Positions 1 to 64,000 of a stretch of 64,000 bases of DNA are shown here, one piece after another. Origin of the DNA: Pseudoxanthomonas sp. YR558. Its GTDB lineage: Bacteria > Pseudomonadota > Gammaproteobacteria > Xanthomonadales > Xanthomonadaceae. Position 1 is the first letter of the stretch. Each line of letters begins with the position of its first letter. The DNA is taken from NCBI RefSeq assembly GCF_900116385.1, contig NZ_FPCI01000002.1, forward strand, positions 806,001 to 870,000, in the 5' to 3' direction. Position numbers and translations under genes: made by a program. The notes under the pieces are model-generated. The model had not been told where the DNA came from and did no database searches. It worked only from the letters and a program-made list of their open reading frames with translations.

Positions 1-149
1 ATTTCGACCTGCGCCGCAAGAACCAGCGCCCCGGCCGCAACCCGAAGACCGGCGAGGAAATCCCGATCTCGGCCCGGACCGTCGTGACGTTCCGGCCGGG
101 CCAGAAACTCAAGGAGCGGGTGGAAACGTATGCTGGATCCGGGCAGTAA
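1..149 (+). CDS. ihfA: Integration host factor alpha subunit, 3' end only
   Basis: The first codons of the window are the last 48 residues of a DNA-bending HU/IHF-family protein, beginning [20 protein letters not shown] and ending AGSGQ before a TAA stop. The arm motif [10 protein letters not shown] followed by [19 protein letters not shown] is typical of IhfA. IHF is a heterodimer that bends DNA at specific sites in transcription, replication and recombination. The start lies outside the window. The last 20 bases overlap the start of the MerR-family gene, so the two are probably co-transcribed; pheT is the usual upstream neighbour but is not visible here. Confidence 0.93.
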
Positions 150-486
150 CCGCGAGCTTCCGCCGATCCCGGCCAAGCGCTACTTCACCATCGGTGAGGT
201 CAGCGAACTCTGCGACGTGAAGCCTCACGTGCTGCGTTACTGGGAGACCGAGTTTCCCAGCCTGGAACCGGCCAAGCGCCGCGGCAACCGCCGTTACTAC
301 CAACGCCACGACGTGCTGATGGTGCGCCAGATCCGCAGCCTGCTGTACGAACAGGGCTACACCATCGGCGGCGCCCGCCTGCGCCTGGAAGGCGAGGGCG
401 CGAAGCAGGAAGCCGCGCTGAGCCACCAGATCGTGCGCCAGGTGCGCATGGAGCTGGAAGAAATCCTGCAGTTGTTGCGTCGCTGA
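130..486 (+). CDS. MerR-family transcriptional regulator downstream of ihfA
   Basis: A 118-residue MerR-type DNA-binding protein. An N-terminal winged helix-turn-helix starts at about residue 18 ([20 protein letters not shown], then WETEF), followed by the wing (RRGNRRYY) and a long coiled-coil helix up to the C-terminus ([10 protein letters not shown]). There is no cysteine-bearing effector loop, so it is not a metal sensor of the MerR/CueR type. An ihfA-merR order is familiar from pseudomonads and xanthomonads. The ATG lies inside the ihfA 3' end (20-bp overlap), which points to translational coupling. The target genes are unknown. Confidence 0.88.
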
Positions 487-502
487 GCGCGCCGCACGCG
501 CC

Positions 503-532
503 TAGGAATGGGCGCGGCAATGCCGGTATAAT
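503..532 (+). promoter_or_regulatory. Promoter of tRNA-Pro
   Basis: A perfect TATAAT (527-532) lies 28 bases before the tRNA, with a weak -35 (TAGGAA, 503-508) 18 bases upstream. The GC-rich stretch after the -10 (CAGCGCCC) resembles the discriminator of stable-RNA promoters that are sensitive to the stringent response; that last point is inference. Confidence 0.65.
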
Positions 533-559
533 CAGCGCCCGCCTCACGGCGGACCCATC

Positions 560-636
560 CGGGGTATAGCGCAGCCTGGTAGCGCACTTGTCTGGGGGAC
601 AAGTGGTCGTCGGTTCAAATCCGGCTACCCCGACCA
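560..636 (+). tRNA. tRNA-Pro (anticodon GGG)
   Basis: A 77-base tRNA with encoded CCA. The acceptor arms CGGGGTA and TACCCCG pair fully, the anticodon stem is CTTGT/ACAAG, and the 7-base loop CTGGGGG puts GGG at 594-596. The T-arm has GGTTCAAATCC. GGG reads CCC and CCU proline codons. It has its own promoter and a terminator just downstream. Confidence 0.97.
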
Positions 637-658
637 ATTCGCGGCATCTGTCGCACGA

Positions 659-684
659 AAGCCCGCCTTGCGGGCTTTTTTGTT
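659..684 (+). terminator. Rho-independent terminator of tRNA-Pro
   Basis: An 8-bp stem AAGCCCGC/GCGGGCTT with a 3-base loop is followed by a T run interrupted by one G (TTTTTTGTTT), 23 bases after the CCA end of the tRNA. Confidence 0.88.
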
Positions 685-727
685 TCTTTCACGAGACAAA
701 CGCAGAGGCGCTGGTTAGGATCGCCGC

Positions 728-1198
728 ATGCCGACGCGCGCCGACGAACTGATCCAGACCCTGCAGCTGATGCCGCACCCCGAGGGCGGCTACTTCCGGC
801 GCATCTACGAGTCGGCCAAGCGCACCGAAGTGAATGGCATCGAGCGGCCAACGCTCACCGCCATCAAGTTCCTGCTGCCCGCCGGGGTAACCAGTCGCTG
901 GCACCGCGTCGATGCGACCGAGGTCTGGGACTGGAGCGAAGGCGGGGCCATGGAGCTCTCGTTGTTCGATCCGGAGCAACGCACGCTTACCCGGGTCCAG
1001 TTGGACACCTCTGCGCGCGGCGGCCAGGCCAGCCAGGTAGTGCCCGCCGGGATATGGCAGAGCGCGCGTTCGCTCGGCGACTACACGCTGGTCGACTGCT
1101 CGGTGTCGCCGGGTTTTTCCTGGAAGGGGTTCGAGCTGATGCAGGCAGGCAGCGAGGTCGCCCGCCATCTGCTCGACGCGGGCGGCAAGGTCGCCTGA
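728..1198 (+). CDS. Cupin-family protein, DUF985 type
   Basis: A 156-residue single-domain cupin of the DUF985 (cupin_5) family. The hallmark HPEGGYFRRIYES lies at residues 17-29, followed by a metal-site-like WHRVDATEVWDWSEGG at about 58-73 and a C-terminal strand CSVSPGFSWKGFEL. Members are small beta-barrels of unknown activity; a yeast homologue (YML079w) was structurally characterised without a clear reaction. It is a free-standing gene between the tRNA-Pro terminator and a GumN-like gene. Function is not predictable beyond a small-molecule or sugar-binding cupin. Confidence 0.85.
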   Translation: MPTRADELIQTLQLMPHPEGGYFRRIYESAKRTEVNGIERPTLTAIKFLLPAGVTSRWHRVDATEVWDWSEGGAMELSLFDPEQRTLTRVQLDTSARGGQASQVVPAGIWQSARSLGDYTLVDCSVSPGFSWKGFELMQAGSEVARHLLDAGGKVA

Positions 1199-1286
1199 AC
1201 GGATACCCCCGGCGCATCGCGCCGGCATGATCGGCACGCTCGCTGCACGGGCACACTCTCGGCATCTTCCGCATGGAGTCGCCTGG

Positions 1287-2321
1287 ATGCGCGTGCCGCT
1301 TTACGGAATGCTGTGCCTTTCGTTGCTGATCGCTGATACGACTCACGCGCAGGAGGTTGAGTCACCTCCCGATGCGACCGTCGTGACGGACAAGGACGGC
1401 GTCATCGAGATGGATACCGTCGTGGTCGCCGGCGTGCAGCCCGGTCCGGGCCTGTGGAAGGTGCGTCATGGCGATCATCTGATGTACGTCCTGGGCACCC
1501 AGTCGCCGTTGCCGAAGAACATCACGTGGCGCTCCGATGAGGTTGATCAGGTGCTGCAGCTCACGGACGAGGTGCTGGCTTCGCCGGGCATCAGCGTGGG
1601 CTCCGATATTGGCTTCTTCCGTGGACTGACGTTGCTGCCTTCCGCGATGAAGGCCTCCAAGAACCCCGACGGACAGAAGCTGCAGGATGTACTGCCGCCA
1701 GAGTTGTACGCCCGATGGAGCGCGCTCAAGCAGCGGCACATGGGACGTGACGGGGGCATCGAGAAGAAGCGTCCGCTGATCGCGGCGTTCCAGCTTTACT
1801 CCGAAGCCCTGTCGGATGCCGGCCTGCGCGAGGGCGGCGTTATCGATCCCGTCATCACTGCGGTGCTGAAGCAGCGAAAGATGAAGCGCACGCCCACGCT
1901 GTTGGAGGTCAAGTTGGAGGATCCGCGTGGGGCGCTGGCGGACTTCCGCAAGGAAACACTCAAGCCCGAAGATCTCGCCTGCTTCAGCAAGACGCTCGAT
2001 GTCATCGAGGGCGATCTGCCACAGGTCGCTGCGCGTGCCAATGCCTGGGCGGTGGGGGACTGGCCGGCGCTGCGTTCCGGGGCGCGGCAGGATTGGCAGC
2101 AGGCATGCGCATCCGCCTGGTTCAACACCGAGACGGCGCGCAAGCGCGGCATTTCCGACATCGAAGCGCGCATGCAGGCGCGCTGGATGGAGGTTGCGGA
2201 AGGCGCGTTGCAGAAAAACCGGATCACCTTTGCCACCGTGTCGGTCTGGCAGCTGGTGAAGCCGGGAGGTTATCTCGCGGCCCTGCAGGCCAAGGGTTAC
2301 GAGGTCGAAGCGCCGGAGTGA
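1287..2321 (+). CDS. GumN/TraB-family exported protein
   Basis: An exported 344-residue protein of the TraB/GumN (PF01963-type) family. The family mark follows a spacer: LWKVRHGDHLMYVLGTQSPL, matching the usual 'lWkv..g....yLlGt.H' opening. I start at the ATG at 1287 because it yields a clean Sec signal (MRVPLYGMLCLSLLIADTTHAQ, with cleavage after AQ); an in-frame ATG 60 bases upstream adds residues ahead of this signal. In xanthomonads gumN sits beside the xanthan cluster, but this copy is isolated. The family is suspected to contain Tiki-like metalloproteases; activity here is not shown. Confidence 0.8.
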   Translation: MRVPLYGMLCLSLLIADTTHAQEVESPPDATVVTDKDGVIEMDTVVVAGVQPGPGLWKVRHGDHLMYVLGTQSPLPKNITWRSDEVDQVLQLTDEVLASPGISVGSDIGFFRGLTLLPSAMKASKNPDGQKLQDVLPPELYARWSALKQRHMGRDGGIEKKRPLIAAFQLYSEALSDAGLREGGVIDPVITAVLKQRKMKRTPTLLEVKLEDPRGALADFRKETLKPEDLACFSKTLDVIEGDLPQVAARANAWAVGDWPALRSGARQDWQQACASAWFNTETARKRGISDIEARMQARWMEVAEGALQKNRITFATVSVWQLVKPGGYLAALQAKGYEVEAPE

Positions 2322-2329
2322 TCCGGCGC
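2310..2329. terminator. Hairpin between the convergent gumN-like gene and dxs
   Basis: A perfect 8-bp stem GCGCCGGA/TCCGGCGC encloses a GTGA loop that contains the stop codon of the GumN-like gene. There is no T-tract on either side, so it is at best a weak or factor-assisted terminator serving the 21-base convergent gap. Confidence 0.4.
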
Positions 2330-2342
2330 ATTGCCGCAGGCG

Positions 2343-4250
2343 TCAGCCCGCGGCCGTCATCGCGGGCTGGCCGGCGCCCAGCTGAGACCAGCGCTTGAGC
2401 ACGCTGGCGCGGATGCCGGCGGCATCGATGCCGGCCTCGGCGAGCAGATCCTCGCGGCTGGCGTGGTGCTGGAACTCGTCCGGCAGACCCAGGTGCAGTA
2501 CGGGCAGCACGATGCCTTCGGCATTGAGCAGTTCGGCCACGCCGGACCCCGCGCCGCCCATCACCACGTTGTCCTCGATGGTGACGAAGCCCTGGTGGCT
2601 GTTCGCCAACTCAAGGACCAGGTCGCGGTCCAGCGGTTTCACGAAGCGCATGTTCACCACGGTGAGCCCCAACTCGCGGCCCACCTGCTCGGCCGCCGCG
2701 ACGGTCGAGCCGAACGCAAGCAGTGCCACGCGCGTACCACGCGCACGCAGGTCGGCCTTGCCGATCGGTAACGTATCGAGGTTCGATTGGAGCGCCACGC
2801 CAGGGCCCGTACCGCGCGGGTAGCGCACAGCGGCGGGGCCGTTGAAGTGGTAGCCGGTACTGAGCATCTGCCGGCATTCGTTTTCGTCCGCCGGTGCCAT
2901 CACCACCATGTGCGGCACACAGCGCAGGTAGCTGAGGTCCAGGTTACCGGCATGCGTGGCGCCGTCGGGGCCGACCACACCGCCGCGGTCGATGGCGAAC
3001 AGCACATCCAGTTGCTGGATGGCGACGTCGTGCACCAACTGGTCGTAGCCGCGCTGCAGGAAGGTCGAATAGATCGCGACCACCGGCTTGCTGCCTTCGC
3101 AGGCCATGCCTGCAGCCAGGGTCACCGCATGCTGTTCGGCAATCGCCACGTCGAAGTAGCGCTCGGGGTATTCCTTGCTGAAGCGCACCAAGCCCGAGCC
3201 TTCACGCATGGCGGGTGTGATGCCGAGCAACTTGGGTTCGGCCGCCGCCATGTCGCACAGCCAGTCGCTGAAGATGTCCGTGTACGTGGACTTCTTCGCG
3301 CCGCCCTTGCTGACCAGGCCTTTCTCGGGATCGAACGGGCCCACCGCGTGGTAACCGATCTGGTCGCCTTCGGCCAACTCGTAGCCCTTGCCCTTGGTGG
3401 TCAGGATGTGGAGCAGCTGCGGGCCCTTGAGGGTCTTGAGCGTCTTCAACGCGCCGACCAGCGCTTCGACATCGTGTCCGTCGATGGGTCCGGTGTAGTG
3501 GAAGCCCATCTGTTCGAACAGCGTGGAGGGCACGAACATGCCCTTCCAGTGTTCTTCCCAGCGGCGCATGAAACGGGCCGGCGGCTTCTTCTTGTCGCCG
3601 AGCAGCTTCTTGCCGCCCTCTCGCAACGCGTTGAGCGTGCGGCTGCTGCTCAGCCGCCCCAGCATCTTGGTCAGACCGCCGACGTTCTCGGAGATCGACA
3701 TCTGGTTGTCGTTGAGGATCACCAGCAGGTTGGGCTCGGGCTCCATGCCGCCGGCATGGTTGAGCGCTTCGAAAGCCATGCCGGCCGTCATCGCACCGTC
3801 GCCGATCACCGCGACCACCTTGCGGTCGTCGCCCTGCTGCGCCAGCGCGATGGCCATACCCAGCGCGGCCGAGATCGAGGTGGACGAGTGGCCCACGCCG
3901 AACGTGTCGTACTCGCTTTCCTCGCGCTTCGGGAATGGCGCCACCCCGTCCTTCTGTTTGACGGTATGGATGGTCTCCCGGCGGCCGGTGAGGATCTTGT
4001 GCGGATAGCACTGGTGGCCGACGTCCCACACCAGGCGATCGTTGGGCGTCTCGAACAGGTAGTGCAGTGCGACCGTCAGTTCGATCACCCCCAGCCCGGC
4101 GCCGAAGTGGCCGCCGCTGCGGCCGACCGATTCGATCAGGTAGCCGCGCAGTTCCTCGGCGATGGCGGGCAGTTCGGATTCGTCGAACTGGCGCAGGTCG
4201 GCGGGGATCTGGATCCGGGACAGGCGGGGGTAGCGGGCGGCGTCGATCAT
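2343..4250 (-). CDS. dxs: 1-deoxy-D-xylulose-5-phosphate synthase
   Basis: A thiamine-diphosphate enzyme of 635 residues that joins pyruvate and glyceraldehyde 3-phosphate to make DXP, the first step of the MEP isoprenoid pathway and a precursor for thiamine and pyridoxal. The N-terminal part holds [14 protein letters not shown] (substrate/TPP histidine) and the TPP-Mg motif [19 protein letters not shown]. The central pyrimidine domain has [15 protein letters not shown] with the catalytic Glu and [16 protein letters not shown] transketolase C domain follows. Length is normal. It is cytosolic and appears monocistronic, with no ispA or xseB adjacent. Confidence 0.97.
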
Positions 4251-4396
4251 CGGGCTGGTATTGGTCTGGCCCGCTATTTTCCCCCTCTTGTGTGAAGCGG
4301 GGCAAGCAAAGAGGTGAAGCCGGCCGGAAGCCGGGTGCGGGGTTCAGGAAACTGCGCGCGCGCGCCTGCCGCCGCGGCGGTCGAAGAACCGCGGAA

Positions 4397-5050
4397 TCAG
4401 GCCGACAGCTTGGACTTCTTCGGCAATTGCGCCCTCAGGAACGCCATCTGGTCGGCCAGGATGTTGCGGTTGGACAGGATCAGGTGCTCGATCCAACTCG
4501 GCCGGTAGGGCACCGCCAGCAGCGGCATGTGGGCCTGCTGCGGCGTGCGGTTGCTCTTGCGCGAATTGCAGTGGAAACACGCCGTGACCACGTTCTCCCA
4601 CACGTCCTTGCCACCCTTGGAGATCGGCAGCACGTGGTCGCGCGTGAGGTGCGGGCGCGAGAATTCGTGGCCGCAGTACAGGCACAGGTGCGCATCGCGG
4701 GCGAACAACGCCGTGTTGGTCAGCGTGGGCGTCGGCGACAGCGCGTGCGCCCGTGCGTGCCCGCGAGAGGCCACGATGGGATGCAATTCGATCAGGCTTT
4801 GTTCGCCGGTCAGTCGGCTCAAACCGCCGTGCACGTGCAGGCAGGGCTCGCCGAGCGTCCAGGCAACGGCGCCGCGGGCGTACAGGCAGGTGGCGTCCTG
4901 CCAGTTGATCCAATCGAGTACGCGGCCATGCGCGTCGAGCGACAGCAGGCGGAGGGCAGCCGGGTGGGGACGCGGAGACGACGGGGGCGGGGCCGGTGGT
5001 TGCGGGAAACCGGCCTGGACCAGGTGAAGCTGAGCTCTGTCTGCTTCCAT
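4397..5050 (-). CDS. HNH endonuclease-domain protein
   Basis: A 217-residue protein whose C-terminal half is an HNH nuclease module: CLYCG zinc knuckle, TRDHVLPISKGGKDVWENVV (HNH core) and CFHCNSRK second knuckle, giving the pattern CxxC...H...N...CxxC. The N-terminal half (LLSLDAHGRVLDWINWQDAT) matches the 'restriction endonuclease-like HNH' proteins common in proteobacteria. I use the ATG at 5050; a TTG seven codons upstream is also open. No methylase, phage or intron partner is nearby, so it is probably a housekeeping chromosomal HNH protein of unknown target. The 150 bases before dxs hold no gene. Confidence 0.82.
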   Translation of the reverse strand: MEADRAQLHLVQAGFPQPPAPPPSSPRPHPAALRLLSLDAHGRVLDWINWQDATCLYARGAVAWTLGEPCLHVHGGLSRLTGEQSLIELHPIVASRGHARAHALSPTPTLTNTALFARDAHLCLYCGHEFSRPHLTRDHVLPISKGGKDVWENVVTACFHCNSRKSNRTPQQAHMPLLAVPYRPSWIEHLILSNRNILADQMAFLRAQLPKKSKLSA

Positions 5051-5144
5051 GGAGAAGCAGGTTATACCCAAATGTTGACGAAATGTGTATATCGCGCAGG
5101 TATTTCGTCGGGGAGCGCATAGTGCGCTCCCCCTGCGTTCCGCA

Positions 5145-6938
5145 TCAGTCGCCGAAGCGCGCGTCGTCCATCGCCATCAGCGTGTCCGCACCCGACTCGA
5201 TGGCGGCGGCGTGCGCCAGCGTGCGCGGCAGGATGCGGGCGAAGTAGAAGCGCGCGGTTTCGCGCTTGGCCTGTTTGAAAGCCTCGCCATGCGTGGAGGC
5301 ATCCGCTGCGGCCACGCTGCGCGCCCACCAGTACGCCAGCACCACGTAGCCGGAATAGAACAGGTAGTCGGTGCTCGCGGCGCCGATTTCCTCTGGATTC
5401 GTGGCTGCGCGCTCCAGCACCTTCTTCGTCAGGCCGGCCCACTCGGCGGCCTTCTGCTGCAGCGGATCGATGAACTCGCGCAGCATTGCGTCGTCCTTGT
5501 GCTGCTGGGCGAACGCATGCACCTCGGCGAGGAACAGCTTCAGGCCTGCCGCTTGGGTGGCCGCCGTCTTGCGGCCCATCAGGTCCAGCGCCTGGATGCC
5601 GGTCGTGCCTTCGTACAGGGTCGTGATGCGTGCGTCGCGCGCCAGTTGCTCCATGCCATGCTCATGGATGTAGCCGTGGCCGCCGAAGCACTGCAGTGCG
5701 TGGTAGGTGTTCTCGATGCCCCATTCGGTCTGGCACGCCTTCGAGATCGGCGTGAGGAAGCTGACCAGCGTGTCGGCCCGTTCGCGCTCGGCCGGGTCCT
5801 CGGCATGGTTGGCCACATCGATCAGGCTGCCGGCATGCAGCGCGAGCAAGCGGCTGCCTTCGATCAGCGACTTGATCGTCAGCAACATGCGACGCACGTC
5901 GGGATGCACGATGATCGGGTCGGCTGGCTTGTCGGGAAACTTCGGGCCGCTCAGCGAGCGTGTCTGCAAGCGGTCGCGCGCGTAGCGCAGCGCGTTCTGG
6001 TAGGCGCGTTCACTCAAGCCGATGCCCTGCAGGCCGACGCCCAGGCGCGCAGTGTTCATCATGGTGAACATCGCCTGTAGTCCCTTGTGAGGCTGGCCGA
6101 CGAGATAACCCTGCGCGCCGTCGAAGTTCATCACGCAGGTCACCGATGCCTTGATGCCCATCTTGTGCTCGATCGACCCGCACGACAGTGCGTTGCGCTC
6201 GCCGAGGGTGCCGTCTTTCGCCACCTTGAACTTCGGCGTGACGAACAGCGAGATGCCCTTCGGTCCGGGCGGTGCATCGGGCAGCTTCGCCAGCACCAGG
6301 TGCACGATGTTGTCGGTCAGGTCGTGCTCGCCAGCCGTGATGAAAATCTTGGTGCCGGTGATCGCGTAGCTGCCGTCGGCATTGGGTTCGGCCTTGGTCT
6401 TCAGCAGACCCAGATCGGTGCCGCAATGCGGCTCGGTGAGGCACATCGTGCCGGTCCAGCGGCCTTCGACGAGCGGCTTAAGAAAGACCTCCTGTTGCCA
6501 GGCTTCGCCGTGGTGTTTCAGCGCTTCCACCGCGCCATGGGACAGCAACGGAAAGTTGCCCCAGGCCAGGTTGCTGGCGTTGACCAGTTCGTTGAGCGGT
6601 ACGCCCATGGTGTGCGGCAGGCCCTGACCGCCGAAGTCGGGCGAGGCGGTCAGGCCTGTCCAACCACCCTCGACGAACTGTGCGTACGCCGCCTTGAAGC
6701 CCGGCGGCGTCGTCACGTCGCCGGTGGCCTTGTCCAGCGTGCTGCCGATTTCGTCGCCCACGCTGTTGAGCGACGCCAGCACGGTTTCGGAAAAGCGCGC
6801 GGCTTCGTCGAGCACCGCATCGAGGATGTCGCGCGTGGCGTCGGGATAGCCGAGTCGCTGGAAGAGCGGCTCGACGCCCAGGACGTCGTACAGGGCGAAG
6901 CGGATGTCGGTGAGGGGGGCTTTGTAGGACGCGCTCAT
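5145..6938 (-). CDS. Acyl-CoA dehydrogenase, FadE/DmdC-like, about 600 aa
   Basis: A flavoprotein that oxidises acyl-CoA to enoyl-CoA. The 597-residue length and the N-terminal YKAPLTDIRFALYDVL extension place it in the long subclass that includes 3-methylmercaptopropionyl-CoA dehydrogenase (DmdC). The FAD/substrate region TMCLTEPHCGTDLG is at about residues 158-171 and the catalytic Glu is in TLYEGTTGIQALDLMGRK. An acyl-CoA_dh_C-type tail follows (HAFAQQHKDD onward). The start at 6938 is chosen because the N-terminal family motif begins there; the open frame continues upstream into another gene. The substrate cannot be read from sequence; medium- or long-chain beta-oxidation is the default guess. 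Confidence 0.87.
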   Translation of the reverse strand: MSASYKAPLTDIRFALYDVLGVEPLFQRLGYPDATRDILDAVLDEAARFSETVLASLNSVGDEIGSTLDKATGDVTTPPGFKAAYAQFVEGGWTGLTASPDFGGQGLPHTMGVPLNELVNASNLAWGNFPLLSHGAVEALKHHGEAWQQEVFLKPLVEGRWTGTMCLTEPHCGTDLGLLKTKAEPNADGSYAITGTKIFITAGEHDLTDNIVHLVLAKLPDAPPGPKGISLFVTPKFKVAKDGTLGERNALSCGSIEHKMGIKASVTCVMNFDGAQGYLVGQPHKGLQAMFTMMNTARLGVGLQGIGLSERAYQNALRYARDRLQTRSLSGPKFPDKPADPIIVHPDVRRMLLTIKSLIEGSRLLALHAGSLIDVANHAEDPAERERADTLVSFLTPISKACQTEWGIENTYHALQCFGGHGYIHEHGMEQLARDARITTLYEGTTGIQALDLMGRKTAATQAAGLKLFLAEVHAFAQQHKDDAMLREFIDPLQQKAAEWAGLTKKVLERAATNPEEIGAASTDYLFYSGYVVLAYWWARSVAAADASTHGEAFKQAKRETARFYFARILPRTLAHAAAIESGADTLMAMDDARFGD

Positions 6939-6975
6939 GCAGGATCTCGAGATGCGGGAAGGGGCGGTGTGCGGC

Positions 6976-7452
6976 TCAGCGCAACACGCCGTCCAGGCCG
7001 GGAACAGGATTGAGGGTGTTGCGGGTATCGATGTCGAAGGTGCGGACCTTCTTGTCTTCAGGTGCTGCACTGGCAGTGCCCTTAAACGTGTAGGGCAGGG
7101 CACGGCGCCCGGCGAGTGCGTCGGCGACGACGATGCGCGCCGCGCTTGGTGGGCTGAAGGGCACGCTCACCACGTCGGCCGACTCGGGGCCCACCGACAG
7201 GGCGGGCGTGGCCTGCAGCGTGCCGACTGCCTGGTCGCCCACCTGCACCTCGACGTTCACGGTGTCGAAGTGCATCGGGATGCTGCTGTAGTTCTGCAGG
7301 CGCAACTCAACCACCCATTGGCCATCCGCCTTTACGGTCAGCTGCTGGATGCTGATGGCGGGGTCGGACACGCGTCGCACCATGCCGCTGCCGCAGCCCG
7401 CCAACAGGAGTGACACCAGCACCAGGCCCAGCAAGGGGATACGACGCATCAT
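6976..7452 (-). CDS. LEA14-like lipoprotein
   Basis: A 158-residue predicted lipoprotein. The signal MMRRIPLLGLVLVSLLLAGC has a clear lipobox (LAGC), then a beta-rich domain reminiscent of LEA14/WHy proteins (VELRLQNYSSIPMHFDTVNV, VEVQVGDQ), in which a hydrophobic 'intermediate-length side' strand pairs are typical. It ends 37 bases upstream of the acyl-CoA dehydrogenase start, so the two may share a transcript. The role is unknown; LEA14-like folds are linked to stress protection, but that is family knowledge rather than evidence here. Confidence 0.7.
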   Translation of the reverse strand: MMRRIPLLGLVLVSLLLAGCGSGMVRRVSDPAISIQQLTVKADGQWVVELRLQNYSSIPMHFDTVNVEVQVGDQAVGTLQATPALSVGPESADVVSVPFSPPSAARIVVADALAGRRALPYTFKGTASAAPEDKKVRTFDIDTRNTLNPVPGLDGVLR

Positions 7453-7536
7453 GCCGCGGCTCCATTATGGAAAGCGGCAGGATACTACGGCGTATGGCGA
7501 CTCGGACGACCGCGCAGGGCGGGTGGTCCGCCTCGA

Positions 7537-8988
7537 TCAGTCTTGCTGCACTGCGTCAGGCGTCCACACGAAGGTTGCCAGGCTGCGCGGAGGCAGGGTG
7601 TAGGTGAAGCGCGCGCCGCCCTGGTCCACCGAAAAGCGGCGCGCCTGCTTGGCGGCGTTGGTGACCAGCAACACCAGAGAACCATCATCGGCATTGCGAA
7701 AAGCCACGTTGTCCAGCTCGCCGCCGGATTCGGTGGAGGCGATGCGGTGCGCACCAGGACGCACGAACCGGGCGGCATGCGCCAGGGCGTAGTACTCATC
7801 GGTGCGGGTAATCGCGCCGGTGCGCGAGTCGATGGTCACCACGCCGCGGCAGGTATGGCAGCCCCCGGCGTAAGGGCCGTTGTTCTCGTCCAGCGCCAGG
7901 TTCCAGAACAGCGCACCGCGTGCCCAGTTCCGCGCGCTGCGGATGATGATGTTCTTCGCCTGCAGCGGCAGGCCACCGCTACGCACCGGCTCCCAGTCGC
8001 CGCCCGAGCACTCGGTCATGTAGGCGTCTTTGTCGGGAAACGCCTCGTGGACCGGCGACTGCGCCGTCACGTCGCCGCCATAGCAGTGCCATGCCACCGC
8101 GTCGACGTACTTGCCGGCGGCGGGGTCGGACAGCACGCCCAGTGGTTCCTCCGGTTTATCCCAATTGTGGTCCCAGTCGAACAGCAACGGTCCATTGCCA
8201 CGCTGCGCGATCATCGGGCCCAGGTGATCGCCGATCAGGCGCGCACGCGCGGGCGCATTGAGGCGCATCCCCGGATAGTCCTTCGGCTCGTAGTCGGGCT
8301 CGTTCTGCACGGTCAGCGCGAAGATCGGCACGCCTTCCGCTGCGTAGGCATCCACGTACTTCAGCAAGTAGCGCGAGAACGCGTCGTAGTACTGGGGAAG
8401 CAAGCGGCCCTGGATCAGGCTGTTGCTGTCCTTCATCCAGCCGGGCGCGCTCCACGGTGAGGCCATGATCTTGAGTTGCGGGTTGATGGCCAGCATCTCG
8501 CGCGCCACCGGGATCACGTCGCCACGATTCTGATCGATGCTGAAGTGCTTCAGCTCGGGGTCCGGCTTGCCGTCCGGCGTGTCATCGAGGCTGTAATGAT
8601 GGCGCGAAAAATCGGAAGCGCCGATGGTCAGGCGCGAGAAGCTCAGGCCCAGACCATTCCGCTCGCGGCCGAACAACTCCTTCAGCAGCGCATTGCGCTG
8701 ACCCGCATCGAGCTTGTGCTGGATCAGCCACGCGGACGAATCCGTGAGCGACGCGCCGAAGCCGACCATTTCCTGGAAACGTTGTGCCTCGTCGACGGCG
8801 ATCGCAAGTTTCGCCGCCTTGCCATCGCTGAAGCGCGTGGCGGCTGAAGGTTTCAATGTCGTCGCGTGATCGGCCGTGGTGATCCATACGGATACGTCCT
8901 GTGCGCGTGCAGGCGAAACCACCGTGGCGGCAACGGAGATGATGCCGGCAGCCAGCAGCTGTCGCTGCAGGGAAAAAAGTCGCGTCAT
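7537..8988 (-). CDS. GH30 beta-glycosidase (glucosylceramidase/beta-glucanase family)
   Basis: An exported glycoside hydrolase family 30 enzyme, 483 residues with a signal peptide ending SPARA. The (beta/alpha)8 core carries the acid/base Glu in LTVQNEPDYEP and the nucleophile Glu in DAYMTECSGGDWE. A C-terminal beta domain follows (GSLVLLVTNAAKQARRFSV). GH30 subfamilies act on glucosylceramide, beta-1,6-glucan or beta-1,3/1,4-linked glucans; the specificity is not readable. A strong Shine-Dalgarno (AGGAGG, about 10 bases upstream) fixes the start at 8988. It is divergent from a TonB receptor and next to a GH3 enzyme and a sugar MFS transporter, so a beta-glucan role is favoured over sphingolipid turnover. 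Confidence 0.9.
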   Translation of the reverse strand: MTRLFSLQRQLLAAGIISVAATVVSPARAQDVSVWITTADHATTLKPSAATRFSDGKAAKLAIAVDEAQRFQEMVGFGASLTDSSAWLIQHKLDAGQRNALLKELFGRERNGLGLSFSRLTIGASDFSRHHYSLDDTPDGKPDPELKHFSIDQNRGDVIPVAREMLAINPQLKIMASPWSAPGWMKDSNSLIQGRLLPQYYDAFSRYLLKYVDAYAAEGVPIFALTVQNEPDYEPKDYPGMRLNAPARARLIGDHLGPMIAQRGNGPLLFDWDHNWDKPEEPLGVLSDPAAGKYVDAVAWHCYGGDVTAQSPVHEAFPDKDAYMTECSGGDWEPVRSGGLPLQAKNIIIRSARNWARGALFWNLALDENNGPYAGGCHTCRGVVTIDSRTGAITRTDEYYALAHAARFVRPGAHRIASTESGGELDNVAFRNADDGSLVLLVTNAAKQARRFSVDQGGARFTYTLPPRSLATFVWTPDAVQQD

Positions 8989-9146
8989 GGTGGGGCCCTC
9001 CTGTAATGCGGATTCGATGCGGCGAATTCGCTCCGGAATCCGCGCTGGCGGGTGCTGCATTGCAGCGAAACAATTCATGTGAGTTGGAGTACGTCGAGCA
9101 AATTCAATCCTGTGCGCGCGCTGCGTCGCGGGATGTTAGGAATTTG

Positions 9147-9185
9147 TTGACACTGCATTTGAGCTTGTATATGACAGCGCTGTCA
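9147..9185 (+). promoter_or_regulatory. Promoter with LacI-type operator upstream of the sugar TonB receptor
   Basis: A perfect TTGACA (9147-9152) with a -10-like TATGAC 17 bases on (9170-9175) is overlapped by a perfect 14-bp palindrome TGACAGCGCTGTCA (9172-9185). The CG centre and size fit operators of LacI-family sugar repressors, and its place on the -10 fits repression. No LacI-type gene lies in the window, so the regulator is encoded elsewhere. The palindrome could also silence the divergent GH30 gene 184 bases away. Confidence 0.65.
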
Positions 9186-9207
9186 ACAACGGTCGGAGAG
9201 GGACCCT

Positions 9208-11997
9208 ATGCAGTACTCGAACCACATCGCGGGCATCGCCCTGCGCGCACCGCGCCGCGCCCTGCGCAAGCAGCATCTGGCCATGGCGTGCTGCCTGGCG
9301 CTCTCGTTCCCGATGCTGGCGCAGGCGCAACAGGCTGCGCAGGCAGCGTCCTCCGACCAGACCGTCGAAACGCTGGATACGGTGAAGGTCACCGGCATCC
9401 GCGCCGCCATCGCGACGGCGGTCGAAACCAAGAGCGAATCCACCTCGATCGTCGAGGCGATCTCCGCCGAAGACATCGGCAAGCTGCCCGACATCAGCAT
9501 CGCGGACTCCATCTCCCGCTTGCCAGGCCTGACCATGCAGCGCCTCGATGGCCGCGGACAGGTCATCCACATCCGCGGCATGTCCGAGCAGTTCGCCGGC
9601 ACGCTGCTCAACGGTCGCGAGCAGGTCACCACCGGCGACAACCGCGGCGTCGAGCTCGACCAGTACCCCGCCGAGCTGATCAATGGTGTCACCGTATACA
9701 AGACGCCGGACGCCTCGCTGATCGGGCAGGGCATCTCGGGCACGGTCGACCTGCAGTCGATCCGTCCATTGTCGTTCGGCGAACAGCGCATCGTGTTCAC
9801 CGGCCAGGGCGAACTGAACTCGTTCGATGAGCTGACCGAAGGCGGCAACAACAAGGGCTACCGCGTGTCGGCGTCGTACGTGGACCAGTTCGCCGACGAT
9901 ACCGTGGGCTTCGCTATCGGCGTAGCGCGGATGGACGCGCCGTTCCAGGAGAAGCACTACAAGTCGTGGTGGTGGGCCAACACCGACATGTGGGGCGCAC
10001 CGCAGCCGGGCAAGCCAGCAGACGCGATCGCGCTGCAGGGTGCCGAAGCTTGGGTGAAGTCGCGCGACACCACGCGCGACGGCGTCATGGCGGTCCTGGA
10101 ATTCAAGCCGAACGAGCGCTGGCACAGCGTGCTGGACGTGTACGCGTCGCGCTTCGACCAGGAAGAGTGGATGCGCGGTGCGATGTGGAGCAACGACCCG
10201 TGGTTCAACGGCGGCGCGGTCAGTTACAGCAACGTCAGCACGACGAACTACCACGGCACTCCGGTCGTCACCGGCGGCACGTTGAACGGCATCCAGCCGG
10301 CGATCCGCAACGACAACAACACCCGCGAGTCGCGCCTGTTCTCGGCGGGCTGGAACAACGAGTTCAAGATCAACGATACGTGGACGCTGACCAGCGACCT
10401 CAGCTACTCGCGCGCCAAGGTCGAGGACTCGAAGCTCGAAACCTATGCGGGCCGCTTGGGTGGTGTCTCGGCCGACTTCCGCGTGCGCCTGTCGCCCGGC
10501 TATGGCTACTACGCGCTGCCGGACATGGCGGATCCTTCCGCGGTGTACTTGCGCGATCCGCAGAGCTGGGGTCATGACGGCCGCCTTGAGGACAGCCACC
10601 AGAAGGACGAAATGAAGGCGTTCCGCGTGGCCGTCAACCACGTGATCGAGTCCTCCGACTTCCTGCGCAGCTGGGATGCCGGTTTCCACGTCAGCAAGCG
10701 CACCAAGGAGAAGAGCGCGGAGGTCTACTTCGCCGACCTGCCGGGGCGCACGCCGACGCTGATCGACCCCTCGCTGCTGTCTTCTCCCACGGATCTCGGC
10801 TTCGCCGGCATGGGTCGCGTCATCACCTACGACCCGCGTGCGTTGCTGTCGCGCTATTACGACGTGTACATCAGCGAGTCCAACGATGACCTGCAGAAGG
10901 ACGCGATCACCGATGAGGATGTGAAAACGTTCTACTTCAAGGCCAACTTGGACATGGACCTCACTGATACGGTCCGCCTGCGCGGCAACGCCGGTGTGCA
11001 GTACATCCGTACCGAGCAGACCTCCGAAGGCGTGGTTATCCAGCAGAACGAAGACGGCCAGGCACTGGTGGCCGGCACCGCGGGCGCGTCGTACGGCGAC
11101 ATCCTTCCCAGTCTGAACCTGGTGGCCGACTTCGGTAACGGATGGAACCTGCGCTTCGGCGCGGCACGCGAAATGATGCGCGCGCGCATCAACGACATGG
11201 GCGCGCGCGCCAGCGTCTATGTGCAGACGTCGCAGGGTGGCCCCTCTGAGTGGCGCGGCAGCGGCGGTAACCCTGCATTGGAGCCTTACCGCGCCAACGC
11301 CTACGATCTTTCGATCGAGAAGTACTTCGGCGAAGCGAGCTACGTCGCGCTGGCGGCGTTCTACAAGGACATGGATTCGTATATCTACACGCGTGAGATC
11401 CCCTGGGATTTCTCCGGCTACGACTACGAAGGCGATGAGCCGCCCGCGTCCAACATCGGCGTGTTCTCGACCCCGGCCAACGGCACCGGCGGCTACATGC
11501 GTGGCTACGAATTCTCCACCGCGCTTGGTGGCGAGCTGATCCACGATGCGCTCGACGGCTTCGGTCTGTTGCTCAACGCGTCGTACACCGAGTCGTCGAT
11601 CGATCCCGACGGTCCGGGCATCGGTTCGGGCACCGATACGTTCCCGGGGCTGTCCAAGATCGTCGCCAACGCCACGGTGTACTACGAGAAGCACGGCTTC
11701 TCCGCACGCGTCAGCCAACGTTTCCGCGATCCCTACCGTGGTGAGTACGGTTCGATCTTCAACCAGCGCACGTACCGCTACACCTTGAACGAACGCACCA
11801 TCGACCTTCAGCTGGGCTACGATTTCCCGGAGTCCAGCCGCCTGTCGGGTCTGTCGATCCTGTTCCAGGTGAACAATGTCAACAACGAACCCTTCCGCAC
11901 GGAAGTCAGCTCCGGCACGCATCCGGACCTGTTCTTCCCCGAGGAGTACACGGAGTATGGCCGACAGTACCTGCTCGGCTTCCGCTACAAGCTGTGA
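9208..11997 (+). CDS. TonB-dependent receptor, Xanthomonas/Caulobacter carbohydrate type
   Basis: An outer-membrane active transporter of 929 residues. The N-terminus has a signal peptide (cleaved near AQAQQ) and a TonB-box-like stretch (VETLDTVKVTGI). The plug is of the large Xanthomonas-Caulobacter class: SAEDIGKLPDISIADSISRL, then GRGQVIHIRGMSEQF, with GVTVYKTPDASLIGQGISG. A 22-strand barrel ends in the aromatic terminus QYLLGFRYKL. Receptors of this class commonly import oligosaccharides in xanthomonads. Context (GH30 divergent, GH3 and MFS downstream) suggests beta-glucan-derived oligosaccharides. A GAGAGGGA Shine-Dalgarno precedes the ATG. Confidence 0.93.
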   Translation: MQYSNHIAGIALRAPRRALRKQHLAMACCLALSFPMLAQAQQAAQAASSDQTVETLDTVKVTGIRAAIATAVETKSESTSIVEAISAEDIGKLPDISIADSISRLPGLTMQRLDGRGQVIHIRGMSEQFAGTLLNGREQVTTGDNRGVELDQYPAELINGVTVYKTPDASLIGQGISGTVDLQSIRPLSFGEQRIVFTGQGELNSFDELTEGGNNKGYRVSASYVDQFADDTVGFAIGVARMDAPFQEKHYKSWWWANTDMWGAPQPGKPADAIALQGAEAWVKSRDTTRDGVMAVLEFKPNERWHSVLDVYASRFDQEEWMRGAMWSNDPWFNGGAVSYSNVSTTNYHGTPVVTGGTLNGIQPAIRNDNNTRESRLFSAGWNNEFKINDTWTLTSDLSYSRAKVEDSKLETYAGRLGGVSADFRVRLSPGYGYYALPDMADPSAVYLRDPQSWGHDGRLEDSHQKDEMKAFRVAVNHVIESSDFLRSWDAGFHVSKRTKEKSAEVYFADLPGRTPTLIDPSLLSSPTDLGFAGMGRVITYDPRALLSRYYDVYISESNDDLQKDAITDEDVKTFYFKANLDMDLTDTVRLRGNAGVQYIRTEQTSEGVVIQQNEDGQALVAGTAGASYGDILPSLNLVADFGNGWNLRFGAAREMMRARINDMGARASVYVQTSQGGPSEWRGSGGNPALEPYRANAYDLSIEKYFGEASYVALAAFYKDMDSYIYTREIPWDFSGYDYEGDEPPASNIGVFSTPANGTGGYMRGYEFSTALGGELIHDALDGFGLLLNASYTESSIDPDGPGIGSGTDTFPGLSKIVANATVYYEKHGFSARVSQRFRDPYRGEYGSIFNQRTYRYTLNERTIDLQLGYDFPESSRLSGLSILFQVNNVNNEPFRTEVSSGTHPDLFFPEEYTEYGRQYLLGFRYKL

Positions 11998-12028
11998 CCG
12001 CGCGTAACGATTGAACGCCGCAACACCT

Positions 12029-12069
12029 GACGGGATGCGGGGCATGTCCCCGCGTCCCGTCGGATTTTT
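12029..12069 (+). terminator. Terminator after the sugar TonB receptor
   Basis: A 14-bp stem (one G-T pair; arms 12029-12042 and 12048-12061) with loop CATGT is followed by TTTTT at 12065-12069. It separates the receptor from the GH3 gene, so the GH3 gene may depend on read-through or on its own promoter. Confidence 0.85.
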
Positions 12070-12129
12070 AGACGTGGCGCAGATCCTGTCGGGGATCGCA
12101 TGTGCGCCGAAGAACAGAGGGAGATGCGA

Positions 12130-14673
12130 GTGAAGCCGATCCGAATGACCCTGCTGGGGGCCAGCCTGTTGGCCTGCCTGTCCTGCACTGCCAAGAAGGA
12201 GGCCGAAAGCGAGCCGGTGACTGCCGCCACCGATACGACGGCCGAATTGAAGGACTGGCCGGCGCTCGAAAGCCGTTTCAAGCAGGATCCGGCCATCGAA
12301 GCGCGCGTGGCGGAGATCCTCGCCAGCATGACGCTGGAGCAGAAGGTGGGTCAGATGGTGCAGCCGGAGATCAAGGCGATCAGTCCGGCGGACGTGCGCA
12401 AGTACTACATCGGCTCGGTACTCAACGGCGGCGGTTCCTGGCCGGCGATGAACAAGCACGCCACGGTCGAGGATTGGGTGAAGCTCGCGGACGCCTACTA
12501 CGATGCGTCAATGTCCACCGATGCGAAGATCCCCGTTCCGGTGATCTGGGGCACGGATGCCGTGCATGGCCATAGCAACGTGTATGGCGCCACCATCTTC
12601 CCGCACAACATCGGCTTGGGTGCCGCGCACGACGTCGAACTGATCGAGCGCATCGCCGAAGCCACGGGCCAATCGACGCGCGCCACGGGCGTGACCTGGA
12701 CGTTCGCCCCGACGGTCGCCGTCGCGCAAAACGCGCGCTGGGGCCGGACGTATGAGAGCTATTCCTCGCAGCCGGCATTGATCCGCGACTACGCCGCCGC
12801 GTACGTCAAGGGCATGCAGGGCATGCTGGACAAGGACGGCAACGTCGTCGCCACCGCCAAGCACTTCATCGGCGACGGCGCGACCGACGGCGGCAAGGAC
12901 CAGGGCAACGCGACGGTCACCCAGTCGCAGATGATCAACATCCACGGCCAGGGCTACTACGGCGCCATCGAATCCGGCGTGCAGACGGTGATGGCGTCGT
13001 TCAACAGCTGGAACGATGTCGCCGCCGGCAAGGACTACGGCAAGATGCACGGCACGCGCGATCTGCTGACGGTCGCGCTGAAGGACAAGATGGGCTTCGA
13101 TGGCTTCGTCGTGTCCGACTGGAACGGCATCGGCCAGGTGACCGGCTGCAGCGACGATAGCTGCCCGCAGGCGATCAATGCCGGCATCGACATGGTGATG
13201 GTCCCGGATAAGTGGAAGACCTTTATCGCCAACACCATCGCCCAGGTGAAGTCCGGCGAGATCCCGCAGGCGCGCATCGACGACGCCGTCACCCGCATCC
13301 TGCGCGTCAAACTGCGCGCCCGTCTGTGGGAACACAAGCCGTCCGCCAGCCAGTTCGCCGGCAAGCCGGAATCGCTGGTGCACCGCGATCTCGCGCGTCG
13401 CGCTGCGCGGGAGTCGCTGGTGTTGCTGAAGAACGACGGTGCCACTTTGCCGCTGAAGAAGGGGCAGCGCGTGCTGCTGGTCGGCAAGAGCGCCGACAGC
13501 ATCTCCAACCAGACCGGTGGCTGGTCGCTGACCTGGCAAGGCACCGACAACACGAACGCGGATTTCCCGAACGCCGACAGCATCGCGGCTGGCTTGCGCG
13601 AGCAACTGGGTGACGCCAACGTCGTCCTGCGCGACAGCGCCGAGGGCGTAGATCCTGCCAGCTACGACGTCATCGTCGCGGCGATCGGCGAAACGCCGTA
13701 TGCCGAGACCAATGGCGACATCGTGCCGTCCGATTCGATGGCCCACAGCCGACGCCACCCCGAAGACCTAGCGGTGCTGAAAGCCGCTGCGGCGACGGGC
13801 AAGCCGGTGGTCACGGTGTTCCTGTCAGGACGCGCGTTGTACGCCAACGATCTGATCAACCTGTCGAACAGTTTCGTCGCGGCCTGGCTGCCGGGCACGG
13901 AAGGCAAGGGCGTCACCGACGTGCTGGTGGCCGGCGCCGATGGCAAGGCGGCGCACGACTTCCACGGCAAGCTGACGTTCCCGTGGCCCGCCGTCGCCTG
14001 TCCGAAGGCGGACAGCACGCCGCAGTTCGCGTTGGACAGCGGCCTGCGCTACGGCGACACGAAGACGGTCGGCAAGCTGCCGGAAGATGCGACGGCGAGC
14101 TGTGGCGATGCCACGGCGTTGGGCATCTTCAAACAGTCCGACATCGCGCCCTTCACCCTGCAGATGGCGGCGGGCAATGAAGAAAAGGCGGTGGGCTCGG
14201 ACATGAACACCACCCAGCGCTGGCCACAGGCCAAGCCGGCATTGCAGGTGGCGACCGTGCAGGTCAACACCCAACAAGATGCGAAGGAAGTGACCTGGCT
14301 GGCGCCCGCGCGCTTCTTCGCCCGCAATCCGTCGAAGAACAACCTGTCCGCGATGGCAACCGCACGCGGCGTGGTGCAGTTCGATGTCGTGGTGAAGCAG
14401 GCGCCGACCAAGCCGGTGCAGTTCACCGTGGGCTGCGGCGCGAACTGCGGTGCCAGCCTCGATCTGACCGCGACGTTCTCCGGCGATGCGGTCGGCAAGA
14501 AGCAGACGGTCAAGGTTCCGCTGGCCTGCTTCGGCAAGCTCGGGGCCGACTTGACGGGTGTGGATACCCCCTTCAGCGTCACCGCCGATGCGCCGTTCGC
14601 AGCCGCTTTCACCAACCTCCAGGTGGTGGCTGGCGCAGCCGACGGGGCGGATGTGGTGAAGTGCGCCCAGTGA
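12130..14673 (+). CDS. GH3 exo-beta-glucosidase, ExoP-like lipoprotein
   Basis: A glycoside hydrolase family 3 enzyme of about 847 residues, like exo-1,3/1,4-beta-glucanase ExoP. The signal ends in a lipobox-like LLAC/CLSC, then the TIM barrel (ILASMTLEQKVGQMVQPE), substrate contacts TAKHFIGDGATDGGKDQG and the nucleophile Asp in GFDGFVVSDWNGIGQV. An alpha/beta sandwich domain (RVLLVGKSADSISNQTGGWS) and a long ExoP-type C-terminal beta domain with paired cysteines (CGANC) follow. I favour the GTG at 12130, 5-8 bases after GAGGGAG; ATGs at 12124 and 12145 are also possible. It would release glucose from imported or periplasmic oligosaccharides. Confidence 0.92.
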   Translation: MKPIRMTLLGASLLACLSCTAKKEAESEPVTAATDTTAELKDWPALESRFKQDPAIEARVAEILASMTLEQKVGQMVQPEIKAISPADVRKYYIGSVLNGGGSWPAMNKHATVEDWVKLADAYYDASMSTDAKIPVPVIWGTDAVHGHSNVYGATIFPHNIGLGAAHDVELIERIAEATGQSTRATGVTWTFAPTVAVAQNARWGRTYESYSSQPALIRDYAAAYVKGMQGMLDKDGNVVATAKHFIGDGATDGGKDQGNATVTQSQMINIHGQGYYGAIESGVQTVMASFNSWNDVAAGKDYGKMHGTRDLLTVALKDKMGFDGFVVSDWNGIGQVTGCSDDSCPQAINAGIDMVMVPDKWKTFIANTIAQVKSGEIPQARIDDAVTRILRVKLRARLWEHKPSASQFAGKPESLVHRDLARRAARESLVLLKNDGATLPLKKGQRVLLVGKSADSISNQTGGWSLTWQGTDNTNADFPNADSIAAGLREQLGDANVVLRDSAEGVDPASYDVIVAAIGETPYAETNGDIVPSDSMAHSRRHPEDLAVLKAAAATGKPVVTVFLSGRALYANDLINLSNSFVAAWLPGTEGKGVTDVLVAGADGKAAHDFHGKLTFPWPAVACPKADSTPQFALDSGLRYGDTKTVGKLPEDATASCGDATALGIFKQSDIAPFTLQMAAGNEEKAVGSDMNTTQRWPQAKPALQVATVQVNTQQDAKEVTWLAPARFFARNPSKNNLSAMATARGVVQFDVVVKQAPTKPVQFTVGCGANCGASLDLTATFSGDAVGKKQTVKVPLACFGKLGADLTGVDTPFSVTADAPFAAAFTNLQVVAGAADGADVVKCAQ

Positions 14674-14682
14674 GGTCGGTAT

Positions 14683-14708
14683 GCCCCGTGTCGGGAAAGC
14701 CACGGGGC
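14683..14708 (+). other. Hairpin between GH3 and sugar transporter genes
   Basis: An 8-bp perfect stem GCCCCGTG/CACGGGGC with a 10-base loop starts 9 bases after the GH3 stop. It has no T-tract, so it may protect or process the transcript rather than end it, leaving GH3 and the transporter co-transcribed. Confidence 0.45.
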
Positions 14709-14797
14709 GTCACTGACGCAGTGCAAGTTGCAATCGCGCGGCGGCCCCGTAGGCTGGCCGTTCCGTCCGGATTCCCTACCAGCAGGCATACCAATCC

Positions 14798-16252
14798 ATG
14801 ACCACACAAACCACCCGATGGTCGCAGTTCGGCGTGCTCATCACCGTGTTCTTCTTCTGGGGTTTCGTTGCGGCCAGCAACGACATCCTGATCCCGGTGT
14901 TCAAGAAGGCCTTCAACCTGACGCAGGCGCAAAGCCAGTATGTGGCCTTTGCGTTCTACGTGGCGTACACCGTGGGTTCGCTGATCTACGTAGCAATCTC
15001 CAAGATTATCGGCTTGGATCTGCTCAACAAGATCGGCTACAAGAATGGCATCTGCCTGGGCCTTGTGGTCTCCGCGCTCGGCACGCTGCTGTTCTATCCG
15101 GCGGCGAACACGGGTTCGTTCAACCTGATGCTGTCGGGCCTCTTCATCGTCGGCCTGGGCTTTTCGCTGCAGCAGATCGCCGCCAATCCGCTGGCGATCG
15201 TCATGGGCGATCCCAAGACGGGCGCGCAGCGCCTGACCATGGCCGGTGGCATCAATAATTTCGGCACCACCATCGGCCCGCTGCTGGTCAGCCTGGCGAT
15301 CTTCGGCTCGGTGGCGACCGGCAATACCGAGGCCAGCATCGAAAGCGTCAAGACGCCTTACCTCGTGCTGGGCGTGGCCTTCATCCTGGTGGCGATCTTC
15401 CTGAAGTTCTCCTCCGTGCCCAATCACATCGACCTGGAAAAGCTCTCCGAGAACGAAGCGCAGGACAGCAGCAAGCTGATCCACAAGAAGTCCGCGCTGG
15501 CTTATCCGCAGCTCGTCCTAGGCATGATCGCGATCTTCGTCTACGTCGGCGTCGAGGTCTCCACCATCAGCAACCTGCCGGCCTACCTGGAATCGCCGGA
15601 CGGCCTGGGCCTCGACACCTCGCAGATCGCGCCCTTCGTTTCGCTTTACTGGGCCAGCCTGATGATCGGTCGCTGGGGCGGTGCTGCGGGCGCGTTCAAC
15701 GTCGGCGCCGGTGCCAAGCGCTGGTTGACCCTGTTGCTGCCGTACCTCGCGTTCGGCGTGTTCCTCGCCGTCAACGCCATCATGAAGCACGACGTCTCGC
15801 AGTTCCTGGGCTATGCGGCGGTCATCGTGCTGATGATCGCGGCGACCCTGGCCAGCAAGGGCAACCCGGCCCGCATGCTGCTGTACTTCGCCGTGTGCGG
15901 TATCGCGGCGCTGTTGATCGGCATGTTCACCACGGGCTGGACCAGCGTGGTCGCCTTCATCAGTGTGGGCCTGTTCTGCAGCACCATGTGGCCGTGCATC
16001 TTCGCGCTGGCTATCACCGGCTTGGGCGACAAGACCAACCAGGGCAGCAGCCTGCTGATCATGATGATCATGGGCGGTGGCTTCGTCAGCATCGCCCAGG
16101 GTGCTCTTGCGGACAAGGTCGGTATCCACTACAGCTTCATCGTCGGTGTGCTGTGCTTCGCCTACCTGGCTTACTACGCCATCGCGGCGACCCGCACGCT
16201 GCGCAACCAGGGCATCGACTTGGACAAGCTCGCCGCCGGCAGCGGCCACTGA
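14798..16252 (+). CDS. Glucose/galactose-type MFS sugar:H+ symporter, FucP/GluP family
   Basis: An inner-membrane major facilitator of 484 residues with about 12 hydrophobic segments. The opening ITVFFFWGFVAASNDILIPV is the FucP/GluP family signature (glucose-galactose and fucose permeases), and LQQIAANPLAIVMGDPKTGA in the first half is also typical. It follows the GH3 gene by 124 bases on the same strand, so it is the likely uptake route for the monosaccharide, most likely glucose, freed by the GH30/GH3 pair. Confidence 0.9.
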   Translation: MTTQTTRWSQFGVLITVFFFWGFVAASNDILIPVFKKAFNLTQAQSQYVAFAFYVAYTVGSLIYVAISKIIGLDLLNKIGYKNGICLGLVVSALGTLLFYPAANTGSFNLMLSGLFIVGLGFSLQQIAANPLAIVMGDPKTGAQRLTMAGGINNFGTTIGPLLVSLAIFGSVATGNTEASIESVKTPYLVLGVAFILVAIFLKFSSVPNHIDLEKLSENEAQDSSKLIHKKSALAYPQLVLGMIAIFVYVGVEVSTISNLPAYLESPDGLGLDTSQIAPFVSLYWASLMIGRWGGAAGAFNVGAGAKRWLTLLLPYLAFGVFLAVNAIMKHDVSQFLGYAAVIVLMIAATLASKGNPARMLLYFAVCGIAALLIGMFTTGWTSVVAFISVGLFCSTMWPCIFALAITGLGDKTNQGSSLLIMMIMGGGFVSIAQGALADKVGIHYSFIVGVLCFAYLAYYAIAATRTLRNQGIDLDKLAAGSGH

Positions 16253-16291
16253 GTGCGGTGCGCGCCGGAGAGAGGCCGGCGCGCATCCCCC

Positions 16292-16330
16292 AAGCCACTG
16301 GGCAACTCTCCAGCCCGGTGGCTTTCTTTT
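16292..16330 (+). terminator. Terminator of the sugar locus
   Basis: AAGCCACTGGG pairs with CCCGGTGGCTT (one G-T pair) across an 11-base loop and is followed by TTCTTTT. It lies 40 bases past the MFS stop and closes the sugar locus. Confidence 0.8.
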
Positions 16331-16342
16331 ATCCGTCGGGAG

Positions 16343-16663
16343 TCAGACCGCGACGGCCAACGCGGTGGTTTCCACGACGAGCGAGGGAAGAGCGACGTCC
16401 ATGCGCTGGCGGTCGACATGTCGGCACAACATGCCCGCGCGCTGGCGTGTCCACTGCGTTGCCCAGCCGATCGCGCGTTCCTCGCAGCGCACCACCATTT
16501 CGAACGGCGCTATGTCGCCACCTCGCACGAGCATGCGCAGTACCAGCCCGGTGTTGAGTGGCCTGACCTCGGCGATCGTGACGTCATCAAGGCGTAGATC
16601 GTAGCCAGCAGGGGTGCGGTGCCAGGCGAAGCGCTCGGGAAGGGTCTGCTGCGCGTTCTTCAT
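16343..16663 (-). CDS. Hypothetical protein, 106 aa
   Basis: I do not recognise this family. The 106-residue protein (start MKNAQQTLPERFAWHRTP) has no signal peptide or membrane span, is rich in Arg, Val and Leu, and alternates short strands (YDLRLDDVTIAEVRPL, GLVLRMLVRG, FEMVVRCEERAIG), suggesting a small beta-rich cytosolic domain. The sequence starts at the second in-frame ATG; the frame continues 13 codons upstream. It stands alone between the sugar locus and a RidA-like gene. It may be lineage-restricted. Confidence 0.55.
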   Translation of the reverse strand: MKNAQQTLPERFAWHRTPAGYDLRLDDVTIAEVRPLNTGLVLRMLVRGGDIAPFEMVVRCEERAIGWATQWTRQRAGMLCRHVDRQRMDVALPSLVVETTALAVAV

Positions 16664-16872
16664 GACGATGTCCAACGTGGCGGCTCCGGCGGAAGGCTGC
16701 ATGGACCTTGGAGCAGAACGCGTGCAGGCGGCGTCAAGCCGAAGGACGGATGAGAGACGGGATCCGCGCTATTCAGTCGGAGGTAAATGAGGTGGGCGAG
16801 GCGTGACGGATGGGACATGGCGCGTCCGCGGGGCGACGGCGAGACTCGCGCTTTCCTGACGGAGCCCCGCCC

Positions 16873-17382
16873 ATGTCGCTGCGCCTGACCTGCCTGCTTC
16901 TGTCGCTCGCCACCCTGCCTGCATTCGCGCAGGACGCCCCCACCCGCGAACACTTCGCCCGCGCTGGTCACGAGGCCGCATACCACGACTGGCACTACAC
17001 GCCGGTGGTGAAGGTCGGCGACATGGTCATCGTGTCCGGCATTCCGGCCGCGGGCCCGGGCACCTACGAAGAGAAAGTGCGGCGGATGTTCGTGGCGCTG
17101 GGCAAGGAACTCGAACAAGCCGGCGCGAGTTATGCCGATGTGGTGGAGCTGACGACCTTCCACACCGGCCCCACCGACCCGCAGAGCTTCCAGGCCGAGT
17201 TCGCCCGCTTCGCACCGATCCACCACGCGTTCTTCCCCACGCATTACCCCGCATGGAGCGCGGTGGGCACGAGCGCATTGCTGTCGCCGGGCGCGGTGGT
17301 GGAAATGCGTGCCGTGGCGATGATCGGATCGGGGCGGGCGCCGAAGGCGGATATCCCGAAGCTGCCCGCTGCCGGGCATTAA
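16873..17382 (+). CDS. Exported RidA/YjgF-like protein
   Basis: A 169-residue YjgF/YER057c/UK114 domain behind a Sec signal (MSLRLTCLLLSLATLPAFAQ). The fold is recognisable from VKVGDMVIVSGIPA, a middle helix (VALGKELEQAGASYADVVELT) and the C-terminal YPAWSAVGTSALLSPGAVVEMRAVAM. In canonical RidA the corresponding region reads PAR(T/S) and the Arg anchors the 2-aminoacrylate carboxylate; here the residue is Trp. Together with export, this argues against the usual imine deaminase role. The start at 16873 is chosen because it produces the signal peptide. Confidence 0.85.
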   Translation: MSLRLTCLLLSLATLPAFAQDAPTREHFARAGHEAAYHDWHYTPVVKVGDMVIVSGIPAAGPGTYEEKVRRMFVALGKELEQAGASYADVVELTTFHTGPTDPQSFQAEFARFAPIHHAFFPTHYPAWSAVGTSALLSPGAVVEMRAVAMIGSGRAPKADIPKLPAAGH

Positions 17383-17401
17383 GTGCGCCTGGCGCGCGGC
17401 G

Positions 17402-17722
17402 CTATGCCACTGGTTCCAGCGGCTTCTGGTCGTAGTAATCGATCAGTGGGGCGCAACGTTCGATCAGCGCGGTGATGGCAGGTAACTGGAGTGCACCGCG
17501 CTGGTCATCGAAGTTGCGCCAGAACTCGGTGACGAAAACGCCATCCGGATCGTTGGGTACTCGGCTGATGATGTACTCGAGGCAGCCGGGGCTCTGGCAG
17601 GCCACGCTCGCCACTTCGCTCAATACTTCGACGAACGCATCGCGTGCGCCTGCATGCACCTTGATGAAGGTGGCCAAGCCATAGGAGTAAGTGGTCGAGA
17701 GGGGCGCGACAGGGAGATACAT
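17402..17722 (-). CDS. Antibiotic-biosynthesis-monooxygenase (ABM) domain protein
   Basis: A small cytosolic protein, 106 residues from the ATG at 17722 (a longer start at 17806 is open). It shows the ferredoxin-like ABM dimer fold: YGLATFIKVHAGARDAFVEVL, then SPGCLEYIISRVPNDPDGVFVTEFW with the conserved W. ABM proteins include YgiN-type quinol monooxygenases, haem-degrading IsdG and many of unknown substrate. It is convergent with the RidA-like gene (19-base gap). No substrate can be assigned. Confidence 0.72.
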   Translation of the reverse strand: MYLPVAPLSTTYSYGLATFIKVHAGARDAFVEVLSEVASVACQSPGCLEYIISRVPNDPDGVFVTEFWRNFDDQRGALQLPAITALIERCAPLIDYYDQKPLEPVA

Positions 17723-18044
17723 GGGCGGGAAGTCTTTCGTGCCGAAACCGAATGTTCGTGGGCCAGAAGTCACGGTGTGCCCGTTGAATGCGAGCACCGA
17801 GCGCATTCATCTTTGTGTGTGAGCGATCTGACGCCACGCTTCGCGCGTGCAGCGATCCACTGCGAGTGATCTGGAGATGACAGTGGGGGGATGGTTGTGA
17901 CCCATTTCACTGCCTTCCGGAGCGCCGTGCCGCTGTGCGACTCGTGATGCAGCTGTGGAGTGCGAACGAAGGCGGTGCGGTGTGCGGAATCCCAACGGAC
18001 CGCGGCGACAAAGAAACGAGGTTGGCGAATCCGCAGGAAAGACC
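17723..18044. other. Gap without a recognised gene
   Basis: About 320 bases between two minus-strand genes. Open frames exist on the minus strand (for example 17770-18078), but their residues show no recognisable family or signal and one runs into the pseudouridine synthase in another frame. Part may be leader for the ABM gene. I see no tRNA, repeat or clear promoter. Confidence 0.4.
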
Positions 18045-18755
18045 CTAGAAGCGTATGCCCGCCGGCAGATAGCGCCATTGACCCATAGGCACCTTCGCCA
18101 ATGCGACTCTGCCGATCCGCAGGCGGCGGATCGAGACCAGCTCCAGCCCGCCTTCAAGGCACCGGTGGCGCAGCTCGCCGGGTTGTACGTTCTTGATCGC
18201 AAAGCGCAGGCGAACCTCGTTCTGCCAGCTAACCTTGCAGGGCGCCAGTCCGATGCCCTGGTACGTGCTTACGTGTCCGATGCGGCTGAGCGTGTACGGA
18301 CCGGCTTCGCCGCGGACTTCCACCACGAACTCCTGCTCGATCTGCGCGTAGTCCTCGGTCAGGCGGCGCCACACGCGACCATCCTGGCTGAGCACCATCA
18401 ACCCGCTGGCCTCGGTGTCCAGTGGCACCAGCGCTGTGAGCCGGTGGAGGTGGCGTTTCAGCGGGCGGACGCCGCTATCGTCGTCCGCCATGTGCGTGGC
18501 CGGAATTGCGAGCGCAGCGGCATCCTGCCAGGCGATGCCTTCGGGCTTGTGCAGCAACAGCGTGGCGGGTTCGGCGGCACCGAGTTCGGCGGCCGGATCG
18601 ATCTCCACGCGCTCGGTGGTGACCGGGTGCTGCGGCGCCTCTACCGTTTCGCCGTCCACCGTGACCCAGCCGCCTTCGATGTACTGCTCGGCCTCGGCGC
18701 GCGAGCACCCCGTCAGTTCTGCAACGCGCTTGGCAAGGCGGATAGGCTCGGACAT
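18045..18755 (-). CDS. rRNA pseudouridine synthase, RsuA/RluF-type
   Basis: A 236-residue enzyme converting a specific uridine of rRNA to pseudouridine. An N-terminal S4 RNA-binding domain (IRLAKRVAELTGCSRAEAEQYIEGG, VTVDGE) is followed by the catalytic domain with the active Asp in ALVPLDTEASGLMVLSQDG and the closing strands LRRLRIGRVALAKVPMGQW. The layout matches RsuA/RluB/RluE/RluF; RluF is the best guess because the S4 domain is present, but the target site cannot be fixed by eye. I start at 18755, where the S4 domain begins; another ATG lies ten codons upstream. Confidence 0.85.
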   Translation of the reverse strand: MSEPIRLAKRVAELTGCSRAEAEQYIEGGWVTVDGETVEAPQHPVTTERVEIDPAAELGAAEPATLLLHKPEGIAWQDAAALAIPATHMADDDSGVRPLKRHLHRLTALVPLDTEASGLMVLSQDGRVWRRLTEDYAQIEQEFVVEVRGEAGPYTLSRIGHVSTYQGIGLAPCKVSWQNEVRLRFAIKNVQPGELRHRCLEGGLELVSIRRLRIGRVALAKVPMGQWRYLPAGIRF

Positions 18756-18844
18756 GGCACCGGGTATCTCGGAAGGGGAGGACATCGCGCTGTAGCGGAT
18801 GGGGCCGCAGGGAGGCACACAAGGCGCAGCGGGCGACGCATACG

Positions 18845-18871
18845 AAAAAGGCCTGCATCGCTGCAGGCCTT
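18845..18871 (-). terminator. Terminator of tRNA-Phe
   Basis: On the minus strand a 10-bp perfect stem AAGGCCTGCA/TGCAGGCCTT with a 4-base loop runs into a TTTTT run, 13 bases after the tRNA. Confidence 0.88.
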
Positions 18872-18883
18872 CCGTGATCGATA

Positions 18884-18959
18884 TGGTGGCCCGGGGCGGA
18901 TTCGAACCACCGACACGCGGATTTTCAATCCGCTGCTCTACCAACTGAGCTACCAGGCC
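18884..18959 (-). tRNA. tRNA-Phe (anticodon GAA)
   Basis: A 76-base tRNA with encoded CCA. The minus strand reads GGCCTGG at the 5' acceptor arm, GTAGCTCAGTTGGTAGAGC for the D-arm, anticodon loop TTGAAAA (GAA) and GGTTCGAATCC in the T-arm. The acceptor stem has one T-G pair. GAA reads both Phe codons. Confidence 0.97.
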
Positions 18960-19001
18960 AAGATCTGTCGCAGGACGGCCGAGCCGGTGCGAAGGCCGCA
19001 A

Positions 19002-19030
19002 ATGATACGGATCGGCGTGGAGGATGGCAA
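19002..19030 (-). promoter_or_regulatory. Sigma-70-type promoter of tRNA-Phe
   Basis: On the minus strand TTGCCA (19030-19025) and TATCAT (19007-19002), each five of six to consensus, are separated by exactly 17 bases. The -10 sits 42 bases upstream of the tRNA 5' end. Confidence 0.75.
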
Positions 19031-19138
19031 GCCGCACCCGGGGCTGAACGCGTCTCCGGCGGCTCTGCGCTGCTTGTCCACCGCCGGCGCATGATCGGCG
19101 TTATCGACAGTCCCCTCCCGAACGACAGGAGTCCGACC

Positions 19139-19588
19139 ATGAAACGCCTGATCCCCCTGACCCTGTTGGCCGCCAGCCTGCTGGCGGGTTGCGCCACCGG
19201 CAAACTGAGCACAGCCGAGAGGCTGGCCCTCTATCGCGCCCATGCCGGCGAACCGGTCAAGGATTTCCGCTATCTCGGCCATCTCAACGGTTGGACGCCT
19301 GTGGGCGATTCCGCGCTGGCGGTCTGGACCAAGCCCAACGAAGCCTACCTGCTGGAGTTCGCCGGCCGCTGCCAGGACCTGGAGTACGCGGCCGCGATCA
19401 GCATCACCCAGTTCGCCAATCGCGTGAATGCACGCTTTGATGACGTCCTGCCGGTGGGCCCGGGCACGTCCAGCATCAAGATCTCCTGCCGCATCGACAC
19501 CATCCGCCCGCTGGATGTGAAGGCCCTGCGTGCCAGCGAGAAGGAACTGCGCGAAGCATCCGCGGTGGAACGCCAGGCGAAGCCCTGA
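19139..19588 (+). CDS. DUF6491-like lipoprotein
   Basis: A 149-residue lipoprotein: signal MKRLIPLTLLAASLLAGC with lipobox LAGC, then a small domain (DFRYLGHLNGWTPVGDSALA, VWTKPNEAYLLEF) with conserved cysteines at CQDL and SCRI. This looks like the DUF6491 family, common and uncharacterised in Xanthomonadaceae. A GGAG Shine-Dalgarno 7 bases before the ATG at 19139 fixes the start. Convergent with yggX, 12 bases apart. Function unknown. Confidence 0.8.
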   Translation: MKRLIPLTLLAASLLAGCATGKLSTAERLALYRAHAGEPVKDFRYLGHLNGWTPVGDSALAVWTKPNEAYLLEFAGRCQDLEYAAAISITQFANRVNARFDDVLPVGPGTSSIKISCRIDTIRPLDVKALRASEKELREASAVERQAKP

Positions 19589-19600
19589 CGATGCACCGGA

Positions 19601-19870
19601 CTACGGCGTCGGAACGTAGCCCGCCGGCTTGTCAGCGCCGCCGTTGAACAGGAACTTCTCGAGTTCCGCCTCGAGGAATGCACGATGCTTGGGGTCGCGC
19701 GGCGACAGCCGGTTCTCGTTGATCAGCATGGTCTGGTGCGCCAGCCATGCGGCCCAGGCGGGTTTGCCGATGTTGGCGAAGATGCGCTTGCCCAGTTCGC
19801 CCGGATAGGGCACGAAATCGAGGCCTTCCGTTTCTCGGTGTTCGTACTGGCAGAAGACGGTGCGGGCCAT
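19601..19870 (-). CDS. yggX: Fe(II)-trafficking / oxidative damage protection protein YggX
   Basis: An 89-residue small cytosolic protein of the YggX family: [40 protein letters not shown] and [11 protein letters not shown] are all conserved. YggX protects Fe-S clusters from oxidants and is implicated in iron handling. It lies 3 bases downstream of mutY on the same strand; mutY-yggX is a well-known operon in gammaproteobacteria, and MutY itself is an Fe-S protein. Confidence 0.96.
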
Positions 19871-19873
19871 CGG

Positions 19874-20924
19874 TCAATTTCCTAGCAGTTTGCGGATCGG
19901 CGCCGGCAGGCCCAGCGTGGCGAGTTCGCCGCGCGCCACCCAACGCAGGTCGTCATTGTCGCGCACCGCGTCGCGCAGGGCGACCTTGCGCAAGCGCAGC
20001 GGCTGCAGGTGCAGCCGGTAGTGGCTGAACGTGTGCACGACCACCGGCAGGTCTTCCGCCGCGTCGAACTTGCCTTTCATCTCCCGTGCGAACCAGTCGC
20101 GCATGCCCGCCTCGGTGTCGGCCTGCGGCAGCGTCCACAGCGAAGCCCAGATGCCGGTTTCCGGGCGTCGTTGCAGCAGAATGTCGCCGGCGGTGTTCTC
20201 CAGCCACAGCGCGACGGCTTCGCGCTCAGGTAAGGTCTTCGACGGCTTGGAGGTGGGCAACGCACCGGTGAGCCCATCGCGACGCGCCACGCAGTCCTCC
20301 TGCACGGGGCACATCACGCAGGCCGGCTTGGCGCGCGTGCACAGCGTGGCGCCGAAATCCATCTGGGCTTGCGTGTAGTCGGCCAGACGTCCATCAGGCA
20401 CATGGCGCAGATGTCCATCGGCCAGTGCCCACAGCTGCTTTTCCACCGCGGGCAGCCCGGGCCAGCCCGCGATGCCGTGGAAGCGCGTCAGCACGCGCTT
20501 GACGTTGCCATCGAGGATGGGGAAGCGGTCGTTCCAGGCTTGCGACAGGATCGCGCCTGCCGTGCTGCGACCGATGCCGGGCAGCGCGTGCAGGGCGTCG
20601 AAATCGCGCGGCAGATCGCCGCCGTGCTCGGCGACGCAGGCCTTCGCCGCGGCGTGGAGGTTGCGGGCGCGGGCGTAGTAGCCCAGGCCGGCCCAGTGCG
20701 CCATCACGTCATCGGTGGAGGCGGTCGCCAGGTCGGATAGCGTGGGGAAGCGCTCGATGAAGCGCAGGAAGTACGGGATGACCGTGGCCACCTGCGTCTG
20801 CTGCAGCATGATTTCCGACAGCCAGACCCGGTACGGCGTGCGCGGGTGCTGCCAGGGCAGGTCGTGCCGGCCGTGTTGGTCGAACCACGCCAGCAGGCGC
20901 GGCGCGAACGCGTCGCCCCCGGCT

Positions 20925-20932
<8 letters not shown>
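19874..20932 (-). CDS. mutY: A/G-specific adenine DNA glycosylase
   Basis: Removes adenine mispaired with 8-oxoguanine. The 352-residue protein has the helix-hairpin-helix LHALPGIGRSTAGAIL, the catalytic Asp in FPILDGNVKRVLTRF, the 4Fe-4S ligands with C-x6-C-x2-C-x5-C spacing (CTRAKPACVMCPVQEDC) and a C-terminal NUDIX-like domain (GDILLQRRPETGIWASLW) that reads 8-oxoG. I start at the GTG at 20932, overlapping the ftsY stop by 8 bases; the frame stays open far into ftsY but those residues are shadow sequence. Confidence 0.95.
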
Positions 20933-22058
<1,126 letters not shown>

Positions 22059-22181
22059 TTCAGGGGGTATCTCGAAGAGGGCGACATGCTACCACCCGTC
22101 CGTCGGCAGGCCGTGGACGCGAGGCTAAAGTGGGGCCAGGCGCGGCCGATATCGAGGCTGGATACCCTGCGGAGCCTTCGC

Positions 22182-22481
22182 ATGACCCCCATCGCCGGCA
22201 TCGCCACCTCGGGACTGCGCGCCGCCTCGCTCGGCATGCAGGCGGCGGCGCACAACATCGCCAATCTCGCCACGCCGGATGCCGCCCGGCAGGGCGTGGC
22301 CCTGTCGGCCGGTCCGGGCAACGGGGTGTCCGCGACGGTGGTCGGCGCCGAGGCCGATCCGTCGGCACCGGTCGAGGACATCGGCGCGATGCTGTCGTAC
22401 CGGACGATGTTCGGCGCCAACCTGTTCGTGCTGAAAGTCGCCGACCAGACGCTGGGCAGCCTGCTCGACGTCAAAGCCTAG
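22182..22481 (+). CDS. Orphan flagellar basal-body rod-like mini-protein
   Basis: A 99-residue protein that looks like a FlgB/FlgC-type rod protein with its middle removed: the N-terminus SGLRAASLGMQAAAHNIANL followed by ATPD matches the flagellar rod N-terminal motif, and the C-terminus (MLSYRTMFGANLFVLKVADQ, then TLGSLLDVKA) matches the C-terminal helix. Ends of rod proteins pair into a coiled coil. No flagellar gene is near; it lies between ftsY and htpG. A GGAG lies 8 bases before the ATG. It could be a remnant or a specialised small rod-like protein; the function is unknown. Confidence 0.75.
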   Translation: MTPIAGIATSGLRAASLGMQAAAHNIANLATPDAARQGVALSAGPGNGVSATVVGAEADPSAPVEDIGAMLSYRTMFGANLFVLKVADQTLGSLLDVKA

Positions 22482-22502
22482 GTATGAACACCGGTCGGGG
22501 GC

Positions 22503-24401
22503 TCAGGCCGACAGTTCCAGCAGCAGTGCATTGAGCCGCTTCACGTAGCCGGCCGGGTCCTTGAGGCTCTCGCCCGCGGCGAGCGCTGCCTGGTCGAACA
22601 GCACGCGGGTCAGGCTGGCGAAGCGGTTCGCGTCGGTCTCGGCGTCCAGCCGGGCGATCAGCGGATGCTCCGGATTGAATTCGAACACGGGCTTGCCCTC
22701 GGGTGCCTGCTGGCCGCTGGCTTCCAGCAACTGGCGCATCTGCACGCCGAGGTCGCCCTGGCCCATGGCGAGGATCGCGGGGGAATCGGTCAGGCGGTGC
22801 GAGACGCGCACGTCGGCCACGTCCAGGCCGAGCACGGTCTTCAGGCGGCCGGTCAACGCTTCCTTGGCCTTGGCGGTCTCTTCCTGCGCTTTCTTCTCGT
22901 CCTCGCTGTCGAGCGCGCCCAGGTCCAGGTCACCGCGGGCCACGTCGACGAACGACTTGCCATCGAATTCGGTCAGGTAGCCCATCATCCACTCATCCAT
23001 GCGGTCGGTGAGCAGCAGCACTTCGATGCCCTTCTTGCGGAAGATCTCCAGGTGCGGACTGTCCTTGATCTGCGCGTACGACTCGCCGGTGAGGTAATAG
23101 AGCTTGTCCTGGCCTTCCTGCAGGCGACCCACGTAATCGGCAAGCGATACCGAGGGATCGGCCGAGGCCGCGTGGGTCGACGCGAACCGCAGCAGGCCGG
23201 CGACTTTCTCGCGATTGCCGTAGTCCTCGGCGGGGCCTTCCTTCAGCACCTGGCCGAAGTTCGTCCAGAACGCCTTGTAGTCCTCGGGCTTGTCCTTCGC
23301 CAGTTTCTCCAGCATGTCGAGCGCGCGCTTGGTCAACGCGGAACGCATCGAATCGACCACCGGGCCGCATTGCAGGATCTCGCGCGACACATTGAGTGAG
23401 AGATCCGAGGAATCCACCACGCCGCGCAGGAAGCGCAGGTACAGCGGCAGGAACTGTTCGGCCTGGTCCATGATGAAGACGCGCTGCACGTACAGCTTCA
23501 GGCCCTTGGCGCCGTCGCGGTGGTACAGGTCGAACGGCGCGCGCGCCGGCACGTACAGCAGCGAGGTGTACTCCAGCTTGCCTTCGACCTTGTTGTGGCT
23601 CCACGCGACCGGGGCGGTGAAATCGTGGGCGATGTGCCTGTAGAACTCGGTGTACTCCTCGTCCGTGATCTCGGACTTGGCGCGCGTCCACAGCGCGTTC
23701 GCCTTGTTGACGGCCTCCCACTCGATCGTGGCCGGCGCCTCTTCGCCGTGCCGCTCCTTCGGCATCTCGATCGGCAGGCCGACATGGTCGGAGTACTTCT
23801 TGACGATGCCGCGCAGTTTCCAGCCGTCGGCGAAGCCGTCCTCGCCGTCCTTCAGGTGCAGCACGATGCGCGTGCCGCGCTCGGGCTTGTCGACGGTGGC
23901 GACTTCGAAATCGCCTTCGCCGGCGCTGGACCAGTGCACGCCTTCGCTGGGGGGCAGGCCGGCGCGTCGAGTGAACACGTCCACGCGGTCGGCCACGATG
24001 AAGGCACTGTAGAAGCCCACGCCGAACTGGCCGATCAGGTTCGCGTCCTTCTTCTGGTCGCCGCTGAGCGCACGCAGGAATTCGCCGGTGCCGGACTTGG
24101 CGATCGTGCCGAGGTGCGCGATGGCTTCGTCGCGGCTCATGCCGATGCCGTTGTCGTCGATGGTGACGGTGCGCGCATCGGCATCGAAGCCGATGCGGAT
24201 GCGCAGGGTCGGGTCTTCCTCAAGCAGGCCGGGTTCCTTCAGCGCTTCGAAACGCAGCTTGTCGGCGGCATCGGCGGCGTTGGAGACCAACTCGCGCAGG
24301 AAGATCTCCTTGTTCGAGTAGAGCGAATGGATCATCAGCTGGAGCAGCTGCTTCACTTCGGCCTGGAAACCCAACGTTTCCTTGCGCGTTTCAACGGTCA
24401 T
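22503..24401 (-). CDS. htpG: Molecular chaperone HtpG (Hsp90)
   Basis: A cytosolic ATP-dependent Hsp90 chaperone, 632 residues, the usual length. The N-terminal GHKL ATPase has [42 protein letters not shown] and [16 protein letters not shown]; the middle domain includes [18 protein letters not shown], and the C-terminal dimerisation domain ends [10 protein letters not shown]. The start is set at [13 protein letters not shown] (24401). A sigma-32-like promoter is visible upstream. The gene is convergent with the rod-like ORF. Confidence 0.97.
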
Positions 24402-24457
24402 TGCGGTCGTGCTCCGTGGCATCGGATGTGGGCCGTCCGTGCGGCCGATGGGACAGG

Positions 24458-24483
24458 TGTATGGGTTCGACCGGGGTTTTCAA
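24458..24483 (-). promoter_or_regulatory. Heat-shock (sigma-32-like) promoter of htpG
   Basis: On the minus strand TTGAAA (24483-24478) is followed, 12 bases on, by CCCATACA (24465-24458), close to the RpoH consensus CTTGAAA-N(11-15)-CCCCATnT. Position, 57 bases upstream of the htpG ATG, and the known heat-shock control of htpG both fit. Confidence 0.6.
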
Positions 24484-24547
24484 CTGCCGAAGCCCGGTGG
24501 AAGCGGCTGCGCCGCTATCATGCGGAGCCCTCCGCACGTTGCCGCTC

Positions 24548-25698
<1,151 letters not shown>

Positions 25699-25742
25699 GC
25701 GTCCGTATTCCGACAACAGATCCAACAGGAGGGGGAAGACCC

Positions 25743-26237
25743 ATGAAGAACATCGCAACCCGCATGCTGCTCACCGCCTGCCTCGTGCTGCCGTTCACGG
25801 CGTGCAAGAAGCAGGATGAAGCCCCGGCCGAGCCGGCCGAAGTCGCCCTGGTCGCGCCGACCACGAGCGAAGACGGTCCGTGGAAGGAATACCTGAGCAA
25901 GGTCGTCGACGCCAACATGGGCACGATCACCAACACGCCGTACGTGTACTACCTGCCGGCCGACACCGATCCGGAGTTCGACGCCAAGTACGGCCGCCAG
26001 CTGGAACAGGCCAAGGGCGCCGTGGCGCGTGGCGTGACCAGCGGCAACCTGGTCGCGTTCGGTTCGCCGTCCAGCGTCAAGATCGCCGACCTGGCCGTGG
26101 CCGCGTTCGAAGGCGTGCAGGCCGATACGTTCAAGGGCGTGCGCATTCTGTTCATCGGCAAGGCCGAGGACAGCGAGCGCGTGAAGGCCGCGGTGGCTCC
26201 GAGCGGTGCCGAGTACGTGTTCGTCGAAGCCAAGTAA
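25743..26237 (+). CDS. Conserved hypothetical lipoprotein
   Basis: A 164-residue exported protein. Signal MKNIATRMLLTACLVLPFTAC ends in a lipobox (FTAC), then a charged linker (KKQDEAPAEPAE) and an alpha/beta domain (WKEYLSKVVDANMGTITNTP, YVYYLPADTDPEFDAKYGRQ, FKGVRILFIGKAEDSERVKA). I do not recognise the family. A strong Shine-Dalgarno (AGGAGGGGG) precedes the ATG. It sits between coaD and the ferredoxin, apparently in their transcript. Nothing links it mechanistically to CoA. Confidence 0.75.
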   Translation: MKNIATRMLLTACLVLPFTACKKQDEAPAEPAEVALVAPTTSEDGPWKEYLSKVVDANMGTITNTPYVYYLPADTDPEFDAKYGRQLEQAKGAVARGVTSGNLVAFGSPSSVKIADLAVAAFEGVQADTFKGVRILFIGKAEDSERVKAAVAPSGAEYVFVEAK

Positions 26238-26247
26238 TTTCCCAAGT

Positions 26248-26274
26248 CCCTCCTCCGGTCCGACCGGAGGAGGG
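26248..26274 (+). promoter_or_regulatory. Hairpin covering the ferredoxin Shine-Dalgarno
   Basis: A perfect 12-bp stem (26248-26259 with 26263-26274, loop CCG) lies 11 bases upstream of the ferredoxin ATG. Its 3' arm contains AGGAGG, the best Shine-Dalgarno of that gene, so the fold could hide it; a second purine stretch (ACAGGG) just after the stem stays free. There is no T-tract, so it is not an ordinary terminator. Confidence 0.5.
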
Positions 26275-26285
26275 CACAGGGTGTC

Positions 26286-26534
26286 ATGTCCCTCAAGATC
26301 AACGAGCTCTGCGTCAACTGTGATGTCTGCGAGCCGGCCTGTCCCAATCAGGCCATCTCGATGGGCGACACGATCTACGTGATCGACCCGGCGCGTTGCA
26401 CCGAATGCGTCGGCCATCATGACGAACCGCAATGTGTCGTCGTGTGCCCTGTCGAGTGCATCGATCCCGATCCGGCGTATCCTGAGACCCACGAAGCCTT
26501 GCTGGCGAAGATGCTGCGGCTGCAGGCCGACTGA
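26286..26534 (+). CDS. YfhL-family 2[4Fe-4S] ferredoxin
   Basis: An 82-residue soluble electron carrier with two 4Fe-4S sets: CVNCDVCEPACP (C-x2-C-x2-C-x3-CP) and CTECVGHHDEPQCVVVCP, in which an eight-residue insert separates the second and third cysteines. That insert is the mark of YfhL/allochromatium-type ferredoxins. The redox partner is not known from context. It follows coaD and a lipoprotein; coaD next to this ferredoxin is a common order in gammaproteobacteria. Confidence 0.95.
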   Translation: MSLKINELCVNCDVCEPACPNQAISMGDTIYVIDPARCTECVGHHDEPQCVVVCPVECIDPDPAYPETHEALLAKMLRLQAD

Positions 26535-26585
26535 GCAACGCCCACGCGCCATCGCTTCGTGCCGGTTTCCGCAACAGGAGCGATC

Positions 26586-28328
26586 GTGATCCACCGCCGT
26601 CTTTTCCCCTTGCTGTTCGTTGTCGCTTTCGTGCCCTCCGCATGGGCGGCCGATGCCGCCCGCACGTCTTCACCGCATCCTCCTGGCACCGCTATCGCCA
26701 GCGCGCATGCGCTCGCCACGCAGGCGGGCCAGGACGTCATCGCCCAGGGCGGCAATGCGTTCGATGCCGCCATCGCGGTGTCGTCGACGCTGTCGGTGGT
26801 GGAGCCGATCAGTTCCGGCCTCGGTGGCGGCGGCTTCTTCCTGCTGCACGATGGCAAGACCGGCAAGGATGTCTTCATCGATGCGCGCGAGACCGCGCCG
26901 GCGGCATCCACGCCCGACAAATACCTGTTGCCGAACGGCGACTTCGATCGCGATCGCGCCGAGAACGGTCCGTGGGCCGCGGGCATTCCCGGTTTGCCGG
27001 CCGCGTTCGTGCACCTGGCCGAGAAGTACGGCCGACTGCCGCTGAAGGCGTCGCTGGCGCCGGCGATCCGCACCGCACGCGAAGGTTTTCCCGTCTATGC
27101 GCGCATGGCGCGTGGCTACCAGGCCCGCCGCGAGGTGATGGAACGCTACAAAGGCACGCGCGCCGTCTATCTGGTGGATGGAAAGCCGATCAAGGAAGGC
27201 GACGTCTTCCGGCAGCCCGACCTGGCACGCACGCTGGAGCGCCTGGCCGCGCAGGGTTTCGATGGCTTCTACCGCGGCGAGACCGCGAAGCTGCTGCTCG
27301 CGGGCGTGAAGGCCGAGGGTGGACAGTGGACCGCGAAGGAGCTGGCGGGCTACAGCGTGCGTGAGCGCGCCCCGCTGACCTTCAAGTACAACGACTGGCA
27401 GGTGACCACCGCGCCGCCGCCGTCTTCCGGTGGCGTGGCGCTGACGCAGATGCTGCAGATCCTCGATGCTTACGATCTCGCCAAGCTGGACGAAGCGCAG
27501 CGCACGCACCTGGTGGTTGAATCGATGCGCCGCGCCTTTCGCGACCGCACCTTCTACCTGGGTGATCCCGACTTCGTCGAGATCCCGATGAAAACGCTGA
27601 CCAGCCCGTACTACGCCGCGGGTCTGCGCGCCACGATCAATCCGCAGAAGGCAACGCCCAGCGACCAGTTGTCCGGCCTGCAGACGCCGCTCGAGGATGA
27701 AGAGACCACGCACTTCTCCATCATCGATGCCGAGGGCAACCGCGTCGCAGGCACTCAGACCGTCAACCTGCTGTACGGGTCCGGTTTGGTGCCGCCGGGG
27801 ACCGGCGTGCTGTTGAACAACGAGATGGACGACTTCGCGCTGAAGCCGGGCACGCCGAATGCCTTCGGCGTGATGGGCTACGACGCGAACGCGCCGAAGC
27901 CGGGCAAGCGCATGCTCAGCTCGATGACGCCGACGTTCCTCGAGTCGCCGGACAAGGTCGCAGTGCTCGGCACGCCGGGCGGCAGCCGCATCATCACCAT
28001 GGTGCTGCTGGGCATCCTCGGCTACGACGCGGGGCTCGAGCCACAGGCCGTCGCTGCGCTGCCACGTTTCCACCACCAGTGGATGCCGGACCTGATCGAG
28101 ATGGAGACCGACGCGCTGAGCCCGGCCACGCAGCAGACGCTGGAAGCCATGGGTCACCGCTTCAAGGTGCCCGGCAACAGCGCCCAGGGCGGCCGCGGCT
28201 CCAGCCACGTCTGGGGCAACCTGCAGACGGTGGAGTGGGACAAGACCACCAACACCCTGATGGGGGGCAGCGACCCGCGCAATCCGGTCGGCGCGGCCAA
28301 GGTCGTCGAGTCGGCCCCATCGCGCTGA
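26586..28328 (+). CDS. ggt: Gamma-glutamyltransferase (periplasmic)
   Basis: An Ntn-hydrolase that cleaves gamma-glutamyl bonds of glutathione and transfers or hydrolyses the glutamyl group. The 580-residue precursor has a signal ending SAWA, the large-subunit segment [15 protein letters not shown] with FIDARETAP, and the self-processing Thr in [16 protein letters not shown], where a small subunit begins. The small-subunit SSMTP oxyanion motif is present ([11 protein letters not shown]), as is GTPGGSRI. The GTG at 26586 follows CAGGAG by 5 bases; an upstream in-frame GTG is less likely. Confidence 0.95.
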
Positions 28329-28347
28329 GAGGCGTAGAATCGGGGTC

Positions 28348-29238
<891 letters not shown>

Positions 29239-29332
29239 AGTGACTTCCGGCACCCGCTGCGGGTGACCACCGGCTCCTGTCGCGGTACGGCGTCGCCGGC
29301 ACACTGGCCCCGTCTTCCATACGGGGTCCGGC

Positions 29333-30169
29333 ATGAACAAGCGCTTCTCCTTCCGCGGCATCGTCGCCCTGGCGTTCGCGTCGCTGGCGATGGCGCAGGC
29401 CGCCTTCGCTGCCCCCACTGCCACGGTGCCCTTGCAGGTGTCGCCCGAGCGCGCGACCACGCTGGCCGTGTGGGAACCGGCGCAGGTGCGCGGCGTGGTG
29501 TTGTTCTCCACGGGCCATGGCTCCTGGCCGGAGCGTTATGACGGCCTGCTGCAGGCGTGGCGCGAGGCGGGCTTCGCCGTGGTGGCGCCGTTGCACGTCG
29601 ACTCGATGAGGTATCCGGAGCGCGAGAAATTCTCGCCGCAGCAGGGCTTCATGGAGCGCCTGTCCGACATGAAGGCGGCGAGCGCCTACGCGGCGGCGCA
29701 TTGGCCAGGCGTGCCGGTCGCGGCGGCCGGGCACAGCTACGGCACGCTGATCTCATTGGCGCTCGGGGGGGCGATGGCCGACATGGCACCGCTGCGCGAT
29801 CCATCGGTGACGGCCGTGGTGGGCTATTCCTCGCCGGGCAGGATTCCCGGCCTGGTCACGACCGCCACCTATGCGAGCGTCGCGGTACCGGTGCTCATCG
29901 TCACCGGCGACAAGGATTTCGTGCCCGGCTTCGTCAGCGATGCGAAGGACCATCTGTATCCGGTGGAAACCGCGCCGGCCGGCGACAAGTTCGCCGTGGT
30001 GTTGGCCGGGGGCGAGCACAACCTGATCGGAGGCGAATCCGAAGCGACCTACCTCCGTGCCCGCGATGTCGGTACCGCGTTCCTGCGCGCCGAAGTGCTG
30101 GACGATGCTGTCGCGGAGAGCGTGCTGAGTGCGCCCGATTCTGACACCGAGCGCTGGCTGCGCCGTTGA
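29333..30169 (+). CDS. Exported alpha/beta hydrolase
   Basis: A 278-residue secreted esterase-like protein with a Sec signal ending AAFA. The nucleophile elbow GHSYG is at about residues 136-140, the acid Asp fits VTGDKDFVPG and the His fits GGEHNLIGG, giving a complete catalytic triad. It resembles dienelactone-hydrolase/chlorophyllase-type serine hydrolases. It is convergent with upp (4-base gap). The substrate is unknown. Confidence 0.82.
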   Translation: MNKRFSFRGIVALAFASLAMAQAAFAAPTATVPLQVSPERATTLAVWEPAQVRGVVLFSTGHGSWPERYDGLLQAWREAGFAVVAPLHVDSMRYPEREKFSPQQGFMERLSDMKAASAYAAAHWPGVPVAAAGHSYGTLISLALGGAMADMAPLRDPSVTAVVGYSSPGRIPGLVTTATYASVAVPVLIVTGDKDFVPGFVSDAKDHLYPVETAPAGDKFAVVLAGGEHNLIGGESEATYLRARDVGTAFLRAEVLDDAVAESVLSAPDSDTERWLRR

Positions 30170-30173
30170 GCGG

Positions 30174-30806
30174 TCAGCCGATCCGCGTGCCGAATATGCG
30201 GTCGCCCGCATCGCCAAGGCCCGGCAGGATGTAGCCCTTTTCGTTGAGGCGTTCGTCGATGGCCGCGGTGTAGACCTCGACATCGGGGTGCGCCGCTTCC
30301 AGCGCCTTCAGGCCTTCGGGCGCGGCGACCAGGAAGATGCCTTTGATCCGCTTCGCCCCGGCGCGCTTGAGCATGTCGATCGTGGCGATCAGCGTGCCGC
30401 CGGTCGCCAGCATCGGGTCGAGGATCAGCGCATCGCGCTCCTCCAGCCGCCCGGTCAGCTTCTCGAAGTAGGGCGCCGGCTGCAGCGTTTCCTCGTCACG
30501 CTGCAGGCCGACCACGCTGACGCGCGCAGTGGGGATCAGCGCCAGCACGCCCGGCAGCATGCCCAGGCCGGCGCGCAGAATCGGCACCAGGGTGATCTTG
30601 GCGCCGGCGATCTTCTTCACCGCCACCGGCCCGGCCCAGCCCGCCATCGTCTCGGTCGTCAATTCCAGGTCGGCGGTGGCCTCGTAGGCCAGCAGCGTGC
30701 CCAGCTCGGTCACCAGTTCGCGGAAATCCTTGGTGTTGAGGCTGGCATTCCGCAACAGGCCGATCTTGTGCTGGACGAGCGGGTGGCGGACTTCGACGGT
30801 CTTCAT
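30174..30806 (-). CDS. upp: Uracil phosphoribosyltransferase
   Basis: Salvages uracil to UMP using PRPP. The 210-residue protein has the family start [28 protein letters not shown], the PRPP loop [20 protein letters not shown] and the uracil-binding C-terminus [16 protein letters not shown]. The start at 30806 (MKTVEVRHP) gives the standard length. It is downstream of the phosphorus-island TonB receptor on the same strand but separated from it by a hairpin, so I treat it as separate. Confidence 0.96.
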
Positions 30807-30867
30807 GGCGAGGGCAAGGCAGCGAGCGATGCGGGAAGTCTGCATCAAACCGCGCTGTCCCACAAAG

Positions 30868-30895
30868 CAGGAAGCCGGCGTGAGCCGGCTTCCTG
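30868..30895 (-). terminator. Terminator of the phosphorus-island TonB receptor
   Basis: A perfect 12-bp stem CAGGAAGCCGGC/GCCGGCTTCCTG with a 4-base loop, 25 bases after the receptor stop. The minus-strand tail (CTTTGTG) has only a short T run, so termination may be partial. Confidence 0.6.
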
Positions 30896-30919
30896 TGTGG
30901 ATCACGAGGTCGTTGCGGA

Positions 30920-33295
30920 TCAGAACGCCCAGCGCATGACCAACTGGTAGCTCGGGCCGGCCTCTTCGGTTTCCAGCTCGTACTCGTCGTAGTCGCGGTC
31001 GACCTGGTCCTGCAGCGTATTGAACTTGTCGAAGAACTCGTCCTTGCTCGCATCCAGCAGGTTATTGGCGCTCAGGCGCACCGACACGCTCTTGCCGAAG
31101 CGCTTTTCGACGAACACGTCCAGTTCGCCGCCGTAGCGGATCAGCACTTCCTCACCCAGCAGGCGCGTGTAAGCGTCGCCTTGCTTGCGGTAGGTCGCGC
31201 CGAAGCTGGCGCCCAGCGTCGGCAAGTCCTGGATGAAGCCGATGTTGTAGACGGACTTGGCCTGGTCGTTGAAGCGGCGCTCGCCGAGGAAGTCATCCAC
31301 CTTGGACTTCACCCACGAGTAGTTGGCGAAGACGCCGGTGTTCTCCAGCCCGATGGCGGACAGCGGCGTGGACACGTCGAATTCGAAGCCATAGACCTTG
31401 CCGTCGCCAACGTTGGAGGAGGTGTACAGCCAGCTCGATGCCGGTTCCTGCGCCATCGCATCGGCCAGGTCGACGGCGTCGCCATCCTCGATCATCTCTT
31501 CCCAGGTGTCCTGCATCTCTTCGCTGGGCTCGCCGGTGTTGACGATCTCGATGAGGTCCTTGACGTCGCGATAGAAGAAATTCAGGCCGACCACGCCTTT
31601 GCGGCCGAGGCGGTGCTCGAAGCCGAGGTCGAGGCCGTTGGCGGTCTCCGGGTCCAATTCCGGATTGCCGATGTAGTCGTTGTCGCCGAACTCGCCGTCC
31701 AGCAGGGCCGGCAGCAGTTCGTTGAAGTTCGGGCGCTTGATGGTCTTGGCCAGCGACAGGGTGATGCGGTCCGCATCGCCCAGGTTCCAGCGCAGGTTCA
31801 CCGACGGCAGCAGCTCGTTGTAATCCTTGCTGACGCGGCCTTCGCTCTCCTCGTCCTCGAGGTATTCCACCTTCGACTTCGTGGTCTCGTAGCGCAGGCC
31901 GGCTTCCCACGAGAAGGCCTCGCCCTTGCCGCTGAGCATGATGTACGGGTCCAGGCGCTTCTCCTCGATCACCGAGGCGACGCTGCCGTCGAGGTCGTAG
32001 TCCGCCAGGGAGGCGGGCGTCTGGCCATCTTCGTCGGCTTCCCATTCGTAGCTGACGACCAGGCCTTCACGCTTCTTGGTGCGGTAATCCACGCCGAACT
32101 CCAGTTCGGCGCCGCCCACCGGGCGCGCATGGGTCAGCCTGAAGCCGGTTTCGGAATCCTTGGCAGTCACGGCTTCGGCGCTGTAGACGGTCTCGTCCCA
32201 TTCTGCGTCGGCGGGAATACTCCAGGTGTCGTCCCAGTTCTCCGCACCACTGACGTAGACCTGCTCGCCCTCGGTGGTGGCCTGCGAATTCTCGAAGCGC
32301 GCATGGTCGACGCTCACGGCCGTCGTGCCGCCGGCCATGTCGAACTTGTATTCCGCGCCGATGCCGTAGTTCTTCTGGTCGTACGGGTCCAGGCCCGGCA
32401 CGCGGATGTTGATCGTCTCGTCGTCGTCCAGTTCCTCTTCGAACGACACCTCGGTGACGTCGCGATCGGTCTTGACGTAGAAACCGTCGATGCTGAAGCG
32501 GCCGTTGTCGCCGACATCCGCGGTATAGGAAAGATTGGCGGAGTAATCGCGACCATCCTTGACCTCGGTCTGGTCTTCCCAGCTGACCTTCTCTTCGCGG
32601 GTGTTGTCGGTGAAACGGTCGGAGCGCTTGGATTTCGCGCGGTACCGGTCCTGCACGTTGATACCGGCCAGCAGGCGGCCGCCCAGCGCTTCGAACGAGG
32701 TCACCGCGCCGAAGGTCGGGTTGATCTCGCCGTCGTCCCAGCGATTCACGCCGACCCGAATGTAGCTTCCGGTGAACTCATAAGCATCACGCAGCACGAT
32801 GTTGATCGCGCCGGCCATCGCATCGCCGCTGCGGTTGGCGCTGGCGCTGCGCTTGATCTCGATGTGGTCCACCATCTCCGCGGGGATGCGGTCGACATAG
32901 AACGAGCGGTCGTCGCCGGCGCCGGGCACCTTCTTGCCGTTGATCAGCACTTGGGTGTAGCCACCGCCCAGGCCGCGCAGCTGCACGCCGTCGTACTCCA
33001 TGATGTCCGAACCGACGAAGCCCACGCCCGGTACGCGCTTGAGCATGTCGCCCACGGTGTTCGGCTCGAAGCGCTGGAAGTACTCCAGGTCGTAGACCAG
33101 CGTGGGCGCGATGTCGTCGGTACGGTCGCGGTAAGCGATCTCGGCCTGCACCACCACGGTGTCGAGTTGCTTGGGATCGCCGGCCGCGCCGGCGTCCGGC
33201 GACTGGTTCTGTGCGGTGGCGGCGAGGCTGGCCGGAAGCAGGGCAGCGCAGAACAGCGCCTGCGCGAGCGAGGCGGCCAAGGCATTGCGTTTCAT
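30920..33295 (-). CDS. TonB-dependent outer-membrane receptor of the phosphorus island
   Basis: A 791-residue outer-membrane receptor. The precursor has a signal ([20 protein letters not shown] onward) and a TonB-box-like [10 protein letters not shown], then a plug ([58 protein letters not shown]) and a beta barrel ending in [10 protein letters not shown] with the terminal Phe. The barrel is acidic, with many Asp/Glu/Arg. It is divergent from phytase, phosphatase and pyrophosphatase genes, so it may import a phosphorylated compound, a released inositol/phosphate product or a complexed metal. The ligand is unknown. A Pho-box-like site precedes it. Confidence 0.92.
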
Positions 33296-33328
33296 GTGTG
33301 TCGTCCCCGTGACGAAAGTAAACGCCAC

Positions 33329-33362
33329 TTTGTAAGCGCGTCACATGGCGGAAACATGACAC
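33329..33362 (-). promoter_or_regulatory. Putative Pho box and -10 for the TonB receptor
   Basis: The minus strand reads GTGTCAT-GTTT-CCGCCAT (33362-33345), 13 of 18 positions to the PhoB box CTGTCAT-AWAW-CTGTCAY, then 10 bases, then TACAAA (33334-33329) as a -10-like hexamer. A further CTGTCAC half-site lies 22 bases upstream, in phase. The layout is that of a PhoB-activated promoter. Confidence 0.55.
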
Positions 33363-33402
33363 GTAGGTTCCCGTGCGGTGACAGGTATCCGCGTGCAGTG
33401 CG

Positions 33403-33436
33403 CTGACACGAAAATGTCATGGCGCCTGCGTAGAAC
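33403..33436 (+). promoter_or_regulatory. Putative Pho box and -10 for the phytase operon
   Basis: CTGACAC-GAAA-ATGTCAT (33403-33420) matches the PhoB box at 14 of 18 positions. Exactly 10 bases later comes TAGAAC (33431-33436), a -10-like hexamer, 40 bases before the phytase start. There is no good -35, as expected of PhoB-dependent promoters. Confidence 0.6.
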
Positions 33437-33475
33437 ATGGCAGTTTGTTGACGCCTTCATGTCATGGGGAACCCA

Positions 33476-34618
33476 GTGAAACCACGTCTTGCCCTGTTCG
33501 CTATTCCTTTCCTGCTCGTCGCTTGCGGCGGGAAGCCTGCCGCACCCGCCGTCGACACGCCGCTGCAGACACGCGAGAAAGAGCCGGACGAGCACGTAGA
33601 GAAGGATCCGTTGCTCAGCGAGGCGAAGATCGCGCATGTGGTGGTGCCGGAAGCCTTCATCACCGCCGCGACGCCGGCCGAGAACGTGGATTCGCCGGCC
33701 AGCTGGCGCGCGGCCGACGGACGTCGCCTGCTGATCGCCACTGCTAAGGACACGCACCGCTTGGTCGTTTACGACGGCAGCACGGGCAAGCAACTGCGCA
33801 CCGTTTCCGGTCCGGGTAGCGCGCTGGGGCAGATGCAGCGGCCGAACGGCATCGCCGTGATCGATGATCTGGCCTTGGTGGTCGAGCGCGACAACCGGCG
33901 CGTGCAGGTCTTCCAGCTGCCCGACTTCACGCCGTTGCTCGTGTTCGGTGCGGAAGACCTGAAGCAGCCGTATGGCCTGTGGGTACGACCGCAGAAGGAC
34001 GCGTACGAGGTGATTGTCAGCGACAACTACATGTCGCCGCAGAACGAAGACGCGCCACCGCCGCTCGCCGAACTGGGCCAGCGCTTCAAGCGTTATCACC
34101 TGCAGCGCGCCGAGGGCGGCTGGAAGGCCACACTTGCCGGTACTTTCGGCGACACCGGCGAGGCTGGCGCGATCCGTATCGCGGAGTCCGTGTTCGGCGA
34201 TGCGGCGAACGATCGCCTGTTACTCGCGGAGGAGGATGTCGCTGTTGGCACGCGCCTGCGCGAGTACAGCCTCGACGGCACCTACCGCGGTCGCGATATC
34301 GGTACCGACCTGTTCAAGGCGCAGGCCGAAGGCATGGCGCTGGCGCAATGCGCGGGCGGCACTGGCTATTGGATCGCGACCGACCAGTTCAAGGACCGCA
34401 GCGTATTCCATGTGTTCGAGCGGAAGACGCTGGCCTACAAGGGCGCGTTCGCCGGCAACAAGACGGCAAACACGGACGGCGTATGGCTGGACCAGAGCGC
34501 GGATGCACGCTTCCCGCAGGGTGCGTTCTATGCCGTCGACGACGACCAGGCGGTGGCCGCGTTCGACTGGCGCGACATCGCCAAGGCACTGTCGCTGCCG
34601 GAGTGCCGCGCCGAATGA
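33476..34618 (+). CDS. Beta-propeller phytase-like lipoprotein
   Basis: A 380-residue exported protein that looks like a beta-propeller phytase (3-phytase; removes phosphate from inositol hexakisphosphate with Ca2+). The alignment is by motif: NVDSPASWRAADGRRLLIAT, RLVVYDGSTGKQL, LLLAEEDVAVG, KAQAEGMAL, GTGYWIATDQFKDRSVFHVF and the terminal GAFYAVDDDQAVAAFDWRDI each match blade segments of Bacillus phytase in order. The lipobox is LVAC. I favour the GTG at 33476, six bases after GGGGA; an ATG at 33464 is in frame. First gene of the three-gene phosphorus operon. Confidence 0.78.
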   Translation: MKPRLALFAIPFLLVACGGKPAAPAVDTPLQTREKEPDEHVEKDPLLSEAKIAHVVVPEAFITAATPAENVDSPASWRAADGRRLLIATAKDTHRLVVYDGSTGKQLRTVSGPGSALGQMQRPNGIAVIDDLALVVERDNRRVQVFQLPDFTPLLVFGAEDLKQPYGLWVRPQKDAYEVIVSDNYMSPQNEDAPPPLAELGQRFKRYHLQRAEGGWKATLAGTFGDTGEAGAIRIAESVFGDAANDRLLLAEEDVAVGTRLREYSLDGTYRGRDIGTDLFKAQAEGMALAQCAGGTGYWIATDQFKDRSVFHVFERKTLAYKGAFAGNKTANTDGVWLDQSADARFPQGAFYAVDDDQAVAAFDWRDIAKALSLPECRAE

Positions 34619-34638
34619 AACATGCAGGGGATGCGGGG

Positions 34639-36003
34639 ATGAAGTGGGTGCTGGTCGCGCTGATGCTGGGGATCTGCGCGACAACGCTCGCGCAGGATGC
34701 GATGGCGCGCCAGCCTGAGCCGAACACACGCGTGCCGCAGGGCGTGGTGCGCTACGCGCCGAGCGGCTTCCCGGATCGCATCGTGGCCTCGCCCGCGCAG
34801 GACGCCGCCACGGGTTTCTCGGTGGCGTGGCGTACCGATGCGCGTGTCGGCACGCCCTCACTGGAGATCGTCGTCGCGGGCGATTCGCCCGACATGGGTG
34901 AGCCGCGCAGCATCGCGGCGACCAGCACGCCGCTGAAGACCGAGAATGGCGAAGCCCACCACCATCGCGCCGATGTCACCGGTCTCCAGCCGGATACGCT
35001 GTACGCCTGGCGCGTCCAGGGCGACCGCACCTGGAGCGCCTGGCACCACACGCGCACAGCGGCTGCCGCAAGCGCGCCGCTGACGCTGCTGTACTTTGGC
35101 GATACCCAGAACAAGAACGTCAGTCTCACCACCCGCGTCGTCCGCGAAGCGATGCGCGCGGCGCCGGATGCACGTCTCGCGCTGTACGCCGGCGACCTGG
35201 TCAGTGGCGGCGACGGAGAGGACGACAACGAGTGGGGCGAATGGTTCGAGGCCAACGAAGTGCTGCCGACCTCACTGGTCGTCGCGCCGGCACCGGGCAA
35301 TCACGAGTATTTCGAGGAGTTCGAGGACACCCCGCAGGAACGTCGCGTGCTGGGTGCGCACTGGCCGGTGACGTTTGCGCTGCCGGGCAATGGCGTGGCG
35401 CAGGCGAAGCGGACCACGTACTGGTTCGATTACCAGGACGTGCGCGTGGTCGTGATTGATGGCACCTCCGCCCTCGACCTCGGCACCGCGAAGGCGCAAG
35501 CGGAATGGCTGGATGGGGTATTGGCGAGCAACCCCAAGCGCTGGAGCATCGTGCTGACCCATCAGCCGTTCTTCTCGCCGCGCGAGGGGCGCGACGACGT
35601 GCTGTTGCGCCAGCACCTGCTGCCGGTGATCCGCAAGCGCAAGGTCGACCTGGTGCTGCAGGGGCACGATCACGTCTATGGTCGTTTGAAGAACGAAGCA
35701 CCGACACCGGTGTTCGTCGTGTCGGTCACCGGCGCCAAGCAGTACCGGCTTTCGGATGAAGCACGCAGGACCATGCGTCCTGTCGCCGAAGACACGCAGT
35801 TGTTCCAGGTGCTCCGCTTCGATGGTCCGCGCCTGCGCTATGAGGCGCGCACGGCGACCGGTCGTCTCTATGACGCATTCGACCTTGTCGATGGCGGCGC
35901 CGCGGGCAAACGGCTCCTCGAACATGCGGAAGGCCGCATCGAGGAACGTACCTGCACCCGCGCCGAGACCCTGAAGGGTCGCGCAGACCGGTGCTGGGAA
36001 TGA
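34639..36003 (+). CDS. Purple acid phosphatase-like metallophosphoesterase, exported
   Basis: A 454-residue secreted enzyme. After the signal (MKWVLVALMLGICATTLAQ) comes a fibronectin-like purple-acid-phosphatase N-domain (FSVAWRTDARVGTPSLEIVV ... LQPDTLYAWRVQG), then the two-metal phosphatase core: YFGDTQ, YAGDLVSGG, APGNHEYF, LTHQPFF and LQGHDHVYGR, the five standard metal-ligand blocks. It would hydrolyse phosphomonoesters outside the inner membrane. An ATG at 34615 overlaps the phytase stop (ATGA); the ATG at 34639 after GGGGATGCGGGG gives a cleaner signal peptide. Middle gene of the operon. Confidence 0.9.
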   Translation: MKWVLVALMLGICATTLAQDAMARQPEPNTRVPQGVVRYAPSGFPDRIVASPAQDAATGFSVAWRTDARVGTPSLEIVVAGDSPDMGEPRSIAATSTPLKTENGEAHHHRADVTGLQPDTLYAWRVQGDRTWSAWHHTRTAAAASAPLTLLYFGDTQNKNVSLTTRVVREAMRAAPDARLALYAGDLVSGGDGEDDNEWGEWFEANEVLPTSLVVAPAPGNHEYFEEFEDTPQERRVLGAHWPVTFALPGNGVAQAKRTTYWFDYQDVRVVVIDGTSALDLGTAKAQAEWLDGVLASNPKRWSIVLTHQPFFSPREGRDDVLLRQHLLPVIRKRKVDLVLQGHDHVYGRLKNEAPTPVFVVSVTGAKQYRLSDEARRTMRPVAEDTQLFQVLRFDGPRLRYEARTATGRLYDAFDLVDGGAAGKRLLEHAEGRIEERTCTRAETLKGRADRCWE

Positions 36004-36035
36004 ACCCTCCCTCCGACTATCCAAGGACTTTCCCC

Positions 36036-36650
36036 ATGTCGAAGCGCACGACGCCGCTGTTGCTCGCGATGGTGCTCGCCGTGTCGGCGGGTGCTGCCTT
36101 CGCCCGCGAAGCGCACATCCGCCATCCGTTCCTTGCCCAGCAGCCGAAGGCCGCGCCGGGAGAGGTGTTGCTGGCCGTGGAGATTCCCGCGGGCAGTTTC
36201 ACCAAGTACGAGATCAACGAGGAAGGCCTGGTCTTCGTGGACCGTTTCCAGTCGATGCCGGTGGCGTATCCGGCCAACTACGGTTCGATGCCGCGCACGC
36301 TGGCCGGCGACGGCGACCCGCTGGATGCGCTGGTGCTGACGCGCGAGCCCCTGCATCCCGGCGTGCTGGTGAAGTTCCGGCCGATCGGCGTGCTGCGCAT
36401 GCTCGATGACGGCAAGCACGACGAGAAGATCATCGGCGTGCCCACGGACAAGATCGACCCGACCTATGCCGGCATCCGTGACCTGTCCGACCTGCCGGAG
36501 ATCGAGCGCCAGCGCATCGAGGCCTTCTTCCGTGTCTACAAGGACCTGCCTAAGGGCCGCAATCCGGTGCAGCTCAACGGCTACGGCGATGCCAAGGAAG
36601 CGAAGGCACTGATCCAGGCCTCGCTCGATCGCTTCACCGCACAACCGTAG
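36036..36650 (+). CDS. Exported family I inorganic pyrophosphatase
   Basis: A 204-residue soluble PPase that splits pyrophosphate into two phosphates. The family I signature GDGDPLDALVL is intact, with VPTDKIDPTYAGIRDLSDLP and VYKDLPKGRNPVQLNGYG holding the remaining metal and substrate residues. Unusually, it begins with a Sec signal (MSKRTTPLLLAMVLAVSAGA, cleavage near AFA), whereas housekeeping Ppa is cytosolic. It is the third gene of the phosphorus operon, 32 bases after the phosphatase, with a CAAGGAC Shine-Dalgarno. Its TAG stop is part of a GTAG-type repeat. Confidence 0.9.
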   Translation: MSKRTTPLLLAMVLAVSAGAAFAREAHIRHPFLAQQPKAAPGEVLLAVEIPAGSFTKYEINEEGLVFVDRFQSMPVAYPANYGSMPRTLAGDGDPLDALVLTREPLHPGVLVKFRPIGVLRMLDDGKHDEKIIGVPTDKIDPTYAGIRDLSDLPEIERQRIEAFFRVYKDLPKGRNPVQLNGYGDAKEAKALIQASLDRFTAQP

Positions 36651-36710
36651 GGTGGGCCTTGGCCCACCATCCACATGCACGATCAACGGTGGGCCAAGGC
36701 CCACCCTACG
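36646..36710. repeat. GTAG-type REP pair (23-bp inverted repeat)
   Basis: Two copies of a 23-base sequence in inverted orientation (36646-36668 and 36688-36710) are separated by 19 bases. Each begins CGTAGGGTGGGCC and is itself nearly palindromic (GGTGGGCCTTGGCCCACC). The GTAG head and GC-rich palindrome fit REP elements of Stenotrophomonas and relatives, spread by REP-associated tyrosine transposases. The left copy supplies the stop codon of the pyrophosphatase gene. Confidence 0.85.
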
Positions 36711-36714
36711 AAAG

Positions 36715-36742
36715 AAAAAGGCGAGCCGAGGCTCGCCTTTTT
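36715..36742. terminator. Bidirectional terminator, phosphorus operon / aminotransferase
   Basis: AAAAAGGCGAGC and GCTCGCCTTTTT pair around a 4-base loop, giving an A-run and a T-run on both sides. It serves the plus-strand pyrophosphatase gene and the convergent minus-strand aminotransferase. Confidence 0.9.
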
Positions 36743-36762
36743 CGTCGAATCCGCCGTGCGGA

Positions 36763-38259
36763 TCAGGCCGCCGCGGCCTGGCTGATGCGCGGGCCTTCGC
36801 GCAGCGCCTTGCCCACCATGCCGACCAGCAGGTCCAGCTCTTCGCCATCGATGGCGAAGTGCGGGGTGAAGCGCAGCGAGTTGGCACCGCCGTGGATGAC
36901 GTTCAGGCCCTGCTGGCGCAACCATTCCTCGGTCGAACCGGTGCCGTAGCACTTGAACGCCGGCGACAGCTCGCACGAGAACAGCAGGCCGGTACCCTGC
37001 ACGTTGGTGATCAGACCGCCCAGCTCTGCCTGCAGCTGCTGCAGCTTCTGCACGGCTTCGACGCCGCGCTTGCGGATGTTCTCGCGCACCTGCGGGGTCA
37101 GCTGGGACAGCGTGGCGCACGCAACATCGAGCGCGCGCGGGTTAGTCGTCATCGTGTTGCCGTACACGCCCTTGCGGTAAAGGCCGGCAGCGCGCTCGTT
37201 CACGGCGAGCACCGACAGCGGGTACTGCGCAGCGTTGAGCGCCTTGGAGTAGGTTTCCATGTCCGGCGCATCCAGGCCCTCGAAGCCCGGGTAGTCGACG
37301 ATGGACAGCACGCCATGCGCGCGCAGGCCGGCCTGGATCGAATCCACCAGGAACAGGCTGCCGTGGCTGCGGGTCAGTTCGCGCGCGGCGGCGTAGAACG
37401 CCGGCGGCACGGAGCGGCCCGGGTCGCCTTCGCCCATCACCGGCTCCAGGAACACGGCTTCGACGAACCAACCCTTGGCCTCGGCGTCGGCGAACGCCTG
37501 CTTCAGCGCATCGACGTCGTACGGCGGGATGGCGATGACGGAGTCTTCGCCGCGGTAGCTGGCCAGGTGCTGCTGGTAGGACTTGCGCGAGGAATCCGAG
37601 TACAGCGCCGGGCGCTCGGTGCGGCCGTGGAAGCTGCCCTTCACTACGATGCGCTTGATGGTGCGGCCGGCGTGGCGGCCGTCCGGGTCGGTCATCAGCT
37701 TGCTGTTGATATCGGCGATGCGCGCGGCCAGGCCGACGGATTCGGAACCCGAATTGAGGCACAGGAACTTCGCGAACGGGCAGCCGCCGCGGGTATGGCC
37801 GATTTCCTTGCGCAGGGCGCGATCGAAGCGCAGCTGCGACAGGCTGGGGGTCATGATGTTGGCCATCACCTGCGGGCGGGCCATCGCGTCCAGCACGGTG
37901 GCCGGGGTGTGACCGAAGCCGAGCATGCCGTAGCCGCCCGCGTCGTACAGCACCGCACCGTTGAGGGTGACCACCCACGGACCACGCGCGGCCAGCGCGA
38001 TGTAGGGGTTGATTGCGTCATCGGCATAGAAGTTGACGTAGCCGGCCTGCACGGCGCGCAGTTGCTCGGTTTCGTCCAGGTCGAACAGCTCGGCGAACTC
38101 GTCCGTCAGGCGCGCGTGTTCGGCGGCGGCGGCCTCGATCACGGCGGCCAGATCCGGATGGCCCTTGGCCAGGCGTTCGACGGCGGCATCGTCCAGGCCG
38201 TGGGTCAGGCGCTGGCCCGTGTGGGCGCGCAGGGGGGCGAGGGCGTCGGTCAGGGCCAT
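36763..38259 (-). CDS. Class III PLP-dependent aminotransferase
   Basis: A cytosolic 498-residue omega/class III aminotransferase. The cofactor-binding parts are visible: LNSGSESVGLAAR (phosphate loop), KGSFHGRTERPAL, LFLVDSIQAGLRAHG (Asp to the PLP nitrogen) and the Schiff-base Lys in METYSKALNAAQYPLSVLAV. A further 70-residue N-terminal helical region precedes the fold. Ornithine/lysine/4-aminobutyrate-type substrates are typical; the exact one cannot be read. It is divergent from an Lrp/AsnC regulator with a palindromic operator between them, so an amino acid substrate that is also the inducer is likely. Confidence 0.88.
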   Translation of the reverse strand: MALTDALAPLRAHTGQRLTHGLDDAAVERLAKGHPDLAAVIEAAAAEHARLTDEFAELFDLDETEQLRAVQAGYVNFYADDAINPYIALAARGPWVVTLNGAVLYDAGGYGMLGFGHTPATVLDAMARPQVMANIMTPSLSQLRFDRALRKEIGHTRGGCPFAKFLCLNSGSESVGLAARIADINSKLMTDPDGRHAGRTIKRIVVKGSFHGRTERPALYSDSSRKSYQQHLASYRGEDSVIAIPPYDVDALKQAFADAEAKGWFVEAVFLEPVMGEGDPGRSVPPAFYAAARELTRSHGSLFLVDSIQAGLRAHGVLSIVDYPGFEGLDAPDMETYSKALNAAQYPLSVLAVNERAAGLYRKGVYGNTMTTNPRALDVACATLSQLTPQVRENIRKRGVEAVQKLQQLQAELGGLITNVQGTGLLFSCELSPAFKCYGTGSTEEWLRQQGLNVIHGGANSLRFTPHFAIDGEELDLLVGMVGKALREGPRISQAAAA

Positions 38260-38346
38260 GGGATAGCTCCGGCAGGAAGGGCAAACCCCTATTATCTGGA
38301 TAAACTCGTCGCTTGACAGTTGTGATCTGCGCGAAATTCATGGATA

Positions 38347-38365
38347 TTTCGTCGATTCGACGAAA
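38347..38365. promoter_or_regulatory. Palindromic operator between aminotransferase and Lrp-type genes
   Basis: A perfect 19-base palindrome with a central T (TTTCGTCGA-T-TCGACGAAA) lies 12 bases before the regulator start. Upstream, TTGACA (38313-38318) and its complement could act as -35 for both directions; the minus-strand GATAAT near 38296 is a plausible -10 for the aminotransferase. Likely the autoregulatory site of the Lrp-type protein. Confidence 0.6.
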
Positions 38366-38377
38366 CGAACCCGCCTC

Positions 38378-38809
38378 ATGAAGCTCACCGACGCCGACCA
38401 GCAACTGCTCTCAGTGCTCCGTGAGAACGCGCGCGCCTCCACCGCCCAGATCGCCCGCCGGTTGAACCTGTCGCGGACGACCGTGCAGAGCCGTATCGAG
38501 CGGCTGGAGCGCGAGGGCGTGATCAGCGGTTACACCGTCCGCGTCCACGACGAGTACGACCGCAGCCACCTGCGTGCGCACATCATGATCGCGGTGCATC
38601 CGAAGCAGATGACCTCGGTGGTCGCCGCTCTGCGCGCCATGCCGGAATTGCGGGTGCTGCATTCGATCAGCGGCAGCCACGATCTGATCGCGGTGGGCGC
38701 GGTGCCCAGCGTGGGCGACATGGACGTGCTGACCGACCGCATCGGCGCGCTGGATGGCGTGGAGCGCACCACCTCGTCCATCGTGTTGTCGACCAAGTTC
38801 GAGCGCTGA
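38378..38809 (+). CDS. Lrp/AsnC-family transcriptional regulator
   Basis: A 143-residue regulator. The N-terminal helix-turn-helix ([40 protein letters not shown]) is followed by the RAM amino-acid-binding domain ([40 protein letters not shown]). Family members bind an amino acid and act as octamers, usually autoregulating and controlling the adjacent divergent gene. The likely target is the aminotransferase. The ATG follows the palindrome by 12 bases. Confidence 0.9.
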
Positions 38810-38868
38810 GCGGCCCAGGGCCGCGCGGGCCGGTCACGTACAATGCACGCCCCCGCAAGGCCCCGACC

Positions 38869-41054
<2,186 letters not shown>

Positions 41055-41192
41055 TGCCGGTTTCGTCCTCGGCCGGGGAACCATCCGGCGCCGGGGCGGT
41101 CTTTTCCAGTCCGGGCCAAGGGGATGCCCGGACGGCCCCCGTCGGCGCGTGGCATAATCCCCGGCTGCTTTTGATACCGACTGGACAAGTCC

Positions 41193-41525
41193 ATGAATCT
41201 GCTTGATTTCTTCGTTGCACCCGTGTTCGCCCAGGCCGCTCCGGCACAACAGGGCATGGGTACCTTGGTGTTGATGCCAATCCTGCTGGTCGTCATGTTT
41301 GTATTCATGATCTGGCCGCAGATGAAGCGTGCCAAACAGCATCGGGCCATGCTCGAAAAGCTGTCCAAGGGTGATGAGGTGATCACCTCCAGCGGCATCG
41401 CCGGCACCGTCACCGACATCGGCGACAACTTCGTGACCATCGAAGTGGCCGACAACGTGCGCATCCGCGTGCAGAAGGCCGCCGTGGGCAACGTGCTGCC
41501 GAAGGGCACGCTGAAGTCCGCCTGA
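41193..41525 (+). CDS. yajC: Preprotein translocase subunit YajC
   Basis: A 110-residue single-span inner-membrane protein that joins SecDF in the holo-translocon. One membrane segment (LVLMPILLVVMFVFMIWPQM) is followed by the cytosolic SMR-like end (KGDEVITSSGIAGTVTDIGD). It lies between tgt and secD in the standard order. The 138 bases before it contain no gene but are open enough to hold a promoter. Confidence 0.96.
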   Translation: MNLLDFFVAPVFAQAAPAQQGMGTLVLMPILLVVMFVFMIWPQMKRAKQHRAMLEKLSKGDEVITSSGIAGTVTDIGDNFVTIEVADNVRIRVQKAAVGNVLPKGTLKSA

Positions 41526-41624
41526 TCCATCCCGTCCCGTCGCCCGCGCGGCGGGACGGTTCCCTGCTTCATTCCGAACCACTGCTGAGCGCATGCCCGG
41601 GAAGGGCCTGTGCGGGTCGCCCCG

Positions 41625-43502
41625 ATGCTTGAATTCCCACGCTGGAAATACGCCCTGATCCTGATCGTCGTGTTGGCGAGCGCGCTGTATGCGTTGCCCA
41701 ACCTGTACCCACAGGATCCCTCCGTGCAGATCACCGCCAACCGCGGCTTCGCCATCGACGCCGCCCTGCGCGGTCGCGTGGATACCGCGCTGAAGGCCGC
41801 CGGCGTTCAGCCCAAGGCCGTGGAGGCCGAGGCCGCCAGCATGCTGGTGCGCCTGCCGGGCCTGGATGCACAGACCAAGGCCAACGATGCCCTGCGCGCG
41901 GCGCTGGGCGAGGACTACCTGGTCGCGTTGAACCTGGCCTCGACCGTGCCGGACTGGCTGGGCAATGTGGGTGCGCGCCCGATGGTGCAGGGCCTGGACC
42001 TGCAGGGTGGCGTGCACTTTGTGCTGCAGGTCGACCAGAAGGCCGCGCTGGACAAGCGCATCGAAGGCTACCTGGAAGACACCCGCGTCACCCTGCGCGA
42101 CAAGAGCGTGCGCTACACCGCCGTCGAACGCCGCCCCGACAACAGCATCGTGGTGACGCTGGCCGAGGGCCAGGACACGGCCGCGGCGCAGAAGGTGCTG
42201 GCGGCGACCCTGAGCGCGCGCGGCAGCGCCAACGCGCTGCCGGGCACCGGCCTGTCGTACCAGACCAGCGGCAACCAGATCATCATCGGCCTGCCGCAGG
42301 CCGAGCTCGACCAGATCGCCGGCGAGGCGATCGAGCAGAACCTCACCACGTTGCGCAATCGCGTCAACGAGATCGGCGTGGCCGAACCCATCATCCAGCG
42401 TCAGGGCAATGATCGCGTGGTCGTGCAGCTGCCCGGCGTGCAGGACACCGCCGAAGCCAAGCGCCTGATCGGCGCGACCGCGACGCTGGAATTCCGTGCG
42501 GTGGTGGAAGGCAATGCTGCCGACGCCGTCGCCAGCGGCCGCATCCCGCCGGAAGCCAAGGTGTTCCAGCTGCGCGACAACGCCGGTCCGGTGCTGTTGA
42601 ACAAGCGCGTGCTCGCTTCGGGCGACGAAATGGTCAATGCCCGCGTCGGCGTGGACAACAACGGCCTGCCCGCGGTGGACGTGACGCTCAACAACATCGC
42701 TGGCCAGCGCATGTTCGACTACACCAGTGCCAACGTCGGCAAGCTGATGTCGGTCGTCTACATCGAGCGCGTGCCGACGGTGACCATGGTCGACGGCAAG
42801 GAAGTGCGCAGCGTGCGCGTGCGCGAGGAAGCGCTGGCGCCGACCCGCATCGCCGGCGTGTTCGGCAAGAACTTCCAGACCACCGGCCTGGAGAAGACCG
42901 AAGCCGAGAACCTGGCCAAGTTGCTGCGCGCCGGTTCGCTGGCCGCGCCGATGGACTTCATCGAAGAACGCGTGGTCGGCCCGAGCCTGGGTGCGGAGAA
43001 CGTCGCTCGCGGCACCAAGGCGGTGGTCTACTCGTTCGTCTTCGCGCTGGCGTTCTTCCTGGTGTACTACCGGATGTTCGGCCTGATCACCTGCGTGGCG
43101 CTGCTGTTGAACCTGGTGATGGTGGTCGCGGTGATGTCGTTGTTCGGCGCCACCATGACGCTGCCCGGTTTCGCCGGCCTGGCGCTGACCATCGGCATGT
43201 CGGTGGACGCCAATGTGCTGATCAACGAGCGCATACGCGAAGAACTCAGGGCAGGCGTGCCGCCATTGGCGTCGATCGCCACGGGCTACGAGAAAGCCTC
43301 CGGCACGATCTTCGACTCCAACATGACCGCGCTGCTGGCCGGCGTGGCGCTGTACGCGTTCGGCACCGGTCCGCTCAAGGGCTTCGCCATCACCATGGTG
43401 ATCGGCATCCTGACCTCCGTGTTCACCGCGGTCACCGTGTCGCGCGGCTTGGCCACGCTGATCTACGGCCGCCGCCGCAAGCTGAAGTCGCTGGCCATCT
43501 GA
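41625..43502 (+). CDS. secD: Protein translocase subunit SecD
   Basis: A 625-residue proton-driven Sec accessory with six predicted membrane spans and a large periplasmic P1 domain after the first. Visible marks: MVQGLDLQGGVHFVLQVD, the RND-type core LTIGMSVDANVLINERIREE and TGYEKASGTIFDSNMTALLA. I use the ATG at 41625 (MLEFPRWKYALIL), as in xanthomonad homologues; a GTG five codons upstream sits closer to GGAAGGG and cannot be excluded. secF begins 16 bases after its stop. Confidence 0.96.
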   Translation: MLEFPRWKYALILIVVLASALYALPNLYPQDPSVQITANRGFAIDAALRGRVDTALKAAGVQPKAVEAEAASMLVRLPGLDAQTKANDALRAALGEDYLVALNLASTVPDWLGNVGARPMVQGLDLQGGVHFVLQVDQKAALDKRIEGYLEDTRVTLRDKSVRYTAVERRPDNSIVVTLAEGQDTAAAQKVLAATLSARGSANALPGTGLSYQTSGNQIIIGLPQAELDQIAGEAIEQNLTTLRNRVNEIGVAEPIIQRQGNDRVVVQLPGVQDTAEAKRLIGATATLEFRAVVEGNAADAVASGRIPPEAKVFQLRDNAGPVLLNKRVLASGDEMVNARVGVDNNGLPAVDVTLNNIAGQRMFDYTSANVGKLMSVVYIERVPTVTMVDGKEVRSVRVREEALAPTRIAGVFGKNFQTTGLEKTEAENLAKLLRAGSLAAPMDFIEERVVGPSLGAENVARGTKAVVYSFVFALAFFLVYYRMFGLITCVALLLNLVMVVAVMSLFGATMTLPGFAGLALTIGMSVDANVLINERIREELRAGVPPLASIATGYEKASGTIFDSNMTALLAGVALYAFGTGPLKGFAITMVIGILTSVFTAVTVSRGLATLIYGRRRKLKSLAI

Positions 43503-43518
43503 CGAGAGCACACGAACC

Positions 43519-44496
43519 ATGAAACTCTTTCCCCTGCATCTCGTCCCGAACGATACCCGCATCGATTTCATGCGCCTGCGGTGGGTGTCCATCGCGGTCG
43601 CCGTGATCCTGGCGGTCGTCGCGATCGGTGCCATCGCCGTCAAGGGCTTCAACTTCGCGCTGGACTTCACTGGCGGCACGGTGGTCGAACTCCGCTTCCA
43701 GACCCCGCCGGATGTGGACCAGGTGCGCTCGCGCCTGGAGGCGGCCGGCTACGGCAGCGCCCAGGTCCAGACCTTCGGCACCGGCAGCGACCTGTTGGTC
43801 CGCCTGCAGCCGCGCGAGGAAGGGGCCGCCGCGCCTGACGGCGCGGATGCCACCAACCGTACCGCGCAGGACGTGGTCCGGCTGGCCTCCAGCGATGGCA
43901 ATACCGCCACCATCATGCGCAGCGAGTTCGTCGGACCGCAGATCGGCAAGGAGCTGGCGCTCAACGGCCTGTACACCCTGTTGTTCGTGGTGGCCGGCTT
44001 CCTGATCTACATCGGCTTCCGCTTCGAGTGGAAGTTCGCCGTGGCGGCCATCCTCACCACGTTGCACGACGTGCTGATCTGCGCGGGTTTCTTCGCGCTG
44101 ACCGGTCGCGAGTTCGACCTGACCATCCTGGCCGGCCTGCTGTCGGTGATGGGCTTCTCGATCAATGACACCATCGTGGTGTTCGACCGCGTCCGCGAGA
44201 ACTTCCGCAGCCTGCGCGTCGAACCGGTGGAAGTGCTGAACCGTTCGGTCAACCAGACCCTGTCACGCACGATCATCACCTCGTTCGTGGCGTTCCTGAC
44301 CGTGCTGGCGCTGTACCTGTACGGCGGCGGTTCGCTGGAAGGCATGGCGATCTCGCAGATGATCGGCATCGTGATCGGCACGATCTCCTCGATCTTCGTG
44401 GCCTGTCCGCTGCTGACCATCGGTTTCCTGAAGGTCACCAAGCAGGACCTGATGCCGAAGGCCAAGGACGAAGCGGCGCTGGCGCGCCGCCCGTAA
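43519..44496 (+). CDS. secF: Protein translocase subunit SecF
   Basis: Partner of SecD, 325 residues with six membrane spans. The first periplasmic region opens GFNFALDFTGGTVVELRF, and the RND core motif is GLLSVMGFSINDTIVVFDRV, followed by RENFR and the coupling segment RSVNQTLSRTIITSFVAFLT. It ends the translocase run; a strong terminator lies 20 bases beyond. Confidence 0.97.
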   Translation: MKLFPLHLVPNDTRIDFMRLRWVSIAVAVILAVVAIGAIAVKGFNFALDFTGGTVVELRFQTPPDVDQVRSRLEAAGYGSAQVQTFGTGSDLLVRLQPREEGAAAPDGADATNRTAQDVVRLASSDGNTATIMRSEFVGPQIGKELALNGLYTLLFVVAGFLIYIGFRFEWKFAVAAILTTLHDVLICAGFFALTGREFDLTILAGLLSVMGFSINDTIVVFDRVRENFRSLRVEPVEVLNRSVNQTLSRTIITSFVAFLTVLALYLYGGGSLEGMAISQMIGIVIGTISSIFVACPLLTIGFLKVTKQDLMPKAKDEAALARRP

Positions 44497-44515
44497 TCGC
44501 CCTCCATCAGGTACG

Positions 44516-44545
44516 AAAAAGGCCACGCAATGCGTGGCCTTTTTC
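44516..44545. terminator. Bidirectional terminator, secF / suhB
   Basis: AAAAAGGCCACGCA is followed by its exact complement, with a 5-base effective loop, giving A- and T-runs on both sides. It ends secF on the plus strand and the inositol-phosphatase gene on the minus strand. Confidence 0.92.
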
Positions 44546-44598
44546 TTTCTGTGCCCCTTGCCGCAGGAACGACAAGGGGCTGCCGCTCGGGGCGGCGA

Positions 44599-45420
44599 TC
44601 AGCCGTTGAACGAGGCCGCGTAACCCGACGACACGATGGTCTTCTGGAGGGCTTCGGCAACCTTGAGGTTGCCGGCCACGATCTGGCGGGGCAGGGCGGT
44701 GCGGCCGTCGATCTTGCCCAGCGCGGCGCCGCGGAAGTCGCACACCTTGCCGCCGGCCTCGCGCACCAGCAGCACGCCGGCGGCGATGTCCCAGTCCTTC
44801 ACGCCGGCTTCGAAATAGGCATCCGACCGGCCGCAGGCCACATAGGCCAGGTCCAGGGCGGCAGATCCGGTGCGACGGATGTCTTCGGCATGCACCAGCA
44901 GTTCGCGCACGCATTCCAGCTGCGCACCGGCGCGGGCGCGCTCGCGCGGCGGGAAGCCGGTGGTGATCATGGCGCCTGCCAGTTCCTTGCGGTCGGCCAC
45001 GCGGATGCGACGCTCATTGAGTTGCGCGCCGGCGCCACGGCTGGCGGTGAACAGGTCGTTGCGCAACGGGTCGAAGATCACCGCATCGGTGGGTTCGCCG
45101 TTGTCCACCAGCGCGATGGACACGCAGTAGTGCGGGAAGCCGCGCAGGTAGTTGCTGGTGCCGTCCAGCGGGTCGATCACGAAGGTGTAGCGGCCGTTGA
45201 TCTGGGCGCCGCTTTCCTCGCCGACGAAGCCGTAGTCCGGGTAGGCCCGGCGCAGCTCCTTGATGATGACCTTCTCGGCGTCGGAATCCACTTCGCTGGC
45301 GTAGTCCATCCGCTCCTTCTGCACCACGTTCAGGGCGTCCAGCTTGTTGATGCTGCGCAACAGCACGTTGCCTGCCAGGCGGGCGGCCTTGGTCATGACG
45401 GTGACGACGGGCTTTTGCAT
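44599..45420 (-). CDS. suhB: Inositol-1-monophosphatase family protein SuhB
   Basis: A Mg2+-dependent phosphatase of 273 residues; SuhB also acts as a ribosomal antitermination factor in E. coli. Metal ligands are in [10 protein letters not shown] and [20 protein letters not shown], and the second site is in [18 protein letters not shown]. The start is [17 protein letters not shown] (45420). It is divergent from trmJ, as in many proteobacteria, where suhB and trmJ are neighbours. Confidence 0.95.
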
Positions 45421-45516
45421 GCGAACGAACCTCGGACAGGCGTGGGGTGGGGCAAAACGAGTGGAAAAGAGCAGCACGGCGCAGAGGCCGGCCTGCGCAG
45501 TTTACCATTTGCCCCC

Positions 45517-46326
45517 ATGAACACGCCTCCCTCCGTCATCGATACCGCCATCACCGATCCCATCCCCGCTGCGCTCGCCGCCCGCCTCCGCGTGGTGCTC
45601 GTCGGCACGCAACACCCCGGCAACATCGGCGCGGCCGCTCGCGCGCTCAAGACCATGGGGCTGGGCCGGCTGGTGCTGGTGGCGCCGGAGGACTACCCGG
45701 CGGACGAAGCCTTCCGGCGCGCAGCGGGCGCGGATGACGTGCTCGCCGCTGCGCCCGTCGTTGCCACGCTGGCCGAAGCCGTGGCGGACTGCCACCTGGT
45801 GATGGGATGCACGGCCCGCAGCCGCCGCGTCCAGTTGGAGGAACACGCGCCCCGCCAGGCGGCGGCCGTCGCGGTCGGCCAGGCCGAGGCGGCGGGCGAG
45901 GTGGCCCTGGTGTTCGGCCGCGAGCGCACCGGCCTGACCAACGAGGAGCTGCAGCTGTGCCAGGCCGCGGTGCACATCCCCGCCAACCCGGACTACAGCT
46001 CGTTGAACCTGGCGGCGGCCGTCCAGGTGTTGACCTACGAACTGCGGATGGCCCTGCTGGAGCGCGTGCAGGCCGTCCCCGCCGCCGATGCGACGCCGGA
46101 CGAGGCCCCTGCCAGCCATGCGCACCTGGAGGGCTTTTACGCCCAGTTGGGCGACACGCTGGACGCGATCGACTTCCACAAGGGCCGGACCCCCGATTCG
46201 GCCATGCGCAAGCTGCGGCGCCTGTTCCACAAGGCAGCCCTGAACGAACAGGAGGTCAGGCTGCTTCGCGGCATCCTGGCCGACGCCCAGCGCATGGCCC
46301 GTCTGGCGGGCGGTGCGGGCGGCTGA
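45517..46326 (+). CDS. trmJ: tRNA (cytidine/uridine-32-2'-O)-methyltransferase TrmJ
   Basis: A SPOUT-class methyltransferase of 269 residues that 2'-O-methylates position 32 of tRNAs. The trefoil-knot fold shows VVLVGTQHPGNIGAAARALK, MGLGRLVLVAP, ALVFGRERTGLTNEELQLC and the SAM-binding YSSLNLAAAVQVLTYELRM; the C-terminal helical domain ends RLAGGAGG. The start is the ATG at 45517. Confidence 0.95.
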   Translation: MNTPPSVIDTAITDPIPAALAARLRVVLVGTQHPGNIGAAARALKTMGLGRLVLVAPEDYPADEAFRRAAGADDVLAAAPVVATLAEAVADCHLVMGCTARSRRVQLEEHAPRQAAAVAVGQAEAAGEVALVFGRERTGLTNEELQLCQAAVHIPANPDYSSLNLAAAVQVLTYELRMALLERVQAVPAADATPDEAPASHAHLEGFYAQLGDTLDAIDFHKGRTPDSAMRKLRRLFHKAALNEQEVRLLRGILADAQRMARLAGGAGG

Positions 46327-46388
46327 TGGCTGTCTAACTCACACGATTTCCGATAGGCTGCCGCCATCGTTTCGGCGGGCACCTATCG

Positions 46389-47318
46389 TTGCGTACAACC
46401 TGGTTCAGCCTGGCGCTGGCCGCGATCGGCGCAGCGCTGATTCCCGCCAGCATCGCGCCCGCCAGTGCGGCCGGCGACGACCGTGTCCTCGTCCTGGGAC
46501 GCATAAGCGACGATCCGAAAGCCCACTACGAACAGCTCAAGCCGCTGCTCGACTACGTGGTCCCGCGGATGCGCGACGTCGGCATCACCGAGGGCCGCAT
46601 CCTGATGGCCCGCGACACCCAGCAGATGACCAGCTACCTGCGACGCGGGCGCGTGGACTGGGTCACCGAGACCGCCGGCACGGGCATGCGCCTGCAGGAG
46701 CGCGCGGGCGCCCGGCCGCTGCTGCTGACCGAGCGTGGCGGCGTAAGTCGCTACCACGGCGTCTTCTTCGTCCGGCGCGACAGCGGCTTGGAGCGCCTGG
46801 AAGACCTGGGGGGGCGCACCGTCGCTTTCCAGAACACGGCGTCCACCAGCGCGTACTTCGCACCGGCGACGGCGCTGCTCGATGCCGGCCAGCGCCTCGA
46901 GATCCTGCTCTCGCCGATGGATCGCCCGTCGGCCGATTCGGTCGGCTACGTGTTCGCCCGCTCCGAGCTGAACATCGCCGCCTGGGTGCACAAGCGCCTG
47001 GTCGATGCGGGCGTAGTGAGCAACCTCGACTGGGACGATGTGCGACGCATGCCGCCGGCGTTCCGTCGCGACTTCCGGGTGATCCACGAGACGCAGGATT
47101 TCCCGCGCGCGCTCGAAATGGTGCGCGGCGACCTCGACCCGAAGGTGGAGGCTCGCCTGCGTGAAGTGCTGCTGGAAGCCGCCAACGACCCCGCCGCGCG
47201 CGATGCGTTGAACGTGTTTTTCCGCACGACCCGTTTCATGCCGGTGGATCCCGCCTCCCAGCAGGCGCTGGACAACCTGCGCCGCGGCGTCGCCCGCGTC
47301 AGGGAGCAGGTGGAATGA
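46389..47318 (+). CDS. PhnD-like periplasmic binding protein coupled to a c-di-GMP gene
   Basis: A 309-residue exported solute-binding protein of the PhnD (phosphate/phosphite/phosphonate) class by shape: signal peptide, VLVLGRISDDPKAHYEQLKP, LLDYVVPRM, the PhnD-type YLRRGRVDWVTETAGTGM and LGGRTVAFQNTASTSAYFAP (SxxxxYFAP ligand loop). There is no permease or ATPase partner. Its TGA overlaps the ATG of a GGDEF-EAL gene by 4 bases, so it is probably a sensor subunit rather than a transport protein. The start is a TTG at 46389; no better codon precedes the signal. The ligand is unproven. Confidence 0.82.
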   Translation: MRTTWFSLALAAIGAALIPASIAPASAAGDDRVLVLGRISDDPKAHYEQLKPLLDYVVPRMRDVGITEGRILMARDTQQMTSYLRRGRVDWVTETAGTGMRLQERAGARPLLLTERGGVSRYHGVFFVRRDSGLERLEDLGGRTVAFQNTASTSAYFAPATALLDAGQRLEILLSPMDRPSADSVGYVFARSELNIAAWVHKRLVDAGVVSNLDWDDVRRMPPAFRRDFRVIHETQDFPRALEMVRGDLDPKVEARLREVLLEAANDPAARDALNVFFRTTRFMPVDPASQQALDNLRRGVARVREQVE

Positions 47319-49435
47319 AGGCCTTGCGCTTCGGGCTGCAGGCGCGCTTCCTGGCCGCCATGGCGATCATGCTGCTGGTGGTCATCGCGCTGGTCGCCAC
47401 CCTGCTGCACCGGCAGAAGGTGATGCAGAAGGAAGTCGCCGAGCTTGGCCGCGACGCTATGCACGGCATGGTCGAGGACAGCCTGCGCCGGCACGGCGAA
47501 GCCACCGTGGACCAGTTGGCCGACGCGCTGGCCAATCCGCTCTATTACTTCGATCTCGATGCCGTCGGCAGCCTGGTGCGCTCCGCGCAGAAGGAACCCG
47601 ACGTCAGCTACGTGCTGGTCTACGACAACCAGGGCCGCATCATCCACGACGGCACGGCCGACATCGCCGTCTACGGCCAGACCATGACCGATCCGCTGGC
47701 TTACGAGGCGATCAATGCCCGGGCCATGCACACGCAGTGGTCCACCCAGATCGTCGACGTGTCCGAGCCGATCATGATCGGCAGCGAGCGCATCGGTGGC
47801 GTGCGGGTGGGGTATTCCGTGGCTTCGGTGCGTGCCTACGAGGACAAAGCGATCAATGCCGCGCGCGCGCGCCTGAACGAGCTCGGTGCGCGTCACCTGG
47901 GCTGGATCGCGCTGCTGCTCGCCGCGCTGGCAGGCGTCAGCGTGGCGACCATGGTGTACGTGCAGCGCACGCTGGTGCGGCCGATCCGGCAACTGGCGCG
48001 CGCCGCGCACGACATCGAGGTGGGCAACTACAACGGCGAGCGCATGGCCAGCGCGCGCCAGGATGAAGTCGGCGAACTCGTGCGCGCGTTCGGCACCATG
48101 AGCGACAGCATCGCCCGGCACGACCGCGACGTGCGCCGCATGGCGTACACCGATTCGCTGACCGGCCTGACCAACCGCCTGGCCTTCCGGGAAAGCCTGG
48201 ATCATCGCCTGATGATGTTGCGTGGCGCGGGTCGTCAGTTGGCGTTGCTGTTCGCCGACATCGACGATTTCAAGCGCGTCAACGACACGTTGGGTCACGA
48301 AGCCGGCGACGAGGTGCTGCAGCAGTTCGCGCACCGCATCCGCGATGCGGTCGAACAGCTCGGCGGCGACGACGCACTGCTCGCCCGCTTCGGCGGTGAC
48401 GAGTTCGTCATCCTGATCCAGGACGGCGACGTGCGCGGCAGCGCCACGCGACTGGCGGAAAAGCTGGTGGCCGAACTCGGTCGTCCGATCGTCGTGCAGG
48501 AGCGCCAGGTTTTCCTGGGCACCTCCATCGGCATCACTCTGTTTCCCGAAGATGCATCGGGCGCCACGGCGCTGATGAAGAACGGCGACATCGCCATGTA
48601 CCAGGCGAAGGTGGCCGGCAAGAACTGTTACCGTTTCTACAGTCGCGCGATGGACCAGGCGGTGGAACGCCGCGTGCGGATGGAGCAGGAGCTGCGTGGC
48701 GCATGGGAGCGCGGCGAGCTGAGCCTGATGTACCAGCCGGTATTCCGCCTCTCCGATAGCCGCATCATCGGCGCCGAAGCGCTGCTGCGTTGGCAGCATC
48801 CGGAACTGGGCATGGTGGCGCCGTCGGTGTTCATCGACGTGGCCGAACAGAGCGGGCTGATCGAGAGCATCGGCCCGCGCGTGCTGCGCGCGGCTTGCGC
48901 CGCTGCCGCGCGCTGGGGCACCGACCGCGATGCGCTGGAGCCTTTGTTCGTTTCGGTGAACGTATCGCCACGCCAACTGCGCAGCGGCGACCTGCCCGAC
49001 GTCGTGGCCGACTGCCTGCGCGACACCGGATTGCCTGCCTCGCGCCTGCACCTCGAGCTCACCGAAACCGCGGTAATCGCCGACGAGGCGCACGCCAGTG
49101 CGCTGCTCGCCACGCTGCACCGCACCGGCGTGAAAGTGTGGCTGGACGACTTCGGTACCGGTTTCTCGGGCCTCAGCCACCTGCGTCGTGTGCCGGTGGA
49201 TGGCGTGAAGATCGATCGCAGCTTCATCGCCGACATGCTGCGCGACCCCGACGACCTCGCATTGACCACCGCCATCATCGCGATGGCGCATTCGCTCGGC
49301 ATCACCGTGGTGGCGGAAGGCGTCGAGAAGGAAGGTCAGTTCAACCTGCTGCGCGAACGCGGCTGCGACCTGGCGCAGGGTTACTGGCTGGGCTATCCGG
49401 TCACGGCGGCGGAATTCACGCAGCTGATCGCCTGA
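47315..49435 (+). CDS. Membrane GGDEF-EAL c-di-GMP signalling protein
   Basis: A 706-residue sensor. TM1 (about residues 8-30), a ~150-residue periplasmic region, TM2 (about 190-212), a HAMP linker (TLVRPIRQLARAAHDIEVGN), GGDEF (DSLTGLTNR ... ARFGGDEFVILI) and EAL (IGAEALLRWQHPELG ... ELTETAVI ... DDFGTGFSGLS ... KIDRSFI ... AEGVEKEG). The GGDEF core is intact but the RxxD inhibitory site is absent; the EAL residues needed for phosphodiesterase activity are all present. Net output cannot be told by eye. It is coupled to the periplasmic binding protein, which likely docks on its periplasmic domain. Confidence 0.9.
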   Translation: MKALRFGLQARFLAAMAIMLLVVIALVATLLHRQKVMQKEVAELGRDAMHGMVEDSLRRHGEATVDQLADALANPLYYFDLDAVGSLVRSAQKEPDVSYVLVYDNQGRIIHDGTADIAVYGQTMTDPLAYEAINARAMHTQWSTQIVDVSEPIMIGSERIGGVRVGYSVASVRAYEDKAINAARARLNELGARHLGWIALLLAALAGVSVATMVYVQRTLVRPIRQLARAAHDIEVGNYNGERMASARQDEVGELVRAFGTMSDSIARHDRDVRRMAYTDSLTGLTNRLAFRESLDHRLMMLRGAGRQLALLFADIDDFKRVNDTLGHEAGDEVLQQFAHRIRDAVEQLGGDDALLARFGGDEFVILIQDGDVRGSATRLAEKLVAELGRPIVVQERQVFLGTSIGITLFPEDASGATALMKNGDIAMYQAKVAGKNCYRFYSRAMDQAVERRVRMEQELRGAWERGELSLMYQPVFRLSDSRIIGAEALLRWQHPELGMVAPSVFIDVAEQSGLIESIGPRVLRAACAAAARWGTDRDALEPLFVSVNVSPRQLRSGDLPDVVADCLRDTGLPASRLHLELTETAVIADEAHASALLATLHRTGVKVWLDDFGTGFSGLSHLRRVPVDGVKIDRSFIADMLRDPDDLALTTAIIAMAHSLGITVVAEGVEKEGQFNLLRERGCDLAQGYWLGYPVTAAEFTQLIA

Positions 49436-49450
49436 CCGGCGGCTGCTTTC

Positions 49451-49575
49451 TGTAGGAGCGACCCAGTCGCGACCGCACGCTGTCAGTGACGCAATGGCAG
49501 AGTATCCAGTCCGCTAGGCAAGCCGTCTGTTGCGGCGGTTCCGTTGCTACGGTCGCGACTTACGTCGCTCCTACA
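49451..49575. repeat. GTAG-type REP pair filling a convergent gap
   Basis: A 25-base left arm (49451-49475, starting TGTAGGAGCGAC and ending GTCGCGACCG) and a 26-base right arm in reverse orientation (49550-49575) match except for a short central difference. The GTAG head and GTCGCGAC body are REP-like. The pair fills the gap between the GGDEF-EAL gene and the convergent ExoD gene and may stabilise both 3' ends. Confidence 0.8.
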
Positions 49576-49592
49576 AATGCAGCGCGACTTGC

Positions 49593-50219
49593 TCAGAACC
49601 AGCTGTCGATCAGTCGACTCAGCGATTCGACCAGGTTGCCGGACAGGAAGCCGAACACCACGACGGCGATCGCGCCGGCGATCCATGCCGCCAACAGCAG
49701 GGCGCCGTCGCGTTCCAGTAGCGCCAGCGCGAACAGCAGCAACAGGAAGCCGAACACGTAATTGGTGAACGGGATGGGCAATGCCAGCAGGATGCCCAGC
49801 AGCACCAGCAGCAGCCCGGTGAAGCTGAGGGCGATGCGGTTGTCGAGGAATCCCGCCATGCGGGGACGCACCAGCTTCTCCAGGCGGCGCAGCCAAGGCG
49901 CCATGCGCTGACGGAAACGCATCATCGCGCTCCGATGCGGCCCGCGGCGGGCGAGGAAGTCCGGCAGCCAGACCTTGCGCATGCCCAACAGCAGTTGCAC
50001 GCCGACGAGGATCACCATCGGCCCGCCGATCGCGCCGCCGACGCCGGGCACCGGAATGAAGGCCGGCAGCACGCCGATGAAGAGCAGCATGCCGAAGGCC
50101 GCCGGGCCGAAACCCTTCAGCAGGTCGCCGAGGCGCAACACTTCGTCGGGATCGCCGGCAGCGAAGCCGTCGATCAGCGTGGCGGTGCTGGTGTGTCGGG
50201 GCGCGTCGTCTGCGGCCAT
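49593..50219 (-). CDS. ExoD-family membrane protein
   Basis: A 208-residue integral membrane protein of the ExoD family (exopolysaccharide synthesis, first known in rhizobia). The core AFGMLLFIGVLPAFIPVPGV is followed by GGAIGGPMVILVGVQLLLG and several hydrophobic spans ending SGNLVESLSRLID. The ATG at 50219 lies 1 base before the stop of the CorC-type gene, so the two are an operon. The role in this organism is unknown. Confidence 0.85.
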   Translation of the reverse strand: MAADDAPRHTSTATLIDGFAAGDPDEVLRLGDLLKGFGPAAFGMLLFIGVLPAFIPVPGVGGAIGGPMVILVGVQLLLGMRKVWLPDFLARRGPHRSAMMRFRQRMAPWLRRLEKLVRPRMAGFLDNRIALSFTGLLLVLLGILLALPIPFTNYVFGFLLLLFALALLERDGALLLAAWIAGAIAVVVFGFLSGNLVESLSRLIDSWF

Positions 50220-50220
50220 A

Positions 50221-51531
50221 TCAGACCGCCAGGTCTTCGCCGTCGGTTTCCGGCAGCTTCTGCAGTAGCAGCTTGTCGATGCGCGCACCGTCCAGGTCGA
50301 CGACTTCGAAGCGCCAGCCGGCCCATTCCAGTTGCTCGCCCACGTGCGGGATGCGGCCGAAGCGCTCGATCATCATGCCCGCGAGGGTGTTGTACTCGTC
50401 GTCGTCGGGCAGGGCCACGCCGCCCAGCAGTTCGCGCAGGTCGTCGTTGGGTAGCGAGCCGTCCACCAGCAGCGAGCCGTCGTCGCGGACCACGACCAGC
50501 GGGGCTTCGTCGATATTGTGCTCGGCGGCCTGCAGACGACCGACCACGGCGCCCATCAGATCGCTCTGGGTCACCAGGCCCTGGATCTCACCGTACTCGT
50601 CCACGACCAGCGCCAGCGACTGCTGTTCTTCGCGGAAGATCTCCAGCAGCTTCATCGCGTGGGTGGACTCGGAGACGAACAGCGGTTCGCGCAGCTTGAT
50701 GAAGAGGTCCGGCTTCGCCGCCCCCAATGCCGGTAGCAGCGACTTCACTTCGAGCACGCCGACCACGTCCTGGTCGCTGCCGCGATACACCGGGAAGCGC
50801 GAGAACGCGGACTCGTGCATCGTCTCCAGGTTGTCCTCGTAGGAGGCGGCGGCATCCAGCCAGACGATCTTCTTGCGCGGGGTCATCAGACTGTCGGCGG
50901 TCCGGTCGCCGAGCCTTAGCACCCGATTGACCATGTTGCGTTCGTCGGCGTCGATCACGCCCTGCTCATGACTCTCGGTCACCAGCATGCGGATCTCTTC
51001 TTCCGTCACGGCTGCCCGGTTGTCGTCGCGGATGCCCAGCATGCGCAGCACGCCGCGGTTGATCGCACCCAGCACGAACACGACCGGGCGTGCGATGCGC
51101 GACAGCCAGTCCAGCGGGATCGCCACGACGGAAGCGATGGACTCGGCGTTGGTCAGCGCGAGGCGCTTCGGGATCAATTCGCCGAAGATGACCGAGCTGG
51201 CCGTGATCAGGGTTACTGCCGTGCCGACGCCGATCGGCGTGGTATAGCGCTGCGCGCCGGGCCAGATATCCGCCAGCCATGACGAGATCATCTGGCCGAT
51301 GGCGTCGCCGCCGAACATGCCGGTGAGAATGCCCAAGCCGGTGATGCCCACTTGCACGGTGGAAAGCAGATTGTCCGGATGCTCCGCCAGATGCAGGGCC
51401 ACGCGAGCGCCGCGGCTCTCCTGCGCCATCTGCTTGAGCTTGAGTTTGCGCGACGTCATCAGCGCCATCTCCGACAAGGCGAAGAAAGCATTGATGACGA
51501 TCAGGAAGGCGACGATTAGCAGCTCGAGCAC
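50221..51531 (-). CDS. CNNM/CorC-type membrane protein (DUF21-CBS-CorC)
   Basis: A 436-residue hemolysin-C/CorC family protein. An N-terminal DUF21 membrane domain (LLIVAFLIVINAFFALSEMA, TVQVGITGLGILTGMFGG, SSVIFGELIPKRLAL) is followed by two CBS motifs (DSLMTPRKKIVWLDAAAS; VVDEYGEIQGLVTQSDLMGA) and a CorC_HlyC transporter-associated domain ending LLLQKLPETD. Family members affect Mg2+/Co2+ or Na+ movement; no haemolysin activity is implied. It is first of a two-gene unit with ExoD. Confidence 0.9.
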   Translation of the reverse strand: MLELLIVAFLIVINAFFALSEMALMTSRKLKLKQMAQESRGARVALHLAEHPDNLLSTVQVGITGLGILTGMFGGDAIGQMISSWLADIWPGAQRYTTPIGVGTAVTLITASSVIFGELIPKRLALTNAESIASVVAIPLDWLSRIARPVVFVLGAINRGVLRMLGIRDDNRAAVTEEEIRMLVTESHEQGVIDADERNMVNRVLRLGDRTADSLMTPRKKIVWLDAAASYEDNLETMHESAFSRFPVYRGSDQDVVGVLEVKSLLPALGAAKPDLFIKLREPLFVSESTHAMKLLEIFREEQQSLALVVDEYGEIQGLVTQSDLMGAVVGRLQAAEHNIDEAPLVVVRDDGSLLVDGSLPNDDLRELLGGVALPDDDEYNTLAGMMIERFGRIPHVGEQLEWAGWRFEVVDLDGARIDKLLLQKLPETDGEDLAV

Positions 51532-51750
51532 GGCGCCTCCCGGTCAGAAAGGTGGAGGGCCGGCGAGGCGGGCGGGGTCTGTCGCGGGGGACAGTGGGGG
51601 GGAGTAGGGTCGTCGTCCATAGGGTGCACCCCAGGGGGCGCGGGGCGAGTTTAGCAAACGGCCCCGTAGACGAGACGCGAAGCTGAACAAGACGTTTGGC
51701 TAATGCGACCCCCGGAAACCTCTCGGCAAACCGCGTCGGACTGTCCGTCC

Positions 51751-51770
51751 GAGTCATGAAACGGTCATAA
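51751..51770 (+). promoter_or_regulatory. Pho-box-like site overlapping the PiT operon -10
   Basis: GAGTCAT-GAAA-CGGTCAT (51751-51768) matches the PhoB box at 14 of 18 positions, and its end overlaps CATAAT (51765-51770), the only good -10-like hexamer before the DUF47 gene. There is no -10 at the usual +10 distance, so if bound by PhoB it would more likely repress than activate. The rest of the 283-base gap (51532-51814) holds nothing else I can name. Confidence 0.45.
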
Positions 51771-51814
51771 TTCCGCCCCTGAAGCCGTCCATCCCGTGAC
51801 GGTGGGACCGCCCG

Positions 51815-52441
51815 ATGTTCTCCCTCCAGACGATCTTCGGCTCCGGCCAGCAGTTCTATACGCTGTTGGACGAGGCCGCCCAAGCTGCCCACGACAGCAC
51901 CAAGGCCCTGCACACCATGATGAAGGCCACCGACCGCCAGCCGGCGCTCGATGCCTTCAAGCTGGCGCGCCTGCGCGAGCGCGCGGCCTCGGATAAGATC
52001 GGTAAGGCATTAGTGGACAGCTTCATCACCCCGATCGAGCGCGAGGACATCGAGGCCTTGGGCTCGGCGCTGTACAAGATCCCGAAGCAGGTCGAGAAGT
52101 TCGCCGACCGCTACTCGCTGGCCATCCAACACCTGGAAGGCATCGACTTCGCGCCGCGCGCGGCGATGCTGGAGCAGGCCGCCGCCGTGGTCGTGGACAT
52201 GGTCCACGAGATCAAGAAGATGAACATCGATCGGATGACCTCGCTCAACGAGAAGCTGCGCGCGATCGAGAACGAGGCCGACCGGTTGATGCTGGAGCTG
52301 TACCGCGACATCTACTCCGGTCGCCTGGACCACCTGCAGATGTTCCTGCTGAAGGAGTTCTTCGAGATCCTGGAAAAGGCCATCGACCGCTGCCGCGAGG
52401 CCGGCGTGGTGGCGTACCAGATCGTCCTCAAGAACAGCTGA
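51815..52441 (+). CDS. DUF47 (PhoU-like) accessory protein of PiT
   Basis: A 208-residue all-helical cytosolic protein of the DUF47/YkaA family, a PhoU relative. Marks: YTLLDEAAQAAHDSTKALHT and KMNIDRMTSLNEKLRAIENEADRLM, with LFILEK-like tail (FFEILEKAIDRCREAGVVAY). It lies 12 bases before the PiT gene; this two-gene order is very widespread and DUF47 proteins are thought to modulate PiT. It is expressed together with pit, probably under phosphate control. Confidence 0.94.
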   Translation: MFSLQTIFGSGQQFYTLLDEAAQAAHDSTKALHTMMKATDRQPALDAFKLARLRERAASDKIGKALVDSFITPIEREDIEALGSALYKIPKQVEKFADRYSLAIQHLEGIDFAPRAAMLEQAAAVVVDMVHEIKKMNIDRMTSLNEKLRAIENEADRLMLELYRDIYSGRLDHLQMFLLKEFFEILEKAIDRCREAGVVAYQIVLKNS

Positions 52442-52453
52442 CGGGTCGCGCCC

Positions 52454-53575
52454 ATGCTTACCCTCGTGCTGGTGGTGATCTTCGCCGCGCTCGTCTTCGA
52501 GTTCATCAACGGCTTCCACGACACCGCCAACTCCATCGCCACGGTCGTCGCCACCAAGGTGCTGTCGCCGGGCCAGGCGGTGATGCTGGCGGCCGGCATG
52601 AACCTGATCGGTGCGCTGACCGGTACCGCGGTCGCCAAGACGATCGCCTCTGGCCTGATCGATACCAATGTGGTGCAGGTCACCTCGCAGGTAATTCTGT
52701 GCGCCCTGCTGGGCGGCATCATCTGGAACCTCATCACCTGGTGGAAAGGCCTGCCGTCCTCGTCCTCGCACGCGCTGATCGGTGGCCTGTGCGGCGCCGC
52801 GCTTGCGGCCGCGCACAACGACTGGGCCGCGCTGATCTGGTCGCAGGCGGCCGGCGACTGGACGCAGAACAAGGGCATCCTGTGGAAGGTCGTGCTGCCG
52901 ATGATCACCTCGCCAGTGGCGGGCTTCCTGCTCGGCATCGTGGTGATGGTGGCGCTGTGGGGGCTGATCGTCCTGTTCGCGCGCATCGGCGGCTGGCTGG
53001 GCCGGCTCGCGCGCCCGCACTTCGTCAACAAGTTCTTCGGCAAAGCGCAGATCCTGTCCGCCGCCTACATGGGTTATGCGCACGGCCACAACGACGCGCA
53101 GAAGACCATGGGCATCATCGCGCTGACGCTGTTCGGCGCCGAAGCGACCGGTGCGCTCGACGACCTTCCGGGGTGGCTGGCGTTCCTGCATCCCGGCAGC
53201 GCCGGCGAGCAGGACATCGCCATGTGGATCGTCATCACCTGCGCCATCGTGATGGCGCTGGGCACCGCCTCGGGCGGCTGGAAGATCATCAAGACCCTCG
53301 GTCACAAGATGGTGAAGCTGCACCCGATCAACGGCTTCGCCGCGGAGACCAGCTCGGCCACCATCCTGACCGTCGCTGCGCACTTCGGCATGCCGGTCTC
53401 GACCACGCACAGCATCTCCACTGCAATCATGGGCGTAGGCTTCGCGAAGAACCCGCGCGCACTGAAGTTCAGCGTGATCGAGCGCATCCTGTGGGCGTGG
53501 GTGTTGACGATTCCCGCTGCCGGCGGCATCGCCTACGGTCTGTTGCGTCTGCTGGAATCGATCGGCTGGGCGTGA
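52454..53575 (+). CDS. pit: Low-affinity inorganic phosphate transporter PiT
   Basis: A 373-residue inner-membrane phosphate (or metal-phosphate):H+ symporter. Both internal PiT repeats are visible: FINGFHDTANSIATVVATKV near the start and MGYAHGHNDAQKTMGIIALT in the second half, each with the GxxxxN/D site, plus SSSSHALIGGLCGAAL and VSTTHSISTAIMGVGFAKN in each half. About 10-12 spans. It follows the DUF47 gene by 12 bases and ends before a strong terminator. Confidence 0.95.
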   Translation: MLTLVLVVIFAALVFEFINGFHDTANSIATVVATKVLSPGQAVMLAAGMNLIGALTGTAVAKTIASGLIDTNVVQVTSQVILCALLGGIIWNLITWWKGLPSSSSHALIGGLCGAALAAAHNDWAALIWSQAAGDWTQNKGILWKVVLPMITSPVAGFLLGIVVMVALWGLIVLFARIGGWLGRLARPHFVNKFFGKAQILSAAYMGYAHGHNDAQKTMGIIALTLFGAEATGALDDLPGWLAFLHPGSAGEQDIAMWIVITCAIVMALGTASGGWKIIKTLGHKMVKLHPINGFAAETSSATILTVAAHFGMPVSTTHSISTAIMGVGFAKNPRALKFSVIERILWAWVLTIPAAGGIAYGLLRLLESIGWA

Positions 53576-53597
53576 TTCCCGCCGTGCCCACACCACG

Positions 53598-53627
53598 AAA
53601 AACGCCGGGCTTGCCCGGCGTTTTTTT
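53598..53627 (+). terminator. Terminator of the DUF47-pit operon
   Basis: ACGCCGGGC and GCCCGGCGT pair around a tight turn with A-runs upstream and seven Ts downstream (53621-53627), 23 bases after the pit stop. The A-run makes it usable from the minus strand as well. Confidence 0.9.
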
Positions 53628-53640
53628 GTGGTGCTGAGTG

Positions 53641-53668
53641 CGCGATGGCGGGCCTGGGCCCGCCCTAC
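53641..53668 (-). repeat. Single GTAG-type REP at the end of the next gene
   Basis: On the minus strand GTAGGGCGGGCCCAGGCCCG begins at 53668 and continues CCATCGCG, a GTAG head plus a GC-rich near-palindrome. It closely resembles each half of the REP pair at 36.65 kb. The TAG of the head is the stop codon of the gene above it. Confidence 0.75.
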
Positions 53669-54075
53669 AGCAGGTCGCCTTCTGCCGATAGCGCGCGCTC
53701 CATGCTGTCGCCGAGGCCGCCGATCTCCAGCACCAGGCGGTCCACCTCGGCCGGGCTGAGGCTTTCGTAGGGGCGGTTCTCGCACAGCTGCAGGTAGGGC
53801 ACCCCGTCGAGTTCGCCGATGGCCAGGTAGCCCACGCTGCTCTGCCAATTGAACTTAAGCGCACGCTTGGCGTCGATGCCGGTCATGGGTGCGATCACCG
53901 TGCTCACGCGCAGATAGCCGCGCTCGTCGTCGTTGCCCAGTTCGGATAGGAAGATCGCCTGGTGCCGCTTGCCGTTCCCCAGCGACAGTTCCACGCAGGC
54001 CACGAAGGGGTCGTGCATGGTGACCTTGTAGCCCGAAGAATTCAGGTGACCGCGAACCTGTTCGAAGTTTTCCAT
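53665..54075 (-). CDS. Hypothetical protein, 136 aa, possible YbjN/chaperone-like fold
   Basis: A 136-residue soluble protein (start MENFEQVRGHLNSSGYKVTM). Alternating strands and helices (FVACVELSLGNGKRHQAIFL, VSTVIAPMTGID, WQSSVGYLAIGELDGVPYLQ, LCENRPYESLSPAEVDRLVL) recall YbjN/type III chaperone-like folds, but I cannot assign the family with confidence. The TAG stop is formed by a REP element. It is divergent from the ATL gene with only 41 bases between starts. The start at 54075 is the second in-frame ATG. Confidence 0.65.
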   Translation of the reverse strand: MENFEQVRGHLNSSGYKVTMHDPFVACVELSLGNGKRHQAIFLSELGNDDERGYLRVSTVIAPMTGIDAKRALKFNWQSSVGYLAIGELDGVPYLQLCENRPYESLSPAEVDRLVLEIGGLGDSMERALSAEGDLL

Positions 54076-54116
54076 GGCGTGCTCCGGTGTTGCCGATGCC
54101 GCTATGCTAATCCGGC

Positions 54117-54455
54117 ATGAGCGCCAAGTCTCCCGAAGACCGCATCCTGGCCGCGATCCGCGCAATCCCGCGCGGGCAGGTGGCCGGCTATGGCGAAGTC
54201 GCGCACCGTGCGGGCCTGCCGGGGCGGGCGCGGCTGGCGGCGCGCATCCTCAGCCAGAACGACGACCCTGGACTGCCCTGGCACCGCGTGCTGCGCTCGG
54301 ACGGGCGCATCGCGTTCCCTGAGGGCTCGCGGGCCTATCGCGAGCAGAGCCAGCGCCTGCGTGCGGAGGGCGTAAAGGTGGAGAACGGGCGGGTGAAGCG
54401 TCCGCGCAGGACCGACACGCTTGACGAGGCGCTGTGGGGCCCGGGCCAGCCTTAA
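54117..54455 (+). CDS. Alkyltransferase-like (ATL) DNA-repair protein
   Basis: A 112-residue MGMT/Ogt-like DNA-binding domain: PRGQVAGYGEVAHRAGLPGR (winged HTH with the Arg finger), ARILSQNDDPGLPWHRVLRS and the binding-pocket end (AEGVKVENGRV). The active-site cysteine of alkyltransferases (PCHR) is Trp here (PWHR), the defining ATL change. ATLs bind O6-alkylguanine and hand it to nucleotide excision repair instead of dealkylating it. A -10-like TATGCT precedes it. Confidence 0.9.
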   Translation: MSAKSPEDRILAAIRAIPRGQVAGYGEVAHRAGLPGRARLAARILSQNDDPGLPWHRVLRSDGRIAFPEGSRAYREQSQRLRAEGVKVENGRVKRPRRTDTLDEALWGPGQP

Positions 54456-54497
54456 CGTGAGACACGTATCATGGCGGCAGATGCCATGAGGACCGCC

Positions 54498-55142
54498 ATG
54501 TTTCCCCGATTGCTGCCCGTCACCCGTAACCTGCTGATTGCCAATGTCGCCGTCTATGTCCTGCAATTGTTGCTGGGCGGGGCGTTCGACATGTTGTTTG
54601 CGCTGAGGCCGGTCGGCTATGGCTTCATGCCGTGGCAGTTGCTGACGTATGGCTTCATGCACGATACGTCGGGACTCGCACACCTGGCGTTCAACATGCT
54701 CGCGTTGTGGATGTTCGGCAGTCCGCTGGAACAGACCTGGGGTCCGAAGCGTTTCCTTACCTATTACCTGGTCTGCATCGTGGGTGCAGGTCTGCTGCAA
54801 CTCGGCGTGGGTTGGTGGATGGTGAGCAACGGGGGTATGCCGTATCCCACGGTGGGCGCGTCAGGTGGCGTGTTCGGGCTGTTACTCGGCTACGGGATGC
54901 TCTTCCCGAACAATCGCATGATCATCTTCCCATTGCCGATGGAGATCCGCGCGCGGACGCTGGTGATCATCTACGCCGTGCTCGCCCTGCTGATGGGGTT
55001 CACAGGCCTGCAGCCTGGCGTGGCCCATTTCGCCCACCTCGGCGGCATGGTGTTCGGCTGGCTGATGATCCGTTACTGGCGTGGCCAACCACCGTTCGGG
55101 CGCGGCCGGAAGGGTCCGCCCCGCATGCGCATCGTCAAGTGA
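54498..55142 (+). CDS. Rhomboid-family intramembrane serine protease
   Basis: A 214-residue inner-membrane protein with six predicted spans. The catalytic Ser is in TVGASGGVFGLLLGYGMLFP (GxSG) and the His in GVAHFAHLGGMVFGWLMIRY, the standard rhomboid dyad; HDTSGLAHLAFNMLALW carries the family HxxxN-like helix. I use the ATG at 54498, five bases after GAGGA; ATGs at 54471 and 54486 are also in frame. It follows the ATL gene by 42 bases. Substrates unknown. Confidence 0.9.
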   Translation: MFPRLLPVTRNLLIANVAVYVLQLLLGGAFDMLFALRPVGYGFMPWQLLTYGFMHDTSGLAHLAFNMLALWMFGSPLEQTWGPKRFLTYYLVCIVGAGLLQLGVGWWMVSNGGMPYPTVGASGGVFGLLLGYGMLFPNNRMIIFPLPMEIRARTLVIIYAVLALLMGFTGLQPGVAHFAHLGGMVFGWLMIRYWRGQPPFGRGRKGPPRMRIVK

Positions 55143-55153
55143 TGCTGCGATAG

Positions 55154-55180
55154 AAAAACGGCGCGGAATTCCGCGCCGTT
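55154..55180. terminator. Terminator between rhomboid and M13 genes
   Basis: A perfect 12-bp palindrome AACGGCGCGGAA/TTCCGCGCCGTT follows the rhomboid stop by 11 bases. The T-run (TTTTTC) lies on the minus-strand side, so it mainly ends the minus-strand M13 gene; the plus side lacks a T-tract. Confidence 0.7.
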
Positions 55181-55204
55181 CTCGTGCCGTCTTTCGCGAA
55201 AGCC

Positions 55205-57226
55205 TTAGCGCCAGACGCGGATCTGCTCCGCCTCGCTGGCCTGCATCGGCTGGCCGGCCTTGCAAGTGAACGCCTGCGCGAAGGACGGTTGCTGCGTGAG
55301 CGGGCCGTTGGCGCGCCACTGGCCGGGCGCATGCACATCCACCGCTGCGCGCTGCGCAGCTTCGGTCTCGGACAGGTTCTGCGCCCACAGCGTGGCCCAA
55401 GCCTTGTAGAACGACTGCTTCGCCGCGGCGTTGGCCTGCGGTTCGGCGGTCGCGAACGCATCCCATGCCAGTTCGACGCCCGCGAGGTCGGCGAGGTTCT
55501 CGTCCTGGGTCAGCGCGCCATTGACCTTGACGTTCTTCAGGTCGGGATAAGCGTACGCGCCGTACTGCGTGGCGACCTTGCTGCCCAACGCATTCCATGC
55601 GGCCACGTCGGCCGGACTCCACCAGTCGCGCAGCTGGCCCTTGGCATCGACCATGCGGCCCTTGCTGTCGAAGCCGCGGCTCAGCTCGTGGCCGACCAGT
55701 GCACCGAACGCGCCGTACTGCACGGCCGCCGGCTGCTTCGCATCAAAGATTTCTTCCTGCAGCACGGCGGCGGTGACGATCAGGCGGTTCTGCGCCAGGT
55801 CGTACGCCAGCGCTGGCTGCTGAGGCAGCACGTCCCAGCGACGATCGGCGTTGCCCTTGCCGATGCGCTTCATCTCTTCGCGATGGCGCCAGGTGGACGC
55901 GATCAGGATGTTGCCGCCGAAGCTGCCGCGACCCATCGGCTGCACGCTGTAGTCGAGGTCGCGCCTGGGTGTACTGACTTCGATCTTCAGCTTGTCCAGC
56001 TTCGCCTTGCCCTCGGCCTTGGCGGCGTCGCTCAGCCAGCTGCTGCGCTCGATGCCGCGGCCCAGCGCGTCACGCACCTGGCCGGCGATCTGCTCGGCAC
56101 GACGCTTGTGGTCGGACGGGACATACCGCTCGGCGTACTCCTTGCCCAGCATCGGGCCGGCGGCGAGGTTGATGGCGTCGAGCACCTGACGCCAGCGCGG
56201 TGCCGGTGCGGCATCACCCCGCAGCACGCGGCCGCGGAAGTCGAACTCCGCGTCGCGGAACGGCTTGGCCAGATAAGGCGCCATCGCATCGCCCACGCGC
56301 CAGCGCAGGTAGGCCTTCCACTGGTCGGGCTTGAGGCTGGCGACCAGTCCGTCGAGGCGCTTGAACAGGGCCGGGTCGGCGAGCGACACGGTGTCGTCGC
56401 TGACGCCCTGCGCCTTGAGGAAGGCATCGAGCTGCAGGTTGCGGTACTGCTTGCCCAAGTCCTTAGTCGGCACCGGCGCGTAGTTGGCGAACGGGCTGCG
56501 CAGGTCGACGATCGGCTTCGACACCTGTGCCAGGCGCGATTCCAGATCGATCACGAGGGCGGATTCGGCATCCAGCTTCGCGGCCGGCGTACCGGTCAGC
56601 GCCAGCACCTGCTTCACGTAGGCGCGGTAACGGCCCAGCAGTTCGCGCGTATCGGCGTCGCTGCGGGTGTAGTAGGCGGGGTCGGGCAGGCCCAGGCCGC
56701 CCTGCATGAAGTAGCCGATATGGCGGTCAAGCGCCTGCAGATCGACGTCCGGGCTGAAGTTGAACGCCACTGGGATGCCGACCTGGTGCAGCGCGGCGAT
56801 GGCTGGCGCGACGTCCTTGGGCTTCTTGATGGCGTTGATGCGGTCCAGCAGCGGCGCGATCGGCTTGGCGCCATCGGCTTCCACCGCGGCTTCGTCCAGG
56901 CCGCTCGCCCAGAAGTCGCCCAGCAGCTTCTGCACGTTGCCTTGCGGCGACTTCATCGCTGCGTCGAGCAGGGCGCGCTGCTGCTCCAACGTGCGCTCGC
57001 GGAAGGCACCCAGGACGCTCACGCCGCCTTCGCCGGCGGGGACGGGGTGGCTCTTCAGCCAGGCGGCGTTGGTCGCGGAGTAGAAGTCGGTGCACTCCGC
57101 GCTGACGGCGGGGGCACGCGCGGCGCGCTTCTTGCGCTGCGCATCGGCATCCGGGGCGCCCAGGGCCAGGACCAGGGCGAGAGCGATCAGGGTGGGACGG
57201 CCGAGTGCGGTGCGCGGGAGGGACAT
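55205..57226 (-). CDS. M13-family peptidase homologue lacking a zinc ligand
   Basis: A 673-residue exported M13 (neprilysin/PepO) homologue with a signal peptide ending APDADA. It aligns along its length with the active copy 200 bases upstream: CTDFYSATNAAWLKSHPVPA, GGLGLPDPAYYTRSDADTRE, ENLADLAGVELAWDAFATAE and the terminal CxxxW-type end. But the zinc helix reads GHELSRGFDS where M13 needs HExxH: the second His is Arg (codon CGC, 55676-55678). The NAxY substrate motif is also changed (ALAYDLAQN). The third ligand Glu (ENLAD) remains. It is most likely a pseudoprotease or regulator. Confidence 0.88.
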   Translation of the reverse strand: MSLPRTALGRPTLIALALVLALGAPDADAQRKKRAARAPAVSAECTDFYSATNAAWLKSHPVPAGEGGVSVLGAFRERTLEQQRALLDAAMKSPQGNVQKLLGDFWASGLDEAAVEADGAKPIAPLLDRINAIKKPKDVAPAIAALHQVGIPVAFNFSPDVDLQALDRHIGYFMQGGLGLPDPAYYTRSDADTRELLGRYRAYVKQVLALTGTPAAKLDAESALVIDLESRLAQVSKPIVDLRSPFANYAPVPTKDLGKQYRNLQLDAFLKAQGVSDDTVSLADPALFKRLDGLVASLKPDQWKAYLRWRVGDAMAPYLAKPFRDAEFDFRGRVLRGDAAPAPRWRQVLDAINLAAGPMLGKEYAERYVPSDHKRRAEQIAGQVRDALGRGIERSSWLSDAAKAEGKAKLDKLKIEVSTPRRDLDYSVQPMGRGSFGGNILIASTWRHREEMKRIGKGNADRRWDVLPQQPALAYDLAQNRLIVTAAVLQEEIFDAKQPAAVQYGAFGALVGHELSRGFDSKGRMVDAKGQLRDWWSPADVAAWNALGSKVATQYGAYAYPDLKNVKVNGALTQDENLADLAGVELAWDAFATAEPQANAAAKQSFYKAWATLWAQNLSETEAAQRAAVDVHAPGQWRANGPLTQQPSFAQAFTCKAGQPMQASEAEQIRVWR

Positions 57227-57383
57227 CAGGGGTGCTTCCGTGATTCAGGGGTCGGGCGATTCTAGCAAGGGCGCCGCGGGCCTCCTGTCACGCCATCGTG
57301 CAAATCCCGCCCTACTTGGCGGCGCCAACCGGCCCTGTGTCACAGACTTCGCCGTCAGCATGCATCCGCACGGTCAGGAAAGG

Positions 57384-57410
57384 AAAAGGCCCGGACAAGC
57401 CGGGCCTTTT
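57384..57410 (-). terminator. Terminator of the upstream M13 gene
   Basis: On the minus strand AAAAGGCCCGG and CCGGGCCTTTT (57410-57384) pair around a 5-base loop and end in TTTT, 21 bases after the M13 stop at 57432. It separates the two M13 genes, so each probably has its own transcript. Confidence 0.88.
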
Positions 57411-57431
57411 CGGGTTACGCCAGGTACTCGC

Positions 57432-59537
57432 TTACCAGATCACGACCTGCTGGTCGCCACCGCGCATCATTGCGTCGCCGGCCTTGCAGGAGAACGCCGC
57501 GGCGAACGTCGGCAGGTTCGACGGCGCACCGATGGCGCGGAACTGCGCCGGGGCGTGCTCGTCGGTGGCGATGCGGTTCTTCAGCTCTTCCGGGGTGAAG
57601 TTGCGGCGCCACACCGTGGCCCAGTTGAGGAAGAAGCGCTGGTCGCGGGTCAGGCCGTCGGTCTTCGGGTCCGGCGTGCCTTCGGTGGCCTTCTTCATCG
57701 CGTCGTAGGCCGTGGCCAGGCCGCCCAGGTCGGCGATGTTCTCGCCCAGGGTGTGGTTGCCGTTGATCTTCTGGCCGTCGGCGGTGCGGTAGCCGTCGAA
57801 CTGCGCCACCAGCTTGCCGGTCAACGCCTTGAAGCCCTTGGAATCGGCTTCGCTCCACCAGTTCTCGAACTTGCCGGTCGGGCCGAAGCGACTGCCCTGG
57901 TCGTCATAGCCGTGGGTCATCTCATGGCCGATCACCGCGCCGATGCCACCGTAGTTCATTTCATCCGTGGCGTTCGGATCGAAGAACGGCGGCTGCAGGA
58001 TAGCGGCCGGGAACACGATCTCGTTCTGGAACGGGTTGTAGTACGCGTTGACCATCTGCGGCGGCATGCCCCATTCGGTCTTGTCGACGGGTTTGCCGAT
58101 CTTGCCCAGGTCGAACTTGTAGTTGAACTCCTGCGCGGCCAGCACGTTGCCGATGTAGCTGTCGCGGCTGGTGGACAGGCCGGCCCAGTCGCGCCACTTG
58201 TCGGGGTAGCCGATCTTGGTCGTGAACGCGGCCTGCTTCTCCGTCGCCTTGGCCTTGGTTTCGTCGCTCATCCAGGCGAGGTTCTGAATGCGCGCCTTGA
58301 GCGCGGCGCCCAGATTCGCGACGAGGGTTTCCATCTTGGCCTTGGCTTCCGGCGAGAACGCGACCTTCACGTACATCTGACCCAGCGCTTCACCGCTCTG
58401 GTTCTCGATGGTGGACAGTACGCGCTTCCAGCGGGGTTCGATTTCCTTCTGGCCGCGCAGCGTCTTGTTGTAGAAGTTGAACTGCTCGTTGGCGAACGCG
58501 TCGCTCAGGTAAGGAGCGGCGCCATCGACGGTGTGGAAACGCAGGTACGCGCGCCACGTCGCCGCATCGGTATCGCCGAGCATCTTGCTGACTTCCTGGT
58601 GGAAGGACGGGATGGCCAGCGAGAACTGCTGCAGGCCGGTCACGCCTTGCGATTCGAGGAACTTGGTCCACGAGAAATTCGGCGTCAGCTTGTCGGCGTC
58701 CGCGACGGACACCATGTTGTTGTACAGGCTGACATCGCGCGACAGGTCTTCGCGCGATTTGGACGCCTTCGCCAGGCGCGTTTCGAAGGCCATGATGCCG
58801 GTCGCCTGCTTCTGGGCGTCGGCAGTGGCCACGCCGGACAGTTCCAGTACCTTGGCGATGTGCGCCACGTAGGCGTCGCGGATGTCCTTCTTGTCGGCGT
58901 CGAAGTAGTAATTCTTGTCCGGCAGGCCCAGGCCGCCCTGCATGGCCACCGCGGTGTTCATGTCGGGATTGCTGAATTCCGGCAGCGCGCCGAAGCCGAA
59001 CAGGAAGTTCTGTCCCTTGGCCGCCGTCTGCTGGAGGTACGCCACGATGGCGTCCTTGTCCTGCAGGCCGTCGATCGACTTCAGCATCGGCACGATCGGC
59101 TCGATGCCCTGTGCGTTGGCCTTGGCTTCATCCATGCCGGTCGCCCAGAGGTCGCCGACGATCTTCTCCACGCCGGTCGCACCGGCGTGTGCAGCGGCCT
59201 GCTCGGCCAACTGCTTCTGCACGGCGGTGGAACGCTCGTCCAGCATCTCGAAGGCGCCCCAACTGGTGCGGTCGCTCGGGATCGCATTGGCGGCCAGCCA
59301 CTTGCCGTTGGCGTAGCCGGCGAAGTCGGCGCAAGCATTCTTGGTGGTGTCGAGGTCGGCGATCTGGAAGCGGTTGACGCCCGGCAGGGTGCTTTCGTCC
59401 AGCTTGAGTTCCAGCGCGTCAGGCGCTTTCGCGGCCGTGTCGGCGGCCGGGGCGGCCTCTTCCTTCTTGGCGCACGCGGCCAGTGCGGCGGCCACGGCGA
59501 GCGAAAGCATCAGGATCTGGGGTTTGCGGGCAATCAC
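57432..59537 (-). CDS. M13-family zinc metallopeptidase, lipoprotein
   Basis: A 701-residue PepO/neprilysin-like oligopeptidase anchored by a lipobox (ALAACAKK). The N-terminal M13_N domain begins KNACADFAGYANGKWLAANA. The catalytic part is complete: NAYYNPFQNEIVFPAAILQP, the zinc motif VIGHEMTHGYDDQGSRFG, the third ligand in TLGENIADLGGLATAYDAMK and the C-terminal FSCKAG ... QQVVIW. It would degrade peptides in the periplasm or at the outer membrane. Upstream neighbour and likely paralogue of the inactive copy. Confidence 0.95.
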   Translation of the reverse strand: MIARKPQILMLSLAVAAALAACAKKEEAAPAADTAAKAPDALELKLDESTLPGVNRFQIADLDTTKNACADFAGYANGKWLAANAIPSDRTSWGAFEMLDERSTAVQKQLAEQAAAHAGATGVEKIVGDLWATGMDEAKANAQGIEPIVPMLKSIDGLQDKDAIVAYLQQTAAKGQNFLFGFGALPEFSNPDMNTAVAMQGGLGLPDKNYYFDADKKDIRDAYVAHIAKVLELSGVATADAQKQATGIMAFETRLAKASKSREDLSRDVSLYNNMVSVADADKLTPNFSWTKFLESQGVTGLQQFSLAIPSFHQEVSKMLGDTDAATWRAYLRFHTVDGAAPYLSDAFANEQFNFYNKTLRGQKEIEPRWKRVLSTIENQSGEALGQMYVKVAFSPEAKAKMETLVANLGAALKARIQNLAWMSDETKAKATEKQAAFTTKIGYPDKWRDWAGLSTSRDSYIGNVLAAQEFNYKFDLGKIGKPVDKTEWGMPPQMVNAYYNPFQNEIVFPAAILQPPFFDPNATDEMNYGGIGAVIGHEMTHGYDDQGSRFGPTGKFENWWSEADSKGFKALTGKLVAQFDGYRTADGQKINGNHTLGENIADLGGLATAYDAMKKATEGTPDPKTDGLTRDQRFFLNWATVWRRNFTPEELKNRIATDEHAPAQFRAIGAPSNLPTFAAAFSCKAGDAMMRGGDQQVVIW

Positions 59538-59774
59538 GGTCTACTCCGGCCCCGGGGAGGGGCAATGGAAAAAAGGAACCCCCGGGCGGGGGCGTGCGGG
59601 GACTCTACGCCTGCCCGCATAAGGGCAGGTGTGTCGAAGGTCATGGGTGGCACCACGGAAACCGGTGGTAGGCGCATCGCCTTCAGCCTCGCGCCATCGG
59701 CGGTGCAAAAACGGCCGATTTCGCCCCCTGGCAGGCGGCATACTCATCGGCCTCAGGCAGAGGAGGGCATCCCC

Positions 59775-61148
59775 ATGCAGGTTCATTTCCATGGCGCGGC
59801 CGGCGAGGTCACCGGCTCGATGCACCTGGTCGAAGCGGCAGGCAAGCGCGTGCTGCTGGATTGCGGCTTGATCCAGGGCAGTCGGGAGGCGGAGGCGCGC
59901 AACGCAGAGCCGTTCCCCTTCGGTCCGTCGACGCTTGATGCGCTGGTGCTCAGCCACGCCCACATCGATCACATCGGGCGCGTGCCGCTGCTGGTGAAGC
60001 GCGGGTTCCGCGGACCGATCTATACCCAGCAGGCCAGCGCCGAGCTGATGCGGATCATGCTGATGGATGCGGCCTCGCTCTCCGAATCGGAGGCCGAGCG
60101 CGCCAATCGACATCTTCGGAAGGGACAAATCCCGGCCGAACCCCTGTTCGCCGACGACGACGTGCAGCAGGCGATGCAGCAGGTGCAGCCACTGCCTTAC
60201 GACACGCGCACGACGATCGTGCCAGGCGTGGATATCGCCTTGCGCGATGCGGGCCATATCCTGGGTTCGGCAATCGTCGAACTCTGGGCCGACGGCCGCA
60301 AGCTGGTGTTCTCGGGAGACCTCGGCCCGAAAGGGACGCCGATCCTGCGCGACCCCGCCGTGGTGCGCCAGGCGGATCTTCTGCTGATGGAATCCACCTA
60401 CGGCGACCGCAACCATCGCGACCGCCCGGAGACCGTGCGCGAACTGGGCGACATCTTCGAACACGCTTGGCGCGATCGCGGCAATGTGCTCATCCCTGCG
60501 TTCGCGGTAGGACGCACGCAGGAACTGCTGTACTGGTTCGCACGCAACTGGGATGCGTGGAAGCTCGAGCGCTGGCGGATATTCCTCGACAGTCCGATGG
60601 CCGCCAAGGTGGTGAACGTCTACGCGCGCCACCATGGCCTGTTCGACGAAGATGCGCGCCGGGTGTGGTCGCAGTCGCCGAACCCGTTCCGGCTGCCGAA
60701 CCTGCATGTCGCGGAAACCACACAGCAATCGATGGCGATCAACCAGGTCGAGAACGGCGCGATCATCATCGCCGGCTCCGGCATGGCCAATGGGGGACGC
60801 ATCCAGCATCACCTGCGTTACAACCTAGGACGCCGCAATGCGCACGTGGTGTTCGTCGGTTACCAAGCCGAAGGCACGCTGGGTCGGCGGTTGGTGGATG
60901 GCGCGGCGTGGGCCCGCATCCATGGTCGCGACTATCGCGTCAATGCGCAGCGCCACACGGTGGGTGGGCTGTCCGCGCACACCGATCAGCATGGGTTGAT
61001 GGAATGGTACGGCCAGTTCCAACCCTCGCCACCGCTCGTGCTGGTGCACGGCGAAGACAAAGCCCGCGAAGCGCTCGCCGGCGAGATAGGCGAGCGGCAT
61101 GGGGCGACGGTGGAGCTGGCGCGTCCGGGAATGACGGTCGACGTTTGA
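59775..61148 (+). CDS. MBL-beta-CASP RNA nuclease-like protein
   Basis: A 457-residue CPSF73/RNase J-type metallo-beta-lactamase. The MBL part has GAAGEVTGSMHLVEAAGKRV, LDCGLIQG, SHAHIDHIGRVPLLVKRGFR, DAGHILGSAIVEL and FSGDLG; the beta-CASP insert has LLMESTYGDRNHRD and VLIPAFAVGRTQELLYWF; the RMMBL end has GSGMANGGRIQHHL and GGLSAHTDQHGLMEWYG. It probably cleaves RNA (possibly with exonuclease action); bacterial members are seldom characterised. The ATG at 59775 follows AGGAGGGC by 7 bases. The open frame running on from upstream is antisense shadow. Confidence 0.92.
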   Translation: MQVHFHGAAGEVTGSMHLVEAAGKRVLLDCGLIQGSREAEARNAEPFPFGPSTLDALVLSHAHIDHIGRVPLLVKRGFRGPIYTQQASAELMRIMLMDAASLSESEAERANRHLRKGQIPAEPLFADDDVQQAMQQVQPLPYDTRTTIVPGVDIALRDAGHILGSAIVELWADGRKLVFSGDLGPKGTPILRDPAVVRQADLLLMESTYGDRNHRDRPETVRELGDIFEHAWRDRGNVLIPAFAVGRTQELLYWFARNWDAWKLERWRIFLDSPMAAKVVNVYARHHGLFDEDARRVWSQSPNPFRLPNLHVAETTQQSMAINQVENGAIIIAGSGMANGGRIQHHLRYNLGRRNAHVVFVGYQAEGTLGRRLVDGAAWARIHGRDYRVNAQRHTVGGLSAHTDQHGLMEWYGQFQPSPPLVLVHGEDKAREALAGEIGERHGATVELARPGMTVDV

Positions 61149-61170
61149 GGTGACCGGGGGGCCGCGGCCC

Positions 61171-62880
61171 CTAAACGCGCGTGGCGGAAATGCCGACGGG
61201 TTCGTGTTCGCCGGTATGGCTGAAGCTGCGGTTACGGCCGGTTTGCTTGGCGCGATACAACGCGGCGTCGGCGCGGTCGAATACGTCCTCCGGGCCGAGG
61301 TCGTCCCCGGACTGGAAGGTGTGAATGCCGATGCTGGCGGTGAACGGCGGTGATGCGCTCGCATTCGCGCCATGCGGCTTGCGGCCAAGGTTGGCGAGGT
61401 CCACATGGATCGTGGTGGCGATGGTCGCTGCCGCCTGCGCCGAGGTTTCCGGCAGCAGCACGGCGAATTCATCCCCGCCCAGGCGCGCGACCAGATCGCG
61501 CGGGCGCCGCGCGCGGCTGCGCAACACGCGGCCCAGCGCCTTCAATGCCGCGTCGCCCACGGTATGCCCTTGGCTGTCGTTGAGCTGCTTGAAGTGATCG
61601 ATATCCATCACCAGCAGCGACAGCGGCTGGCCGCTGCGGCGCGCGACGCGCAATTCCTGATCCAACGCCTGATCGAAGCGCGAGCGGTTGGCCAAGCCGG
61701 TCAGCGCATCGGACTGGGCCTGTTTGTGAGTGCGACGCAGCAGCCGATAGATCCACAGCGACGCGCCCAGCGCGAGCACGAGCAGCGCCGGAACCGGCGA
61801 GAACCATGCGTGTCCGTAGCGCAGTAGCACCACCGACAGCACCACCGCACCGGCCATCGTCATCACGGTAGGCAACCACACTCGACGCAGGCCAGGCAGT
61901 GCGGACAGCAGCAGCGGCAGCGCCGCGAGCAATGCGGACAGCAGCGCCTGCCACCCTTCGCCCAACGGCGTGATGGCGGCATCTTTCAACAGCATGTTCA
62001 GCAGATTGGCCTGATAGTCCGCCCCGCTCATGCCGGCATTGAGCGGCTGCCCCGGCGCGCGCGCGTACTGGCCCATGCCGGTTGCATTCACGCCCACGAC
62101 GATCCAGTTGCCCCGTAATGTCGAGGGGGGAATGCGCTGGTTGAGCACGTCCGTGTAGGACACGTGCCGGAACGCATTGGGCGGTGAAGCGAAGGGAATG
62201 CGCACTTCATGGTCGCGCACCCAGTCGTCCTGGGCGGGGGCGGGTGCGTCCGTCGTCACCAGGCGCCGGCCCGGCAGCTCCGGTGCGCCGCCGTTGGGCT
62301 GATCGAGCTGCAACAGCGCCAGGGCCAGGGCAGGCCAATGCGGCGACCCCAGGCCGGCACGCAGGTACACGCTGCGCGCCACACCGTCTTCGTCGAGCAC
62401 CATCTCCGCGTGGCCCAGCGAGGCGGCCGAGGCCGCGAACTCCGGGATCGGCATCAGTTCCACGCTGGCGCCGTTGCGCTGGACGGGCTCGGCGAGCACT
62501 GGCAGCACTACACGGCCGCTGCGACTGATCGCGCGCGCCAACAGCGCATCCCCCTCGGGATCGAAGAGCGCGGGTTCCGACAGCAGGATGTTGAAGGCAA
62601 TGCCCTTGGTCTCCGCCAGGCGCAAGCGATCGACCAGTTGCGCATGCACGCGGCGCGACCACGGCCAGCGGCCTAGTTCGGCCAGGCTCTTCTGGTCGAT
62701 GTCGACCACGACGATGCGCGGGTCGGCCTCCGGTGCGGCACCGCGCACCAGCCGGTCATACACCCAGGCATCCGGTGTGGCCGTCAGGCCCGACAATGTC
62801 ACCAGCACCGCGAGCGCAGCCGCACCCACCGCCGTCAGCAGGCGGGGTTTCCACTTCGGCGCGGGCGCAGGGGTACTCAC
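61171..62880 (-). CDS. CHASE2-GGDEF diguanylate cyclase
   Basis: A 569-residue membrane sensor. One N-terminal span, an extracellular CHASE2 domain (DPRIVVVDIDQKSLAELGRW, GIAFNILLSEPALFDPEGDA, GNWIVVGVNATGMGQYARAP), three clustered C-terminal spans (about residues 305-375) and a GGDEF domain with the active core DLVARLGGDEFAVLLPE. The inhibitory site RPRD is present five residues before GGDEF, so it should be a feedback-limited active cyclase. The GTG start at 62880 overlaps the stop of the FecR-like gene by 4 bases, so both are one unit. Confidence 0.93.
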   Translation of the reverse strand: MSTPAPAPKWKPRLLTAVGAAALAVLVTLSGLTATPDAWVYDRLVRGAAPEADPRIVVVDIDQKSLAELGRWPWSRRVHAQLVDRLRLAETKGIAFNILLSEPALFDPEGDALLARAISRSGRVVLPVLAEPVQRNGASVELMPIPEFAASAASLGHAEMVLDEDGVARSVYLRAGLGSPHWPALALALLQLDQPNGGAPELPGRRLVTTDAPAPAQDDWVRDHEVRIPFASPPNAFRHVSYTDVLNQRIPPSTLRGNWIVVGVNATGMGQYARAPGQPLNAGMSGADYQANLLNMLLKDAAITPLGEGWQALLSALLAALPLLLSALPGLRRVWLPTVMTMAGAVVLSVVLLRYGHAWFSPVPALLVLALGASLWIYRLLRRTHKQAQSDALTGLANRSRFDQALDQELRVARRSGQPLSLLVMDIDHFKQLNDSQGHTVGDAALKALGRVLRSRARRPRDLVARLGGDEFAVLLPETSAQAAATIATTIHVDLANLGRKPHGANASASPPFTASIGIHTFQSGDDLGPEDVFDRADAALYRAKQTGRNRSFSHTGEHEPVGISATRV

Positions 62881-64000
62881 AGGGCGAGCAGTATGAGCAA
62901 CGCCCCCGCCCCAGCGCCAATCTTGCAGAGGCGGCAGGGTACTTCGACCACTTGAGGACGGGGGAAGGGACCCTCGAAGCCGTCCGCGTCGATGGTCTGG
63001 GCACGGAGGTACCAGGTGCCGCTACGCAGGCGGGGCAGGGTGATTTCGGCCTCGCTGACGGTCTCATCCACGGTCACTTCCCGGAAATCCGCGGTCCGCG
63101 ACATCTGGAAGCGGTAGCGCTGCCCCGGCTGGCCTGCGGGCCAGCGGAACGTCACGTGCCGTCTGTCCCCGGCTTCTGCGGCACTGCCGTCGATAGAGGT
63201 GACCTCGGCCAGCGGGCGCAGGGTGAAGGCGACCGCGTCCCCGAACGGCCCCGTCCTGCCGACGCGGTCCACGCTGCGGATACGCCAGATGTAATCGCCC
63301 GGCGGCAATTGCGGCAGCGCGGCCGACGTGGCGTCTTTCACGCGGGCGTGCGCGATCGGCTGCGAGAAGCCAGTGGCGCCCGCCACCTCGTAGTCGTAGG
63401 CCGCCGCGCCGGGGGCTTGGGTCCAGCTCAACGCAACGTCGGGAGTGCGCACGACGCTGGCCGCCACCGGCGCGATCGAATAGGGCGCTTGTAGCAATCC
63501 GTCCACCTGCAGTTGCGCCACCGCGTCGCGGCCTTCCAGCCCGCGGGCGTCGATCGCGCGCACACGCACGTGGTAACGGCCTTCCTCGAGCGGCGGCAGC
63601 GTGTAGCCGGGCGTGTCGACCAAGGAGTCCACTTGCAGGCTGTCGAAACGCACGTGTTCGCTAATCTGGACGCGGTACTGCTGCGCACCCGCCACGGCCG
63701 GCCAGGTCAGCGGTGCGCGCGTCACCTGCGGGGCGGGCACGAGCCCGGACAGGTCCGGCGCAGCCAGAAGGGCAACCGGTGTCACCGCGGCCTGATCGGG
63801 CGCCACCACGGCGCCGTATCCGCGTTGCACCAAAGCACGCTTCGCACCGGCGCTGACCGCCACCCGTCCTTCCAGTACTTCGGTCTGTGTGCCTGTCGCA
63901 TCGGCCTCCACGCGGAAGCGGGTACCACGCACGGCGGACGATGCGCTGGGCGTATCGACGATGAAGTTCGCGGCGGGACCGCGCAGGTGGCGTACATCGT
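62877..64000 (-). CDS. FecR-domain protein with Ig-like repeats (5' end outside window)
   Basis: The C-terminal 373 residues of an exported protein that continues beyond the window edge. The visible start (DVRHLRGPAANFIVDTPSAS, then RGTRFRVEADATGTQTEVLE) is the end of a FecR domain. Three fibronectin/Ig-like repeats follow, each ending with YHVRVRAIDARGLEG, YIWRIRSVDRVGRTGPFGD or WYLRAQTIDADGFEGPF. A hydrophobic tail (GAGAGALLILLAL) may anchor it. The pairing with a CHASE2 cyclase through a 4-base GTGA overlap suggests an input protein for that sensor. Confidence 0.85.
   Translation of the reverse strand, partial: DVRHLRGPAANFIVDTPSASSAVRGTRFRVEADATGTQTEVLEGRVAVSAGAKRALVQRGYGAVVAPDQAAVTPVALLAAPDLSGLVPAPQVTRAPLTWPAVAGAQQYRVQISEHVRFDSLQVDSLVDTPGYTLPPLEEGRYHVRVRAIDARGLEGRDAVAQLQVDGLLQAPYSIAPVAASVVRTPDVALSWTQAPGAAAYDYEVAGATGFSQPIAHARVKDATSAALPQLPPGDYIWRIRSVDRVGRTGPFGDAVAFTLRPLAEVTSIDGSAAEAGDRRHVTFRWPAGQPGQRYRFQMSRTADFREVTVDETVSEAEITLPRLRSGTWYLRAQTIDADGFEGPFPRPQVVEVPCRLCKIGAGAGALLILLAL

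Follow-up and report, generated by a model that had tools for sequence, protein, structure and literature searches.

A candidate PhoB-controlled phosphorus-scavenging locus in Pseudoxanthomonas that combines a TonB receptor and a propeller lipoprotein with an exported-type pyrophosphatase

What might a TonB receptor, a phytase-like protein, a phosphatase and a pyrophosphatase achieve together? The question is raised by a compact locus in a 64,000-nucleotide stretch of DNA from Pseudoxanthomonas sp. YR558 (contig NZ_FPCI01000002.1, positions 806,001 to 870,000), referred to below as the window. In the first-pass annotation, the locus was read as a pathway that strips organic phosphate and clears pyrophosphate outside the inner membrane. 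We consider it probable that the locus is a unit for phosphorus scavenging at the outer membrane and in the periplasm, under the control of PhoB. The genes themselves, their conservation, a predicted fold, signal-like N termini and box-like sites form the basis of this reading, from which activities, substrates, localisation and regulation are deduced.

All four genes are present, on the strands and in the order originally claimed, and each has a Pfam match. The gene for the TonB-dependent outer-membrane receptor (30920..33295, minus strand; 791 amino acids, ATG at 33295) is divergent from three plus-strand genes: phyL, for a predicted lipoprotein with a phytase-type propeller (33464..34618; 384 amino acids), the gene for a purple-acid-phosphatase-like exported metallophosphatase (34615..36003; 462 amino acids) and that for an exported-type family I inorganic pyrophosphatase, or PPase (36036..36650; 204 amino acids). 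The phosphatase start overlaps the phyL stop in an ATGA at 34615-34618, and 32 nucleotides separate phosphatase and PPase, so that the arrangement reads as in an operon. The GTG at 33476, from which phyL had been taken to begin, is an in-frame alternative, but the sequence alone fits either this codon or the ATG at 33464 that is used here. A perfect 22-base inverted repeat, GTAGGGTGGGCCTTGGCCCACC, lies at the PPase stop (window 36647-36709); with 35 genome matches at up to two mismatches, compared with 0 for a reversed control, it is by its sequence a REP-like dispersed element.

Scanning named genomes with phyL turned up 67 loci, which belong to Pseudoxanthomonas, Lysobacter, Xanthomonas, Stenotrophomonas, Luteimonas, Arenimonas, Tahibacter and gammaproteobacterial bins, those closest to the window's propeller protein being L001-L006 (91-94%). 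The receptor of the window has both plug (PF07715, 56.6 bits) and barrel (PF00593, 119.2 bits) domains, and in 29 of the 67 loci its orthologue and phyL are divergently oriented; the orthologue is cut at a contig end in L025 and co-directional with phyL in L058. In a further 30 loci, from Xanthomonas, Stenotrophomonas and relatives, the gene directly upstream of phyL, in the same direction, encodes a distant TonB receptor (about 25% identity; confirmed with Pfam for one locus, L041, at 148.7 bits). Counting both types, a TonB gene adjoins phyL in 61/67 loci, which bears out the link between phytase-like gene and TonB receptor on which the pathway reading drew. Among the six loci without such a neighbour, two (L055 and L064) end near contig ends, other genes adjoin in L061 and L062, and in L060 a prfC-like gene, recognized by eye, adjoins the phyL match, as at a paralogue in the window's own genome. 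Phosphatase matches, some of them partial, are found in 43 and PPase matches in 14 of the 67 loci, always downstream and on the same strand. The neighbourhood survey thus finds the gene order conserved in part of the family, but all four genes together, with the TonB gene divergent, in only 10/67 loci, including one (L049) with a partial PPase match. The core of the cluster is TonB plus phyL; the phosphatase and PPase are accessory.

Profile searches had been proposed for the three enzymes. They gave 26.6 bits for phyL against the Pfam Phytase model PF02333 (cut-off 21), 57.5 bits for the phosphatase against PF16656 (Pur_ac_phosph_N; cut-off 30) and 57.4 bits against PF00149 (Metallophos; cut-off 21.5), and 164.7 bits for the PPase against PF00719. 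The phytase match expected of phyL is therefore above cut-off in an hmmscan of the protein, but it is weak and partial, covering only profile positions 206-334 of 375, and was missed by a PF02333 search of the window's whole genome, which listed no match with the phyL gene included. The predicted fold is a phytase-type propeller that matches the Bacillus beta-propeller phytases 1poo, 3amr and 1qlg over 291 residues with an rmsd of 2.3, at 23-24% identity. When the window's sequence was aligned with 39 from the 67 loci, K76, R122, Y159, E211, E227, E260 and D314, which we take to be phosphate-binding and acidic residues of phytase, were identical in 40/40. Compared with the Bacillus enzymes, most phosphate-binding and several acidic residues are thus kept, whereas N100 is replaced, as are D56 (by Ser) and D258 (by Gln) in 40/40 sequences, the D308 loop is absent, leaving a gap at D308, and the alignment shows 16 inserted residues near K179. 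D56, D258 and D308, acidic positions that presumably have roles in phytases, are invariant in five true phytases. PhyL further differs in having a lipobox-like LLVAC motif (Cys21), which marks it as a predicted lipoprotein; its place is probably the outer membrane. Its description as a beta-propeller phytase-like lipoprotein hence stands as regards lipobox, fold and profile score, but not as regards identity as a phytase, given three acidic positions changed or lost. Proteins named 'phytase' in the Xanthomonas family (among at least 120 listed) would then belong to a group of propellers whose metal site has changed. The paralogue mentioned above (C2:627122-628123; L158:5108-6199) lies beside an M23-peptidase-like gene and prfC, with no TonB match nearby, and many of 99 family genomes contain further matches, at about 44-53%.

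The best-surviving alternative bears on this protein. PhyL could be a non-enzymatic capture lipoprotein of the TonB receptor, like SusD or BtuG, with catalysis by the phosphatase and PPase only. We regard this as unlikely: the changed acidic metal positions and the location of a gene for a lipoprotein-like product beside a TonB gene in 61/67 loci favour it, as does the presence of a BtuG propeller, 8ptd, among the Foldseek matches, albeit as a lower-ranked one (rank 46). No SusD family was found among the Pfam matches of the four cluster proteins.

In the metallophosphatase, five motif blocks, which we take to be the metal-ligand blocks of purple acid phosphatase, are found at 162, 193, 228, 313 and 350. 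The claim that all such blocks are intact needs one amendment: in an alignment to 1xzw, the GDxxY block reads GDLVS, with Ser in place of Tyr, the other block ligand residues being present.

In bacteria, family I PPase usually does housekeeping work in the cytoplasm; family I PPases outside the cytoplasm do exist in eukaryotes, as acidocalcisomal database entries attest. The enzyme encoded here contains the family I blocks VEIP, KYE, DR, YPANYG, DGDPLD, DxxxxDxK and YK, the residues of which are presumably catalytic; with a score of 173.8, the closest NCBIfam equivalog stays below its cut-off of 200. A hydrophobic, signal-like N-terminal stretch (mean 1.9 to 3.5) is seen in all 20 of the cluster-type homologues printed, among which L049 is truncated, and an AxA-like site in 19 of them. 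The genome's other PPase (C1:1670567), likely to be the cytoplasmic housekeeping enzyme, has an N-terminal hydrophobicity of 1.4 and no comparable N terminus, yet also has an AxA-like site, and so that site alone says little. A strict spacing pattern of the catalytic blocks is matched by 16/20 cluster-type PPases, and failure to match it (L019, L041, L049 and L164) likewise says little because the genome's second PPase is missed as well. The proposal of a family I PPase with a predicted export signal is upheld.

Is the unit regulated by phosphate? The interval between the divergent genes (33296-33463) contains a Pho-box-like site toward the TonB gene, GTGTCATGTTTCCGCCAT (33345..33362, minus strand; 13/18), another toward phyL, CTGACACGAAAATGTCAT (33403..33420, plus strand; 14/18), and a third at 33437 (minus strand; 13/18), where scores out of 18 are matches to what we take to be the E. 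coli Pho consensus. Of 1000 dinucleotide shuffles of the interval, 0 reached 14/18 and 26 reached 13/18. So as not to rely on the E. coli consensus alone, a second matrix was built from family promoters of the phosphate porin gene oprO, which adjoins pst genes in the window's own genome. The sample comprised 29 of 30 loci, the weakest (L157) being omitted, and the 20/29 with a forward box of at least 12/18 were used. Scores of at least 12 on either strand occur in 23/29 oprO upstream stretches, compared with 81/580 segments of 180 bases taken at random from these loci, promoters included. By this matrix, the best and second-best sites in the window, scoring 21.5 and 17.7, are those toward the TonB gene and phyL, respectively. 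The third-best, 15.7 at 51751, is found 46 bases ahead of a pair of genes (window 51751-53575), one for a PHO4-family phosphate transporter (306 bits) and the other for a 208-amino acid protein with no Pfam match at 1e-5.

The same signal recurs in relatives. Among the divergent loci, the interval site is equalled by at most 0.7% of same-length segments of the locus in 29/29, and by none in 28, while in the 30 co-directional loci a weaker site at a near-constant place upstream of the TonB gene reaches 0.01 or less in 20, these being close relatives; related loci are not mutually independent in these counts. The genome encodes PhoB (372.5 bits, cut-off 296.2), and the box-like sites suggest that it apparently controls both directions. 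The Pho-type character ascribed to the unit is thus supported by the sites of the divergent interval and by PhoB. A simple sigma-70 scan, which found no promoter in the region, and a genome-wide Pho consensus count (214 compared with 140 when the pattern was reversed), which on its own is too weak, were both discarded as evidence. Elsewhere in the genome (L120; C2:955000-968000), genes for two PstS-like proteins are in tandem with one for an OprO/P porin, each preceded by Pho-type boxes, and a divergent M28 peptidase gene has a common upstream region with the porin.

Well-studied TonB receptors often transport siderophores or haem, and the present receptor could be imagined to import iron or another metal held by phytate-like chelators, with the enzymes freeing the metal and phosphorus being a by-product. 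Haem and siderophore receptor models are indeed among its NCBIfam matches, but every one is below cut-off; it is not evident what an exported PPase would contribute to iron uptake, and all of the divergent loci hold Pho-type sites, Pho-type being the kind searched for. We therefore judge a metal receptor to be very improbable.

A wider survey covered 99 genomes taken evenly across the family. Either phyL or its paralogue is found in 75, the phosphatase in 21 and the exported-type PPase in 19 (counted as matches of at least 62% identity, plus one broken copy in G093), whereas some PPase is present in 97. Neighbour counts draw on 26 phyL matches: those of the 24 genomes in which a phosphatase or an exported-type PPase occurs, and two others. 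All 21 phosphatase genes lie within 2.5 kb of phyL (19) or PPase (16), and 18 of the 19 exported-type PPase genes lie beside phyL (16) or phosphatase (16). The remaining one, in G063, has neither at its locus (C11:1254000-1262000; L159) and is instead divergent from a TonB orthologue (87% identical), with a Pho-type site of 21.9 between them. A different TonB gene adjoins a phosphatase-PPase pair in G057 and G065, where phyL is absent. Across the examined loci, what recurs is therefore the TonB receptor, accompanied by differing sets of the enzymes, and this pattern is the strongest argument that the genes work together; conservation of the arrangement argues that the cluster is not due to chance. 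That the four are neighbours with no joint function has hardly any likelihood: the set is patchy, and in the Xanthomonas loci inspected a glycosyltransferase-like gene occupies the PPase place (L018 by Pfam, L015 and L016 by eye), but phosphatase and exported-type PPase genes occur in such clusters in 21/21 and 18/19 cases, and with two only distantly related TonB receptors. In those Xanthomonas loci, the glycosyltransferase-like gene is of DXD type (L018:12750-13514, PF04488), and the receptor is the distant one, co-directional with phyL. G063 carries, elsewhere in its genome, a strong PF02333 phytase, as two matches in one frame. The phosphatase match of G092 (C303) is in two pieces with stop codons and the PPase match of G093 (C16) is in two pieces, an apparent decay of accessory members.

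We envisage the following sequence of events for the scavenging unit. On phosphate starvation, PhoB would act at the boxes between the divergent genes, and both directions would be expressed. The TonB receptor would carry a phosphorus compound, or a product of one, across the outer membrane; PhyL and the metallophosphatase would strip phosphate groups from organic phosphate esters; and the exported PPase would cleave pyrophosphate entering or released outside the inner membrane. The freed orthophosphate would be taken up by Pst. One entry route for pyrophosphate could be the OprO-type porin at the pst locus, because OprO of Pseudomonas aeruginosa has a higher affinity for pyrophosphates than for orthophosphates (PMC4768671) and the porin here may behave likewise. 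As first formulated, the pathway gains from the conserved divergent unit, the export signals, the Pho-type sites with PhoB and the TonB link, but loses on phytase identity, the missing phosphatase tyrosine and generality: the full path is not general, because 78 of the 99 genomes yielded no match to the phosphatase and 80 none to the exported PPase. A more specific version, which we offer tentatively and think rather unlikely as it stands, is that the cluster serves a class of substrates, such as inositol pyrophosphates or other phosphoanhydrides, from which phosphate as well as pyrophosphate is released outside the inner membrane. PhyL would then be a propeller phosphohydrolase distinct from phytase, its metal site rebuilt, while the TonB receptor would import the compound and the PPase complete its breakdown.

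How new is such a unit? Literature searched for phytase with TonB in Xanthomonas yielded no description of the present cluster. It is not described in the available text of PMC9414882, PMC5439949 or PMC4768671, the latter two lacking the words phytase and TonB there, and an exported or periplasmic family I PPase in such a unit was not found in the open-licence literature, as judged by titles and by abstract openings or passages. The original statement that no system of this composition had been described was nevertheless too strong. In the available text of PMC8115612, Flavobacterium johnsoniae is described as having a phytase-TBDT pair, Fjoh_1367/Fjoh_1368, that is induced by phosphate depletion, and 'PUS' clusters of TBDT, lipoprotein and phosphatases. 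Like the present locus, the pair couples a PF02333 protein of the outer membrane with an adjacent TonB-dependent transporter; however, these systems belong to another phylum, the PUS clusters have SusD-like lipoproteins, the propeller described here has altered metal positions, and no word beginning 'pyrophosphat' occurs in the paper's main text as available. The PhoB regulon of Caulobacter crescentus includes TonB receptors, a phytase, phosphatases and a nucleotide pyrophosphatase (PMC11208175, in its available part), but what is described there is a regulon rather than the present gene cluster, and its nucleotide pyrophosphatase contrasts with the family I PPase here. In Citromicrobium, a TBDT gene lies beside a phytase gene, with phytic acid proposed as substrate; this shares the phytase-TonB neighbourhood, but only that, phosphatase and PPase going unmentioned in the accessible passages (PMC3400609). 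The general idea of phosphate-controlled TonB uptake of organic phosphorus is accordingly known, while its combination with an exported family I PPase looks new. If our reading is right, the strategy of Flavobacterium and Caulobacter extends to the Xanthomonas family, where pyrophosphate is added to the diet through an exported form of a usually cytoplasmic enzyme.
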